From positions 1-46,106 of the forward strand of contig JAJFUG010000014.1 in the NCBI GenBank assembly GCA_021372515.1: a DNA stretch of 46,106 nt, read 5' to 3'. Shown one piece after another: positions 1 to 46,106 of the stretch (the stretch's first letter is position 1; each line of letters starts with the position of its first letter). This DNA is from a bacterium. GTDB lineage: Bacteria; Gemmatimonadota; Glassbacteria; GWA2-58-10. The position numbers were made by a program, and so were the translations under genes. The notes under the pieces are model-generated. The model saw only the letters and a list, made by a program, of their open reading frames with translations. It was not told the DNA's origin and ran no database searches.

Positions 1-516
1 GTTCACCATGTAATCCGGGTCGCCGAAGATTTCCAGTATCTCCGGGCTGTCCCAGGCATAGGAACTCACCTCGCCGCGCACGTAGAGCATGTCGATCAGG
101 TGGCTCATGTTGGGTACGCCCGCGCCGGTGCGGCGGGCCAGCTCGGTCTCGGCGATATCCAGCCCCCGCGCGCGCAGGTCATCCAGCACCGAGGCCATGA
201 AACTCCAGGAACGCTCGCGCAGCCCGTTCAGGTAATGGATAAGGGCGTTGTCCTCGGTATCGATGAAATAGCCCAGGATATGGTAACGCTCGCGGGTGGT
301 CAACTCCACGGCGGGTACAATCCGCAGGCCCATCAGCTCGCCGGCGCGCAAGCCATCCGGCACCGAGGCCAACGTGTCATGGTCCGATATGGCGATGGCT
401 TTCATGCCGCGCACGCAGGCGCTGAAGGCTAATATCTCGGGAAGATAGCCTCCATCCGAGGCCATGGTGTGCACATGAAGGTCGCAGGGGTAGCCTGGAC
501 TTTCGAATCTGGGCAT
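1..516 (-). CDS. PHP-domain phosphoesterase (3' end cut by window edge)
   Basis: The first 172 codons of a gene that runs off the left edge are visible. Near the N-terminus (about residues 11-19) is the PHP signature DLHVHTMASDG, followed by AISDHDT and a VELTT segment. These His/Asp residues bind the metal cluster in PHP phosphoesterases such as histidinol phosphatase-like and RNase AM-like proteins. The ATG at 516 is preceded by a purine-rich GGGAGAAAG, so the start is well supported. It is transcribed divergently from the MTHFR gene and has its own near-consensus promoter at 582-610. The exact substrate cannot be told from the fragment; a TrpH/YciV-like 5'-3' nuclease is one option because of the compact PHP N-terminus. 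No signal peptide, so the protein is probably cytoplasmic. Confidence 0.85.
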   Translation of the reverse strand, partial: MPRFESPGYPCDLHVHTMASDGGYLPEILAFSACVRGMKAIAISDHDTLASVPDGLRAGELMGLRIVPAVELTTRERYHILGYFIDTEDNALIHYLNGLRERSWSFMASVLDDLRARGLDIAETELARRTGAGVPNMSHLIDMLYVRGEVSSYAWDSPEILEIFGDPDYMVN

Positions 517-557
517 CCGCTCGTCTTTCTCCCTTGTTCCCGGGTCATCCGGTCCAG

Positions 558-586
558 TTGCCAATTTCTTACGGCTCTGTTATTAT
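558..586 (+). promoter_or_regulatory. possible promoter for the MTHFR gene
   Basis: TTGCCA (558-563) and TATTAT (581-586) are spaced by 17 bp on the plus strand. The -10 overlaps the -10 of the divergent PHP promoter, so transcription of the two genes may interfere. The match is moderate and the distance to the start at 723 is about 130 bp. Confidence 0.3.
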
Positions 587-610
587 AATTTTCTGTCGGG
601 GCAGTGTCAA
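582..610 (-). promoter_or_regulatory. sigma70-type promoter for the PHP gene
   Basis: On the minus strand, TTGACA (605-610) and TATAAT (582-587) are separated by 17 bp, a perfect consensus match. It lies 66 bp upstream of the PHP start codon at 516. Confidence 0.75.
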
Positions 611-722
611 CGACGCTCCGGCCGAGTGGCCGTCAGAGGCAGGTCCTGTAACGAGTCGCCGTAATGCGGGGTTTCCTGGGTCAGGGGTTGTCGCCTCAAA
701 TTGTCCCCAAAGAGAGGGTGCA

Positions 723-2267
723 ATGGAGAACAGGTTCAAGACCCGGCTTAGCGAGGAAGGCTCTTTCGTGATCTCGGTGGAGCTGGTGCCCACCCGTGGC
801 CTGATGCGCAAGGATTTCAGCGAACTGATCGCTTTCACCGAGGCGGCGGTGGCCTACGGGAAAATAGACGCGCTCAGCCTGACCGACAACCCCGGCGGCA
901 ACCCACGCCTGTCTCCGGACGTGCTGGGCATGGACGTGCTGTTCCGGGGCATGAGCCCGCTGGTGCACCTGACCTGCAAGGACAACAACCGCAACGGCCT
1001 GGAAAGCCGCGCTTTCCAGCTCAACCGCATGGGCGTGCAGAATGTGCTGGCCCTGACCGGGGACTACCCGGTGGACGGGTTCCACGGGGTGGCCAAGCCC
1101 TCGTTCGACCTGGACTCGGTGGGCCTGGTGCGGATGCTCCAGGACATGAACCAGGGGCTGGAGGTGCAGGTGCGGCCCGGCAAGTTCCAGACCCTCGACC
1201 CGACTGATTTTTACATCGGGGCGAGTGTTTCGCCGTTCAAGCGCCACCGCGCCGAGCTTCTGGGCCAGTTCATCAAGCTGGAGAAGAAAGTGCGCAACGG
1301 CGCCCGGTTCATTATCACCCAGTTGGGCTACGATATGCGCAAGTTCGACGAGTTGCTGCGCTACATGCACCTGCGCGGCCTGGACGCGCCGGTGCTGGGC
1401 AATGTCTACGTGCCGCACCGGATTGTCTCGCGGATCATGAGCGAAAACCAGGTCCCCGGCTGCGTGGTCACCCCGAAAATGCTCGAATGGGTGAACAGCC
1501 ACGCCGCCGACTCGGACAAGGGCAAGGCCGCTTTTCTGGAGTTCGCCGCCAGGCAGGTGGCCGCGCTCAAGGGGCTGGGCTACCGCGGGGCGCATATCGG
1601 CGGGTTCGGCCTGTCGTTCAAGGATGTCTGCACGGTGATCGACCTGAGCGCGCAGATGGAGTCGCAGTGGCGCGAGGCGGCCCGTGAGATCCAGTACCCG
1701 CAGCCGGATGAGTGCTATTTCTTCCAGCGTGACGAGGAAACCGGCATGAGCAGCGACACGCTCTCCCCGCTCTCGGAGCGGGACCGCCGCGACGGCACGC
1801 GGGTCAACTACACGTTCATGAAACTGGTCCACGGCAGTTTTTTCGAGCCGAGTGGCGCCGGGTTCCGTCTGGCCCGCGGGGTCTGCTCTTGTGTGGATCG
1901 CAGCCAGGGGGCGGCCAAAGCCTTCGAGACCCTGGAGCGCGGGATCAAGTGGCTGGTCAACCGCTGCCAGGGCTGCGGTGACTGTTCCCTGGCCGAGCTG
2001 GCCTTTCTCTGCCCGGAGGACGGTTGCCCGAAAGGGATGCGCAACGGCCCCTGCGGGGGGTCGTCCGACGGGGTCTGCGAGAGGAAAGACCGCAAGTGTT
2101 TCTGGTTCCGGGTGATCAAGCGTCTGGACAAGGATGGCGGCCTGGACAGCGTGCGCTCCCACGAGCCTGTCTACCGTAACGCCGCGCTCAAGGACAGCTC
2201 CTCCTGGCTCAACTACTACCTGGGGCGCGACCATGCCAGGCTGACAGAAGAGGACAAGAAGGCATAG
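723..2267 (+). CDS. methylenetetrahydrofolate reductase fused to a Cys-rich MetV-type C-terminal domain
   Basis: A 514-aa protein. Residues 1 to about 330 are a MetF-like TIM barrel: the general acid Glu of ISVELVP (E20), the folate/FAD-contacting LTCKDNNRNG and LALTGD segments, and FIITQLGYD are all present. Residues about 387-458 hold ten cysteines in CSC, RCQGCGDC, LCPEDGC, GPCGG and RKC arrangements, as in the MTHFR C-terminal (MetV) domain of acetogens, which binds zinc or iron-sulfur. The expected reaction is interconversion of 5,10-methylene-THF and 5-methyl-THF in the cytoplasm. The start is ATG 723 behind AGAGAGG; an upstream in-frame ATG at 534 lies in the promoter region and is less likely. 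Formate-THF ligase is encoded at 21687, so both genes serve C1-folate metabolism. The electron donor is not evident. Confidence 0.9.
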   Translation: MENRFKTRLSEEGSFVISVELVPTRGLMRKDFSELIAFTEAAVAYGKIDALSLTDNPGGNPRLSPDVLGMDVLFRGMSPLVHLTCKDNNRNGLESRAFQLNRMGVQNVLALTGDYPVDGFHGVAKPSFDLDSVGLVRMLQDMNQGLEVQVRPGKFQTLDPTDFYIGASVSPFKRHRAELLGQFIKLEKKVRNGARFIITQLGYDMRKFDELLRYMHLRGLDAPVLGNVYVPHRIVSRIMSENQVPGCVVTPKMLEWVNSHAADSDKGKAAFLEFAARQVAALKGLGYRGAHIGGFGLSFKDVCTVIDLSAQMESQWREAAREIQYPQPDECYFFQRDEETGMSSDTLSPLSERDRRDGTRVNYTFMKLVHGSFFEPSGAGFRLARGVCSCVDRSQGAAKAFETLERGIKWLVNRCQGCGDCSLAELAFLCPEDGCPKGMRNGPCGGSSDGVCERKDRKCFWFRVIKRLDKDGGLDSVRSHEPVYRNAALKDSSSWLNYYLGRDHARLTEEDKKA

Positions 2268-2282
2268 GGTCCTTCTTGTCCT
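2251..2282 (+). terminator. 12-bp hairpin spanning the MTHFR stop codon
   Basis: AGGACAAGAAGG (2251-2262) is exactly complementary to CCTTCTTGTCCT (2271-2282), with an 8-nt loop that contains the TAG stop codon. There is no U-tract after it, so it may be a processing or weak termination structure rather than a classical terminator. Confidence 0.4.
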
Positions 2283-2359
2283 AAACGAAAAACACTTGAA
2301 AAGTCGGAGAAAAGCGAGAATATTATTCGTCCACCAAACTAACCAAAGGGGTCCAAGCC

Positions 2360-4195
2360 ATGAAACCGTGGACGAAACTGTACGCCTTCATTTGCATGGT
2401 CATTTTCTGCGCCAGCGCCCAGGCTGTTCCGCCGGACAGCCTTGTAACCGTACCGGCGGCCAACTTTCGCGCAACCGACTGGCTCACCGGCGTTCCGCTG
2501 GAAGTTTCGATCGACGAGTTCAGGCTTGCCAGAACCGAAACCACACAGAGGGAATTTCAGGCCGTAATGGGCTACAATCCCTCCAGCCACCTGGGGCCGG
2601 ACCTGCCGGTGGAGAGCGTGAGCTGGTGGGAGGCGATCGGCTACTGCAACCGGAAAAGCATTCAGGAAGGGCTGGAGCCGTGTTACGACCTGACAACCGG
2701 CGAGTGTGATTTCAGCCGTAACGGCTACCGCCTCCCCACCGAGGCCGAGTGGGACCTGGCTGACAGCAGCCTCACAGCCTGGCCGGCCGAACAGATCAAC
2801 AGTCACGCCAACCTCGGCTCGGACAATATGGAAGACATCCCCTGGCTGATGAAAGACCTCAAGGAAAAGGCGACCCGTGCGGTGGGCAGCTACGAGCCGA
2901 ACGTATTCGGTTTGTACGACATGCTCGGCAATGTCTGGGAATGGTGCAACGATTACAACTACAACCCGACCCGGTTTTCCGCCCAGCCGGTGACAAATCC
3001 GCAAGGCCCCGGCTGGAGCCCGGAGCGGGTTATCCGCGGCGGCTCGTTTTTCACCACCACCAGTTTCTGGAACTGGGGTTTCCGCTCCTGTTTCGAACCG
3101 GACAGAAAAAGCCGCTACACAGGTTTCAGGGTGGCGCGCACCTCCCCCGGCCGCGGCGCCCACAAGGCGCCAGTCGACGAGAGCAAGTGGCTGGAACCCT
3201 ACTATAAAGTCCCGCCCAAGTACGAGAACAACACGGGCGGGCTGTCCTCCCTGATTGTCGACGACAAAGGCAAGACAATCACCACGCTCGACCAGTGGCA
3301 GGCTAAAAAGAAACTGCTGCATGACAAGTGGATGAAAATCATCGGCACGCTGCCGGTTGTCCCTCCAGAGCCGACTGTGCGAATCATCCGCACCTTCGAG
3401 GAGGACATCTACACCGGCTATCTGATGCAGCTGCAGGTGGAGCCGGACTACTGGGAAGAGATATACCTTATGATTCCGAACCGCCCGTTGGCCAAACCCG
3501 CACCAGTGGTGATAGTGCCGTTTTACGACGTGGGCACCCCGGCCGGAAAGCACCTGGGCGGCAGACGGTTCACGGCGATGAGCGTGCGCTCGTTCGCCTA
3601 CATGGCGGTGCAGCGTGGGATGATCGCGGTTTCGATCCGCTGGTTCGGCGAAAGCTACGGTGAAAACTACGCGGAATCGATCGGCAACCTGAGAGCCAAA
3701 TACCCAAATCTGAGCGGCATGGGCAAGTGGGTCTGGGATTCGCAGCGTCTGGTGGATTATCTCTGCACCCGTCCGGATGTGGACAAAAACCGGATCGGCA
3801 TTGTCGGCCATTCCCTCGGGGCGATGGTGTCGCTGTACGCGGCGGCGTTCGATGAGCGGATCGCCGTGGTGACCGCCTCAGAGCCAGGCCTCGGCCTTCA
3901 CGCCTCGGATTTCGAACACTTTTTCTACCTGGACGCCTCGGTCCGCGGCTGGGACAAGGCCACCGAACACCATGAGCTGCTGGCCCTGATCGCCCCGCGC
4001 CCGTTCCTGCTGATCGCGGGCAACGAGGCGGACAAGGACGAAAGCGTGTTCCTGATCAACGCCGCGCGCGAGGTCTACTCTCTGTACGGCAAGCCACGCT
4101 ATATCGGGTTTTTCAACCATGCGGCCGGACATACCCCCACTCCCGAGGCGGTGGGCCTTGGAATGGAGTGGCTGAGGCATTTTCTGGAGAAATAG
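2360..4195 (+). CDS. secreted SUMF1/FGE-like domain fused to an alpha/beta hydrolase
   Basis: A 611-aa protein with a Sec signal peptide (residues 1-22, ending SAQA). Residues about 25-260 are a SUMF1/formylglycine-generating-enzyme-type fold: GYRLPTEAEWDLA, YDMLGNVWEWCNDY, VIRGGSF and TGFRVAR. The paired active-site cysteines of true FGE are absent from the RGGSF region, so it is more likely a binding or structural domain. Residues about 330-611 are an alpha/beta hydrolase of the acetyl-xylan-esterase/dienelactone-hydrolase type. It has the nucleophile elbow GHSLG (Ser485), a candidate acid in the NEADKD segment (about 555-560) and the catalytic His591 in AAGHTP. I infer an extracytoplasmic esterase acting on a carbohydrate ester, with the SUMF1 part aiding binding. 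It ends at a strong terminator shared with the convergent gene. Confidence 0.85.
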   Translation: MKPWTKLYAFICMVIFCASAQAVPPDSLVTVPAANFRATDWLTGVPLEVSIDEFRLARTETTQREFQAVMGYNPSSHLGPDLPVESVSWWEAIGYCNRKSIQEGLEPCYDLTTGECDFSRNGYRLPTEAEWDLADSSLTAWPAEQINSHANLGSDNMEDIPWLMKDLKEKATRAVGSYEPNVFGLYDMLGNVWEWCNDYNYNPTRFSAQPVTNPQGPGWSPERVIRGGSFFTTTSFWNWGFRSCFEPDRKSRYTGFRVARTSPGRGAHKAPVDESKWLEPYYKVPPKYENNTGGLSSLIVDDKGKTITTLDQWQAKKKLLHDKWMKIIGTLPVVPPEPTVRIIRTFEEDIYTGYLMQLQVEPDYWEEIYLMIPNRPLAKPAPVVIVPFYDVGTPAGKHLGGRRFTAMSVRSFAYMAVQRGMIAVSIRWFGESYGENYAESIGNLRAKYPNLSGMGKWVWDSQRLVDYLCTRPDVDKNRIGIVGHSLGAMVSLYAAAFDERIAVVTASEPGLGLHASDFEHFFYLDASVRGWDKATEHHELLALIAPRPFLLIAGNEADKDESVFLINAAREVYSLYGKPRYIGFFNHAAGHTPTPEAVGLGMEWLRHFLEK

Positions 4196-4206
4196 GCCTG
4201 AAACGG

Positions 4207-4239
4207 AAAGGGGGTGGGTTGCGAACCCACCCCCTTTTT
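4207..4239. terminator. bidirectional rho-independent terminator
   Basis: A 14-bp perfect stem (4207-4220 with 4224-4237) encloses a GCG loop and is flanked by AAA on one side and TTTTT on the other, so it can stop transcription from both converging genes. The following 100 bp before the next stop codon contain only a partial copy of the same C-rich arm and nothing else recognisable. Confidence 0.85.
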
Positions 4240-4343
4240 GCTACCCGCTGGAGCCACAGATTACACGGATCAATGCAGCGGTTTTGAAAACAAAATCTTT
4301 TGCAGGGGCACGACGCTCCGTAGCCGATAAAAAACCCACCCCC

Positions 4344-5774
4344 TCAGTTCTCCCCCGCTTTCCAGTCCAGCACCTTGATTTTCAGGTTCCCAATCAGGGG
4401 CAGAATCTCCACCTGACGCTCCATCTCGCCCGCGATCAGGCGCAGGTGTGCGGCATCCGCCGGGAGCTGGTCGAATACCGGGTCGACCGCCACCCAGGCG
4501 TGGCCCAGACGGCTCTCGCACCAGGCGTGGTAGTAGAACGCACCGTCCAGGTAGATAAGCCCCATCGCGATGCGGGTGGGCACCCCGGCCGCGCGGGCCA
4601 GGGAACAGAACAGCACCGCGAACTCGTTGCAGTCGCCCTTGCGGCTCTGAAGCACCTCCAGGGTGTTGGGCAGGCTGAAAGTCGGGCTGGCCGTGACATT
4701 TCGCTGCATCCAGGCCAGGATCGAGCGCAGGCGCGTAACCGGCGCGGCCGTGGTGTCGCAGACCTCGGGCAGGAGGGCTTTGACTTTAGGATGATCGCTC
4801 AGGATGAACTCGGAGGGCGCGAGCCAGGATTGTTCCGTTTCCGCGCTCAATGTGTCAGGCGCTGCACCCTCGGCCGGGTTGACCGTGATTGTCACCCGGG
4901 TCCCCACGGCTTTCTGCGGGCCGCTGTCCAGGTCCAGGCTGTCGTAGTCCAGGCCGTCAAGCTCCAGGCTTAGAGTTGTGAGCCGGCGCGGGGCGGGTAT
5001 CTCGCGGTCCGGGGTGACCGCCACCAGGCGCTGGATGTCCGGCCGCACCGACGTTCCCACATTCGCCAGGGCCCGGGCCGAGTCCTCCAGCTCCACCTGG
5101 TAACCCATGCCGCTGCGCTCGCGCAGGAGCTGGCCCCTGTCATCCAGCCAGGAGTCGACCCGCACTCCGCCCAGGTCCTGGTGCACACGCCAGGCCGTCA
5201 CCTCTCCCTCACCCCAGACAATCGGCTCGCGTCCGGCCACCTCGGCCTCCAGCTCCTGGGCCGACAGGGAGGAGGGATCGAACACCACCGCGCTGAACTT
5301 GCGTCCCTCCGCCACCGCCTCCCGGGCGAACAGCAGCCCCACGGTGCTGGGAAGCTGCGGCAGGCTGGGAAACGAGAGCGTGTCCCGGTGGGTCTCGCCG
5401 CCCATCTCCACGTTCAGCAGAAGGCAGGTGTCGCGGGCCTCGCCGGTCACGCCGAATTGGGTCTCGCGCCCGCTCAGGCTGAATGTGAAACGTTTCAGCT
5501 CCAGGCTGTCGCCGCTCAGCGAGAGCATGCGGGTCTCCACCGATTCGGGTTTGCCCAGCATGGAGAACTCCAGGTGGCTTATGTCCCGCACCGCGATCCC
5601 GCTGTCGGCGCGGCTCACCACCGTATGCGACCAGCCGATTTTCTGACCTTTCAGGTAGATGCCGTACCAGGAATCATCCGCAATCTGAGCGGCCCGCGCG
5701 CTCCCGGCCACTGCAAGCGCCAGGAGCAGAACGGAGATAAAAAGCCTCGATTTGTTTTTCTCCACGTTTCTCAC
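4344..5774 (-). CDS. exported transglutaminase-like (papain-fold) protein
   Basis: A 476-aa protein starting at GTG 5774, preceded by GAAGGG. It has a signal peptide (hydrophobic ISVLLLALAVAG, cleavage after SARA at about residue 28). The middle is beta-rich and unassigned. The C-terminal third is a transglutaminase-like domain with an intact triad: Cys382 in RKGDCNEFA, His416 in YYHAW and Asp431 in AVDPVFDQ. Bacterial members of this family act as cysteine peptidases, deamidases or crosslinkers, and the partner here is unknown. It is convergent with the hydrolase gene and lies downstream of the GH38 gene on the same strand, separated by a palindromic repeat, so co-transcription with the mannosidase is possible but not required. 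Confidence 0.85.
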   Translation of the reverse strand: MRNVEKNKSRLFISVLLLALAVAGSARAAQIADDSWYGIYLKGQKIGWSHTVVSRADSGIAVRDISHLEFSMLGKPESVETRMLSLSGDSLELKRFTFSLSGRETQFGVTGEARDTCLLLNVEMGGETHRDTLSFPSLPQLPSTVGLLFAREAVAEGRKFSAVVFDPSSLSAQELEAEVAGREPIVWGEGEVTAWRVHQDLGGVRVDSWLDDRGQLLRERSGMGYQVELEDSARALANVGTSVRPDIQRLVAVTPDREIPAPRRLTTLSLELDGLDYDSLDLDSGPQKAVGTRVTITVNPAEGAAPDTLSAETEQSWLAPSEFILSDHPKVKALLPEVCDTTAAPVTRLRSILAWMQRNVTASPTFSLPNTLEVLQSRKGDCNEFAVLFCSLARAAGVPTRIAMGLIYLDGAFYYHAWCESRLGHAWVAVDPVFDQLPADAAHLRLIAGEMERQVEILPLIGNLKIKVLDWKAGEN

Positions 5775-5841
5775 TGAGATATATTCCCTTCCTCTATAAT
5801 CCCCAGGACTCTCATGCAGCTAACACATGGGATACCGTAAT

Positions 5842-5870
5842 GTAGGGGAGGGTTTTAAACCCTCCCCTAC
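5842..5870. repeat. intergenic palindrome, GTAGGGG family (GGGTTT core)
   Basis: A 29-nt perfect hairpin with 14-bp arms (GTAGGGGAGGGTTT and its complement) and a 1-nt loop. It sits between the GH38 and transglutaminase genes. It belongs to the dispersed family listed at 17297, 23414, 29015, 41101, 42206, 42259 and 42323. Confidence 0.85.
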
Positions 5871-5908
5871 GTTTGGACTCGCGGGTCATTGCCTCATTCA
5901 ATTTTTAT

Positions 5909-8900
5909 CTACTGCGCTACTCCCGGAAGCGTGGGAGTCCTGAAATACACCCGTATCGTGCGGCTCTCGAACGGCCCCAGGTCGAACGAGACTTTCCCGC
6001 CGCTCAGGGCCAGCTCCGCGCCCGGCTCCTCCAGGGGTGAGCATGTGCAGGCCCGCACCGCTCCCGGTGGCAGGTTGACCTCCGCCCGGCAGGCCTTGCC
6101 CGTGGACTCATAGCAGCGTAACACGAAACCGTCACCGTCCTCGGCCGCCTTGAACGCGCCCAGTTCCACCTGCGCGGGCGAAACAGAGAGGAACCCGGCC
6201 TGGTCACCCGGCAGACGGCCCGGATGGTTCACCCCGCAGTGGAACAGCAGCGGCGTGCAGTATTCAGCGGCGCGCTGCACTGTGGCCGCCTCGCGCCAGT
6301 CGCCCGCGTGCGGGTAGATCGCGTAGGTTATCTCGTGCGAGCCGCGGTCCGCTGAGGGGTCGGGCCAGAGCGGAGATTTGAGCAGGGTCAGTCGCAGACG
6401 GCCGCCCTCGGTGTCGTAGCCATATTTGGAGCGGCTCAGAAGGCTCACCCCGAAAGCGCCCTCGCTCAGGTCGGCCCAGCGCAGGCCCGGCACCTCGAAG
6501 CGTGCCCGGTCCCAGGAGTTGGCTCGTGTTGTAGGGCGGGCAATGGCCGCGCCGGGGGTCTCATAATAGGCGCTGTCCGACTTCACGTTCAGCTCCCAGG
6601 CGGTCTTGGCCAGCACCTGGTCCTCCCACCACTCGATCCGGCAGCGCACCTCCACCAGGGGCTCATCCCGGTACAGGCTGATCTCGGTGCTGAAAAAGGA
6701 GGACGGGAAACTGGTGGCCAGTTGTCTGCGCGGCTTGGTGGGGCCCAGGAAACTGCGCCGCACCCGCACCGTGGCCCGCACCGGCCCGCGCTCGACCACC
6801 TCGATTTTATCGGCTTTGTCCAGCTCCCAGCTCCGCCCAGTGTAGCCGATATTCCAGGCATCCCACTGGGCCGGACGGTCCTCGAAAAGCTGGATCAGGT
6901 TGCCGCGTCCGCCTTTGGATAGCACCTCGCGGCGGGCGCGCTTGTCGTAGAGGCGGATCACGTTCCCGCTCGCCGGGTCGAGTTCCAGGCGCAGGAGGCC
7001 GTTCTCGATCGCCCGCTCGCTCACGCTCAGCCCGGGGTCTCCGCCGGAGGCCATCCGCCGCTCCAGCAGCGTGCGCCGCAGACGGTAGACCTTATAGCCG
7101 GTGGCCGGAACCGCATTCGCCCGGAAAATCAGCCGGGCGGTGAGGCTGTCATCCTCCACAACCTGGCAGGGGACCTCAGTTCCATCCGGCCCGTAGAGCC
7201 GCACCCCGCGCAGCACCGCGCTCGGGGCCGTGTACTCCGCAGTCGAGCTGCGCAGCCAGGACAGGCTGTTGAACACGATCAGCGGCTCACCCTCCGGTCC
7301 CCGCGCGGTGTTCACCGCCGCCCCGATCCCGGAAAGCGCCACCTCGGTCGCATGAGCGCTCAAAGCCGCCGCCCGCTCGAACCCGGCCGCGGCATCCGTG
7401 TACACCGCCGCGATCCCACTGCCGGGCAGGATATCGTGCATCTGGTTGAACAGCACCTTTTTCCAGGCCTCGGTGAGCCGTGCGGCCGGATAAGCCGCGC
7501 CGGTCAGCAGGGCATCCAGGGCACAGACTGTCTCGGCGCTGGCGAGACCGCTTTCCAGGCGACGGTTGTACTCTTTCATTTTTGCCTGGCTGGTGTAGGT
7601 GCCGCGGTGGTATTCCAGATAAAGCTCGCTGTTCCACTCGGGAAGGCGCGCCAGCACAGAGTCCGGCAGGGCGGCCAGGTACTGGTCCATACGCCCGAAC
7701 TCCACCCGCGGGAACAGGGCCAGCGTGCGCAGGTGACGGGCCCGCTGCAGCATGTCCTCGTCCGGACCGCCGCCGTGGTCGCCGTAGCCGATCAGCACCG
7801 CCATGTTCCTCAGTCCCGTACCGGCCTCGAACTGCCGCAGGTCATCCAGCATCTGCTGCGGGTCGACCACATTCGTGTAGCCGCTGTAGGGCATGTAGAC
7901 CAGTATCCGGCTGTTGTCCGGCCCGCGCCACCAGAACAGGTGGTAGGGGAATATGTTGGTGTCGTTCCAGAGAAGTTTCTGGGTCACGAAAGCCCCGATC
8001 CCGCAGCGGCTGAAAAACTGCGGCATGTTCCAGTTGTAGCCGAACGAGTCCGGGTTCCAGCCCAGCTTGATCTCCTGGCCGAAATGCTCCTTGAAGTAGG
8101 CCTTGGCGTAGAGGATCTGCCGCATCCAGCTCTCCGGGCCGATCAGGTTGCAGTCCGGCTCGACCCACATCCCTCCGGCGATCTCCCAGCGGCCCTCCGC
8201 CACACGACGGCGGATGCGCTCGAAGGTGTCGGGGTAGTACTGGCGCATCCACTCGTAGAGCTGGGCCTGGCTCTGGGTGAAAGTCAGCTCCGGGTACTTG
8301 TCCATCAGGCCGAGCACGCTCTCGAACGTGTCGTGGGCCGCCTCCACGGTCTCGCGCCAGCGCCAGAGCCAGGCCAGGTCGATATGCGCGTTGGAGACCA
8401 GCCGCAGGGTGAACGAGTGCATGTAGGCTGTCAGTCGCGGCGCGGCGGCCACTGCCGCGTCCACCGAGCGGATGAAATCCGCCGGCCGGCCCTGCTCCAG
8501 CGCGGCATGGTCTATCCGCTCCAGGGCGCTCTCCAGCTCGTTGATCAGCTCCAGGCGCTGCGACTCTGTGCTGGAGGACAGGTCGGTCCCGGGGTCGCTC
8601 TCCAGTTGCATGGCCCGCTGGTGGGTGTCGCCGCTCAGCAGACGGTAGGCGGAGTAGAGCTGCACCCGCAGGTCGCGGGCCTTCTCCACCGCCGCCTCCC
8701 AGCCGGGCAGGGTCAGACGGGCCTCGCGGAAAGTGACTTTCTGATGTCGGGCGCTCAGGCGCAGGGCGACCAGATACTCCCGCCCCGGCTCGGCGGAGGC
8801 GGCAAGAGTCACCTTGTTCTCACCCGCTTTCAGCCTGGCCGACGGCTTGCCGTCCACATACAGGGTCCCGTCCGAAAGAACGGTGAGGCTCAGTTCCACC

Positions 8901-9238
8901 TTGCGACCCTTGACCGGCTGCAGGGCGATCCGTTCCGGCAGCTTGAACCGAGAGCGGAACCAGCATTGCTCGGCATCCAGCACCGGCTGGTAGCTGAATT
9001 TCTCCCAGCCGCTGTCGTTGAAACCAAGGCTTTCCGCCCCGGCGGAATCGACCTTGGAGGCCCGCCAGCCCTGCACGGGCGGGAACTCGATCTGGGCGGC
9101 GAGCTGGAACGCGGCCTCCAGGCTCCGCTGGGCGGAAAGAGGCTCGGGAGTGAAACCGAGAGCAAGAACAAGACTGACCGCGGTCAGGAATGCCAGGCTG
9201 TGGCACGCGGGGCGGGTTATTCTGAAAGAGCGTCTCAT
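5909..9238 (-). CDS. secreted GH38 family alpha-mannosidase
   Basis: A 1109-aa protein with an N-terminal signal peptide (residues 1-36, ending LSAQ). A galactose-binding-like beta region covers about residues 45-180. The GH38 catalytic domain starts near 280, with zinc ligands in NAHIDLAW (His285, Asp287) and the catalytic nucleophile Asp397 in WNPDSFG. The segments MWVEPDCN, YGDHGGG and NQMHDILPGSG are also typical of GH38. The C-terminal half holds the mannosidase middle and beta-sandwich domains. It hydrolyses alpha-mannosides, and export implies glycan scavenging outside the cytoplasm. ATG 9238 is the natural start. A promoter (9314-9342) and a hairpin at the predicted transcript 5' end lie upstream. 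Confidence 0.93.
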   Translation of the reverse strand: MRRSFRITRPACHSLAFLTAVSLVLALGFTPEPLSAQRSLEAAFQLAAQIEFPPVQGWRASKVDSAGAESLGFNDSGWEKFSYQPVLDAEQCWFRSRFKLPERIALQPVKGRKVELSLTVLSDGTLYVDGKPSARLKAGENKVTLAASAEPGREYLVALRLSARHQKVTFREARLTLPGWEAAVEKARDLRVQLYSAYRLLSGDTHQRAMQLESDPGTDLSSSTESQRLELINELESALERIDHAALEQGRPADFIRSVDAAVAAAPRLTAYMHSFTLRLVSNAHIDLAWLWRWRETVEAAHDTFESVLGLMDKYPELTFTQSQAQLYEWMRQYYPDTFERIRRRVAEGRWEIAGGMWVEPDCNLIGPESWMRQILYAKAYFKEHFGQEIKLGWNPDSFGYNWNMPQFFSRCGIGAFVTQKLLWNDTNIFPYHLFWWRGPDNSRILVYMPYSGYTNVVDPQQMLDDLRQFEAGTGLRNMAVLIGYGDHGGGPDEDMLQRARHLRTLALFPRVEFGRMDQYLAALPDSVLARLPEWNSELYLEYHRGTYTSQAKMKEYNRRLESGLASAETVCALDALLTGAAYPAARLTEAWKKVLFNQMHDILPGSGIAAVYTDAAAGFERAAALSAHATEVALSGIGAAVNTARGPEGEPLIVFNSLSWLRSSTAEYTAPSAVLRGVRLYGPDGTEVPCQVVEDDSLTARLIFRANAVPATGYKVYRLRRTLLERRMASGGDPGLSVSERAIENGLLRLELDPASGNVIRLYDKRARREVLSKGGRGNLIQLFEDRPAQWDAWNIGYTGRSWELDKADKIEVVERGPVRATVRVRRSFLGPTKPRRQLATSFPSSFFSTEISLYRDEPLVEVRCRIEWWEDQVLAKTAWELNVKSDSAYYETPGAAIARPTTRANSWDRARFEVPGLRWADLSEGAFGVSLLSRSKYGYDTEGGRLRLTLLKSPLWPDPSADRGSHEITYAIYPHAGDWREAATVQRAAEYCTPLLFHCGVNHPGRLPGDQAGFLSVSPAQVELGAFKAAEDGDGFVLRCYESTGKACRAEVNLPPGAVRACTCSPLEEPGAELALSGGKVSFDLGPFESRTIRVYFRTPTLPGVAQ

Positions 9239-9272
9239 AGCCGGGTCCGGTCGAGGGTGGGAGTAAATGCCA

Positions 9273-9309
9273 GGAAAGCCGGAACGAGCCTGGCCCGTTC
9301 CGGCTTTCC
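9273..9309 (-). other. 14-bp hairpin at the 5' end of the mannosidase transcript
   Basis: Positions 9273-9286 and 9296-9309 are perfect complements around a 9-nt loop. The predicted promoter -10 ends at 9314, so the hairpin would begin at about the first transcribed base. Such 5' stem-loops can stabilise mRNA; that role is inferred. Confidence 0.5.
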
Positions 9310-9313
9310 AATA

Positions 9314-9342
9314 TTGATATTAGCTTCCCGGCGGATTGTCAA
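9314..9342 (-). promoter_or_regulatory. sigma70-type promoter for the GH38 gene
   Basis: On the minus strand, TTGACA (9337-9342) and TATCAA (9314-9319) are separated by 17 bp, about 75 bp upstream of the mannosidase start. Confidence 0.6.
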
Positions 9343-9502
9343 CCCGAATCGAGCAACACATTTTCCGGAGGATAATCCTTTGCTCCCGGTGCGCAGGGTT
9401 ATATGTTCCGTCCAAAGTAAAAAGCCGCCGGCACATTCAAGCGGCAGCCCTCCGCAGTCGGAACGCCATAGTCATGATCGCAACTCAAAGGAACCGGTTG
9501 TG

Positions 9503-9967
9503 ATGGAAGAAACACCGCTTGTCATCAAGCCGCACCACTGCTTGGACATTATCCGTGATTTCGGGGCCGGGCGCGAGCATACCCCGCATCCCTACGGCCA
9601 CGCCGTGCACCTGGCGGCCGAGCGCCTGCGCCAGGACCCGCGCACCCTGCTGCGCCTGACCGTGGGGGCGGATTTCATCTGCGCCCCTTGTAACCTTCTC
9701 AAGGCCGGACGCTGCACGGACAGCACCGACACCCCGGGGCGCGCCGTGCGCAAGGGCGCCTACAACCGCCTGATCGACCGCCGTCTGTTCCGAAGATTCG
9801 GGTTGTCCGAGGGCTGCACTCTGCGCGCGGATGAATTCTGCCGCCTGGCCCTGGAGCGCCTGGGTGACATCCGGGAAATCTACCGGGAGGAGAAAAGCGA
9901 AAAGACCGCCTGGCGCGAGGAAAACCTTTTCCGCGGCCTGCGGTCTTTTCTCGAAAACTGTCCCTGA
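9503..9967 (+). CDS. small Cys/His-rich protein resembling DUF1284
   Basis: A 154-aa protein with ATG 9503 preceded by AAAGGA at suitable spacing. It opens with a conserved-looking KPHHCLDII and continues with FICAPCNLLKAGRC (a C-x2-C-x7-C arrangement) and later GCTLRADEFC. This layout resembles DUF1284 family proteins, which are suspected metal or iron-sulfur binders of unknown role. No signal peptide or membrane segment is seen, so the protein is cytoplasmic. It is divergent from the GH38 gene and convergent with the DUF2723 gene, whose stop is 18 bp away, so it appears to be a single-gene unit. The family assignment rests on the His-His-Cys start and the Cys spacing only. Confidence 0.75.
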   Translation: MEETPLVIKPHHCLDIIRDFGAGREHTPHPYGHAVHLAAERLRQDPRTLLRLTVGADFICAPCNLLKAGRCTDSTDTPGRAVRKGAYNRLIDRRLFRRFGLSEGCTLRADEFCRLALERLGDIREIYREEKSEKTAWREENLFRGLRSFLENCP

Positions 9968-9985
9968 AACCACTCTCTCAGCGGC

Positions 9986-12445
9986 TCACTCCGGGAAATC
10001 CGGCGGCAGGGTCTTGGTGGCGCTGTATTGCTCCCACAGCTTGCGCGCCTGCTGGTCATCTGCGTGACGGGCGACCCAGCGGCTGAGGATGGCCTGGGCC
10101 ATCAGTTTCTGGTCCGTGGCGTCGTACAGGCGCACCAGCTTGGTGAACCCGAGCTGGAAATCCGGGTCCACTTTCACCGCCTCGACCAGCAACTCGGCGG
10201 CGGCGGTGGTGTCGGCCCGGTCCAGGGCCATCTTGGCCAGGCCGGTCCATTTCAGCGCATCCGCCGGATGGGAGGTGAAATAATTGGTGGCGAACTGCTT
10301 GGCGACATCGTACTGTTTCTCGCGGGCGAACCACGAGGCAAACATGAACAGGCGCTCCTTGTAGTCCGGGTCGAAGAACTCGGTCTGGTTGAAATTGAGC
10401 ACCGCCTGCTCCTTGTTGTTCCGCATCAGGAAAGCATCCGCCAGCATGGAATACACCCGCGCGATGGTGAACAGCGTGCGCATCCCCTCCTTGCGGCTCG
10501 CCGGGATGTCCTTGACCGTGGTGTGGTAGCTGTAGTCCAGCCACAGCAGGTGCGAACTGCGGTTGATGTCGATCACGATCTTGTCCGCGCCGCGCCAGAA
10601 ATAGGTGCTGTCCGGCCCCGCGAGCGGCTCCTGGTCCAGAAGCTGGACCGTCAGGCCGCGCCGGACCAGGAAACGGTCGAACCCGGCCATGTTCTCGATC
10701 CCCAGGCTGCCGGAAAAATACAGCGGTCGGCTGAAAGAGTTGGCCCGCACGATATCCACCACGGCCAGGTCGCGCACCAGAAGAAGAGTGCCCTTGGGGA
10801 AACGCACCTCCAGCTTGCCGGCCTTGAAATCGTAGGGCTCGGCCAGACGCGCCGGACGCATGCTCTCCACCTGCTGATCCGTGTAGTTGCGCGCCACCGG
10901 GGGTGACATCTTGTCCAGGCTTTTGATGTATTCCGGGTCGACCAGGTAGTTGTAGTTGAGCACCGAGCGGCTGCTGTCGGCGAACAGGTAATGCTTGGCG
11001 TACATCACCGGGTAGTACTCCTGGTCGCTCGAGACGATCAGGATGCCCTTGTCCTCGATGCCGGAAAACATGTTCCTGGCGTAATCGAGGATCACGAAAT
11101 CCCGGGCCAGCGAGCTCCGATGCCAGTTGAACCACAGCGGAGACACCAGCAGCAGGAACAGAAGGGTGAAAAGCCCCGCGCCCGGCAACCAGCTCAGACT
11201 CCTTTCCGTGAACTCGAAACGCCGCACCAGCCAGCCCAGCAACCTGGTGCAGTCATCCTTCAGCCAGGCCAGCCCCAGCACGGCCCAGACACCGAAAAAC
11301 AGGTAGCTGATCAGGAAACGACTGTCCAGGTCGCCGAAATCGCGGGCCACACTGGTGCCCGCCTGCCCCATGGCCGGCTGCGGTCCGGGCGTGGGGTTGA
11401 CCAGCCAGAGCTGTATGAGCACCACCACCAGCAGCAGAGCGAACGACCAGAAAAACAGCCGTCTCCGCCCGCTGAACATCCGCACCAGGCTGTAGAGGAA
11501 CAGTCCGAGCAGCACCAGCGCCACGCTCCAATGCGGGGCCTGGGCGGCGAAACAGCTCCAAAGCAACGGCAACTGGACCGAGAAGAAACCGGCGGCGCGC
11601 GGCAGTGAATGCCGGAGCGCGTCCAAGCCGTAGAAATAGACCCAGAAACGGCGGCTGAACAGGTCGATGGGCTGGCCCAGACCGGGGTCGAGCACCGGAC
11701 GCACGGCCAGGTAGATATAGAGGCTCAGGCCGACCAGGAACACGATCAGGGCCGGGACCATGTTCGCCGCGAGCGCCTCCCGCACCTTACCGCCCCAGCG
11801 CCAGAACACCAGCAGGGTCAGCAGGGCGAAGGTCGGCACGAAGCTCTGGCTGAACGACAGGCCCAGAAGGAGCGCCCAGAGCAGCATCCCGGTCCCGGCG
11901 GCCAGCGAGCCCTCCTGGATCCGCACCAGGAGCCAGAGACCGAGCAGGAGCAGGAAAACGTTGAACACCCCGGGACCGGCCTGCAGCGCCGAGCCCCAGA
12001 GCGCGGGCAGGCTGAACAGGAACAGGCTGGCCGCGGCTGAAAACAGGCGCCTGGCGGTGATCCCCAGGCTGGAGCCCGCCCCGCAGGCAGCGACCGCCCG
12101 GTCGAGCAGGCCGAATGTCAGGGACGCCGCTCCGGCGCCGCTCAGCACCGAGATCAGGTTGACCGCCGAGGCCGGCTCGAACACGAACGAAGGCTTGGTG
12201 GAGATGAGGAAAACGAGCCGGGCCAGAAGGTTGAGCACCGGGGACAGAAGTGTCATGCTCAGATGTTGGAAGAACGAGCAGGTCAGAAGGTAGAGCAGGT
12301 TTCCCGGGGCATCCGGCAATCCGGACATCAGGCTGTTCACCACCCAGGACGCCGATTCCTCGGAGGCAATCGAGGGGGCCATGCTGAAAAGGTACAGCAC
12401 CAGAGTGCCGATAAACACAAGCCAGGAAAATTTTACTCTGCTCAT
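9986..12445 (-). CDS. DUF2723 (TMEM260/O-mannosyltransferase-like) membrane protein with TPR-like tail
   Basis: An 819-aa protein. The N-terminus (VLYLFSMAPSIASEESASW) matches the DUF2723 family, where an acidic residue in the first periplasmic loop resembles GT-C glycosyltransferases. About ten hydrophobic segments cover residues 8-480. The soluble C-terminal part carries TPR-like helices (about 660-810: EQAVLNFNQ, YDVAKQFA, TTAAAELLVEAVKVDP). I infer a lipid-linked-sugar transferase of the inner membrane; the acceptor is unknown. The chosen start is ATG 12445, with GAGGAG 12 bases upstream. A GTG ten codons upstream has no ribosome site. It lies downstream of folP on the same strand, with a possible promoter in the gap. 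Confidence 0.8.
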   Translation of the reverse strand: MSRVKFSWLVFIGTLVLYLFSMAPSIASEESASWVVNSLMSGLPDAPGNLLYLLTCSFFQHLSMTLLSPVLNLLARLVFLISTKPSFVFEPASAVNLISVLSGAGAASLTFGLLDRAVAACGAGSSLGITARRLFSAAASLFLFSLPALWGSALQAGPGVFNVFLLLLGLWLLVRIQEGSLAAGTGMLLWALLLGLSFSQSFVPTFALLTLLVFWRWGGKVREALAANMVPALIVFLVGLSLYIYLAVRPVLDPGLGQPIDLFSRRFWVYFYGLDALRHSLPRAAGFFSVQLPLLWSCFAAQAPHWSVALVLLGLFLYSLVRMFSGRRRLFFWSFALLLVVVLIQLWLVNPTPGPQPAMGQAGTSVARDFGDLDSRFLISYLFFGVWAVLGLAWLKDDCTRLLGWLVRRFEFTERSLSWLPGAGLFTLLFLLLVSPLWFNWHRSSLARDFVILDYARNMFSGIEDKGILIVSSDQEYYPVMYAKHYLFADSSRSVLNYNYLVDPEYIKSLDKMSPPVARNYTDQQVESMRPARLAEPYDFKAGKLEVRFPKGTLLLVRDLAVVDIVRANSFSRPLYFSGSLGIENMAGFDRFLVRRGLTVQLLDQEPLAGPDSTYFWRGADKIVIDINRSSHLLWLDYSYHTTVKDIPASRKEGMRTLFTIARVYSMLADAFLMRNNKEQAVLNFNQTEFFDPDYKERLFMFASWFAREKQYDVAKQFATNYFTSHPADALKWTGLAKMALDRADTTAAAELLVEAVKVDPDFQLGFTKLVRLYDATDQKLMAQAILSRWVARHADDQQARKLWEQYSATKTLPPDFPE

Positions 12446-12560
12446 CTTTGTCTCAGTCTCCTCGCGCCCCACTGTTCCCCGCGCGCTTTCACGTTGCCTG
12501 CGCTCAGCCGTTCCGCCCTGACCCGCACTCGATCAGCCCCGGGCCGGGGGCGGATACCGC

Positions 12561-12590
12561 AAGATAGTCCCAACGTAATTCAATGTCCAA
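12561..12590 (-). promoter_or_regulatory. possible promoter for the DUF2723 gene
   Basis: TTGGAC (12585-12590) and TATCTT (12561-12566) are spaced by 18 bp on the minus strand in the gap after folP. Confidence 0.4.
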
Positions 12591-12607
12591 CACCTTCCCG
12601 GCTCCGC

Positions 12608-13477
12608 TCACCCGCGGCAGTCCCGGAACCGCGCCGCAATCTGCACCGTGCGAACTGCCTGGGCCACATCGTGCACCCGCAGCACCGCGGCCCCATTCAG
12701 CACCGCCACCGTGACCGCGGCCAGGGTCCCCTCCAGCCTTTTCTCGCGGTCGTCCCCCCCGAGGAAAGACTTGCGCGACGGCCCCACCAGCAGCGGACAG
12801 CCCAGAGACCGGAACCGCTCCAGGCCAAGGATCAGCCTGTAGTTGTCCTCGGCCGACTTGCCGAAACCGATCCCCGGGTCGAGCACAACACGCCCGCGCG
12901 GGACGCCGGCCCGCTCCGCAGCCTCCAGGCGCCCGGCGAAAAATTCTCCGATCTCGCCCAGCAGGTCACCGTAATGCGTATCTGTCTGCATTGTGCGCGG
13001 GGTGCCGCGCATGTGCATCGCCACCCAGGCGGCCCCGGTTTCGGCCAGAGCCGGAAGCATCTGGGGGTCCAGAAGCCCCGCGCCCACGTCGTTCACGATT
13101 TTCGCCCCGGCCTCGACCGCCCGGCGCGCCACAGCCGCCTTGTAGGTATCGACCGAAAGCACGGCCCGCGGGTGGCGCTCCAGGATCGCCCGGATCACAG
13201 GGACGACCCGCGCGGCCTCCTCGTCATCCTCCACAGGAGCCGCGCCGGGACGGGTGCTCTCCCCGCCCACGTCGATAATGTCCGCCCCGGCCTCCAGCAT
13301 GGCCGTGGCGTGCGCCAGGGCGGCCTCGGGCGGAAAATGCCGCCCGCCGTCATAAAACGAATCCGGGGTCACGTTCAGGATGCCCATCACCAGCGGCACA
13401 CCGCCCAGGTCCAGGCTTGCTCCCGGCAGCTCCCAGCGCGTATCCGGCTCCACAGTGGCAGTTTTGCTATCGTTCAT
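12608..13477 (-). CDS. folP: dihydropteroate synthase
   Basis: A 289-aa protein joining 4-aminobenzoate to the pterin pyrophosphate in folate synthesis; it is the sulfonamide target. Diagnostic motifs are MGILNVTPDSF near residue 31, DIIDVGGESTRPGA near 66-79, VLSVDTYKAAVA, NDVGAG, LDPGIGFGKS and GPSRKSFLG. Length is normal for the family. ATG 13477 is preferred over ATG 13483 because AGAGG then has 6-base spacing. It follows ftsH by about 30 bp on the same strand and is almost certainly co-transcribed with it. Its product feeds the folate pool used by the MTHFR and formate-THF ligase encoded elsewhere in the window. Confidence 0.95.
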   Translation of the reverse strand: MNDSKTATVEPDTRWELPGASLDLGGVPLVMGILNVTPDSFYDGGRHFPPEAALAHATAMLEAGADIIDVGGESTRPGAAPVEDDEEAARVVPVIRAILERHPRAVLSVDTYKAAVARRAVEAGAKIVNDVGAGLLDPQMLPALAETGAAWVAMHMRGTPRTMQTDTHYGDLLGEIGEFFAGRLEAAERAGVPRGRVVLDPGIGFGKSAEDNYRLILGLERFRSLGCPLLVGPSRKSFLGGDDREKRLEGTLAAVTVAVLNGAAVLRVHDVAQAVRTVQIAARFRDCRG

Positions 13478-13509
13478 CCTCATCCTCTGGTGCGGTCAGC
13501 CACAGTCCG

Positions 13510-15639
<2,130 letters not shown>

Positions 15640-15747
15640 ATCGCAGCCTCAAGTTTTTCGTTGTCAGCAGTCAGAGTGAATCGGTTCCGGCGCCGGTCCT
15701 CTCGGCCGTCCCGACCTGTCGGACGCAATTGTGGGAAAATGATGTTT

Positions 15748-15776
15748 AATATAAGAGGCCCCCAAAACAGTGTCAA
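15748..15776 (-). promoter_or_regulatory. sigma70-type promoter for ftsH-folP, overlapping the tilS stop
   Basis: TTGACA (15771-15776) and TATATT (15748-15753) are separated by 17 bp on the minus strand. The -35 box overlaps the tilS stop codon (15773-15775). It lies about 110 bp upstream of ftsH. Confidence 0.7.
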
Positions 15777-17266
15777 TGCTGGTCAGACGTATCTGATACA
15801 CCCTCATGCAGTTCGCGTGCCCGAATTTCCAAGGCCCGACGCGTGGAGGAGTTGACCGGGGCCAGGGCCGAGCGCGCCACGCCCGGCGCCCAGATGACCC
15901 GCCCGGCCGCGTCCCGAACCACCGGGACACTCCCGCGCCGACCCGCCGGGACCCGCGCTTCGAGGAAAGCTTTTTTCAGCTTGCGCCCACCCGTGGCGCC
16001 GAAAGGCGTGATCCGCTCACCCTCGCGCCAGGCGCCGGCGCTCAGGGGCAACTCCAAAGCGTCGAGGTCGAACACCGCCTCCAGGGCCCGGCTGTCCCGT
16101 AGCAGCGCCCCGGCCTGCGACTCATCCCAGGCGGCTGGCTGAAGCTCAAGTTCCCAGTTCACCCCAGGCAGACTGACCACGGTGCGGCGGTTCAGGCACA
16201 GAGCGGTCTCCCCCTCCATACCTAAACCGGCGCTGACAACGAGCCTTTCCGCCGGAGCCACGCGCAGGCGGTCAAACTCGCGCTGCGCGCCCAGGCCATA
16301 GGGAAGGTCGAGCCTGCGGCCGCTGGGGCCGCAGAGGACCAGACGCTCCAGGGCGGCCAGGGGACGGCCCGAGAGGATTGTGTCCGGCCCGGCGCTGCGG
16401 CGCACCGCTCCGCGGATGATGTGCCGACGCAGAAGGGTGGGAAGGGCGGCCAGGGCCGCGCAACTGAAAGCCGCCTCATCCGGTGCGCAGGGCAGCAGGG
16501 CCGCCGCACGCCGACTTTCCGCCAGGCTTTCCAGGATGGAATCCAGCTCGGTGCAGGCCTCTCCCAGGGCGTCCAGGCGCTCACGGAACAACGGGTCCGC
16601 GTTGCGCTCGATCGACGGGATCAGCTCCAGGCGCAGGCGGTTGCGGAAATATTTCGTACTGGCGTTGGAGGGGTCCTCTGCCCAGACCAGGCCCCGAGCA
16701 CGGGCGTACTGTTCCAGATCATGACGGGGGATGCCGAGCAGCGGGCGGATGAGGAACCCCTCCTCCGCGCTGTAGTGCATCCCGGCCAAGCCGGGCAGGC
16801 CGCTGCCCGACAAAAGGCGCATCAGCACGGTCTCGGCCTGGTCGTCCCGGTGATGGGCCAGGGCAAGACGGTTCGCGCCCAGCTCGCGGCAAGCCGAGCG
16901 CAGGAAAGCGTAGCGCAACTCGCGGGCCGCCTCCTGGACGGTGAGGCCGGTTCGCGCGCAATGCGCGCCCGTATCCACCTTCCCGGTGCGGCACTCAAGC
17001 CCCAGCTCACGGCTGCGCGCGGCCACCAGCTCACACTCGGCGCGGGACTGCGCCCCGCGCAGGCCATGGTCCAGGCTGGCCACAACCAGGCTGAACCCCA
17101 GCTCCGGGGCCAGAGCGGCCAGACAATCGAGCAGGGTCATCGAGTCCAGGCCGCCCGAAACCGCGCACAGGACCCTGTCCCCCGGCCGGATGAGCGCATG
17201 GTCGAGGATTTCCCGCCGCACGTGTTCCAGCAAAGCGATTATGTCTGCGGAAACCTGCCCGCTCAT
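15773..17266 (-). CDS. tilS: tRNA(Ile)-lysidine synthetase
   Basis: A 497-aa protein that converts the wobble C34 of the AUA-reading tRNA-Ile to lysidine. The N-terminal PP-loop ATPase motif SGGLDS is at residues 37-42, followed by the family-typical ASLDHGLRG, GKVDTGAHC, ELRYAFL, LAHHRDDQAETVLMRLLSGSG and EDPSN segments. A C-terminal TilS-C domain ends with GGRKLKKAFLEARVP, which contacts tRNA. ATG 17266 is used. It heads the tilS-ftsH-folP gene string, an order partly conserved in many bacteria (tilS-ftsH). A 28-bp palindromic repeat sits just upstream. Confidence 0.95.
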   Translation of the reverse strand: MSGQVSADIIALLEHVRREILDHALIRPGDRVLCAVSGGLDSMTLLDCLAALAPELGFSLVVASLDHGLRGAQSRAECELVAARSRELGLECRTGKVDTGAHCARTGLTVQEAARELRYAFLRSACRELGANRLALAHHRDDQAETVLMRLLSGSGLPGLAGMHYSAEEGFLIRPLLGIPRHDLEQYARARGLVWAEDPSNASTKYFRNRLRLELIPSIERNADPLFRERLDALGEACTELDSILESLAESRRAAALLPCAPDEAAFSCAALAALPTLLRRHIIRGAVRRSAGPDTILSGRPLAALERLVLCGPSGRRLDLPYGLGAQREFDRLRVAPAERLVVSAGLGMEGETALCLNRRTVVSLPGVNWELELQPAAWDESQAGALLRDSRALEAVFDLDALELPLSAGAWREGERITPFGATGGRKLKKAFLEARVPAGRRGSVPVVRDAAGRVIWAPGVARSALAPVNSSTRRALEIRARELHEGVSDTSDQH

Positions 17267-17296
17267 AGCGATGCCAGGATAAAAAAAGAAAAAAAT

Positions 17297-17324
17297 GTAG
17301 GGGCACGGCGCGCCGTGCCCCTAC
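17297..17324. repeat. intergenic palindrome, GTAGGGG family (CACGG core)
   Basis: A perfect 28-bp palindrome with GTAGGGGC/GCCCCTAC outer arms and an ACGGCGCGCCGT core, preceded by a long A-rich run on the plus strand. It lies between tilS and the HEPN gene. Confidence 0.9.
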
Positions 17325-17406
17325 GAAAAAGCCCCGTCCTCAAGGCGCTACCTCCCACCACAGCCAACCTCCAGCGCCAGCCGGCATCCCGCCTCCCTGC
17401 GGCCCC

Positions 17407-17898
17407 CTACCGCCTTCTTTTCTGACCGGCCGCACCGCCGCCGCCACCGCCGCCGCACTCCTCCATCTCATCCAGGCCCTCGCCGGCCTTGCGCGGGTTG
17501 GCCAGGATTATCTGCTTCAGGTGCTCGCGCACGTAGCAGAGAAAGCGCTCGCAGTCGCGCAGCAGGTTTTCGGCATCCCGGCGCTCCAGGCGCACCTCGG
17601 TGCGGTGGTCGCCCTCACCGCGCATGCGGTAGCTGCGCTCCACGATCTCGCCGTACTCGCGGGGGATAGTGCCGTTGGTCAGAAAGTTCTCGTTGAACAT
17701 CTGCAGGACGATCTGGTGTTTGGACGAGTCTTTCATCTTGATCGCCAGCAGCGACTTGACCGCGTAGTAATTGGCCTGGTATATACGGTTCACCGAGTCA
17801 CAGACCTTCTCGCTCTTAAGCAGAAGCTCGGCATCGCCCTTGTTCTCGAACGCTCTCTGGATACGGTACTTAGCCAGGTCCAGGAACATTTCCTTCAT
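17407..17898 (-). CDS. HEPN-domain protein with Gly-rich tail
   Basis: A 163-aa helical protein of the HEPN type (PF05168-like). The YRIQRAFENKGDAELLL and NYYAVKSLLAI helices, a SSKHQIVLQMF stretch and the GEIVERSYRMRGEGDH segment fit that fold. The last gives an R-x4-H motif (Arg93, His98), the signature of RNase-active HEPN proteins. The tail (about residues 146-163) is a run of glycines followed by QKRRR. HEPN proteins often pair with a nucleotidyltransferase (MNT) in toxin-antitoxin systems, but no such partner is adjacent here, so this is a solo HEPN. The start is ATG 17898, with a weak GGTGG upstream. The role is unknown: an RNase or a ligand-binding HEPN are both open. Confidence 0.8.
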   Translation of the reverse strand: MKEMFLDLAKYRIQRAFENKGDAELLLKSEKVCDSVNRIYQANYYAVKSLLAIKMKDSSKHQIVLQMFNENFLTNGTIPREYGEIVERSYRMRGEGDHRTEVRLERRDAENLLRDCERFLCYVREHLKQIILANPRKAGEGLDEMEECGGGGGGGAAGQKRRR

Positions 17899-18015
17899 CA
17901 GTCACCACCCGCTTCAAGCCATGGCCCCGACCTCAGACCGCCGGGAAAGAACAGGAACATTATGCCTGGTTAAATGTTAGCACAAGTCCCGTCGAATTCA
18001 AAATAATAATCGCCC

Positions 18016-20670
18016 TCAACCGCCCAGGCGGGTCAGGTTCAGGTGCAGACGCTCCAGGGAGTCGCGGTAGCTCTGGGCCTTGTCGCGCTCCTTGGCGATC
18101 ACCTCGGCCGGGGCGCGGCCGGTGAAATTGGTGTTGGCGAGCTTGGCCTCCACCGCGGTCAGAAGGCCCGAAACACGTTCGGCCTCGCGGCGCAGTTTCT
18201 CGCGCTCCTTGTCCAGGTCGATCAGGCCCTCCAGGGGCACGAACAGCTCGCTGGAGCCGAGCACCGCCACGGCGCTGGCCGCGGGCCGCGCGCCGGCGGG
18301 GATGAACTCGATCCCCTCCACCGTGGCCATGCGGCGAATGATCCCGGCATGCAATTGGACGCTCTCGCGCAGACGGCTGTCCGCGGTGGCGATACGCAGC
18401 TCGGCCGGTCGTCCCGGGGGCACGCCCATCTCGCCGCGGATGTTGCGCACCGCCACCACGATATCCTGGACCAGCTTCATCTCGGCCTCGGCCGCCTCAT
18501 CCTGCCGCGAGTTGGAGGTCTCAACCCAGGGGCGCTGGAGGATAGATTCTCCAGAGTGCGGAAGGCGTTGCCAGATGTCCTCGGTGATGAACGGCATGAA
18601 CGGGTGCAACAGGCGCAGGGCGCTCTCCAGCACGGTCCAGAGCACGGTGCGCGCCCGCTCGGCCTGCTCGCCGCCCGCGGCGATGCTGGCCTTGCTCAGC
18701 TCGATGTACCAGTCGCAATAGTCACCCCAGAGGAACGAGTAGACCGCCGAAGCGGCGTCGTTCAGGCGGAAACTGTCCAGGGCCGCGGTGACATCGCGCG
18801 CGGTGCGGTCCAGACGGCTCAATATCCAGCGCTCGGCCAGCTCCTCCCGCCGCGCCTCGAACGGGCCGCTGCCGGTGGGGTCGAAATCCTCCGGGAAATT
18901 CATCAGCACGAAACGGCTGGCGTTCCAGAGCTTGTTGGCGAAATTGCGCCCCAGGTGGAATTTCTCGGTGGACAGGTAGAGGTCCGTACCCGTGGCGGCG
19001 ATCGAGATCAGGGTGAAACGCATGGCGTCCGCCCCGAACTCGCCGATCAGCTCCAGCGGGTCCACCGCGTTGCCCAGCGACTTGCTCATCTTGCGCCCGG
19101 TCTCATCCCGCACCGTCCCGTGCAGGTAGACATCGCTGAACGGCGCCTCGCCCATGAACTCCAGGCCGGCCATGATCATGCGCGCCACCCAGAAGAAAAT
19201 GATCTCCGGCGCGGTCGAAAGCACGCTGGTCGGGTAGAAACGCTCCAGGTCACGGGTGCGCTCGGGCCAGCCCAGGGTGGAAAACGGCCAGAGCTGGCTG
19301 GAGAACCAGGTGTCCAGGACATCCGGGTCCTGGCGCAGGCGCTCGGAGCCGCAGTCCGGGCATTTGTCGGGGTCCTGCTCGGCCACGATCACCTTGCCGC
19401 AGGCCTCGCAGTACCAGACCGGAATCTGGTGGCCCCACCAGATCTGACGGCTGATGCACCAGTCGCGGATGTTCTCCAGCCAGTCGAAATAAATCTTGGT
19501 CCAGCGCTCTGGATGGAATTTCACCTTGCCCTGGCGCACCACCTCCAGGGCTGGCTCGGCCAGGGGTTTCATCTTGACGAACCACTGGGTGCTCACATAG
19601 GGCTCGATCACCGTGTCGCAGCGGTAGCAGTGGCCCACCGCGTGCTGGTGCTCCTCGGTCTTCTCCAGCAGGCCTTGCGCGCCCAGAAGCTCCAGCACTT
19701 TCCTGCGGCAGGCGAAACGGTCCAGGCCCGCGAACTGCTCCCCGGCCGCGGCGCTCATCGTGCCGTCCGGGTTCATCACCGCGATCTGCTGAAGGTTGTG
19801 GCGCAGGCCGATCTCGAAATCGTTGGGGTCGTGGGCCGGGGTCACCTTGACCAGCCCGGTGCCGAACGCCGGGTCCACGTGGCTGTCGGCGATGATCGGA
19901 ATCTTGCGCCCGGTGAGAGGCAGCTCCAGCTCGCGCCCGACCAGGGCCTTGTAGCGCTCATCCTCCGGGTTCACCGCCACTGCGGTGTCGCCCAGCATGG
20001 TTTCCGGACGGGTGGTGGCCACGGTGATCCGTCCACCGCCATCGGCGAACGGGTACTGGATGTGGTAGAGCTTGCCGGCCGAGGGGGTGTGGTCCACCTC
20101 CTCATCCGCCAGGGCGGTCTGGCAGCGCGGGCACCAGTTGATGATGTACTTGCCGCGGTAGACCAGGCCTTTCTCGTACAGTCGAACGAACACCCGCCGC
20201 ACGGCCCGCGAGAGGCGCTCATCCATGGTGAAACGGTAGCGGCTCCAGTCGCAGGCGCAGCCCATGGCCTTGAGCTGGTCGATGATGATCCGCTCGCGGT
20301 CGTTCTTCCAGGTCCAGACCTCATCCAGCAGCGCCTCGCGGCCCATCTGGTGACGGTTCCTGCCCTGGGCGGCCAGGCGCTTTTCCACCACGTTCTGGGT
20401 GGCGATACCGGCATGGTCCACTCCCGGCACCCAGAGGGTCTCGCAGCCGCGCATCTTCCGGCTGCGGATCAGGATGTCCTGGATCGTCTCGTTCAGGGCG
20501 TGGCCCATGTGAAGCACGCCGGTCACGTTGGGTGGCGGGATGACGATGGTGAAAGAGGGTTTCTCCGATTCCGGGTCGGCCTTGAAATACCCTTTTTCAT
20601 CCCAGAACTCGTACCACTTGCCCTCGACCTCTTTCGGGTCGTACTGCTTCTGCATCTCGTTTGTCGGCAT
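18016..20670 (-). CDS. valS: valyl-tRNA synthetase
   Basis: An 884-aa class I synthetase of normal bacterial length that charges tRNA-Val. The HIGH-type motif is HMGH (residues 54-57), with preceding PPPNVTGVLH. The editing (CP1) domain includes TTRPETMLGDTAVAVNPEDERY and the zinc-finger segments CEACGK and CPDCG. KMSKS is at residues 527-531, followed by the anticodon-binding domain and the C-terminal coiled coil (about 810-884: DKEREKLRREAERV) typical of ValS. ATG 20670 has no close rival. It sits downstream of the metallo-beta-lactamase gene on the same strand but has its own promoter (20685-20712). Confidence 0.97.
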   Translation of the reverse strand: MPTNEMQKQYDPKEVEGKWYEFWDEKGYFKADPESEKPSFTIVIPPPNVTGVLHMGHALNETIQDILIRSRKMRGCETLWVPGVDHAGIATQNVVEKRLAAQGRNRHQMGREALLDEVWTWKNDRERIIIDQLKAMGCACDWSRYRFTMDERLSRAVRRVFVRLYEKGLVYRGKYIINWCPRCQTALADEEVDHTPSAGKLYHIQYPFADGGGRITVATTRPETMLGDTAVAVNPEDERYKALVGRELELPLTGRKIPIIADSHVDPAFGTGLVKVTPAHDPNDFEIGLRHNLQQIAVMNPDGTMSAAAGEQFAGLDRFACRRKVLELLGAQGLLEKTEEHQHAVGHCYRCDTVIEPYVSTQWFVKMKPLAEPALEVVRQGKVKFHPERWTKIYFDWLENIRDWCISRQIWWGHQIPVWYCEACGKVIVAEQDPDKCPDCGSERLRQDPDVLDTWFSSQLWPFSTLGWPERTRDLERFYPTSVLSTAPEIIFFWVARMIMAGLEFMGEAPFSDVYLHGTVRDETGRKMSKSLGNAVDPLELIGEFGADAMRFTLISIAATGTDLYLSTEKFHLGRNFANKLWNASRFVLMNFPEDFDPTGSGPFEARREELAERWILSRLDRTARDVTAALDSFRLNDAASAVYSFLWGDYCDWYIELSKASIAAGGEQAERARTVLWTVLESALRLLHPFMPFITEDIWQRLPHSGESILQRPWVETSNSRQDEAAEAEMKLVQDIVVAVRNIRGEMGVPPGRPAELRIATADSRLRESVQLHAGIIRRMATVEGIEFIPAGARPAASAVAVLGSSELFVPLEGLIDLDKEREKLRREAERVSGLLTAVEAKLANTNFTGRAPAEVIAKERDKAQSYRDSLERLHLNLTRLGG

Positions 20671-20684
20671 ATCGTTATGTTACC

Positions 20685-20712
20685 ACTATAAGTTGAGGAT
20701 TATTCCGCTCAA
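20685..20712 (-). promoter_or_regulatory. promoter for valS
   Basis: TTGAGC (20707-20712) and TATAGT (20685-20690) are separated by 16 bp on the minus strand. The -35 directly abuts the stop codon of the upstream metallo-beta-lactamase gene, and the -10 is 15 bp from the valS start, giving a very short leader. Confidence 0.5.
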
Positions 20713-21465
20713 TCAGCGCGGCTGCGCGGTCAACTCCAGGGTGTGACGGATCAGGCCCGGGTCCCCACAGGCCCCATGCCCCGGCGCCACAAGCCTGCAG
20801 CCCGGGAAACGCTTAAGGACATTGTTCAGCGAATGCGGCCAGGCGTCCACGACCGCATCTTCCAGGTTGCCCAGCCCCTTGGCTTTCAGTTCCTTGACCA
20901 GGCAGCCGCCGAAAAGGATTTTCTCGGCCGGCAGATAGACCACAATGTTGTCAACCGTGTGCCCGGCTCCGGGATAGTAGCAGATAACCATCCGGCTTCC
21001 GAACTTCTTGCGCAGCTCGGCCGAGAATTCATGCTGCGGCACGGGCAGCCCTTTCGACCTCGCTATCGCGCAGGTCTTGTCCAGGGCGAACGAGGCGATC
21101 CCCCGGCGCTGCACCTCGGCCAGGCCGCCCATGCAGTCGGCGTGCCAGTGCGTGGGGACCACCACATCGAGCTTCACGTGCAGGCTGTCCTGCACCCAGT
21201 CTATCAATCGGCCGGTCAGCGCGTCGTCCCAAGGCGTGTCGATCATGAACGCCCGGCCCTGGTTCACATACACCAGGCCGTTGGCCGGCACCCGGCCGCC
21301 GTACTGGGGCAGGTCCTTGTACGAGACGTGGAGGTAGACATTGTCCGAAAGCTTTGTCACTTCCAGGTCGTCTGTCAACTTCACCGCATTGTCCTGGGCG
21401 GACAGAGCGCCCACCCAGACAACGGCGGCCGCCAGCAGGAGGATCAGAATTCGAATTCTTTTCAT
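20713..21465 (-). CDS. subclass B1 metallo-beta-lactamase
   Basis: A 250-aa exported protein (signal peptide with hydrophobic LILLLAAAVVWVGA, cleaved near SAQ). All zinc ligands of subclass B1 are present. The three-His site is His106 and His108 in PTHWHADC plus His169 in GAGHTVDN. The second site is Asp110, Cys188 in FGGCLVK and His230 in APGHG. Lys191 and Asn200 stand at C+3 and C+12, the places of the beta-lactam-binding Lys224 and Asn233. The HWH-x-DC motif is closest to CcrA-type enzymes. I infer periplasmic hydrolysis of beta-lactams, including carbapenems. The ATG at 21465 begins the signal peptide; the open frame extends to ATG 21504, and an AGGAG between them leaves the exact start uncertain. 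It is divergent from fhs. Confidence 0.9.
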   Translation of the reverse strand: MKRIRILILLLAAAVVWVGALSAQDNAVKLTDDLEVTKLSDNVYLHVSYKDLPQYGGRVPANGLVYVNQGRAFMIDTPWDDALTGRLIDWVQDSLHVKLDVVVPTHWHADCMGGLAEVQRRGIASFALDKTCAIARSKGLPVPQHEFSAELRKKFGSRMVICYYPGAGHTVDNIVVYLPAEKILFGGCLVKELKAKGLGNLEDAVVDAWPHSLNNVLKRFPGCRLVAPGHGACGDPGLIRHTLELTAQPR

Positions 21466-21508
21466 GCGCTTGATGCCGCGCTTTCTCCTGAGATGACAAA
21501 TCATTCGC

Positions 21509-21537
21509 TTGACTTGAAATAAGCCAGAAAGTTAAAC
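21509..21537 (+). promoter_or_regulatory. possible promoter for formate-THF ligase
   Basis: TTGACT (21509-21514) and TTAAAC (21532-21537) are spaced by 17 bp on the plus strand. It overlaps the divergent beta-lactamase promoter. The -10 is weak and the leader would be about 140 nt. Confidence 0.3.
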
Positions 21538-21557
21538 TACTTTAGACCGCGGGTCAA
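21529..21557 (-). promoter_or_regulatory. promoter for the metallo-beta-lactamase gene
   Basis: TTGACC (21552-21557) and TAACTT (21529-21534) are spaced by 17 bp on the minus strand, about 65-90 bp upstream of the start. Confidence 0.5.
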
Positions 21558-21686
21558 TTCTTTTGCTCCGCGGGCCCGGCTCTGCGGGTCGAGCCCAGAC
21601 TGGAGTGCAGGGCCGATATGTGTTAAATTATCTGCCTCCCCCAGACCGGAGAGACCACCGGACAGAAAACGAACCAGGAGGACAGA

Positions 21687-23360
21687 GTGCCCAACGTTCC
21701 GTCGGACATAGACATCGCCCAGGCAGCAACGATTCGGCCCATCCAGGAGGTGGCCTCCCAGCTCGGCCTGGAGCCGGAAAGCCTGGATCTGTATGGGCAC
21801 TACAAGGCCAAGGTCGGGCTGGAGCATGCCGCCGCGGGCGGCCGCCAGGGCCACCTGGTGCTGGTCACAGCGCTCAATCCCACCCCGGCCGGCGAGGGCA
21901 AGACCACTGTCTCCTGCGGCCTGGCCCAGGCCCTCAAGCGCCAGGGGCGCAAGGTTGCGCTCTGCCTGCGCGAGCCCTCCCTGGGCCCGGTGATGGGGAT
22001 CAAGGGCGGAGCGGCCGGCGGCGGCTACGCCCAGGTGATCCCGATGGAGGACATCAACCTGCATTTCACGGGTGACATCCACGCGGTCACCGCGGCCCAC
22101 AACCTTCTGAGCGCTCTGATCGACAACCAGCTCCAGCAGGGCAACCCGCTGGGCCTCGACCCGCGGCGGGTCACCTGGCCGCGTGCCATGGACATGAACG
22201 ACCGCGCCCTGCGCAACGTGACCGTGGGCCTGGGCGGCCCCCTGAACGGCGTCCCCCGCGAGGAGCATTTCATTATCAGCGTGGCCAGCGAGGTAATGGC
22301 GATCCTCTGCCTGGCCTGCGACCTGGATGACCTGAGCGCGCGCCTGGGGCGGATTATCGTCGGCTACACGTTCGGGCGCAAGCCGGTCACCGCAGGCGAT
22401 CTGGAGGCCCACGGCGCGATGGCCATGCTGCTCAAGGACGCGCTCAAACCCAACCTGGTCCAGACCCTGGAAAACGGCCCGGCATTCGTGCACGGGGGGC
22501 CGTTCGCCAACATCGCCCACGGCTGCAACAGCCTGGCCGCCACCCGCACCGCCCTGGCCCTGGCCGACTGGGTGGTGACCGAGGCCGGGTTCGGCGCCGA
22601 ACTGGGGGCCGAGAAATTCTTCGACATCAAGTGCCGCGCCGGGGCTCTGCGCCCGGAGTGCGCGGTGCTGGTAGCCAGCGCCCGGGCGCTCAAGCACCAC
22701 GGCGGGGCCAAGCTGGAGGCCCTGAAAGAGGAAAACCTGGAGGCCCTGGAGCGCGGGCTGCCCAACCTGGAAAAACATCTGGAGAACCTGGCAAAGTTCG
22801 GGGTTCCGGTGGTGGTGGCGCTCAACCGCTTCGTCCAGGACAGCCCGGCCGAGCTGGACCGGATCGCGGATTTCTGCGCCGGCAAAGGCGCGAGCTGCGC
22901 CCTGGCCGAGGTCTGGGAGAAAGGCGCCGCGGGCGGGATGGACCTGGCCGATAAGGTGGTCGCGGCGGTGGAGTCGGGAAAGGCCGATTTCCGGGTGCTC
23001 TACGAGCTTGAGGATACGATCCGGCACAAGATCGAGACCCTTGCCGGCGAGATTTACGGGGCCGAGGGCGTGGATTTCACCATCGAGGCGAAAAAGCAGA
23101 TCCAGGCCATCGAGGAGATCGGCCTGGGCGGCCTGCCGGTCTGCGTGGCTAAAACACAGTATTCTCTGTCGGACAACCCGCTGCTTCTGGGCCGTCCGCG
23201 GGACTTCCGGATCACCGTGCGCGCGGTCACGCCCAGCGCCGGAGCCGGGTTCCTGGTGGCCCTGACCGGCGAGGTGATGACCATGCCCGGGCTGCCCAAG
23301 ACCCCGGCCGCGGCCCGCATGCGGGTGGACAACAGCGGCAAGGTGTACGGGCTGTTCTAA
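21687..23360 (+). CDS. fhs: formate-tetrahydrofolate ligase
   Basis: A 557-aa cytoplasmic enzyme making 10-formyl-THF from formate, THF and ATP. It carries the ATP-binding loop [40 protein letters not shown] (split here: EPSLGPVMG, then [12 protein letters not shown]), the [15 protein letters not shown] signature, [19 protein letters not shown] and the C-terminal [13 protein letters not shown]. Length is normal for the family. It starts with GTG 21687, five bases after AGGAGG. With the MTHFR/MetV-type gene at 723 it supplies C1 units to folate metabolism or a methyl-branch pathway. No fold/bifunctional cyclohydrolase is in the window. Confidence 0.97.
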
Positions 23361-23413
23361 GCCAGGGAGTGCCGCAGGCCGGCCCTTTTTCTTTTAACAA
23401 ATCGACAAAAATG

Positions 23414-23439
23414 AAGGGGCACGGCCTGCCGTGCCCCTT
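23414..23439. repeat. intergenic palindrome acting as shared terminator
   Basis: A 12-bp stem (AAGGGGCACGGC and its complement) with a CT loop lies between the convergent fhs and OmpA genes. It is followed by TTTGTTTT on the plus strand and preceded by AAAA, so it can terminate both transcripts. The core CACGG matches the repeat family members at 17297 and 42323. Confidence 0.75.
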
Positions 23440-23472
23440 TGTTTTCCAACCATCAAATTCTTGAGCTGCGCT

Positions 23473-24831
23473 CTACTGCTCGCGCATGCGGATCGTGGCC
23501 GTGCGCTGCTCGGCGCTGCTGGGCGCTCCGGCTGTTTTCTCCAGCGGGAACTTGCCCTTGCCTGCGATCTTGATCTGGGCCGCTTTCACCCCGCGGCTGA
23601 CCAGATAATCCCGCACCGCCTGGGCGCGGCGGTCGGACAGCTCCTGGTTGTAGCTGACCGTACCTTTCTGGTCCGTAAAGCCGATCACGTTCACGTTCTC
23701 GCCGCTGGCAGCCAGGTCGCGGGCCAGGCTGTCAAGACGGCTGAAAAACTCACGCTTGACCAGGGCGCGTCCCAGGTCGAAATAGATGTCCACCACGTTG
23801 GAGGCGGCCTCGACCACCTGGCAGCCCTGGGCGTCCACTTTAACGCCCTTGCCGGTCTCCGGGCACTTGTCCAGATAGTCCGGCACCCCGTCCCCGTCCG
23901 TGTCCAGCGGGCAGCCGTCCGGAGTCACAGCCACCCCACGCGGCGTGTCCGGGCAACGGTCATCGTAGTCCGGCACCCCATCGCCGTCGGAATCGGCCGG
24001 GGCCGGCGGCTCGGGAGCCTGACAACCCTGGGCGTCGACTTTCACCCCGGCGGGCGTGTCCGGGCACTTGTCCATGTAATCCGGCACACCGTCGCGGTCC
24101 GTGTCCAGCGGGCAGCCATCAGCATATACCGCCACGCCTTTGGGCGTGTCCGGGCAACGGTCGTTCACGTCCGGGATGCCGTCACGGTCGGAATCTTTCT
24201 GCCGCGAGCGCACCCGCCCGAACAGAAGGTTGATCCCGGCGCCGATCTCCCAGTTGTGCGTCTTGCGGTCCCCCCGCCAGTCACCGTCGATGAAGTCCCG
24301 CTTGATGTAGTGGTCCACCGCGTCGAACCGCAGCGAAACGTTACGGTGGACAAACACCTCCAGGCCAGCCCCGTACAGCACCAGGTTGCGCTTCTCGCTG
24401 GCCTCCACTTTCACCGCATGGCCGTTGATGCTGCTCAGGGCGTAATCCGGTTTCATGGAGGCGCGGCCCCAGCCGGCGCTCAGGTAGGGGCTGACCGGCC
24501 CGGCGGGGATCATCAGGCGGAGTCCGCCGCCCCAGGCGCTGTAGCGCGCCCCCACCTTGGTCGCCCCGGAGCGGTCCTGCGGGCTGATCTCGCTCGGACC
24601 CACCAGGCCGAAGCCCTCCAGCCCCAGCACCGGGCAGAGGTCCACCCCGAAACGCGCGCCCCACAACGGACCGTCATCCAGGGTGTTGGGGTTCTGGTAA
24701 TCGATCCAGTGGCCCAGAACTGGATTGAGGTAGACCGTCCCGGCCCCGTGCTCGGCGTGGAGCGGCGCCGCGGACGGGACAAGCAGCACCGCCGCAAGGA
24801 TCGTGACAAGGATTGAGTTTCGTAACTGCAT
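23473..24831 (-). CDS. outer-membrane OmpA-like protein with duplicated thrombospondin type 3 repeats
   Basis: A 452-aa protein. The signal peptide is residues 1 to about 25. An outer-membrane beta-barrel-like region (about 26-220) has alternating aromatic strands. Then come two copies of a Ca-binding TSP3-type block, each of the form DSD-x-DG-P-D ... CPDTP-G ... DGCPLDTD-DGVPDY-DKCP ... VDAQGCQ, joined by a short Pro/Ala linker. The C-terminal OmpA domain (about 345-452) contains VIGFTDQKG, YNQELSDRRAQAVRDYL and IAGKGK, which bind peptidoglycan. It tethers outer membrane to wall. ATG 24831 follows GGGAGGTG; longer open frames upstream lack a ribosome site. The 150-bp upstream gap is A+T-rich and contains a TATAAT on the minus strand, but I see no clean -35. 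Confidence 0.93.
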   Translation of the reverse strand: MQLRNSILVTILAAVLLVPSAAPLHAEHGAGTVYLNPVLGHWIDYQNPNTLDDGPLWGARFGVDLCPVLGLEGFGLVGPSEISPQDRSGATKVGARYSAWGGGLRLMIPAGPVSPYLSAGWGRASMKPDYALSSINGHAVKVEASEKRNLVLYGAGLEVFVHRNVSLRFDAVDHYIKRDFIDGDWRGDRKTHNWEIGAGINLLFGRVRSRQKDSDRDGIPDVNDRCPDTPKGVAVYADGCPLDTDRDGVPDYMDKCPDTPAGVKVDAQGCQAPEPPAPADSDGDGVPDYDDRCPDTPRGVAVTPDGCPLDTDGDGVPDYLDKCPETGKGVKVDAQGCQVVEAASNVVDIYFDLGRALVKREFFSRLDSLARDLAASGENVNVIGFTDQKGTVSYNQELSDRRAQAVRDYLVSRGVKAAQIKIAGKGKFPLEKTAGAPSSAEQRTATIRMREQ

Positions 24832-24989
24832 CGACACCTCCCATACGTGATTATATAATCGATTTCCGTCGGACCCGCGTATTACCATATTTATATCGTA
24901 CCACAATCGCGCGGAGCGCGCAAGTAAAGGCCCGCGCCGGGGTCTGTCCACGGCGCGGGCGCAGGTGACGGATCGCAGGGATTCGAGGC

Positions 24990-25733
24990 TCAGAAATGGC
25001 GCATCTGCGGGGCGAAACCGGCCCGGATGCGGTCGGTGTGGGCCTGATCGTTGACCGCCACCACCGGCGGGACCTCGCCCGCGGCGGCCATGATCTCGGC
25101 CACCCGGATCACCAGGCAGTTGATTATGAACGAGTGCAGGATCGTGGCCACCGCCCCGACCTTCAGGTTCGGGTGGCCCGGCACCGGGACCGCGGTCTCG
25201 GCCGGGTCCATGTGGTTGTCGATCACGATGTCCGCCACCTCGAACAGGCGCTTGCCGGAGGGATGGGCGTTGGCCGCTCCGGCGGGCACGGCGCGCGAGT
25301 AGGCCGGGCAGGTGACCGCGATCACCTTGGCCCCCAGATCGCGGGCGCGAATTGCGGCCTGCACGCAGACCGCGTTGAAACCGTAGGCGTTGGCCACTAT
25401 CAGCACATCGCCCGCTACCAGGCCGTACTGGGCCAGGCAGGCATCCGCGTGGGCGGCCTGCCCCTCCAGGTGATGGGTGAAACGGATGCCGTTGGCCGCG
25501 CTCAGCCCGAAATCGAGCAGGGCGTTGATCGGGATCAGCCCGCCCTTGCGGCAGAAAGCGTCCTCCGCCGCGATCTGGCTGTGCACACCGGGACCGTAGA
25601 TATGCACCACCCGTCCGGCGCGAAAGCGTTCGACCATGGCCCGGGCCGCCCGGTCCAGGGCCCCGTCCTCCTCGGTCGTGACCTGCTTCAGGCAACGGCT
25701 GACATATTCGAGATACAGTTCGATTCCGTTCAT
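24990..25733 (-). CDS. SIS-domain sugar-phosphate-binding protein
   Basis: A 247-aa cytoplasmic protein with a SIS fold: the nucleotide/sugar-binding segments VVHIYGPGVHSQIAAEDAF, GDVLIVANAYGFNAV and AKVIAVTCPAYS follow the usual order. The long insertion containing HPSGKRLFEVADIVIDNHMDP is typical of the UPF0309 group of SIS proteins linked to amino-sugar use. I infer an isomerase- or sensor-like role with a phosphosugar; catalytic residues are not certain. ATG 25733 is used. Two palindromic operator-like sites lie immediately upstream (25757 and 25786), which suggests control by a sugar-responsive regulator not encoded in the window. Confidence 0.85.
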   Translation of the reverse strand: MNGIELYLEYVSRCLKQVTTEEDGALDRAARAMVERFRAGRVVHIYGPGVHSQIAAEDAFCRKGGLIPINALLDFGLSAANGIRFTHHLEGQAAHADACLAQYGLVAGDVLIVANAYGFNAVCVQAAIRARDLGAKVIAVTCPAYSRAVPAGAANAHPSGKRLFEVADIVIDNHMDPAETAVPVPGHPNLKVGAVATILHSFIINCLVIRVAEIMAAAGEVPPVVAVNDQAHTDRIRAGFAPQMRHF

Positions 25734-25756
25734 GTATGTTCCAAGGGGATAGAAAG

Positions 25757-25774
25757 TTTGTGAATATTCACAAA
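25757..25774. promoter_or_regulatory. 18-bp perfect palindromic operator candidate
   Basis: TTTGTGAATATTCACAAA is an exact inverted repeat, 24 bp before the SIS gene start. The half-site TTGTGAA resembles Rex and CRP half-sites, but the centre is shorter than either consensus. Confidence 0.6.
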
Positions 25775-25785
25775 TAACATGGAAA

Positions 25786-25795
25786 TTGTATACAA
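25786..25795. promoter_or_regulatory. GntR-like palindrome
   Basis: TTGTATACAA is a perfect 10-bp palindrome with the GT-A-TAC centre common in GntR/HutC-family operators. It lies 5 bp before the stop codon region of the upstream gene and about 52 bp from the SIS gene start. Confidence 0.45.
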
Positions 25796-25799
25796 GTTT

Positions 25800-27413
25800 T
25801 TATTCGACTTTCGTTTCGGCCTGGGGCAGTGGCTCGGCGTTGATCGCGGTGAGAATGACTTTTCCCTGCTGACGGCAGAGGTATTCGGGGATGCGTTCAT
25901 GGCTGGCGGCGGTCACCTCCTCGTCGTAGCCGTTCTTAGCCGCTATCGCAACGCCGATGGCGCTGATGGCCGCAGCCAGGGCCACCGCCCCGGCGATCCC
26001 CCCGGCCGTGAAATAGTAGACCATCCCCACCATGGCCGCCAGCCCCAGGATGATAGGCAGGGCGTAGAGGGTCTTCTTGACCGCGTTGCCGACCCGTATT
26101 TCACTGGCCAGGGATTCCATGTAGCTGCGGATGAAGCCGCGTGCGGCTTTCTGCCCCGAGTCCTGGCAGAGGAACGCCCCCAGGACGCCCAGGGTGAAAT
26201 TCACCTGCTCGATCCGTGAGCTGTAGCGCCCGAAAAGGTAGTGATCGGCCTGATCGGCCGTATGCAGAAGGGCCAGCAGGTAGCCGTACGAAAGCTGAAA
26301 ACACTGGCCGGAGCGCAGGTTGGAATTCAAGTTGTAGAGGGCCTCGGCGCGCAGGAATATCCCGCCTTTCTTGCTCTTGAGCGCCTGACTGAGGAAACTT
26401 CCCGCAATGGCCTTGCGCGCGGCGGCCAAGTCATCCCCGGCCGTGGCCGGAGCGACGAAATCGTAGCGCAGGGCCACCTCCTGCGCCCCAATCACGCTCT
26501 TGGCGCGGATGTAATCCTTGAGCTGGTTGATCCCCTCCAGCTCGATCCGCGCCAGTTCCTCCTCCATGCGAAGGTTGAGGAGAAGTTCCTTGAAATGGAG
26601 GAAATCGAAAGGATAGCTCTCGAACAGCGCATACAGATGGTGCAACGTCTCGGCGGCCTCGGCGCGCAGCGTGTTTTCGAGGTAGAGGTCCTCTTTCATG
26701 TCGCGCGCCTGGGTGTCGTTCTCCATGCGCTTGGCCACGTAGTGTCTCAGGACCAGGCTCTCATCGAACAGCACGGGCAGCCCGATCTCCTCGATTATCT
26801 GACTGATCGGCAGGTTCTTCTCCGGCGCGGCCTTGATCATGCGGTAGCGGATGTTGAACCAGCGCTGCAGGCCGCGGTCGAAGATATAGTCCCGCATCTT
26901 GCGGAGGTTGAGTTCCTCCATCAGGACGTTGAGCCGCTCCATTTCGTTCCCGCCGAACTGGGGGTTGAACAGCAGGAAATACAGTCCCACCACCTCGGTC
27001 TCATCCAGCTCGGCCAGGGGGGCGAGGTTGGTCAGACGGCGCTCCTCGGCCCGGCTGGAGAGCACCAGGTCGAGAAGGGCGATCTCGCAGCTTTTGGGCA
27101 TCACATCATGGCGCAGTATTTCGGCGGCTTTGTTTTCCAAGGCGCGGTAGAGCAGGGTCAGCGACAGACTGTGCTCGGTGCCCAGGGCGGCCAGGTGCGG
27201 GTAGTTGCGCGCGTTGACCTCCTCGATTATCCGGCGGAAGAAATCGAGTTCCTGGGCCTCGGCCAGCAGCGAGGCGGTGCGGTTCAGCTTTATCTGGTTA
27301 AGTATACCCATTTTGTTCATAATACGCCGACCACCGTAGACAAAACTGCCTGCAGAATAAGGGGCTGTCTCATGGCTGGTTTCAACGCCTCTTTCAGCCG
27401 GCAAGATTGTCAT
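25800..27413 (-). CDS. unrecognised large helical protein with two C-terminal membrane segments
   Basis: A 537-aa protein I do not recognise. ATG 27413 is chosen because GGAGG stands 7 bases upstream; ATG 27320 is a weaker alternative. Residues about 40-420 are predicted helical, rich in Leu/Glu/Arg, without cysteine-rich or catalytic motifs that I can name. Two hydrophobic stretches (about 447-490: LPIILGLAAMVGMVYYF and GGIAGAVALAAAISAIGVAIAA) form a membrane hairpin, leaving about 45 residues after it. There is no signal peptide, so the bulk is likely cytoplasmic and membrane-anchored. A promoter-like sequence lies at 27496-27523. The SIS gene follows but appears to be separately regulated. 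Confidence 0.75.
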   Translation of the reverse strand: MTILPAERGVETSHETAPYSAGSFVYGGRRIMNKMGILNQIKLNRTASLLAEAQELDFFRRIIEEVNARNYPHLAALGTEHSLSLTLLYRALENKAAEILRHDVMPKSCEIALLDLVLSSRAEERRLTNLAPLAELDETEVVGLYFLLFNPQFGGNEMERLNVLMEELNLRKMRDYIFDRGLQRWFNIRYRMIKAAPEKNLPISQIIEEIGLPVLFDESLVLRHYVAKRMENDTQARDMKEDLYLENTLRAEAAETLHHLYALFESYPFDFLHFKELLLNLRMEEELARIELEGINQLKDYIRAKSVIGAQEVALRYDFVAPATAGDDLAAARKAIAGSFLSQALKSKKGGIFLRAEALYNLNSNLRSGQCFQLSYGYLLALLHTADQADHYLFGRYSSRIEQVNFTLGVLGAFLCQDSGQKAARGFIRSYMESLASEIRVGNAVKKTLYALPIILGLAAMVGMVYYFTAGGIAGAVALAAAISAIGVAIAAKNGYDEEVTAASHERIPEYLCRQQGKVILTAINAEPLPQAETKVE

Positions 27414-27495
27414 GGATTCGCCTCCAGAGTGACAGTGCAGTCAGCGGCGGCCGGGGGCGGCGGCCGGTTTCCTGCACTCATGCCTCTGGAGAGAA

Positions 27496-27523
27496 TTTAT
27501 AGCAATTTTCACGCCGAAATCAA
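27496..27523 (-). promoter_or_regulatory. possible promoter for the 537-aa membrane protein gene
   Basis: TTGATT (27518-27523) and TATAAA (27496-27501) are spaced by 16 bp on the minus strand, about 85 bp before the start codon. The rest of the 283-bp gap (27414-27696) shows only GC-rich inverted stretches and no gene. Confidence 0.4.
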
Positions 27524-27696
27524 TAAAGGCTCTATCCATTCGGATAGGATCACGGCTAAGTCCACGCAACCGGGCCTGAGCCCGGAATTATCCCTGAAAT
27601 TGCGCGTATCGCGCTCGTGATTGCGCCTCGCCGCAACCAGTCCGGCCGCAGCGACCTCTATCCGCAAGGATACCGCCGGGGCCGGCCGCCATCCGC

Positions 27697-28686
27697 TCAG
27701 ACCCCCGCGCCGCCCTCGGTTTTCTGCACGGTTATGTCCCGTCCCTCCAGATATTCGAGCAGGACACACCGCACCTCCGCCCGGCCGGGCGCCGCGAACA
27801 GCCTGCGCCGCAGCTCGGCCCCGCCGGGCAGTCCGCGGGTGTACCAGCCCAGGTGCTTGCGCATCTGGATCACTCCGCTGTTCTGGCCGTACGGCTCGAC
27901 GCTCAGCTCCAGGTGCTCCAGGGCCACCCGGAAACGTTCCTCCAGGGAGGGCGCGCCTGGGTCCTCTCCGCAGTCCAGCAACCGCCGGACCCGCCCGGCC
28001 AGCCAGGGGTTGCCCAGCAGGGCCCGCCCCAGCATCACGCTGTCGCAGCCGGTCGCAGTCAGCATCCGGCGGGCGTCCTGCGGCTCTACGATATCCCCGC
28101 TGCCGATCACCGGCACCGGAGCGATCTCTTTCATGCGGCGGATATGCTCCCAGTCGGCCTGCCCGGAGTAGCCCTGCTCGCGGGTGCGGGCGTGGATCGT
28201 CACGGCCGCGACCCCGGAGTCGAACAGGCGGAGTCCAATCTCGAGGTAGTTGAGCGAATTGGAGTTCCAGCCGCTGCGGATCTTGGCGCACACTGGCACG
28301 CCGCCCGCCCCGCGCACCGCGGACCGGGCCACCCGCTCAAGAAGCGGCGGGTCCTTGAGCAGCGAGGAGCCGCCGTTACGCCGGATAACTTTGGGCACCG
28401 GGCAACCGAAATTGAGGTCGATGAAATCCGGCTCCAGCTCCGCGGCATGCTGTGCGGCGCGCTCCATCACCCCGGGCTCCGCCCCGAAAAGCTGGATGCC
28501 CAGCGGGCGCTCCTCCGGGAGGAACCGCATCAGGCGCATTGTCCTTTCTCCCCCGCGCGCCAGGCCCTCGGCGCTGACCATCTCGCTCCAGGTTATCTCC
28601 GAGCCCAGGCGGCGGCAGATACGCCGGAACGCCGAATCCGACACTCCGGCCATCGGCGCCTGGGCGATTTTTCCCACGAAATCCAA
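27697..28686 (-). CDS. dus: tRNA-dihydrouridine synthase
   Basis: A 329-aa FMN enzyme that reduces uridines in the tRNA D-loop. Family signatures are QAPMAGVSD at the N-terminus, NFGCPVPKV with the catalytic Cys95, NGGSSLL, KIRSGW, IHARTREQGYSG and VIGSGDI. The length is typical and DusB-like. The start is TTG 28686 behind GGAGGGGG; a GTG three codons later is an alternative with GGAG upstream. It is divergent from nth and preceded by a TTGACA-containing promoter. The C-terminal helical domain (about 245-329) binds tRNA in homologues. Confidence 0.95.
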   Translation of the reverse strand: MDFVGKIAQAPMAGVSDSAFRRICRRLGSEITWSEMVSAEGLARGGERTMRLMRFLPEERPLGIQLFGAEPGVMERAAQHAAELEPDFIDLNFGCPVPKVIRRNGGSSLLKDPPLLERVARSAVRGAGGVPVCAKIRSGWNSNSLNYLEIGLRLFDSGVAAVTIHARTREQGYSGQADWEHIRRMKEIAPVPVIGSGDIVEPQDARRMLTATGCDSVMLGRALLGNPWLAGRVRRLLDCGEDPGAPSLEERFRVALEHLELSVEPYGQNSGVIQMRKHLGWYTRGLPGGAELRRRLFAAPGRAEVRCVLLEYLEGRDITVQKTEGGAGV

Positions 28687-28736
28687 ACTCCGACCCCCTC
28701 CCCGTTTTTCCGACAGTGCGATTATAAGTGCTGAAA

Positions 28737-28764
28737 TATTTACCCTAAAGACTCATACTGTCAA
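28737..28764 (-). promoter_or_regulatory. promoter for dus
   Basis: TTGACA (28759-28764) and TAAATA (28737-28742) are spaced by 16 bp on the minus strand. A second TATAAT occurs at 28721-28726, so two start points are possible. Confidence 0.5.
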
Positions 28765-29145
28765 GACAGGGGGCGTTGAAGCTTGCCGGAACGCAGTTTC
28801 CGGGCCTATGTTGTAGCAGGCCGGATGACGATACCGGCACCGATCAGATGCCGGGCATGCGGGTGCAAAAGGTCTACAACAAAACCGGCACGACTTGCGG
28901 GGACCCGATACCTCTTGCGGCCATCGGGCCGCTGCATTTTCTTTGGTGGCCGCGCATGTCTGAGCCTGCACCACGGGCAGCAAGTCGGCTTGGGCCCGAT
29001 ATACACCGGTCCATGTAGGGGCCCCTGTGCCTGCCTCAATCGGATTGGGCGGCCACAGGGGGCCGCCCCTACGCAAGACACGAGGACTGTACCCCGATAT
29101 ATTGATGGAGTCGGGAAAAAACCGCTCAAACCAAGGAGACACAGC
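28765..29145. other. non-coding region between dus and nth
   Basis: No convincing gene here. The stretch carries short inverted pairs (CCGGCA ... TGCCGG near 28840) and two imperfect direct echoes of a CTTG-GGG-CCCGATA motif (about 28890 and 28990), besides the palindromic element at 29015. The open frame that runs through it into nth lacks a start signal and has repeat-derived sequence. Confidence 0.4.
29015..29072. repeat. long variant of the GTAGGGG palindrome
   Basis: The outer arms GTAGGGGC and GCCCCTAC are 58 nt apart end to end. An inner pair CCCCTGTG (29022-29029) and CACAGGGG (29054-29061) makes a nested hairpin with a loop carrying CAAT/ATTG. It differs from the short members by this insert. 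Confidence 0.75.
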
Positions 29146-29802
29146 TTGCGGGACAGCGATATAGATGCGGTGGTGGCACGGCTCGAGGCCATGGCCGCCC
29201 AGTGGAAAACGCCGATCGTGACCGAGATGGCCGAGGCCCGCCGCGACCCGTTCCGGGTTCTTATCGCCACAGTGCTCAGCCTGCGCACCAAGGACGAGAC
29301 CACGGCCTTGGCCAGCGCCCGTCTGTTCGCCCTGGCCGACACGCCCGCCGCCATGCTCGGGCTGAGCCGGGAACGGATCGCTGAGGTGATCTACCCGGTA
29401 GGGTTCTACCGCACCAAGGCCGAAAACATCCTGGAGCTTTGCCGCATCCTGCTGGACCAGTATGAGGGACAGGCGCCGTCCGAGATGGAGGCGCTTCTGG
29501 CCCTGCCCGGGGTCGGGCGCAAGACCGCGAATCTGGTTCTCAGTCTGGGCCACGGTCTGCCCGGCCTCTGCGTGGACACCCACGTGCACCGTATCTCGAA
29601 CCGCCTGGGCTACGTGCACACCCGCACCCCGGAAAAGACCGAGTTCGCCCTGCGCGAAAAGCTCCCCCTGCGCTACTGGACCGCCTGGAACGACCTTCTG
29701 GTGGCGTTCGGCCAGAACCTGTGCAAGCCGGTGTCGCCATTCTGCTCGCGCTGCACTCTGTTCGAGCTCTGCGCCCGCGCCGGTGTGATCCATTCGCGCT
29801 GA
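29146..29802 (+). CDS. nth: endonuclease III
   Basis: A 218-aa DNA glycosylase/AP lyase that removes oxidised pyrimidines. The helix-hairpin-helix LPGVGRKTAN carries catalytic Lys126, and VDTHVHR carries Asp144. The C-terminal iron-sulfur cluster Cys pattern C-x6-C-x2-C-x5-C is complete (Cys193, 200, 203, 209). TTG 29146 is the best start: AAGGAG is 7 bases upstream, and the longer frame above it runs through a repeat. It ends 1 bp before the convergent HDOD stop codon. Confidence 0.95.
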   Translation: MRDSDIDAVVARLEAMAAQWKTPIVTEMAEARRDPFRVLIATVLSLRTKDETTALASARLFALADTPAAMLGLSRERIAEVIYPVGFYRTKAENILELCRILLDQYEGQAPSEMEALLALPGVGRKTANLVLSLGHGLPGLCVDTHVHRISNRLGYVHTRTPEKTEFALREKLPLRYWTAWNDLLVAFGQNLCKPVSPFCSRCTLFELCARAGVIHSR

Positions 29803-29803
29803 C

Positions 29804-30667
29804 TCAGGCGAAACGGCTGAACTCCTCGATGAACTTGAACGTACGCTCCAGCTCTGACCGCAGCCGGGCTGACACCCCGATGCTCCGGGCCCGCTGCCCC
29901 AGGACCGCGGCCAGGTCCACCCGCTCCGGGCCAGGCTCGGCCAGCGGGTGCGGCTGGCCGTAGAGCACGGCCAGGCGCTCGGCCAGGGCGATCACCGCCG
30001 CTCCGACAGCGCTCCCGCGGTCGAGGCCCTCGGGCAGGCCGCAGCAGTCGGCGTGATGCAGGCCGATCAGGCGGCAGACCGCCTCCGGGATGTTCCACTG
30101 CTCGGCCAGCAGGCTGCCCGCCAGCGGGTGGTCGAAACCGAAAGCCGCCCGCTCCAGGGCCAAGGTGTCCGTACCCTCCCCCGCACGCCCCAGCCGTAAA
30201 AAAAGCCCGGCCGCGGCACGCGGGTCGAACTTCTCGAACACCACCCAGCCGATGTCGTGCAGCAGGGCCGCGGTGGTGACCGCGCCCACTGCGGCGGAGG
30301 GAATGTCCAGCTCGCGCAGGATATGCTCCGCGGCCACTGAGACGCAGTGCGAGTGACGCCAGAAAGCCTGCGGGTCGAACCCGGCCGCAGACTCGGCCGC
30401 GCCCAGGTTGTCGCGGGCCATGCTCTGGAACACGATGTTTTTCACCTGGTTGTAGCCCAGGTAGGTGATCGCGCGCGGCAGGGAGTCGATCCGGCGGCTG
30501 AGGCCGAAAGCCGCGGAGTTGACTGTCTTGAGAATGCGGGCGGCGTACAGCGGGTTGGAGGCCAGGGCCAGGGCCACCTCGCGCGGGTCGCGGTTGAAAT
30601 CCACCTGCACCACCCGGCTCGCCGGGGTTTGCATCCCGCGCAGGACATGCTCCAGGCGCCAGAGCAC
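29804..30667 (-). CDS. HDOD-domain signalling protein
   Basis: About 287 aa. The HDOD signature ILKTVNSAAFGL, SLPRAITYLGYNQVKNIV and the HD pair in LLHDIGWVVF are clear; later come FDHPLAGSLLAEQW and LIGLHHADC. HDOD proteins act in regulation of motility, biofilm and second-messenger networks, usually without known catalysis. The start is uncertain. GTG 30667 has GGAGG five bases upstream, and GTG 30673 is next to it. The 72-aa membrane peptide gene ends 40 bp upstream in another frame, and removing one G from the GGGG at 30711-30714 would join the two into one membrane-anchored protein. It is divergent from the large signalling operon. Confidence 0.85.
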   Translation of the reverse strand: MLWRLEHVLRGMQTPASRVVQVDFNRDPREVALALASNPLYAARILKTVNSAAFGLSRRIDSLPRAITYLGYNQVKNIVFQSMARDNLGAAESAAGFDPQAFWRHSHCVSVAAEHILRELDIPSAAVGAVTTAALLHDIGWVVFEKFDPRAAAGLFLRLGRAGEGTDTLALERAAFGFDHPLAGSLLAEQWNIPEAVCRLIGLHHADCCGLPEGLDRGSAVGAAVIALAERLAVLYGQPHPLAEPGPERVDLAAVLGQRARSIGVSARLRSELERTFKFIEEFSRFA

Positions 30668-30707
30668 CTCCACCTCCAGGCCGGCGCGTGACAGCGGCTC
30701 GATGCCC

Positions 30708-30926
30708 TCAACCCCGCAGGCTGACCGTGGCGAGGGCCTCCCAGATCGCTCCCGCCCCTTCAGACTGCGCCGCTGGCGCCGGCTCTGCAGCCGGGTCGGG
30801 GCCCGCTCCCGCTCCGGGCTTCGGCGTTTCATCCACGGTCGGACCCGCGTGTCTGCGGAACAGATAAAACAGAAAGTAAAGCAGCGCCGCAGCCAGCAAG
30901 GCGGTCACGAGATAGCTCAACGGCAT
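30708..30926 (-). CDS. 72-aa single-pass membrane peptide upstream of the HDOD gene
   Basis: ATG 30926 has a strong ribosome site (GGGAGGG, about 6 bases away). Residues 5-22 form a membrane helix (LVTALLAAALLYFLFYLF) followed by RRH, then a Pro/Ala/Gly-rich linker to residue 72. It either works as a small membrane protein co-transcribed with the HDOD gene, or is the N-terminal anchor of that protein separated by a frameshift. A good promoter lies just upstream (30968-30997). Confidence 0.6.
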   Translation of the reverse strand: MPLSYLVTALLAAALLYFLFYLFRRHAGPTVDETPKPGAGAGPDPAAEPAPAAQSEGAGAIWEALATVSLRG

Positions 30927-30967
30927 GCCCGACCCTCCCGTCGGATGGGATGTCCAGTTCCTGTAGG

Positions 30968-30997
30968 ATTTTACACTGCGCATGTCCGGCCTGTCAA
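30968..30997 (-). promoter_or_regulatory. promoter for the membrane peptide and HDOD genes
   Basis: TTGACA (30992-30997) and TAAAAT (30968-30973) are spaced by 18 bp on the minus strand. Confidence 0.6.
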
Positions 30998-31016
30998 GCC
31001 GCGGCATGATTTTGGC

Positions 31017-31046
31017 TTGACTGGGCGGCGCGGTTTCTGGTACAAT
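31017..31046 (+). promoter_or_regulatory. promoter of the signalling operon
   Basis: TTGACT (31017-31022) and TACAAT (31041-31046) are spaced by 18 bp on the plus strand, 50 bp upstream of the sensor-phosphatase start. It is back-to-back with the HDOD promoter, so both units share a 160-bp control region. Confidence 0.6.
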
Positions 31047-31095
31047 TCCAGAGCGCCGGCTGTCTCGGTGATCGCCTTGCAGTGAAGGGGTGCTC

Positions 31096-34000
31096 GTGTT
31101 GAAAGGAACCCCCGCCTTGTCCTGGAAACTCACCATACCCTCGACTCCCGGCCGCGCTCGCTGTTTCCTGGCCGCTATTCTGTCCTGCCTGGCTCTCCAG
31201 TCGCCGCTTCCGGGTGCGACCGGACCCGACCCGCAACGCCTTGCGAGCAAGAACGCCGAGCTTCGCCAGCGTCTGGAGGCCCTTCAGGCGCGCGGCGAGA
31301 TGTTCCGCTGGAGCGCTTTCGAGCAGGGCCCGCTGCTGCGAACAGGAAGCGTGCTCAAGAGCGTGGCCTGTCCAGACGGCCACCTGGCCTTTGCCACCGA
31401 CAACAGCGGCCTGGTTCTGTATGACGGGGTCAGCCTCCAGGTGCTGGACCACCGCGTCGGGCTGCCCGATGATTTTGTCACCGCCTTTGTCCCCCTCGAC
31501 AGCCAGGCGGCCTGGATCGGCACGGCCGGGGGCCTGGTGCGCGCCGGGGGCGGGCGTGTCCTCCCGCCCGACAACCTGCCCGTCTCCCTGCGCGGCGCCC
31601 TGGTGAGCTGCCTTCTGAGCGACCCGGCGGGCGGGCTCTGGGTCGGCACGCAGAGCGTCGGCCTGTGGCGTCTGGACGGCGGCGGCTGGACCTGTGTCTA
31701 CGGCGCGCCCGACAGCCTGAGCGGCCCGAGCCAGGGGATCAACGACCTGGCGCTCGACCCGGCCGGACGGGCAATCTGGGCGGCCACGGTGGGCGCGGGA
31801 CTGTTGCGGGTGGACAGCCACGGGGTGCAGCGTTTCCCAGCGCCCCTCGGCCCGGGCAGCGAGGAAATCTACTGCCTGCTCGCCGGGCGGGACGGCCTTC
31901 TCTGGCTGGGCAGCGCCGGGGCCGGGGCCGGGTTTCTGGCCGGCTCGCAGTGGCGGCGACTGGACATTCCGGAGGCCGGAAACGCTGGTGTCACCTGCCT
32001 GTGCGAGTTGAGCGACGGCAGTCTGCTGTTCGGCACCACGGCCGGGGCCTGGCTGTACGAGGCCGGCGCGGCGGAATTTTCCCGCCTGCCCCTGCCCGAG
32101 GAGCTGTCCCCCTACCCTGTAATCTCCGCAATCGAAAGCCACGGCAGCCTCTGGCTCGGAATCAGCGGCCAGGGCCTGCACGTTTTCGACCTGGAGCTGG
32201 TCCGCCGCTACGGCCCGGAGCAGGGGCTTCCCGCCCCCCAGGCGTTCAGCCTGGGGCAGTCCGGGGACGGGGCCATGTGGTGCGCCACCCGCGAGGGGGT
32301 CGTCCGCCTGGAGAACGGCCGCTGGAGCCAGCCGCGCGAGGCGGAATTCCTGCCCGACCGTCTGGTCACCTGCCTCTCCTTCGGCCCGCTGGACCGTAAA
32401 TGCTTCGGCACCTACGCCGGGGTGCTGCTGTTGGAGCAGGACGGCAGCCGGACTGTCCTCGACCGCGACAACGGCCTGGCCAGCAACATGATAAACCACC
32501 TTCAGACCGACCCAACCGGCGGGCTGTGGATTTCCACCGAGGGCGGCGGCCTGGTCGAATACCATGCCGGCGGGATCAATCAGTACAGTGAGGCCGAGGG
32601 TCTGCCCTCCGCCCAGGTCCAGGCCAGCCTGAGCACGGCTGATGGCTCGGTCTGGGTCGCTACCCGCAAGGGCCTGGCCCTGATCAGGGAGGGAATGGTT
32701 CTGTCCCGCACCGCTAAGGGCGGGCCGGTCTCGCCGGGGGCGTTCCATTTTACTTCCCTTTGCCTGGGAACGGACAGCTCGCTCTGGGCCGCCACGGACG
32801 GCATGGGCCTCTGGCAGCTGCCTCCCGGCGGCGACTGGGTCCGCCACGGCACGGAGAGCGGGTTGGCCTCCGAGGAAGTCTACTCCGTGGCCCGGGCCTC
32901 CTCCGGCCGGATCGCGGCGGGCACTGCGCTGGGACTGGGCCTGTATGACGGCACGCTGTGGCGCAACTACGGACCGCAGCAGGGAGTGGGGCCCGGAGCG
33001 GTGCGCTCGGTGTTCTGCGCCGCGGACAGCGCGCTCTGGCTCTGCGTGGAGGGCCAGGGTGTCGTGCGGTTCAACCCGGACCGTTTCGATCCGCCAGAGA
33101 CCTGGGTCCTGAGTCCCGGCGGCGGGGCTTTCACTGCCGGCCCGGACACCCGCGCCCGCAGCTTCAGGCTTTCCACCGACAGCCTGCGCGGGCAGTTCTA
33201 TCTTCCCGGCGGCTGGTCCGAGCCGCTGGAGGCCAACCCCACTGACAGCCTGCAAGTCGACAGCCTGACTGTCGAACTGGCCGCTCTCACACCCTGGTGG
33301 CCGGGCGCGGAGGGCGCGTTCCGCTATTCCTGGCGCCTGGACAACGGCCGCTGGAGCGCTTTCAGCCCGCGCAGCGACCTCGACCTCAAGGGCCTTTCCC
33401 CAGGCGCGCACGTGCTTTCGGTGCGCGCCCGCGGCCCGCACCTCAGGACCGACCCCACCCCGTCGCGCTACCGTTTCTACGTTGACCTGCCCGGCCCCTG
33501 GCGCGACTGGCGTGTCTATGCAGGCGTAGCCGTGCTTGCACTGATTATTTCAGGGCTGCTGGGGCGTCGGCGGATTGTCTGGTGGCTGGTCCGCGCCCGG
33601 CGGCGCAATTTCCGTCCCATCCAGCCCAACCCGTTCCATCCCCACCGTCCCCAGGCCGCCGATGAGCCGCTGCCGGGACGGGAGGCAGAGCTGGCGGCCC
33701 TTCTGCGCGAGGACGGCAACCAGTCGCTGGTCCTGCACGCCCAGCCGCGCAGCGGCCTGAGCAGCCTTCTGCGCCACGCCGCCGCCCGGATGCAGGCTGA
33801 CGGGGCCGGGGCTGTGCTGATCGACCTTTCCGCCCCCGGCCTGGGCGACCTTCCCCGGCTGCTGCGCCGTCTGCTGGAAAGCCTCGGTGGACAGGCCCCG
33901 GCCGCGGGCGAGGCGGTCCGTCCCGAAAGCCTGATCCCCCTGGTCCGGGAGTACGGCCGTCCGGTGCGCCTGCTGTTCGACGGGGCGGAGGCACTCGGCC

Positions 34001-35901
34001 GCATGGCCGCCCGCGACAGCACCCTGGCCGCCCGGTTCAACGATTCGCTGCGCGAGCTGCTGCAGGCAGGCGACAGGGTGTCCCTGGTGTTCGGGGTCCA
34101 TTCCCTGGAGCAGTTCCGGGCCGGGCTGCCGCAGCTCTACAGCATGAGCCGGTCCCTGAGCCTGGGCCCCCTGAGCGAGACCGCAGCGGCCCAGGCCCTG
34201 CTGCGCACCCTGTCCGGCAGCGCTACCCTGCACCGCGAGGCGCTGGTCGGCCTGGCCCGTCTGAGCGGGGGTCAGCCCTGCCTGCTCCAGCATCTGGGTT
34301 TTACCGTGGTGGAGTTGCTCAACGCCGAGGGGGTCAACTACCTGGAACCCGAGCAGGCGGACCGCGCGGTGGGGAGCCTCGTCGAATCACCCCCGGGGCT
34401 GCTGCTGGACCGCTGGGACGAGCTGTCCCGCACCGAGAAGCTTCTGCTGAGCGCCGCGGTGGCGCTGCGCTCGCGCTCCGGGCGGGACGGGCGGACCGGC
34501 CTGGCCGACATCGCCGGGCTGCTGCGCTCGCACGGACTCCCCCTGCTGGATGAGGAACTGGGCAAGGCCGCCGCGCTCCTGGCCGGTCGCGGGCTGATCG
34601 CCTATGACCCAGCCTCCGGGCGGCTCGACCCCGGTGACACCCTGCTCGCTCGCTGGGTGCGGGCGAACTGCCCGCCGGAAAGAGTCCTGGCCGCGGAGGA
34701 CTACGAGCCCTCCGAGCTGCTGCACCGCGCGGCCGGGGCGATGAGCCAGTCGTTCCGGGCGGGCGAGTTGCTGGAGCGCCTGTTCGAGGTCCTTCGCCCG
34801 GCCCTGCGTTTCGGCTGGGCCGCCTGGCTGCCGCACGGACCCGGGCGTGGCGCCGCCACCGGGACCGGTCTGCCGGTTGAGGGCCTGCCGGAAACCCTGC
34901 CGCCCGAGGCCTCCGAATGCATGGGCCACCGGGCCGGAGCGTTTCTGGCGGACGAGAGCGCCATGCAGGACTGGACAGTTCAGGTGCCTGCCGGGACATT
35001 GCTGGTCCCGGAATTCCTGCACGGCGAGCTGGACGGGGTGTTCGCGTTCGGGCCGCGCGAGGGCGGGCAGCGCTATTCCAGCCGCGACCGCGGCCTGCTG
35101 GAGAGCATGGCCGACCAGGCCGCCGTGGCCCTGGAAAACGTGCGCCTCTACGAGCAGGAGACCGAGCGCGAGCGCATGCGCCAGGAGCTGGAGACCGCCC
35201 GCCGCATGCAGTTAGCCATCCTGCCCGAGCGCTCGTTCCGCGCGCCGGGGGTGGAGATTTGCGCCTATCTCAACCCGGCCAGCGAGGTGGGCGGCGACTA
35301 TTTCGATTACCGGCGGCTGGATGAGGACCGTCTGGCTTTCGTGATCGGGGATGTCAGCGGCCACGGTCTGAGCGCCGGGACCCTGGTCTCGATGACCAAG
35401 AGCTGCCTGTTCAACCAGTTCCGGGTGGACCACAGCGCGTGCGCGGTGCTGACCGCGATGAACGACATGCTGCGCGGGGCGCTGAGCGAGCGCCTGCTGA
35501 TGACGTTCTGCTACACGGTGTTCGACACCGCCGCGCGGCAGTGTATCTATTCCATCGCCGGGCACCCGTTCCCCTACCATCTGAGTGCAGCGGGCGAGCT
35601 GAGCGAGCTGGAACTGCCAGCCTACCCGCTGGGTGCGCGGGCCAGGAACGATTTCAAGCAGCGGAGCCTGTCCTACAGCCCCGGCGACCTGTTCGTGTTC
35701 TACTCGGACGGGATCGTGGAGGGATTGAACCCGGAGGGCGAGCAGTACGGGTTCGAACGGTTCGAAGAGTCCATCCGCCGCCAGGCCGGACGCGCCAGCG
35801 TGGAGGCGGTCAGCGCCGCCCTGCTCCTGGATTTCCAGGGCTTCGCCCGCGGCGCGGCCCAGGCGGATGACCTCACTCTGGTTGTAATCCGGACAGGATG
35901 A
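31096..35901 (+). CDS. transmembrane beta-propeller sensor with ATPase-like, GAF and PP2C (SpoIIE) phosphatase domains
   Basis: About 1601 aa. After an N-terminal signal/anchor (about residues 10-35), two-component-regulator-type propeller repeats (LWVGT..., IWAAT..., LWLG..., MWCATREGVV, LWISTEGGGL, VWVATRKGL) fill about 60-670. A Y_Y_Y domain (about 740-800) and a membrane helix (about 805-825) follow. In the cytoplasm come an AAA_16/STAND-like module (about 860-1195; LPGREAELAALL and Walker-B-like LLFDGAEAL, but Leu888 replaces the P-loop Lys), a GAF domain (about 1210-1350), a coiled linker, and a PP2C domain with EVGGDYFD, VIGDVSGHG and ADDLTLVV metal-site aspartates (about 1375-1600). 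I infer a phosphatase that dephosphorylates the STAS antagonist on an extracellular signal. The start is GTG 31096, 5 bases after AAGGGG; GTG 31090 and TTG 31099 are possible. The next gene begins 3 bp after its stop. Confidence 0.92.
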   Translation: MLKGTPALSWKLTIPSTPGRARCFLAAILSCLALQSPLPGATGPDPQRLASKNAELRQRLEALQARGEMFRWSAFEQGPLLRTGSVLKSVACPDGHLAFATDNSGLVLYDGVSLQVLDHRVGLPDDFVTAFVPLDSQAAWIGTAGGLVRAGGGRVLPPDNLPVSLRGALVSCLLSDPAGGLWVGTQSVGLWRLDGGGWTCVYGAPDSLSGPSQGINDLALDPAGRAIWAATVGAGLLRVDSHGVQRFPAPLGPGSEEIYCLLAGRDGLLWLGSAGAGAGFLAGSQWRRLDIPEAGNAGVTCLCELSDGSLLFGTTAGAWLYEAGAAEFSRLPLPEELSPYPVISAIESHGSLWLGISGQGLHVFDLELVRRYGPEQGLPAPQAFSLGQSGDGAMWCATREGVVRLENGRWSQPREAEFLPDRLVTCLSFGPLDRKCFGTYAGVLLLEQDGSRTVLDRDNGLASNMINHLQTDPTGGLWISTEGGGLVEYHAGGINQYSEAEGLPSAQVQASLSTADGSVWVATRKGLALIREGMVLSRTAKGGPVSPGAFHFTSLCLGTDSSLWAATDGMGLWQLPPGGDWVRHGTESGLASEEVYSVARASSGRIAAGTALGLGLYDGTLWRNYGPQQGVGPGAVRSVFCAADSALWLCVEGQGVVRFNPDRFDPPETWVLSPGGGAFTAGPDTRARSFRLSTDSLRGQFYLPGGWSEPLEANPTDSLQVDSLTVELAALTPWWPGAEGAFRYSWRLDNGRWSAFSPRSDLDLKGLSPGAHVLSVRARGPHLRTDPTPSRYRFYVDLPGPWRDWRVYAGVAVLALIISGLLGRRRIVWWLVRARRRNFRPIQPNPFHPHRPQAADEPLPGREAELAALLREDGNQSLVLHAQPRSGLSSLLRHAAARMQADGAGAVLIDLSAPGLGDLPRLLRRLLESLGGQAPAAGEAVRPESLIPLVREYGRPVRLLFDGAEALGRMAARDSTLAARFNDSLRELLQAGDRVSLVFGVHSLEQFRAGLPQLYSMSRSLSLGPLSETAAAQALLRTLSGSATLHREALVGLARLSGGQPCLLQHLGFTVVELLNAEGVNYLEPEQADRAVGSLVESPPGLLLDRWDELSRTEKLLLSAAVALRSRSGRDGRTGLADIAGLLRSHGLPLLDEELGKAAALLAGRGLIAYDPASGRLDPGDTLLARWVRANCPPERVLAAEDYEPSELLHRAAGAMSQSFRAGELLERLFEVLRPALRFGWAAWLPHGPGRGAATGTGLPVEGLPETLPPEASECMGHRAGAFLADESAMQDWTVQVPAGTLLVPEFLHGELDGVFAFGPREGGQRYSSRDRGLLESMADQAAVALENVRLYEQETERERMRQELETARRMQLAILPERSFRAPGVEICAYLNPASEVGGDYFDYRRLDEDRLAFVIGDVSGHGLSAGTLVSMTKSCLFNQFRVDHSACAVLTAMNDMLRGALSERLLMTFCYTVFDTAARQCIYSIAGHPFPYHLSAAGELSELELPAYPLGARARNDFKQRSLSYSPGDLFVFYSDGIVEGLNPEGEQYGFERFEESIRRQAGRASVEAVSAALLLDFQGFARGAAQADDLTLVVIRTG

Positions 35902-35904
35902 GCG

Positions 35905-37974
35905 ATGAGCCTGGAATTCTCCATAGAGACCAGCCGTCAAACCCAGACCCGTCAGGGCGTACTGGAGGCTTTCTGGCGCAGCCTGCTCTCGGCCGGAGAG
36001 GCCGCTGCGCTCCTGTCCGGCCTGGCCGAGGCCCTTTCGTCCCTGACCGGCTGCGCAGCCGTGGCCTACTGCCTGGACCCGGACAGCGGTGAGCTGACCG
36101 CCGTGGGCAGCCTGCACGCGCCGGGGCTGTGCGCTCCCCGGCCGGAGGCGCTGGAGTTCCCGGAGGCCGCCGCCCCCCTGCGTCTGGACCTCTCCGCAGC
36201 ACCCGACAGCACGTCCTGGGGTGAATTCATCGCCGTCAACCGCGCGGCCCTGGAGGGCTCCGGCTGGCGTCTGGCCTGGGCGCTGCCTGCCGCGGGCCGT
36301 CTGGCCGCTCTGGTGTTCCTCTGCGCCGGGACGCGGCTTCAGCGGCGCAGCGCGCGCACCGCGGCCGAGCTGGCCCTGCGCGCGGCGGTCCTGGGCCTGG
36401 AGCGTCTGGCCGCGCGAGAGCAGGTCCGCCGGGCCTCGTTCGAGTACCGTCTCAAGTTGCTGGAGATCGAGACCCTGCGCGATGTCGGCGTGGCCCTGGG
36501 CGGCCTGCTGGACCTGGACTGCCTCTGCCGCGAGCTGCTCGCGCGCGCCGCCTCGCTGCTCAACGCAGAGCGTGCCGCGGTGCTTCTGGCCCCGGTGGCG
36601 GATTCCTCCGGGGAAAGCGTCCCCCTGGCCGTGAAAGAGTCGTTCAACCTGGAACCGGGGCAGGCCGAGGCGTTGGAGCAGTTCGTGCGGGGAAGCCTCA
36701 TCGCCGACCTGTCCGGGGGACTGGCCCTGCGGCTCAACCTCCCCGGCGCGCTGCCCTCGGCGACCGGCTGTGGCAAGCTGCTGGCCGCTCCGGTGCGCCA
36801 CAAGGGTGTGCTGTTAGGGGCTCTCCTGGCCGCGGACAAGGAGGGCCGTCACGGCGCCCGGCCGGATTTCGACCCGGAGGACGAGGGCCTTCTGACCGCG
36901 ATCGCCAATTTCGCCGGGGCCGCGGTCTCCAACGCCAACCTCTACCGCAGCGTCAACGAGATTCGCCGCTACAACGAGAGCATCCTGGCCAGCATCGCCA
37001 GCGGCGTGATCACCACCGGCGCCGGCGGGAAAATAGTGAGCTTCAACGCCTCGGCCGCGGCGATTTTCGGCCTGGAGCCGGCGGCGGCCGCAGGCCTCAG
37101 TCTGGAACAGCTTTTCGCCTCCATCGGCTGCCCCGGGCTGCCCGAACGCCTGCGCCCGGCCCTGGAGCGCGGCGTGGCTTTCCAGGAGACCAGCCTGCGC
37201 GGCGTGCGGCCGGACGGCGCCGAGTTGGTGCTCAACGTGAGCGCCGCGGCGCTTCTGGATGAGGAGAGCGGCGGAGTGCGCGGCCTGGTGGTTTCGGTGG
37301 AGAATATCTCCGAGCCGGCCCGGGTGCGGGAGATGCTCAAACGCTATGTCAGCCCGGAGGTGGCCGAGGCGGCCCTGTCCGGGGGGCGGATCCCCGGCCT
37401 CGGCGGGGAGCTGCGCGAGGTGACAGTCCTGTTCGCCGACATCCGCGGGTTCACCGCCCTGGCCGAGGCCCGTGCACCGGATGAGGTGGTGGAACTGCTC
37501 AACCGGTATTATAATCTTATGATCGAGGTGGCGTTCAGTTTCAAGGGCACGGTGGACAAGATCGTGGGCGATGAGATCATGGTGCTTTTCGGCGCTCCGG
37601 TGGCTTTCCCGGACGACAACCGCCGCGCCGCGCTCTGCGCCCTGGCCATGCTGCGCGAGCTGGAGCGTTTCAACCGGGAACGCAGGGGCCCCGGACAGCC
37701 GCCTCTGGAGGCCGGGATCGGCCTGGGGCGCGGGACGGTGATTTTCGGCAATATCGGCTCCCGCCGCCGGATGGACTACACGGTGATCGGGGACACGGTC
37801 AACCTGGCCAGCCGCCTGGTGGCCGTGGCGCGCCCGGGGCAGATCGTGGTAAGCGACAGTGTGGCCGAGTCGCTTGGAGCGCAGTTCAGCCTGCAGGAAC
37901 TGGGACGCCTGCATCTCAAGGGACGGCGCGAGCCGGTCCTGGCCTGGAGCCTCACCGACGGGCCGCGACAGTGA
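35905..37974 (+). CDS. class III adenylyl cyclase with GAF and PAS domains
   Basis: A 689-aa protein. An N-terminal unassigned helical/GAF-like part (about 10-170) is followed by a GAF domain (about 185-350), a PAS domain (about 355-465; ITTGAGGKIVSFNASAAAIFG) and the catalytic CYC domain (about 480-689). Metal ligands are Asp512 (FADIRGF) and Asp556 (VGDEIMVLFG). Base-recognition residues Lys552 and Thr631 indicate ATP rather than GTP. The transition-state pair Asn633 and Arg637 (VNLASRL) is intact. No membrane segment. It starts 3 bp after the phosphatase gene with AGGA upstream, so the two are translationally close. The cAMP it makes could be read by the twin cNMP-binding protein at 40097. 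Confidence 0.93.
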   Translation: MSLEFSIETSRQTQTRQGVLEAFWRSLLSAGEAAALLSGLAEALSSLTGCAAVAYCLDPDSGELTAVGSLHAPGLCAPRPEALEFPEAAAPLRLDLSAAPDSTSWGEFIAVNRAALEGSGWRLAWALPAAGRLAALVFLCAGTRLQRRSARTAAELALRAAVLGLERLAAREQVRRASFEYRLKLLEIETLRDVGVALGGLLDLDCLCRELLARAASLLNAERAAVLLAPVADSSGESVPLAVKESFNLEPGQAEALEQFVRGSLIADLSGGLALRLNLPGALPSATGCGKLLAAPVRHKGVLLGALLAADKEGRHGARPDFDPEDEGLLTAIANFAGAAVSNANLYRSVNEIRRYNESILASIASGVITTGAGGKIVSFNASAAAIFGLEPAAAAGLSLEQLFASIGCPGLPERLRPALERGVAFQETSLRGVRPDGAELVLNVSAAALLDEESGGVRGLVVSVENISEPARVREMLKRYVSPEVAEAALSGGRIPGLGGELREVTVLFADIRGFTALAEARAPDEVVELLNRYYNLMIEVAFSFKGTVDKIVGDEIMVLFGAPVAFPDDNRRAALCALAMLRELERFNRERRGPGQPPLEAGIGLGRGTVIFGNIGSRRRMDYTVIGDTVNLASRLVAVARPGQIVVSDSVAESLGAQFSLQELGRLHLKGRREPVLAWSLTDGPRQ

Positions 37975-37987
37975 GTTGGGGAGACAA

Positions 37988-38422
37988 ATGGACCGCATAA
38001 AGCCGTTCGACATAGAGGAGCAGATGAGTGTCCCGATGCAGCCGGACCAGGAGCTGGCCGTGGCCGAGCGCGCCGCCTCGCTGGCCCGCTGCGCCGGGTT
38101 CGACACCGACCGGGTGGACGAGATACGGATCGCGGTGATCGAGGCGGTGATAAACGCCATCGAGCACGGGAACAACCCGGAGAAGACGGTCCACGTGTCG
38201 CTGCGGCTGGAGCGTCAGCCGAAGCGGCTCGAAATCTGCATCTCCGACCGCGGGGCCGGGTTCGACCCGGAGCGCGTGGAGACGCCGGACATCCACAAGA
38301 AGATGCTCAAGGGCAACCGCAAGCGCGGCTGGGGCTTGAGCCTGATGCGCAGCCTGATGGACGAGGTGAGCATCCAGACCTCGGAGGCGGGCTCGCGCGT
38401 GGTGCTCGTGAAAAAGGGCTGA
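37988..38422 (+). CDS. RsbW/SpoIIAB-like anti-sigma serine kinase
   Basis: A 144-aa protein with a GHKL ATP-binding fold: the N-box EAVINAIEHGN, G1 box DRGAGFDP and G2 box GWGLSLMRSLMDEV are complete. Such proteins bind a sigma factor or other target and phosphorylate a STAS antagonist. ATG 37988 follows GGGGAG at 5-base spacing, 13 bp after the cyclase gene. The STAS gene is next, giving the usual phosphatase-kinase-antagonist set. The downstream target of the kinase is not encoded in the window. Confidence 0.92.
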   Translation: MDRIKPFDIEEQMSVPMQPDQELAVAERAASLARCAGFDTDRVDEIRIAVIEAVINAIEHGNNPEKTVHVSLRLERQPKRLEICISDRGAGFDPERVETPDIHKKMLKGNRKRGWGLSLMRSLMDEVSIQTSEAGSRVVLVKKG

Positions 38423-38430
38423 CAAGTGGT

Positions 38431-38459
38431 TTGACAATCCCGCCGGCCCGCTCTAAATT
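38431..38459 (+). promoter_or_regulatory. internal promoter for the STAS-vWA-cNMP genes
   Basis: TTGACA (38431-38436) and TAAATT (38454-38459) are spaced by 17 bp, 8 bp after the kinase stop codon and about 68 bp before the STAS start. It would let the last three genes be expressed apart from the first three. Confidence 0.65.
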
Positions 38460-38526
38460 CCTTATGAGGCCGGGGGCTGCGATTGCGCTCCCCCGGGCCG
38501 ATAACCAGCACGCGGAGAAAGCATCC

Positions 38527-38877
38527 ATGGCCGACATTTTTCAGGTGACTGTCCAGCGTGGCCCCGACTATGCGATCCTGCGCACGGACGGGTATGTGAA
38601 CAACACCGGGGGCGAAAAAGTCGCCGAGCAGGTCTATCGCCTGCTGGATGACGGGGTGAAACGGTTCATCCTCAACCTGTCCCGCAGCCCGATTGTCAAC
38701 AGCGTCGGCATCGCCGTGCTTATCGAGATGATCGAGCGCGTGCGGGAGGACGGGGACCGGGTGATTTTCTGCAACTGCACCCCGGTGATCGCCAAGACTT
38801 TCAAGATCATGGGACTGACCCAGTACGCCGAGCTGTGCGGCGACGAGAAGGAAGCGGTCAGCCGGATAACCGCCTGA
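38527..38877 (+). CDS. STAS-domain anti-sigma factor antagonist
   Basis: A 116-aa STAS protein of the SpoIIAA/RsbV type. The ISRSPIVNSVGIAVL-like segment (LSRSPIVNSVG) places Ser59 at the conserved phosphorylation site. It should bind the adjacent RsbW-like kinase when unphosphorylated and be reset by the PP2C domain of the 1601-aa protein. ATG 38527 follows GGAG at 9-base spacing. It has its own promoter and lies 16 bp before the vWA gene. Confidence 0.93.
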   Translation: MADIFQVTVQRGPDYAILRTDGYVNNTGGEKVAEQVYRLLDDGVKRFILNLSRSPIVNSVGIAVLIEMIERVREDGDRVIFCNCTPVIAKTFKIMGLTQYAELCGDEKEAVSRITA

Positions 38878-38893
38878 GAATGGACTGAACACG

Positions 38894-40048
38894 ATGAAAA
38901 GAGCTGTGGCCGGCCTGCTTGCCGCTGTCTCGGTCCTGCTGTGCGGGGGGCTCTACGCCGCTTTCCCCAAGGAGCAGCTCCGCGACAAACGGGTTATGAA
39001 CATCATCGTCATCCTCGACTGCTCGGCCAGCATGAACAAGATCATCGGCCCGGTGCGCAAGACCGACATCGCGCGCAAGGTGGTCGAGACGATCCTGGAG
39101 GGTATGTACCAGGACAGCCACGACGCCGGCTCGATGAAATCGGGCCTGCGGGTGTTCGGCTCCAAGTTCTTCAAGTGGAAGCAGAACTGCGACGACACCT
39201 CGCTGGAGGTGGCGCTGGACGACATCGAGAAGACCCGCCCGCCGATCAACGATAAAATCTCCACAATCGTCGCCAAGGGGCAGAGTTCGCTGTCTCTGAC
39301 CATCGACGCGCTGAAAGGTGATTTCCCGGAGGAGAACGACAAGGCCAATTTTATCGTGGTGGTGTCGGACGGTGACGAGTCGTGCGGCGGCAGCCCCTGT
39401 GACGCGGTCCGGCAACTGATCGCCGACAGCCGGGGGGTTTCGGTCAACACGATCGGCGTGGAAACCGACCAGGCCGGCCTGGACAACCTGAACTGCATGG
39501 CCCAGGCGGGCAACGGACGGTATTTCGACAGCAAGGATGTCCAGGAGTTCGTCAATTTCCTCAAGGACGCCAACCGGACGATCCAGAGCAACCGCCGCAG
39601 CCTGGCCCTTAACGAGGCCAAGAACGACACCAGCACGATACGCATGCGGGACGTGACCGAGTCGATGACGCTCTACAAAGTGGAGGCGGCCACCCCGCTG
39701 TACCCCGACCGGGACGAGCGTTTCGCCGCCCTGGACACCCTGCACCCGGAGGACCGCCTTTTCCTGATCTCCAGCCGCGGGCTGTGGAAAGAGATTTTCG
39801 TCCCGGACAAGAAGCTTCAGGGCTGGGTCCTGGCCATGACCGGCGGCTCGCAGTCCTCGGTGACAGTTTCGGACGCCAAGACACCGCTCTACACCGAAAA
39901 AAGCCCCTCCAGCGAGGTGCTGACCTATCTGGACGCCGGCGAGCAGCTCACCGTGCTCAAGCAGGAGGGCACCTGGTACCAGGTGTTCAGCCAGAAACTC
40001 AACCTGCGCGGCTGGGTGATCGCTTTCAACGTGGCGGAAAACCGCTGA
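38894..40048 (+). CDS. secreted von Willebrand factor A protein with C-terminal SH3-like domains
   Basis: A 384-aa protein with a signal peptide (residues 1-22, no lipobox cysteine). The vWA domain (about 33-225) keeps the first MIDAS motif DCSAS (Asp42, Ser44, Ser46) and a later SDGDES. Residues about 235-384 form two bacterial SH3-like units (around LYPDRDERFAALDTLHPEDRLFLIS and LYTEKSPSSEVLTYLDAGEQLTVL, each ending in a G-W-V strand), which often bind cell wall. It is placed inside the partner-switching gene set, 16 bp after STAS. I infer an extracytoplasmic adhesion or wall-sensing part of the same process; no direct link is shown. Confidence 0.85.
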   Translation: MKRAVAGLLAAVSVLLCGGLYAAFPKEQLRDKRVMNIIVILDCSASMNKIIGPVRKTDIARKVVETILEGMYQDSHDAGSMKSGLRVFGSKFFKWKQNCDDTSLEVALDDIEKTRPPINDKISTIVAKGQSSLSLTIDALKGDFPEENDKANFIVVVSDGDESCGGSPCDAVRQLIADSRGVSVNTIGVETDQAGLDNLNCMAQAGNGRYFDSKDVQEFVNFLKDANRTIQSNRRSLALNEAKNDTSTIRMRDVTESMTLYKVEAATPLYPDRDERFAALDTLHPEDRLFLISSRGLWKEIFVPDKKLQGWVLAMTGGSQSSVTVSDAKTPLYTEKSPSSEVLTYLDAGEQLTVLKQEGTWYQVFSQKLNLRGWVIAFNVAENR

Positions 40049-40096
40049 GCCGCGTGCTTCTGATTCCCGCCTCAAGCCTGCAGGAGAGACACCACC

Positions 40097-40972
40097 ATGG
40101 CCGGAGTACTCAAAAAACACCTCAAGGGTGAGACGATCATCGCCGAGGGCACCGAGGGCAAGGCGGTGTTCATCATCCGCAGCGGCCAGGTGGAGGTTTC
40201 GAAGCAGACCCCCGGCGGCGCGGTCCGCCTGGCCACCCTGGGGCCGGGGGAGGTGTTCGGCGAAATGAGCATGGTGGACGACCGGTTCTCCAAACGCACA
40301 GCCACGGTGCGGGCGGTCGAGGACTGCGAGATAATAGTCTTGGACAAGAAAGGCTTCGAGCACTACCTCCGCCAGTCCTCCACCGGGATTTTCAACCTGA
40401 TCAAAAACCTGGCCCAGCGCCTGCGCGAGACCAACGACATAATCGCCCGGGCCGGGATCGACGTACACAACCTGCCCCGCTCGCGGCAGGCCATGCCGGT
40501 GGATGAGAACAGCCCGAAGAACATCACCCTGGACCAGCTCAAGGAATCGGTGGAGGCGGCGGTGGACCTCAACCTGATCCCCAAAAAGTTCAAGGCCGGA
40601 CAGGTCCTGGTGCGCGAGGGCGCCGAGGCTTTGAGCGTGTTCATGCTCAAGAGCGGCACGGTGACTGTGACGAAAAGGCTGGGCGAGCGGGAGGTCGAGC
40701 TGGACCGCCTCTGCGCCAACGAGGTGTTCGGCGAGTCCGCGATGTTCGGCGAGGGGCGGCGCACCGCAACGGTGACCGCGGATGAGGCGGGCGAGTTGGT
40801 GGTGTTCGGCCGCAACGACATGGAAAACATGCTGCGCAAGGCCCCGCTGGAGTTGTTCCTGGTGCTGGAGTGCCTGAACCAGAAAATGCAGCGCAGCACC
40901 CTGCGTTATTTGGATAGCCTGCGCGAGATCGAGCGCCTCAAAGCCGAGCTCGCCGCCGCCCGCGGGCAGTAG
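40097..40972 (+). CDS. protein with two cyclic-nucleotide-binding domains
   Basis: A 291-aa protein with two cNMP-binding (CRP-type) beta-rolls. The first spans about residues 1-120, with FGEMSM and Arg67 in KRTATV. The second spans about 165-270, with FGESAM and RRTATV. Both keep the phosphate-binding Gly-Glu and Arg, so both may bind cAMP. A helical linker and a short coiled tail follow; no HTH DNA-binding or kinase domain is present. It acts most likely as a cAMP-dependent adaptor, matching the cyclase gene four positions upstream. ATG 40097 has AGGAGAG upstream. A 220-bp gap with a palindromic repeat follows. Confidence 0.9.
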   Translation: MAGVLKKHLKGETIIAEGTEGKAVFIIRSGQVEVSKQTPGGAVRLATLGPGEVFGEMSMVDDRFSKRTATVRAVEDCEIIVLDKKGFEHYLRQSSTGIFNLIKNLAQRLRETNDIIARAGIDVHNLPRSRQAMPVDENSPKNITLDQLKESVEAAVDLNLIPKKFKAGQVLVREGAEALSVFMLKSGTVTVTKRLGEREVELDRLCANEVFGESAMFGEGRRTATVTADEAGELVVFGRNDMENMLRKAPLELFLVLECLNQKMQRSTLRYLDSLREIERLKAELAAARGQ

Positions 40973-41100
40973 ACGGCGTCGCAGTCCCTCCCGCCGGACA
41001 CCGCCGGCTGAGCCCCCGAGTCGCTCAGCCACCCCGAAGTCGAACCCGAATAAATCCGGATGAGCCACACCGCGGCAGAGTTGCGATACAGAAAATGCAA

Positions 41101-41121
41101 GGGCGGGTTTGAAACCCGCCC
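41101..41121. repeat. intergenic palindrome, GTAGGGG family (GGGTTT core)
   Basis: GGGCGGGTTT and AAACCCGCCC flank a 1-nt loop; the right side continues CTACG like the family, while the left outer arm has degenerated to GCAA. It lies between the cNMP-binding gene and ldcA and may end the signalling operon. Confidence 0.8.
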
Positions 41122-41195
41122 CTACGTCGAATCAAGAAGGCCAACCCTGCAATAGATTGCGGGACATTCTCCGATCAACCCGGCAAGGACATCCC

Positions 41196-42149
41196 TTGAC
41201 TGTCAAGCCCGAAAGACTGCGCCCCGGAGATACGGTGGGCCTGGTCACCCCGGCCAGCCCGCTTTTAGACCTGCGCGACATCGACCACGCCCGCCGGGCG
41301 CTCGAGGAACTGGGATTCAGGGTGAAACTTGGCAAGTACCTGCGTCGCCGCCACGGTTTCCTGGCCGGCACGGACGCCGAGCGCGCCGAGGACCTGAACG
41401 CCATGTTCGCCGACCCGGACGTGCGGGGGATTTTCGCCACGCGTGGCGGCTACGGCAGCGCGCGGGTGCTGCCGCTTCTGGACTGGAACACGATTGCCGC
41501 CAACCCCAAGGTCCTGGTGGGCCACAGCGACCTGACCGCCCTCTTGACCGCAGTGCACCAGCGCACCGGGCTGGTCACGTTCTGGGGCCCGCTGGCCGGC
41601 TACGACCTGGGCCGTCACGCCTCGGCGTTCAAGGCGCGCTGGCTGGTGCGCGTTCTCTGCCAGAACGCGCCCACGCTGCGCCTGCCCCGCGGGCTGGACA
41701 GCGGACGGCCGCGCCGCTGGAGCTGTCTGTCCGGGGATTCCCCGGTCTCGGCCCCGCTGACCGGCGGCAATCTGAGCCTCCTGGCCAGCCTGACCGGCAC
41801 GCCCTGGGAGGTGCAGACCGCCGGGCGGCTGCTGTTCGTGGAGGACGTGGACGAGGAGCCCTACCGCATGGACCGCCTTCTGGGCCAGCTCGAAATGTCG
41901 GGAAAGCTGGGGCAGGCCGCGGGGATCGTGGTGGGGCGCTGTGTGGGCTGCGAGGGCACGGGACGGATGAAACGCACGTTCAGCCTGCGGCAGGTTCTGG
42001 AGAATCGGCTGGCCGGGCTGGGCGCGCCGGTGGTCTACGGCGCCCCGATCGGGCACGAGCCGGACAAGATCACCCTGCCGCTGGGGGTGAGAGCCTGCCT
42101 GGACCCCTCCGGCACGAGCCTGACCCTGCTGGAGAGCGCGGTGCTTTGA
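41196..42149 (+). CDS. ldcA: LD-carboxypeptidase (peptidase family S66)
   Basis: A 317-aa cytoplasmic serine peptidase that trims the terminal D-Ala from recycled muropeptide tetrapeptides. The S66 triad is present: Ser111 in VGHSDLTAL, Glu216 in LFVEDVDEEPYRMDR and His287 in GAPIGHEPDKITLPLG. The N-terminal LRPGDTVGLVTPASP and FATRGGYGSARVLPLLD are family hallmarks. TTG 41196 is preferred (AAGGA six bases upstream); the ATG at 41109 lies inside the palindromic repeat. The MccF type of S66 is an alternative, but the length and recycling-type motifs favour LdcA. Confidence 0.93.
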   Translation: MTVKPERLRPGDTVGLVTPASPLLDLRDIDHARRALEELGFRVKLGKYLRRRHGFLAGTDAERAEDLNAMFADPDVRGIFATRGGYGSARVLPLLDWNTIAANPKVLVGHSDLTALLTAVHQRTGLVTFWGPLAGYDLGRHASAFKARWLVRVLCQNAPTLRLPRGLDSGRPRRWSCLSGDSPVSAPLTGGNLSLLASLTGTPWEVQTAGRLLFVEDVDEEPYRMDRLLGQLEMSGKLGQAAGIVVGRCVGCEGTGRMKRTFSLRQVLENRLAGLGAPVVYGAPIGHEPDKITLPLGVRACLDPSGTSLTLLESAVL

Positions 42150-42205
42150 GCGGTGGGCCTCAGGCCTTCTTGATGGAACAGACAGAGCATCTAATTTGGA
42201 AAACA

Positions 42206-42234
42206 GCAGGGGCGGGTTTAAAACCCGCCCCTGC
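42206..42234. repeat. intergenic palindrome 1 of a 3-copy cluster (GGGTTT core)
   Basis: A 14-bp perfect stem GCAGGGGCGGGTTT with 1-nt loop, just after ldcA. The gap 42150-42458 between ldcA and the convergent HEAT gene holds three palindromes and one imperfect GC-rich hairpin (about 42352-42395) but no gene. Confidence 0.85.
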
Positions 42235-42258
42235 GCGTTTCTGAGACAGATCCAGACT

Positions 42259-42286
42259 GTAGGGGCGACCGGCCGGTCGCCCCCAC
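42259..42286. repeat. intergenic palindrome 2 of a 3-copy cluster (GACCGG core)
   Basis: GTAGGGGCGACCGG and its complement, with one mismatch in the outer arm (CCCCCAC instead of CCCCTAC). Confidence 0.85.
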
Positions 42287-42322
42287 GATAAGTTCATCGC
42301 GGAGAATTATATACCGGGGCTG

Positions 42323-42342
42323 GGGCACGGTGCACCGTGCCC
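42323..42342. repeat. intergenic palindrome 3 of a 3-copy cluster (CACGG core)
   Basis: A perfect 20-bp palindrome (GGGCACGGTG and its complement), the same core type as at 17297 and 23414. Confidence 0.85.
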
Positions 42343-42458
42343 TGCGAAAGACGGGGGCGCGATCTACATGTACTGTTCGCGACCCCCGATGGCTTCCGGT
42401 TCATTCACCGAAACGACAGAAGACAGACTGTTGCAGTAAAATGTTTTCTATCCGAGTT

Positions 42459-45176
42459 TCAGACGAAGTTCTTGATCTTTTCCTTGATATTCTCGTAGGC
42501 GAACGGCTTGAGCAGGTAGTCGTTTGCCCCCAGTCGGGTGGCCTGCTTGAGCAGGACACTCGAATTGACATCGCTCATCACGATCACCGGGGTCTGCACT
42601 GTGTTCTCGGTCTCGCGCAGGACTTTGAGCGCATCCAGGCCGTTCATCACCGGCATGCGCAAGTCCAGCAGCACCAGGTCGGGGGTCTGTTTCTCGGCGT
42701 AGGCCAGAGCCGCCCGCCCGTTGAGCGCGGCGCTGGCCCGGAACCCATCCCCCTTGAGCCTGCGGCAGAGGTCCTGGCAGAAACGCAGGTCGTCATCCGC
42801 CACCAGGATATGCACCCCCTCCTCCCGCCGCTGTATCTTGCCGCGCGCCCGTTTCAGGTGCTCCAGCACTCTGTCGTCCTTGTCAGACTCCACTATCTTG
42901 AGCAACTGCTTGAGCTGTGGCTCGTTGTGCCCGATCTCTCCGATCACCCAGACCCCGGTGCAGCGGGTCTCGGGGTCGCCGTCCAGCATGAGGTCGCGTA
43001 ACGGGTCCTCCACCTCGCGGTGGCCGAATTTCCAGATGGCCTTGATCGCGTTGCCTCGCACCCGGTTGTCCTTGTCGTACTTGTATTTCATCAGGATACC
43101 GAGCACGTTGCGGTTGCCCGAGGACTCCAGCGACTCGATCACGTTGGCCCGCACCCGGGCGTTGGGGTCGTTGAGCAGCTTCATCAGCAGGCTGGTCTCG
43201 TTCTGCTTGAGCATGTCCGCGATCAGCTTGACCGCCGTGGCCCGCACGTGGTCGTCCGAGTCTTGGATGATGTCGGCCAGGGTGCGGGCGGTGAAATCCT
43301 TATCCTCGCGGATCAGGATGTCCAGCACTTTCTGCGAGGTCTTCGGGTTGCCCAGCTCCAGGTCCTTGATATAGGCGTAGCTGCTGTCCACGGCCACCAC
43401 GAATTCCACCAGCTTCTTTTTCTGCTGGATTCCGAGCTGCGGCTTCTCCTCGTCCTCGCGCAGGGTGCGCAGGATTGTCTTGACCACCGCGTTGCGGGCC
43501 AGTTTGCGTATGAACTCGCTGTTGTACTGTGACAGCGGAAGGATGTGCTTGAGGCTGTCGAGACTGCCCAGGAAAGCCAGGTCCTTGAGGATTTTTATTT
43601 TGGCCGAGTCAGGCAGTTTCTTCAACTGTGCGGCCTGGAGCTGGAGACGCTTTTCCGGGTCGGTCTCGGAAGCAGGGTCGATCTTCTCATCGGCCGGCTG
43701 GCCGGGCTCGGCCGGAGCCTCCTCCTGAGCGGCGGCCAGGGCCTCTTCGGTCGTGTCCGCCGGGGACGTGGCCGGACTGTCCTCCCCGGTGGCGCTGAAC
43801 TCCTTATCCATCTCGTCCAGGTGTGTACGGATCTCCTTGAAAATCTCACGCGCCCGGCGTTCCAGATGGGGCTTGCGCAGGAACGACAGCTCGATGAAAA
43901 AGTAGAGGACCTGAACGAGGCGCTTGATGTTGTCGCTGTAGGTCTGGACTACGGAGTTCTGGTAGTCGACGCTGTTTTTCTGGCGGTATTCCTCGATGCT
44001 CTTCTGGGCGAGGTTGATCTGCTCCTCCAGCATCCCGGGGTTGCCCAGGCGCAGCACCAGGATGTTCAGGTCCCCCTCGGGCAGGCAGCCGGGCGGGGGC
44101 GGCGTGCTTTCATCCGCTTTCAGGGCGGCCAGCTTGTCGCGCAACGTGGCGAACAGGTCGGCCTGCGCTTTCTGCTCCTGGCTGAGACGCTGGCCGGGGA
44201 TTTCCTTTATCTCGAGCAGAGCCACCAGCTTTTCCACGGTCTTGCAGTCCAGCTCCTGCAGCCAGAGCTTGCGGTTCTGGCGGGCCTCCTTGGCCCCGGC
44301 GTTCATGTAGAGCACCCGCTTGAACACCAGGGCCTGGCGCAAGGCCTCCAGCTCGAACTCGTAGTACTTGCGGAACTTTTCCAGCAGGCCCTTGATCAGG
44401 TTCTGTGAGCCGCTGGCCGCATAGACCTCGTCCAGCACGCGGCGCACCCCGGTCAGGGGGTCATGGTCCGCGCTGATCTCCACCAGCAGGCGGGCCAGGC
44501 GCTCCAGTTTCTTGCAGATCAGGACCTGGGTGGTCAGACTGCGCGAGGGCTCGATGTGGTGGATCTCGTCATCCAGCCGCGGCGAGAGGGAGGATTTCTT
44601 AGTCTGGTCTATCGTCACCCGCTGGATATTCAGACGGTTGAACTCATCCAGATAGAAAAAGAAGCGCAGGAGGGTGTCCTCCTCGGCCAGGAAATCCTCG
44701 AAGCGCTTCTTGACCTCCTCCAGCTTGTCGCCCTGGATCAGGTCGTACTGGTAGGTATAGCGCAGGAAAATCGTGATGAAACAGTGGTAGAACTCCGAGA
44801 TGTCACCGGCGAATATTTTCTCCAGCGCATCCAGCTTGGTGCGGAAATATTCCTCCAGGACCTGGCTGCGCACCGCCGGGTCGGAGTTTTCGGAGATTCT
44901 TTCCCGGAAAACGCTGTCGAGGACCGCGAAAGCCCCCATCAGCGAATCTCCCAGGGTAGTCTCCTCCATGCGCAGGTTCACCCGTTTGCTCAGGAAAGTC
45001 TGGGCAAAGCGTGAATCCTGCTTGAGCTTGTCGTAGCGGCCCAGGAAGATCAGCCCCGTGTCTTCGTTCAGCCGGGGCAGGCCCTGCTGGACCTCGCTGG
45101 CGCGTAACGCTTCGATCCGGCTTTCGAGGAACTTCCGTGCCTCGACCCCCGGGTTGACTCTCAGACCGAAATCCAT
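42459..45176 (-). CDS. large HEAT-repeat protein with C-terminal receiver domain
   Basis: A 905-aa protein. Residues 1 to about 460 are helical and unassigned; about 460-520 are an acidic, Ala/Pro-rich linker. HEAT/PBS-lyase-like repeats fill about 545-780 (for example HVRATAVKLIADML, RVRANVIESLESSG, RVRGNAIKAIWKFG). A CheY-type receiver domain ends the protein (about 790-905): acidic pair ADDD, phospho-acceptor Asp838 in LLDLRMP, and Lys890 in LLKPF. No output domain follows, so phosphorylation may change the HEAT scaffold. No signal peptide. No histidine kinase is adjacent. ATG 45176 has AAAGG upstream, and a promoter (45233-45261) lies ahead. Confidence 0.87.
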   Translation of the reverse strand: MDFGLRVNPGVEARKFLESRIEALRASEVQQGLPRLNEDTGLIFLGRYDKLKQDSRFAQTFLSKRVNLRMEETTLGDSLMGAFAVLDSVFRERISENSDPAVRSQVLEEYFRTKLDALEKIFAGDISEFYHCFITIFLRYTYQYDLIQGDKLEEVKKRFEDFLAEEDTLLRFFFYLDEFNRLNIQRVTIDQTKKSSLSPRLDDEIHHIEPSRSLTTQVLICKKLERLARLLVEISADHDPLTGVRRVLDEVYAASGSQNLIKGLLEKFRKYYEFELEALRQALVFKRVLYMNAGAKEARQNRKLWLQELDCKTVEKLVALLEIKEIPGQRLSQEQKAQADLFATLRDKLAALKADESTPPPPGCLPEGDLNILVLRLGNPGMLEEQINLAQKSIEEYRQKNSVDYQNSVVQTYSDNIKRLVQVLYFFIELSFLRKPHLERRAREIFKEIRTHLDEMDKEFSATGEDSPATSPADTTEEALAAAQEEAPAEPGQPADEKIDPASETDPEKRLQLQAAQLKKLPDSAKIKILKDLAFLGSLDSLKHILPLSQYNSEFIRKLARNAVVKTILRTLREDEEKPQLGIQQKKKLVEFVVAVDSSYAYIKDLELGNPKTSQKVLDILIREDKDFTARTLADIIQDSDDHVRATAVKLIADMLKQNETSLLMKLLNDPNARVRANVIESLESSGNRNVLGILMKYKYDKDNRVRGNAIKAIWKFGHREVEDPLRDLMLDGDPETRCTGVWVIGEIGHNEPQLKQLLKIVESDKDDRVLEHLKRARGKIQRREEGVHILVADDDLRFCQDLCRRLKGDGFRASAALNGRAALAYAEKQTPDLVLLDLRMPVMNGLDALKVLRETENTVQTPVIVMSDVNSSVLLKQATRLGANDYLLKPFAYENIKEKIKNFV

Positions 45177-45232
45177 ATCTCAGTGATACCTTTGTTCGAG
45201 GACCCGTTTCCTGGCAGGGAACACTAAAAATA

Positions 45233-45261
45233 AGTATACCGCATTTTTCCCGATTACTCAA
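45233..45261 (-). promoter_or_regulatory. promoter for the HEAT-receiver gene
   Basis: TTGAGT (45256-45261) and TATACT (45233-45238) are spaced by 17 bp on the minus strand, about 60 bp before the start codon. Confidence 0.6.
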
Positions 45262-45355
45262 TCTTCCCTGACACATGATTCGTCCCTCAACCCGAGGCAG
45301 CCGGCCCGGCTGCCGCCCACCTCAGAAAAAACACGGCCCGCCGGTTCGAAAAACA

Positions 45356-45384
45356 TTGACATGCGGCGGCCCTGGCGCTAAAAT
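45356..45384 (+). promoter_or_regulatory. sigma70-type promoter of the trp operon
   Basis: TTGACA (45356-45361) and TAAAAT (45379-45384) are spaced by 17 bp. The predicted transcript has a leader of about 260 nt before trpE. Confidence 0.75.
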
Positions 45385-45436
45385 GAAGCTGATTTTCCGG
45401 ACTGTTTTCCTTCGTCTTCTATTTACGAGTGCAGAC

Positions 45437-45532
45437 ATGTTTGCCATCCAGAACACAAGCGCGGTTTGCAGTTGGCGCAACTGGTGCGGCCAGGCGTGGC
45501 ATATTCACGCCCATGTCATACTGCGCCCGTAA
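45437..45532 (+). CDS. trpL: trp leader peptide
   Basis: A 31-codon reading frame (ATG 45437 to TAA 45530-45532) lies between the promoter and trpE. Trp codons are at positions 13, 16 and 21 (45473, 45482, 45497), a strong excess for so short a peptide. It is followed by a hairpin capable of acting as an attenuator. The ribosome site is weak (GAG about 9 bases upstream). I infer a classical ribosome-stalling leader that senses Trp-tRNA; the call rests on Trp clustering, position and RNA pairings. Confidence 0.65.
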   Translation: MFAIQNTSAVCSWRNWCGQAWHIHAHVILRP

Positions 45533-45566
45533 TGCGAGCTTAATAAGCATATCGGATTCACCGGCC

Positions 45567-45603
45567 AAGGCCGCGGGCGCTTAAACCAAGCATCCGCGGC
45601 CTT
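45567..45603 (+). terminator. attenuator hairpin upstream of trpE
   Basis: A 10-bp perfect stem (AAGGCCGCGG at 45567-45576 with CCGCGGCCTT at 45594-45603) has a 17-nt loop. The tract after it (GCTCGTTTC) is a poor U-run. GCGCCCG (45523-45529), near the leader stop, is complementary to CGGGCGC (45574-45580) in the left arm and loop. GGCGC (45474-45478) is complementary to GCGCC (45523-45527). This gives the 1:2, 2:3 and 3:4 pairings of attenuation. Confidence 0.6.
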
Positions 45604-45650
45604 GCTCGTTTCAGGCGGCTTTCAAATTCAACCGGAACCGGAGAAAACAG

Positions 45651-46106
45651 ATGGAAAATTGCCTGCCCTCAAAGGAAGAGTTCATCCGGCGCGCCAGGCC
45701 GGGCCGCGTGGTTTCGGTGGCGGCCGAGCTCTACACCGACACCGAAACCCCGATCAGCGTGTTCAAGAAAGTCTGCGAGCCCAGCGAGTACGCGTTCCTG
45801 CTCGAAAGCGTCGAGATGGAGGAGAAAATCGGGCGCTACTCGTTCCTGGGCCTCAGCCCGCGCACCACTTTCCGCGTGACCGGCCGCCGGGTGGAGGTCA
45901 CGACCGACGGCACCGTGGAGCGTCTGGAGGGCGACCCGATCCGCCTGCTCGGCGACTGGGTCGGCCGCTACAAGCCCGAGCCTGTGGCCGGCCTGCCACC
46001 GTTCCAATGCGGCCTGGTCGGCTATTTCGGCTACGACACGATCCGCTGGTTCGAGGACATCCCCAGCACCAAGCCCAACCCGCTCGAGCTTCCCGACTGT
46101 TTCCTG
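45651..46106 (+). CDS. trpE: anthranilate synthase component I (3' end cut by window edge)
   Basis: The first 152 codons of a gene leaving the window. The N-terminus matches TrpE: ETPISVFKKV, then FLLESVE, which contains the LLES motif of the Trp feedback site, then GRYSFLGLSP and GLVGYFGYD. The enzyme makes anthranilate from chorismate with the glutamine amidotransferase TrpG. ATG 45651 follows GGAG at 7-base spacing. The preceding leader (promoter, leader peptide, hairpin) indicates transcription control by tryptophan. The catalytic half is outside the window. Confidence 0.93.
   Translation, partial: MENCLPSKEEFIRRARPGRVVSVAAELYTDTETPISVFKKVCEPSEYAFLLESVEMEEKIGRYSFLGLSPRTTFRVTGRRVEVTTDGTVERLEGDPIRLLGDWVGRYKPEPVAGLPPFQCGLVGYFGYDTIRWFEDIPSTKPNPLELPDCFL

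Follow-up and report, generated by a model that had tools for sequence, protein, structure and literature searches.

Partner-switch genes conserved alongside a predicted class III adenylyl cyclase gene in Candidatus Glassbacteria

Partner switches are best known for their control of sigma factors, and the few known cases that work through a second messenger make c-di-GMP. In the SiaABCD system of Pseudomonas aeruginosa, the phosphorylation state of SiaC depends on a PP2C phosphatase and a kinase, and it is the unphosphorylated form that activates the diguanylate cyclase SiaD (PMC7278518, PMC8457831). In HsbRAD of the same organism phosphorylated HsbA binds HsbD (PMC6482189), and there, as in BgrRV of Sinorhizobium, the phosphorylation state of a STAS protein controls a cyclase (PMC6482189, PMC8457831). 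An initial annotation of the DNA analysed here implied that the gene combination described below lacks precedent; these three systems, however, already tie partner switches to second-messenger cyclases. For a partner switch with an adenylyl cyclase we found no described system in the open-access literature searched.

The window (the whole stretch of DNA that was analysed, 46,106 nucleotides) belongs to Glassbacteria, a little-known, uncultured group represented here only by metagenome assemblies, in which the locus would offer a testable signalling pathway. Pfam and codon-based gene calls identified six intact genes, all on the plus strand, at 31090-40972:

31090-35901, plus strand: sensor phosphatase (PP2C) gene (Pfam, hydropathy, conserved metal Asp motifs)
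35905-37974, plus strand: predicted class III adenylyl cyclase gene with GAF and PAS domains (Pfam, catalytic residues)
37988-38422, plus strand: RsbW/SpoIIAB-like serine kinase gene, HATPase_c_2 (Pfam, PDB match, N-box)
38527-38877, plus strand: STAS antagonist gene with candidate phospho-acceptor Ser59 (Pfam, SpoIIAA alignment, invariance in six genomes)
38894-40048, plus strand: vWA gene, product with a C-terminal SH3_3 domain and predicted to be exported (Pfam, N-terminal hydrophobic segment, DxSxS)
40097-40972, plus strand: twin CNB gene without a DNA-binding domain (Pfam, two CNB domains only; invariant E56 and R67)

The gaps between them are, in gene order, 3, 13, 104, 16 and 48 bp, and the gene calls thus bear out the six adjacent same-strand genes, 3-104 bp apart, of the initial annotation. 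Pfam also backs each domain listed there. That list was incomplete, having missed AAA_22, GAF and the transmembrane segment of the phosphatase and GAF and PAS of the cyclase; moreover, position 31017, given there as the start of the set, proved to be the -35 hexamer of a likely promoter, with the phosphatase open reading frame beginning at about 31090.

The phosphatase, of 1603 residues, consists of a Reg_prop beta-propeller, one transmembrane segment (residues 807-825, separating the propeller from the cytoplasmic part), AAA_22, GAF and a SpoIIE-type PP2C domain, as judged by Pfam and hydropathy. The SpoIIE match reaches 138 bits, and the metal-binding Asp motifs of the PP2C domain, GGDYFD, GDVSGHG, SDGI and DDLT, are intact and conserved. 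AAA_22 is degenerate, with a P-loop that lacks the usual Lys in the window and in two complete relatives, and Pfam gave no support for a Y_Y_Y domain after the propeller. A frame break of this gene in genome G001 is apparent only, as the assembly contains an N run there. The closest solved structures to the kinase are RsbW (6m36), which is the best, and SpoIIAB, and its RsbW-type N-box, EAVINAIEHG, is conserved. The STAS protein (PF01740) carries Ser59, which aligns with Ser58 of SpoIIAA, the serine replaced by alanine in mutant chain 1tid, and which is invariant in six of six genomes. The locus therefore resembles RsbU/RsbW/RsbV and SpoIIE/SpoIIAB/SpoIIAA of Bacillus in having a PP2C phosphatase, a GHKL serine kinase and a STAS protein with an aligned phospho-serine; unlike them, it has no linked sigma factor and has cyclase and CNB genes instead. 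Phosphatase, kinase and STAS protein very probably form a cognate partner switch, the best-supported core of the locus, and the set that had been named at the outset is complete, with its residues intact. The enzyme activities given to the locus proteins are those that we infer from knowledge of their families.

In the cyclase, GAF and PAS domains precede the class III catalytic (Guanylate_cyc) domain (Pfam), which aligns over its full length with CyaB (3r5g) and Cya2 (2w01). The catalytic residues D512, K552, D556, T626, N633 and R637 are all there, and include those expected of a class III adenylyl cyclase, namely the two metal Asp (D512 and D556), the N633-R637 pair and Lys K552. At the purine-selecting position of class III cyclases a Lys goes with a preference for ATP. 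The locus enzyme has Lys at this position, as does 6fht, a fusion annotated as adenylate cyclase, in contrast to the Glu of 2w01, which we take to be the guanylyl cyclase Cya2; the GAF and PAS input further sets the locus enzyme apart from CyaB and Cya2. With the ATP-selecting Lys present, the protein is predicted to be a class III adenylyl cyclase, as originally proposed.

The locus resembles the SiaABCD operon in bringing together genes for a membrane PP2C protein, a kinase, a small phospho-switched partner and a second-messenger cyclase, and the NCBIfam SiaA model hits its PP2C domain, though with a score below the cut-off. The two differ, however, in that the cyclase here is of the class III adenylyl type (Guanylate_cyc) and SiaD is a GGDEF diguanylate cyclase, and in that the partner here is a true STAS protein (PF01740) with Ser59, whereas SiaC is a DUF1987 protein with Thr68. 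In addition, the locus has a beta-propeller as its sensor, extra genes for CNB and vWA-SH3 proteins, and a separate promoter for STAS. HsbRAD and BgrRV differ from the locus in that their cyclases make c-di-GMP, and HsbR is a single protein that unites receiver, phosphatase and kinase. By analogy, the most likely reading is that the locus works like SiaABCD, yet is not a SiaABCD member.

As the best explanation of the locus we put forward, tentatively, a partner switch that feeds a cAMP circuit and would be the equivalent of SiaABCD for cAMP; this is the simplest interpretation of the position of the cyclase gene, between those of the phosphatase and the kinase. The intact and conserved catalytic and phospho-acceptor residues count in favour of this circuit. 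In such a circuit, the extracytoplasmic propeller would sense a ligand and, via the single transmembrane helix, AAA and GAF, activate the cytoplasmic PP2C domain, which would remove the phosphate from Ser59 of the STAS protein; the RsbW-like kinase, the gene of which is closely linked to those of the phosphatase and cyclase, would phosphorylate the same residue. The phosphorylation state of the STAS protein would then act on the adenylyl cyclase, either by direct binding, as SiaC acts on SiaD, or through the kinase, a link that we draw from gene position and from the precedents of SiaABCD and HsbA-HsbD. The resulting cAMP would be read by the twin CNB protein, encoded on the same transcript as the STAS protein and the exported vWA-SH3 protein, the latter a candidate envelope output. 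Control of the cyclase by the STAS protein, cAMP as the CNB ligand and the output role of vWA-SH3 are what we only infer. The initial annotation further proposed that one extracellular signal, read by the propeller, might govern both arms. The narrower proposal, that the STAS protein directly switches the class III adenylyl cyclase in a phosphorylation-dependent way and that a dedicated twin-CNB protein reads the cAMP output, is possible but doubtful. If true, the presence of an adenylyl cyclase inside such a unit would demonstrate that different messengers can be connected to the same module.

The same components could be wired in reverse, with cAMP tuning the phosphatase via its GAF domain or the CNB protein, in which case cAMP would be an input to the switch and not what it puts out. 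Cyclic nucleotides are among the ligands that GAF domains can bind, and the GAF domain of the phosphatase adjoins the PP2C domain (Pfam). GAF ligands are many, however, and no cNMP-specific signature is established for this GAF; we regard reverse wiring as quite improbable.

In the twin CNB protein, Pfam detected only two cNMP_binding domains and no CRP/FNR-type C-terminal helix-turn-helix. Site A has Glu56 and Arg67, invariant in six of six genomes. Site B (40727-40768) reads RTA in the window, a motif that is also that of cGMP kinase, and RFF or RFT in the other five of the six genomes, and this alteration counts against the cAMP circuit. Because the closest solved relatives of the protein are cGMP-dependent kinases, sequence alone does not fix its ligand as cAMP or cGMP; its initial description as a second-messenger reader is plausible. 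The C-terminal tail of the window protein is 30-40 residues shorter than in relatives, and structure prediction gave a poor model (mean pLDDT 59.7). Residues 2-26 of the vWA protein form a hydrophobic segment at the N terminus, and the protein is predicted to be exported; its DxSxS motif is invariant, and Pfam supports one SH3_3 domain, at the C terminus, and no second SH3 domain. Its predicted structure was also poor (mean pLDDT 47.7).

We found no match to SigB/F/G-type and related sigma-70 factors on the contig of the window, and for these factors the earlier statement that the window has no sigma factor is right. No SigB/F/G-type factor scored over the family model cut-off anywhere in the genome, which counts for the cAMP circuit. 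Five sigma-70-type factors, all unlinked, are encoded elsewhere and, as candidate targets of the switch, count against it; by reading their sequences we assigned one as RpoD-like, three as group-2-like (~290 aa) and one as FliA-like. The switch could then be a canonical one whose target is FliA or a group-2-like sigma factor encoded elsewhere, with a parallel, co-regulated arm, formed by the cyclase and the CNB protein, that makes no direct contact with it. The availability of these factors and the kinship of the kinase with RsbW and SpoIIAB both argue for this, as does a kinase-STAS pair found without a cyclase relative in genome G181 (see below). However, no SigB/F/G-type factor was seen at the relatives' loci either, and the cyclase gene has the phosphatase gene on one side and the kinase gene on the other, with overlaps on both sides in two relatives. 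On balance, we find a canonical sigma-factor switch somewhat unlikely.

The genome contains in total three SpoIIE-type phosphatases, two clear RsbW-type kinases and four STAS matches, together with two class III cyclases and a second twin-CNB gene. Since neither the cyclase nor the twin-CNB protein of the locus is the only one of its kind, cAMP is not necessarily a local signal, which counts against the cAMP circuit. A second switch, on contig C119 (L084, 4819-9589), comprises a GAF-PP2C protein, a kinase and a STAS protein with DSSG, and lies directly 5' of MlaE/MlaF/MlaD-like transport genes. Elsewhere, a lone STAS gene with the phospho-site DGFG, without serine, adjoins a convergent gene with SH3-like sequence (L082, 6027-6389), and a PP2C-domain gene adjoins an iron-sulfur, hydrogenase-like gene (L083, 5103-8044).

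A promoter consensus scan of the locus stretch returned 4 promoter-like sites versus 0.5 in shuffles, two of which are intergenic on the sense strand. These sites and the flanking features are as follows:

29804-30832, minus strand: HDOD-domain gene, divergent neighbour (Pfam; position kept in all testable genomes)
30968-30997, minus strand: conserved divergent promoter of the HDOD gene (scan; TTGAC(A/T)-N18-TA..AT in 5/5 genomes)
31017-31046, plus strand: promoter TTGACT-N18-TACAAT, 5' of the phosphatase gene (consensus scan, conserved)
38431-38459, plus strand: internal promoter TTGACA-N17-TAAATT in the kinase-STAS gap (consensus scan, aligned in six genomes)
41097-41125, no strand assigned: palindrome GGGGCGGGTTTNAAACCCGCCCC between the CNB gene and the next (terminator-like match)

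A similar CTTGACT-N18-TA site precedes the PP2C gene in the five testable genomes (the window and four relatives), where it stands back to back with the HDOD promoter (30968-31046, conserved in 5/5 genomes); the HDOD gene may belong to the same circuit as the switch. In the kinase-STAS gap, TTGAC(A/T)-N17-TA(C/A/G)ATT is aligned in 6/6 genomes, with a score that 1 to 43 of 1000 shuffles reach for any single gap. We rejected a single six-gene operon on this conserved internal promoter. The term operon, as first applied to the locus, is thus only partly right: the conserved promoters indicate that the six genes probably form two units, not one with a single promoter. These would be PP2C-cyclase-kinase and STAS-vWA-CNB, with read-through across the gap possible. 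Within the first unit, 4-bp (ATGA) overlaps join phosphatase to cyclase and cyclase to kinase in the relatives L015 and L016, and the corresponding gaps in the window measure 3 and 13 bp; the cyclase and both switch enzymes are therefore probably translated together. The overlaps count for the cAMP circuit; the separation of the STAS promoter from the cyclase counts against it.

The locus is present in all five other Candidatus Glassbacteria genomes of the family examined. All six genes are contiguous, in the same order and orientation, in L015 and L016, the two relatives with an unbroken locus, and fragments on short contigs in the remaining three genomes fit the same gene order. The co-occurrence by chance in one strain that would have undone the initial proposal is thus ruled out, and the shared order is a further point for the cAMP circuit. 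The family-specific vWA gene had no match at 1e-10 in 144 further genomes of the phylum, and a search of genome contigs with a vWA alignment hit Glassbacteria-type genomes only, plus one remote vWA match. Outside the family, a search of about 290 genomes for the STAS gene yielded one, G181 (L093), where kinase and STAS genes adjoin, with the same NSVG loop, among unrelated neighbours; the pair is followed by a gene for a propeller-like protein. As G181 had no cyclase match at 1e-15, the kinase-STAS pair can occur without this cyclase, which counts against the cAMP circuit.

The conservation extends beyond the six genes. Thirteen genes at 25.8-46.1 kb of the window matched in the relatives' loci in the same order, whereas the 16 called genes at 1-25.7 kb, used as a control, matched nothing in the sequence retrieved around those loci; the six genes thus lie within a preserved block. 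Because this block also includes tRNA-dihydrouridine synthase, endonuclease III, S66 peptidase and trpE genes, synteny alone is no proof of joint function, and the housekeeping company counts against the cAMP circuit. The two arms could accordingly be independent units that are neighbours only through inheritance of the whole 13-gene block, as these genes and the two conserved promoters would allow. Such uncoupling would, however, split one partner switch over both units, with the kinase in one and its substrate in the other, and the other two RsbW-type kinase loci read (C119 and G181) both have kinase and STAS together; we hold it to be improbable. As to the cAMP circuit, the fact that these genes stay together is suggestive, though no proof, of control of cAMP by the switch, by analogy with the Pseudomonas systems.

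The palindrome at 41097-41125 is a possible terminator or repeat element, possibly REP-like. Near-identical copies of GGGGCGGGTTTNAAACCCGCCCC flank the S66 peptidase gene (41097-41125 and 42206-42234), and a variant lies at 5845-5867; palindrome matches numbered 6 (3 sites on both strands) versus 0 expected in shuffles. Further downstream, 42459-45176 encodes a conserved protein of 905 residues that contains HEAT repeats and has a response-regulator receiver domain at its C terminus.
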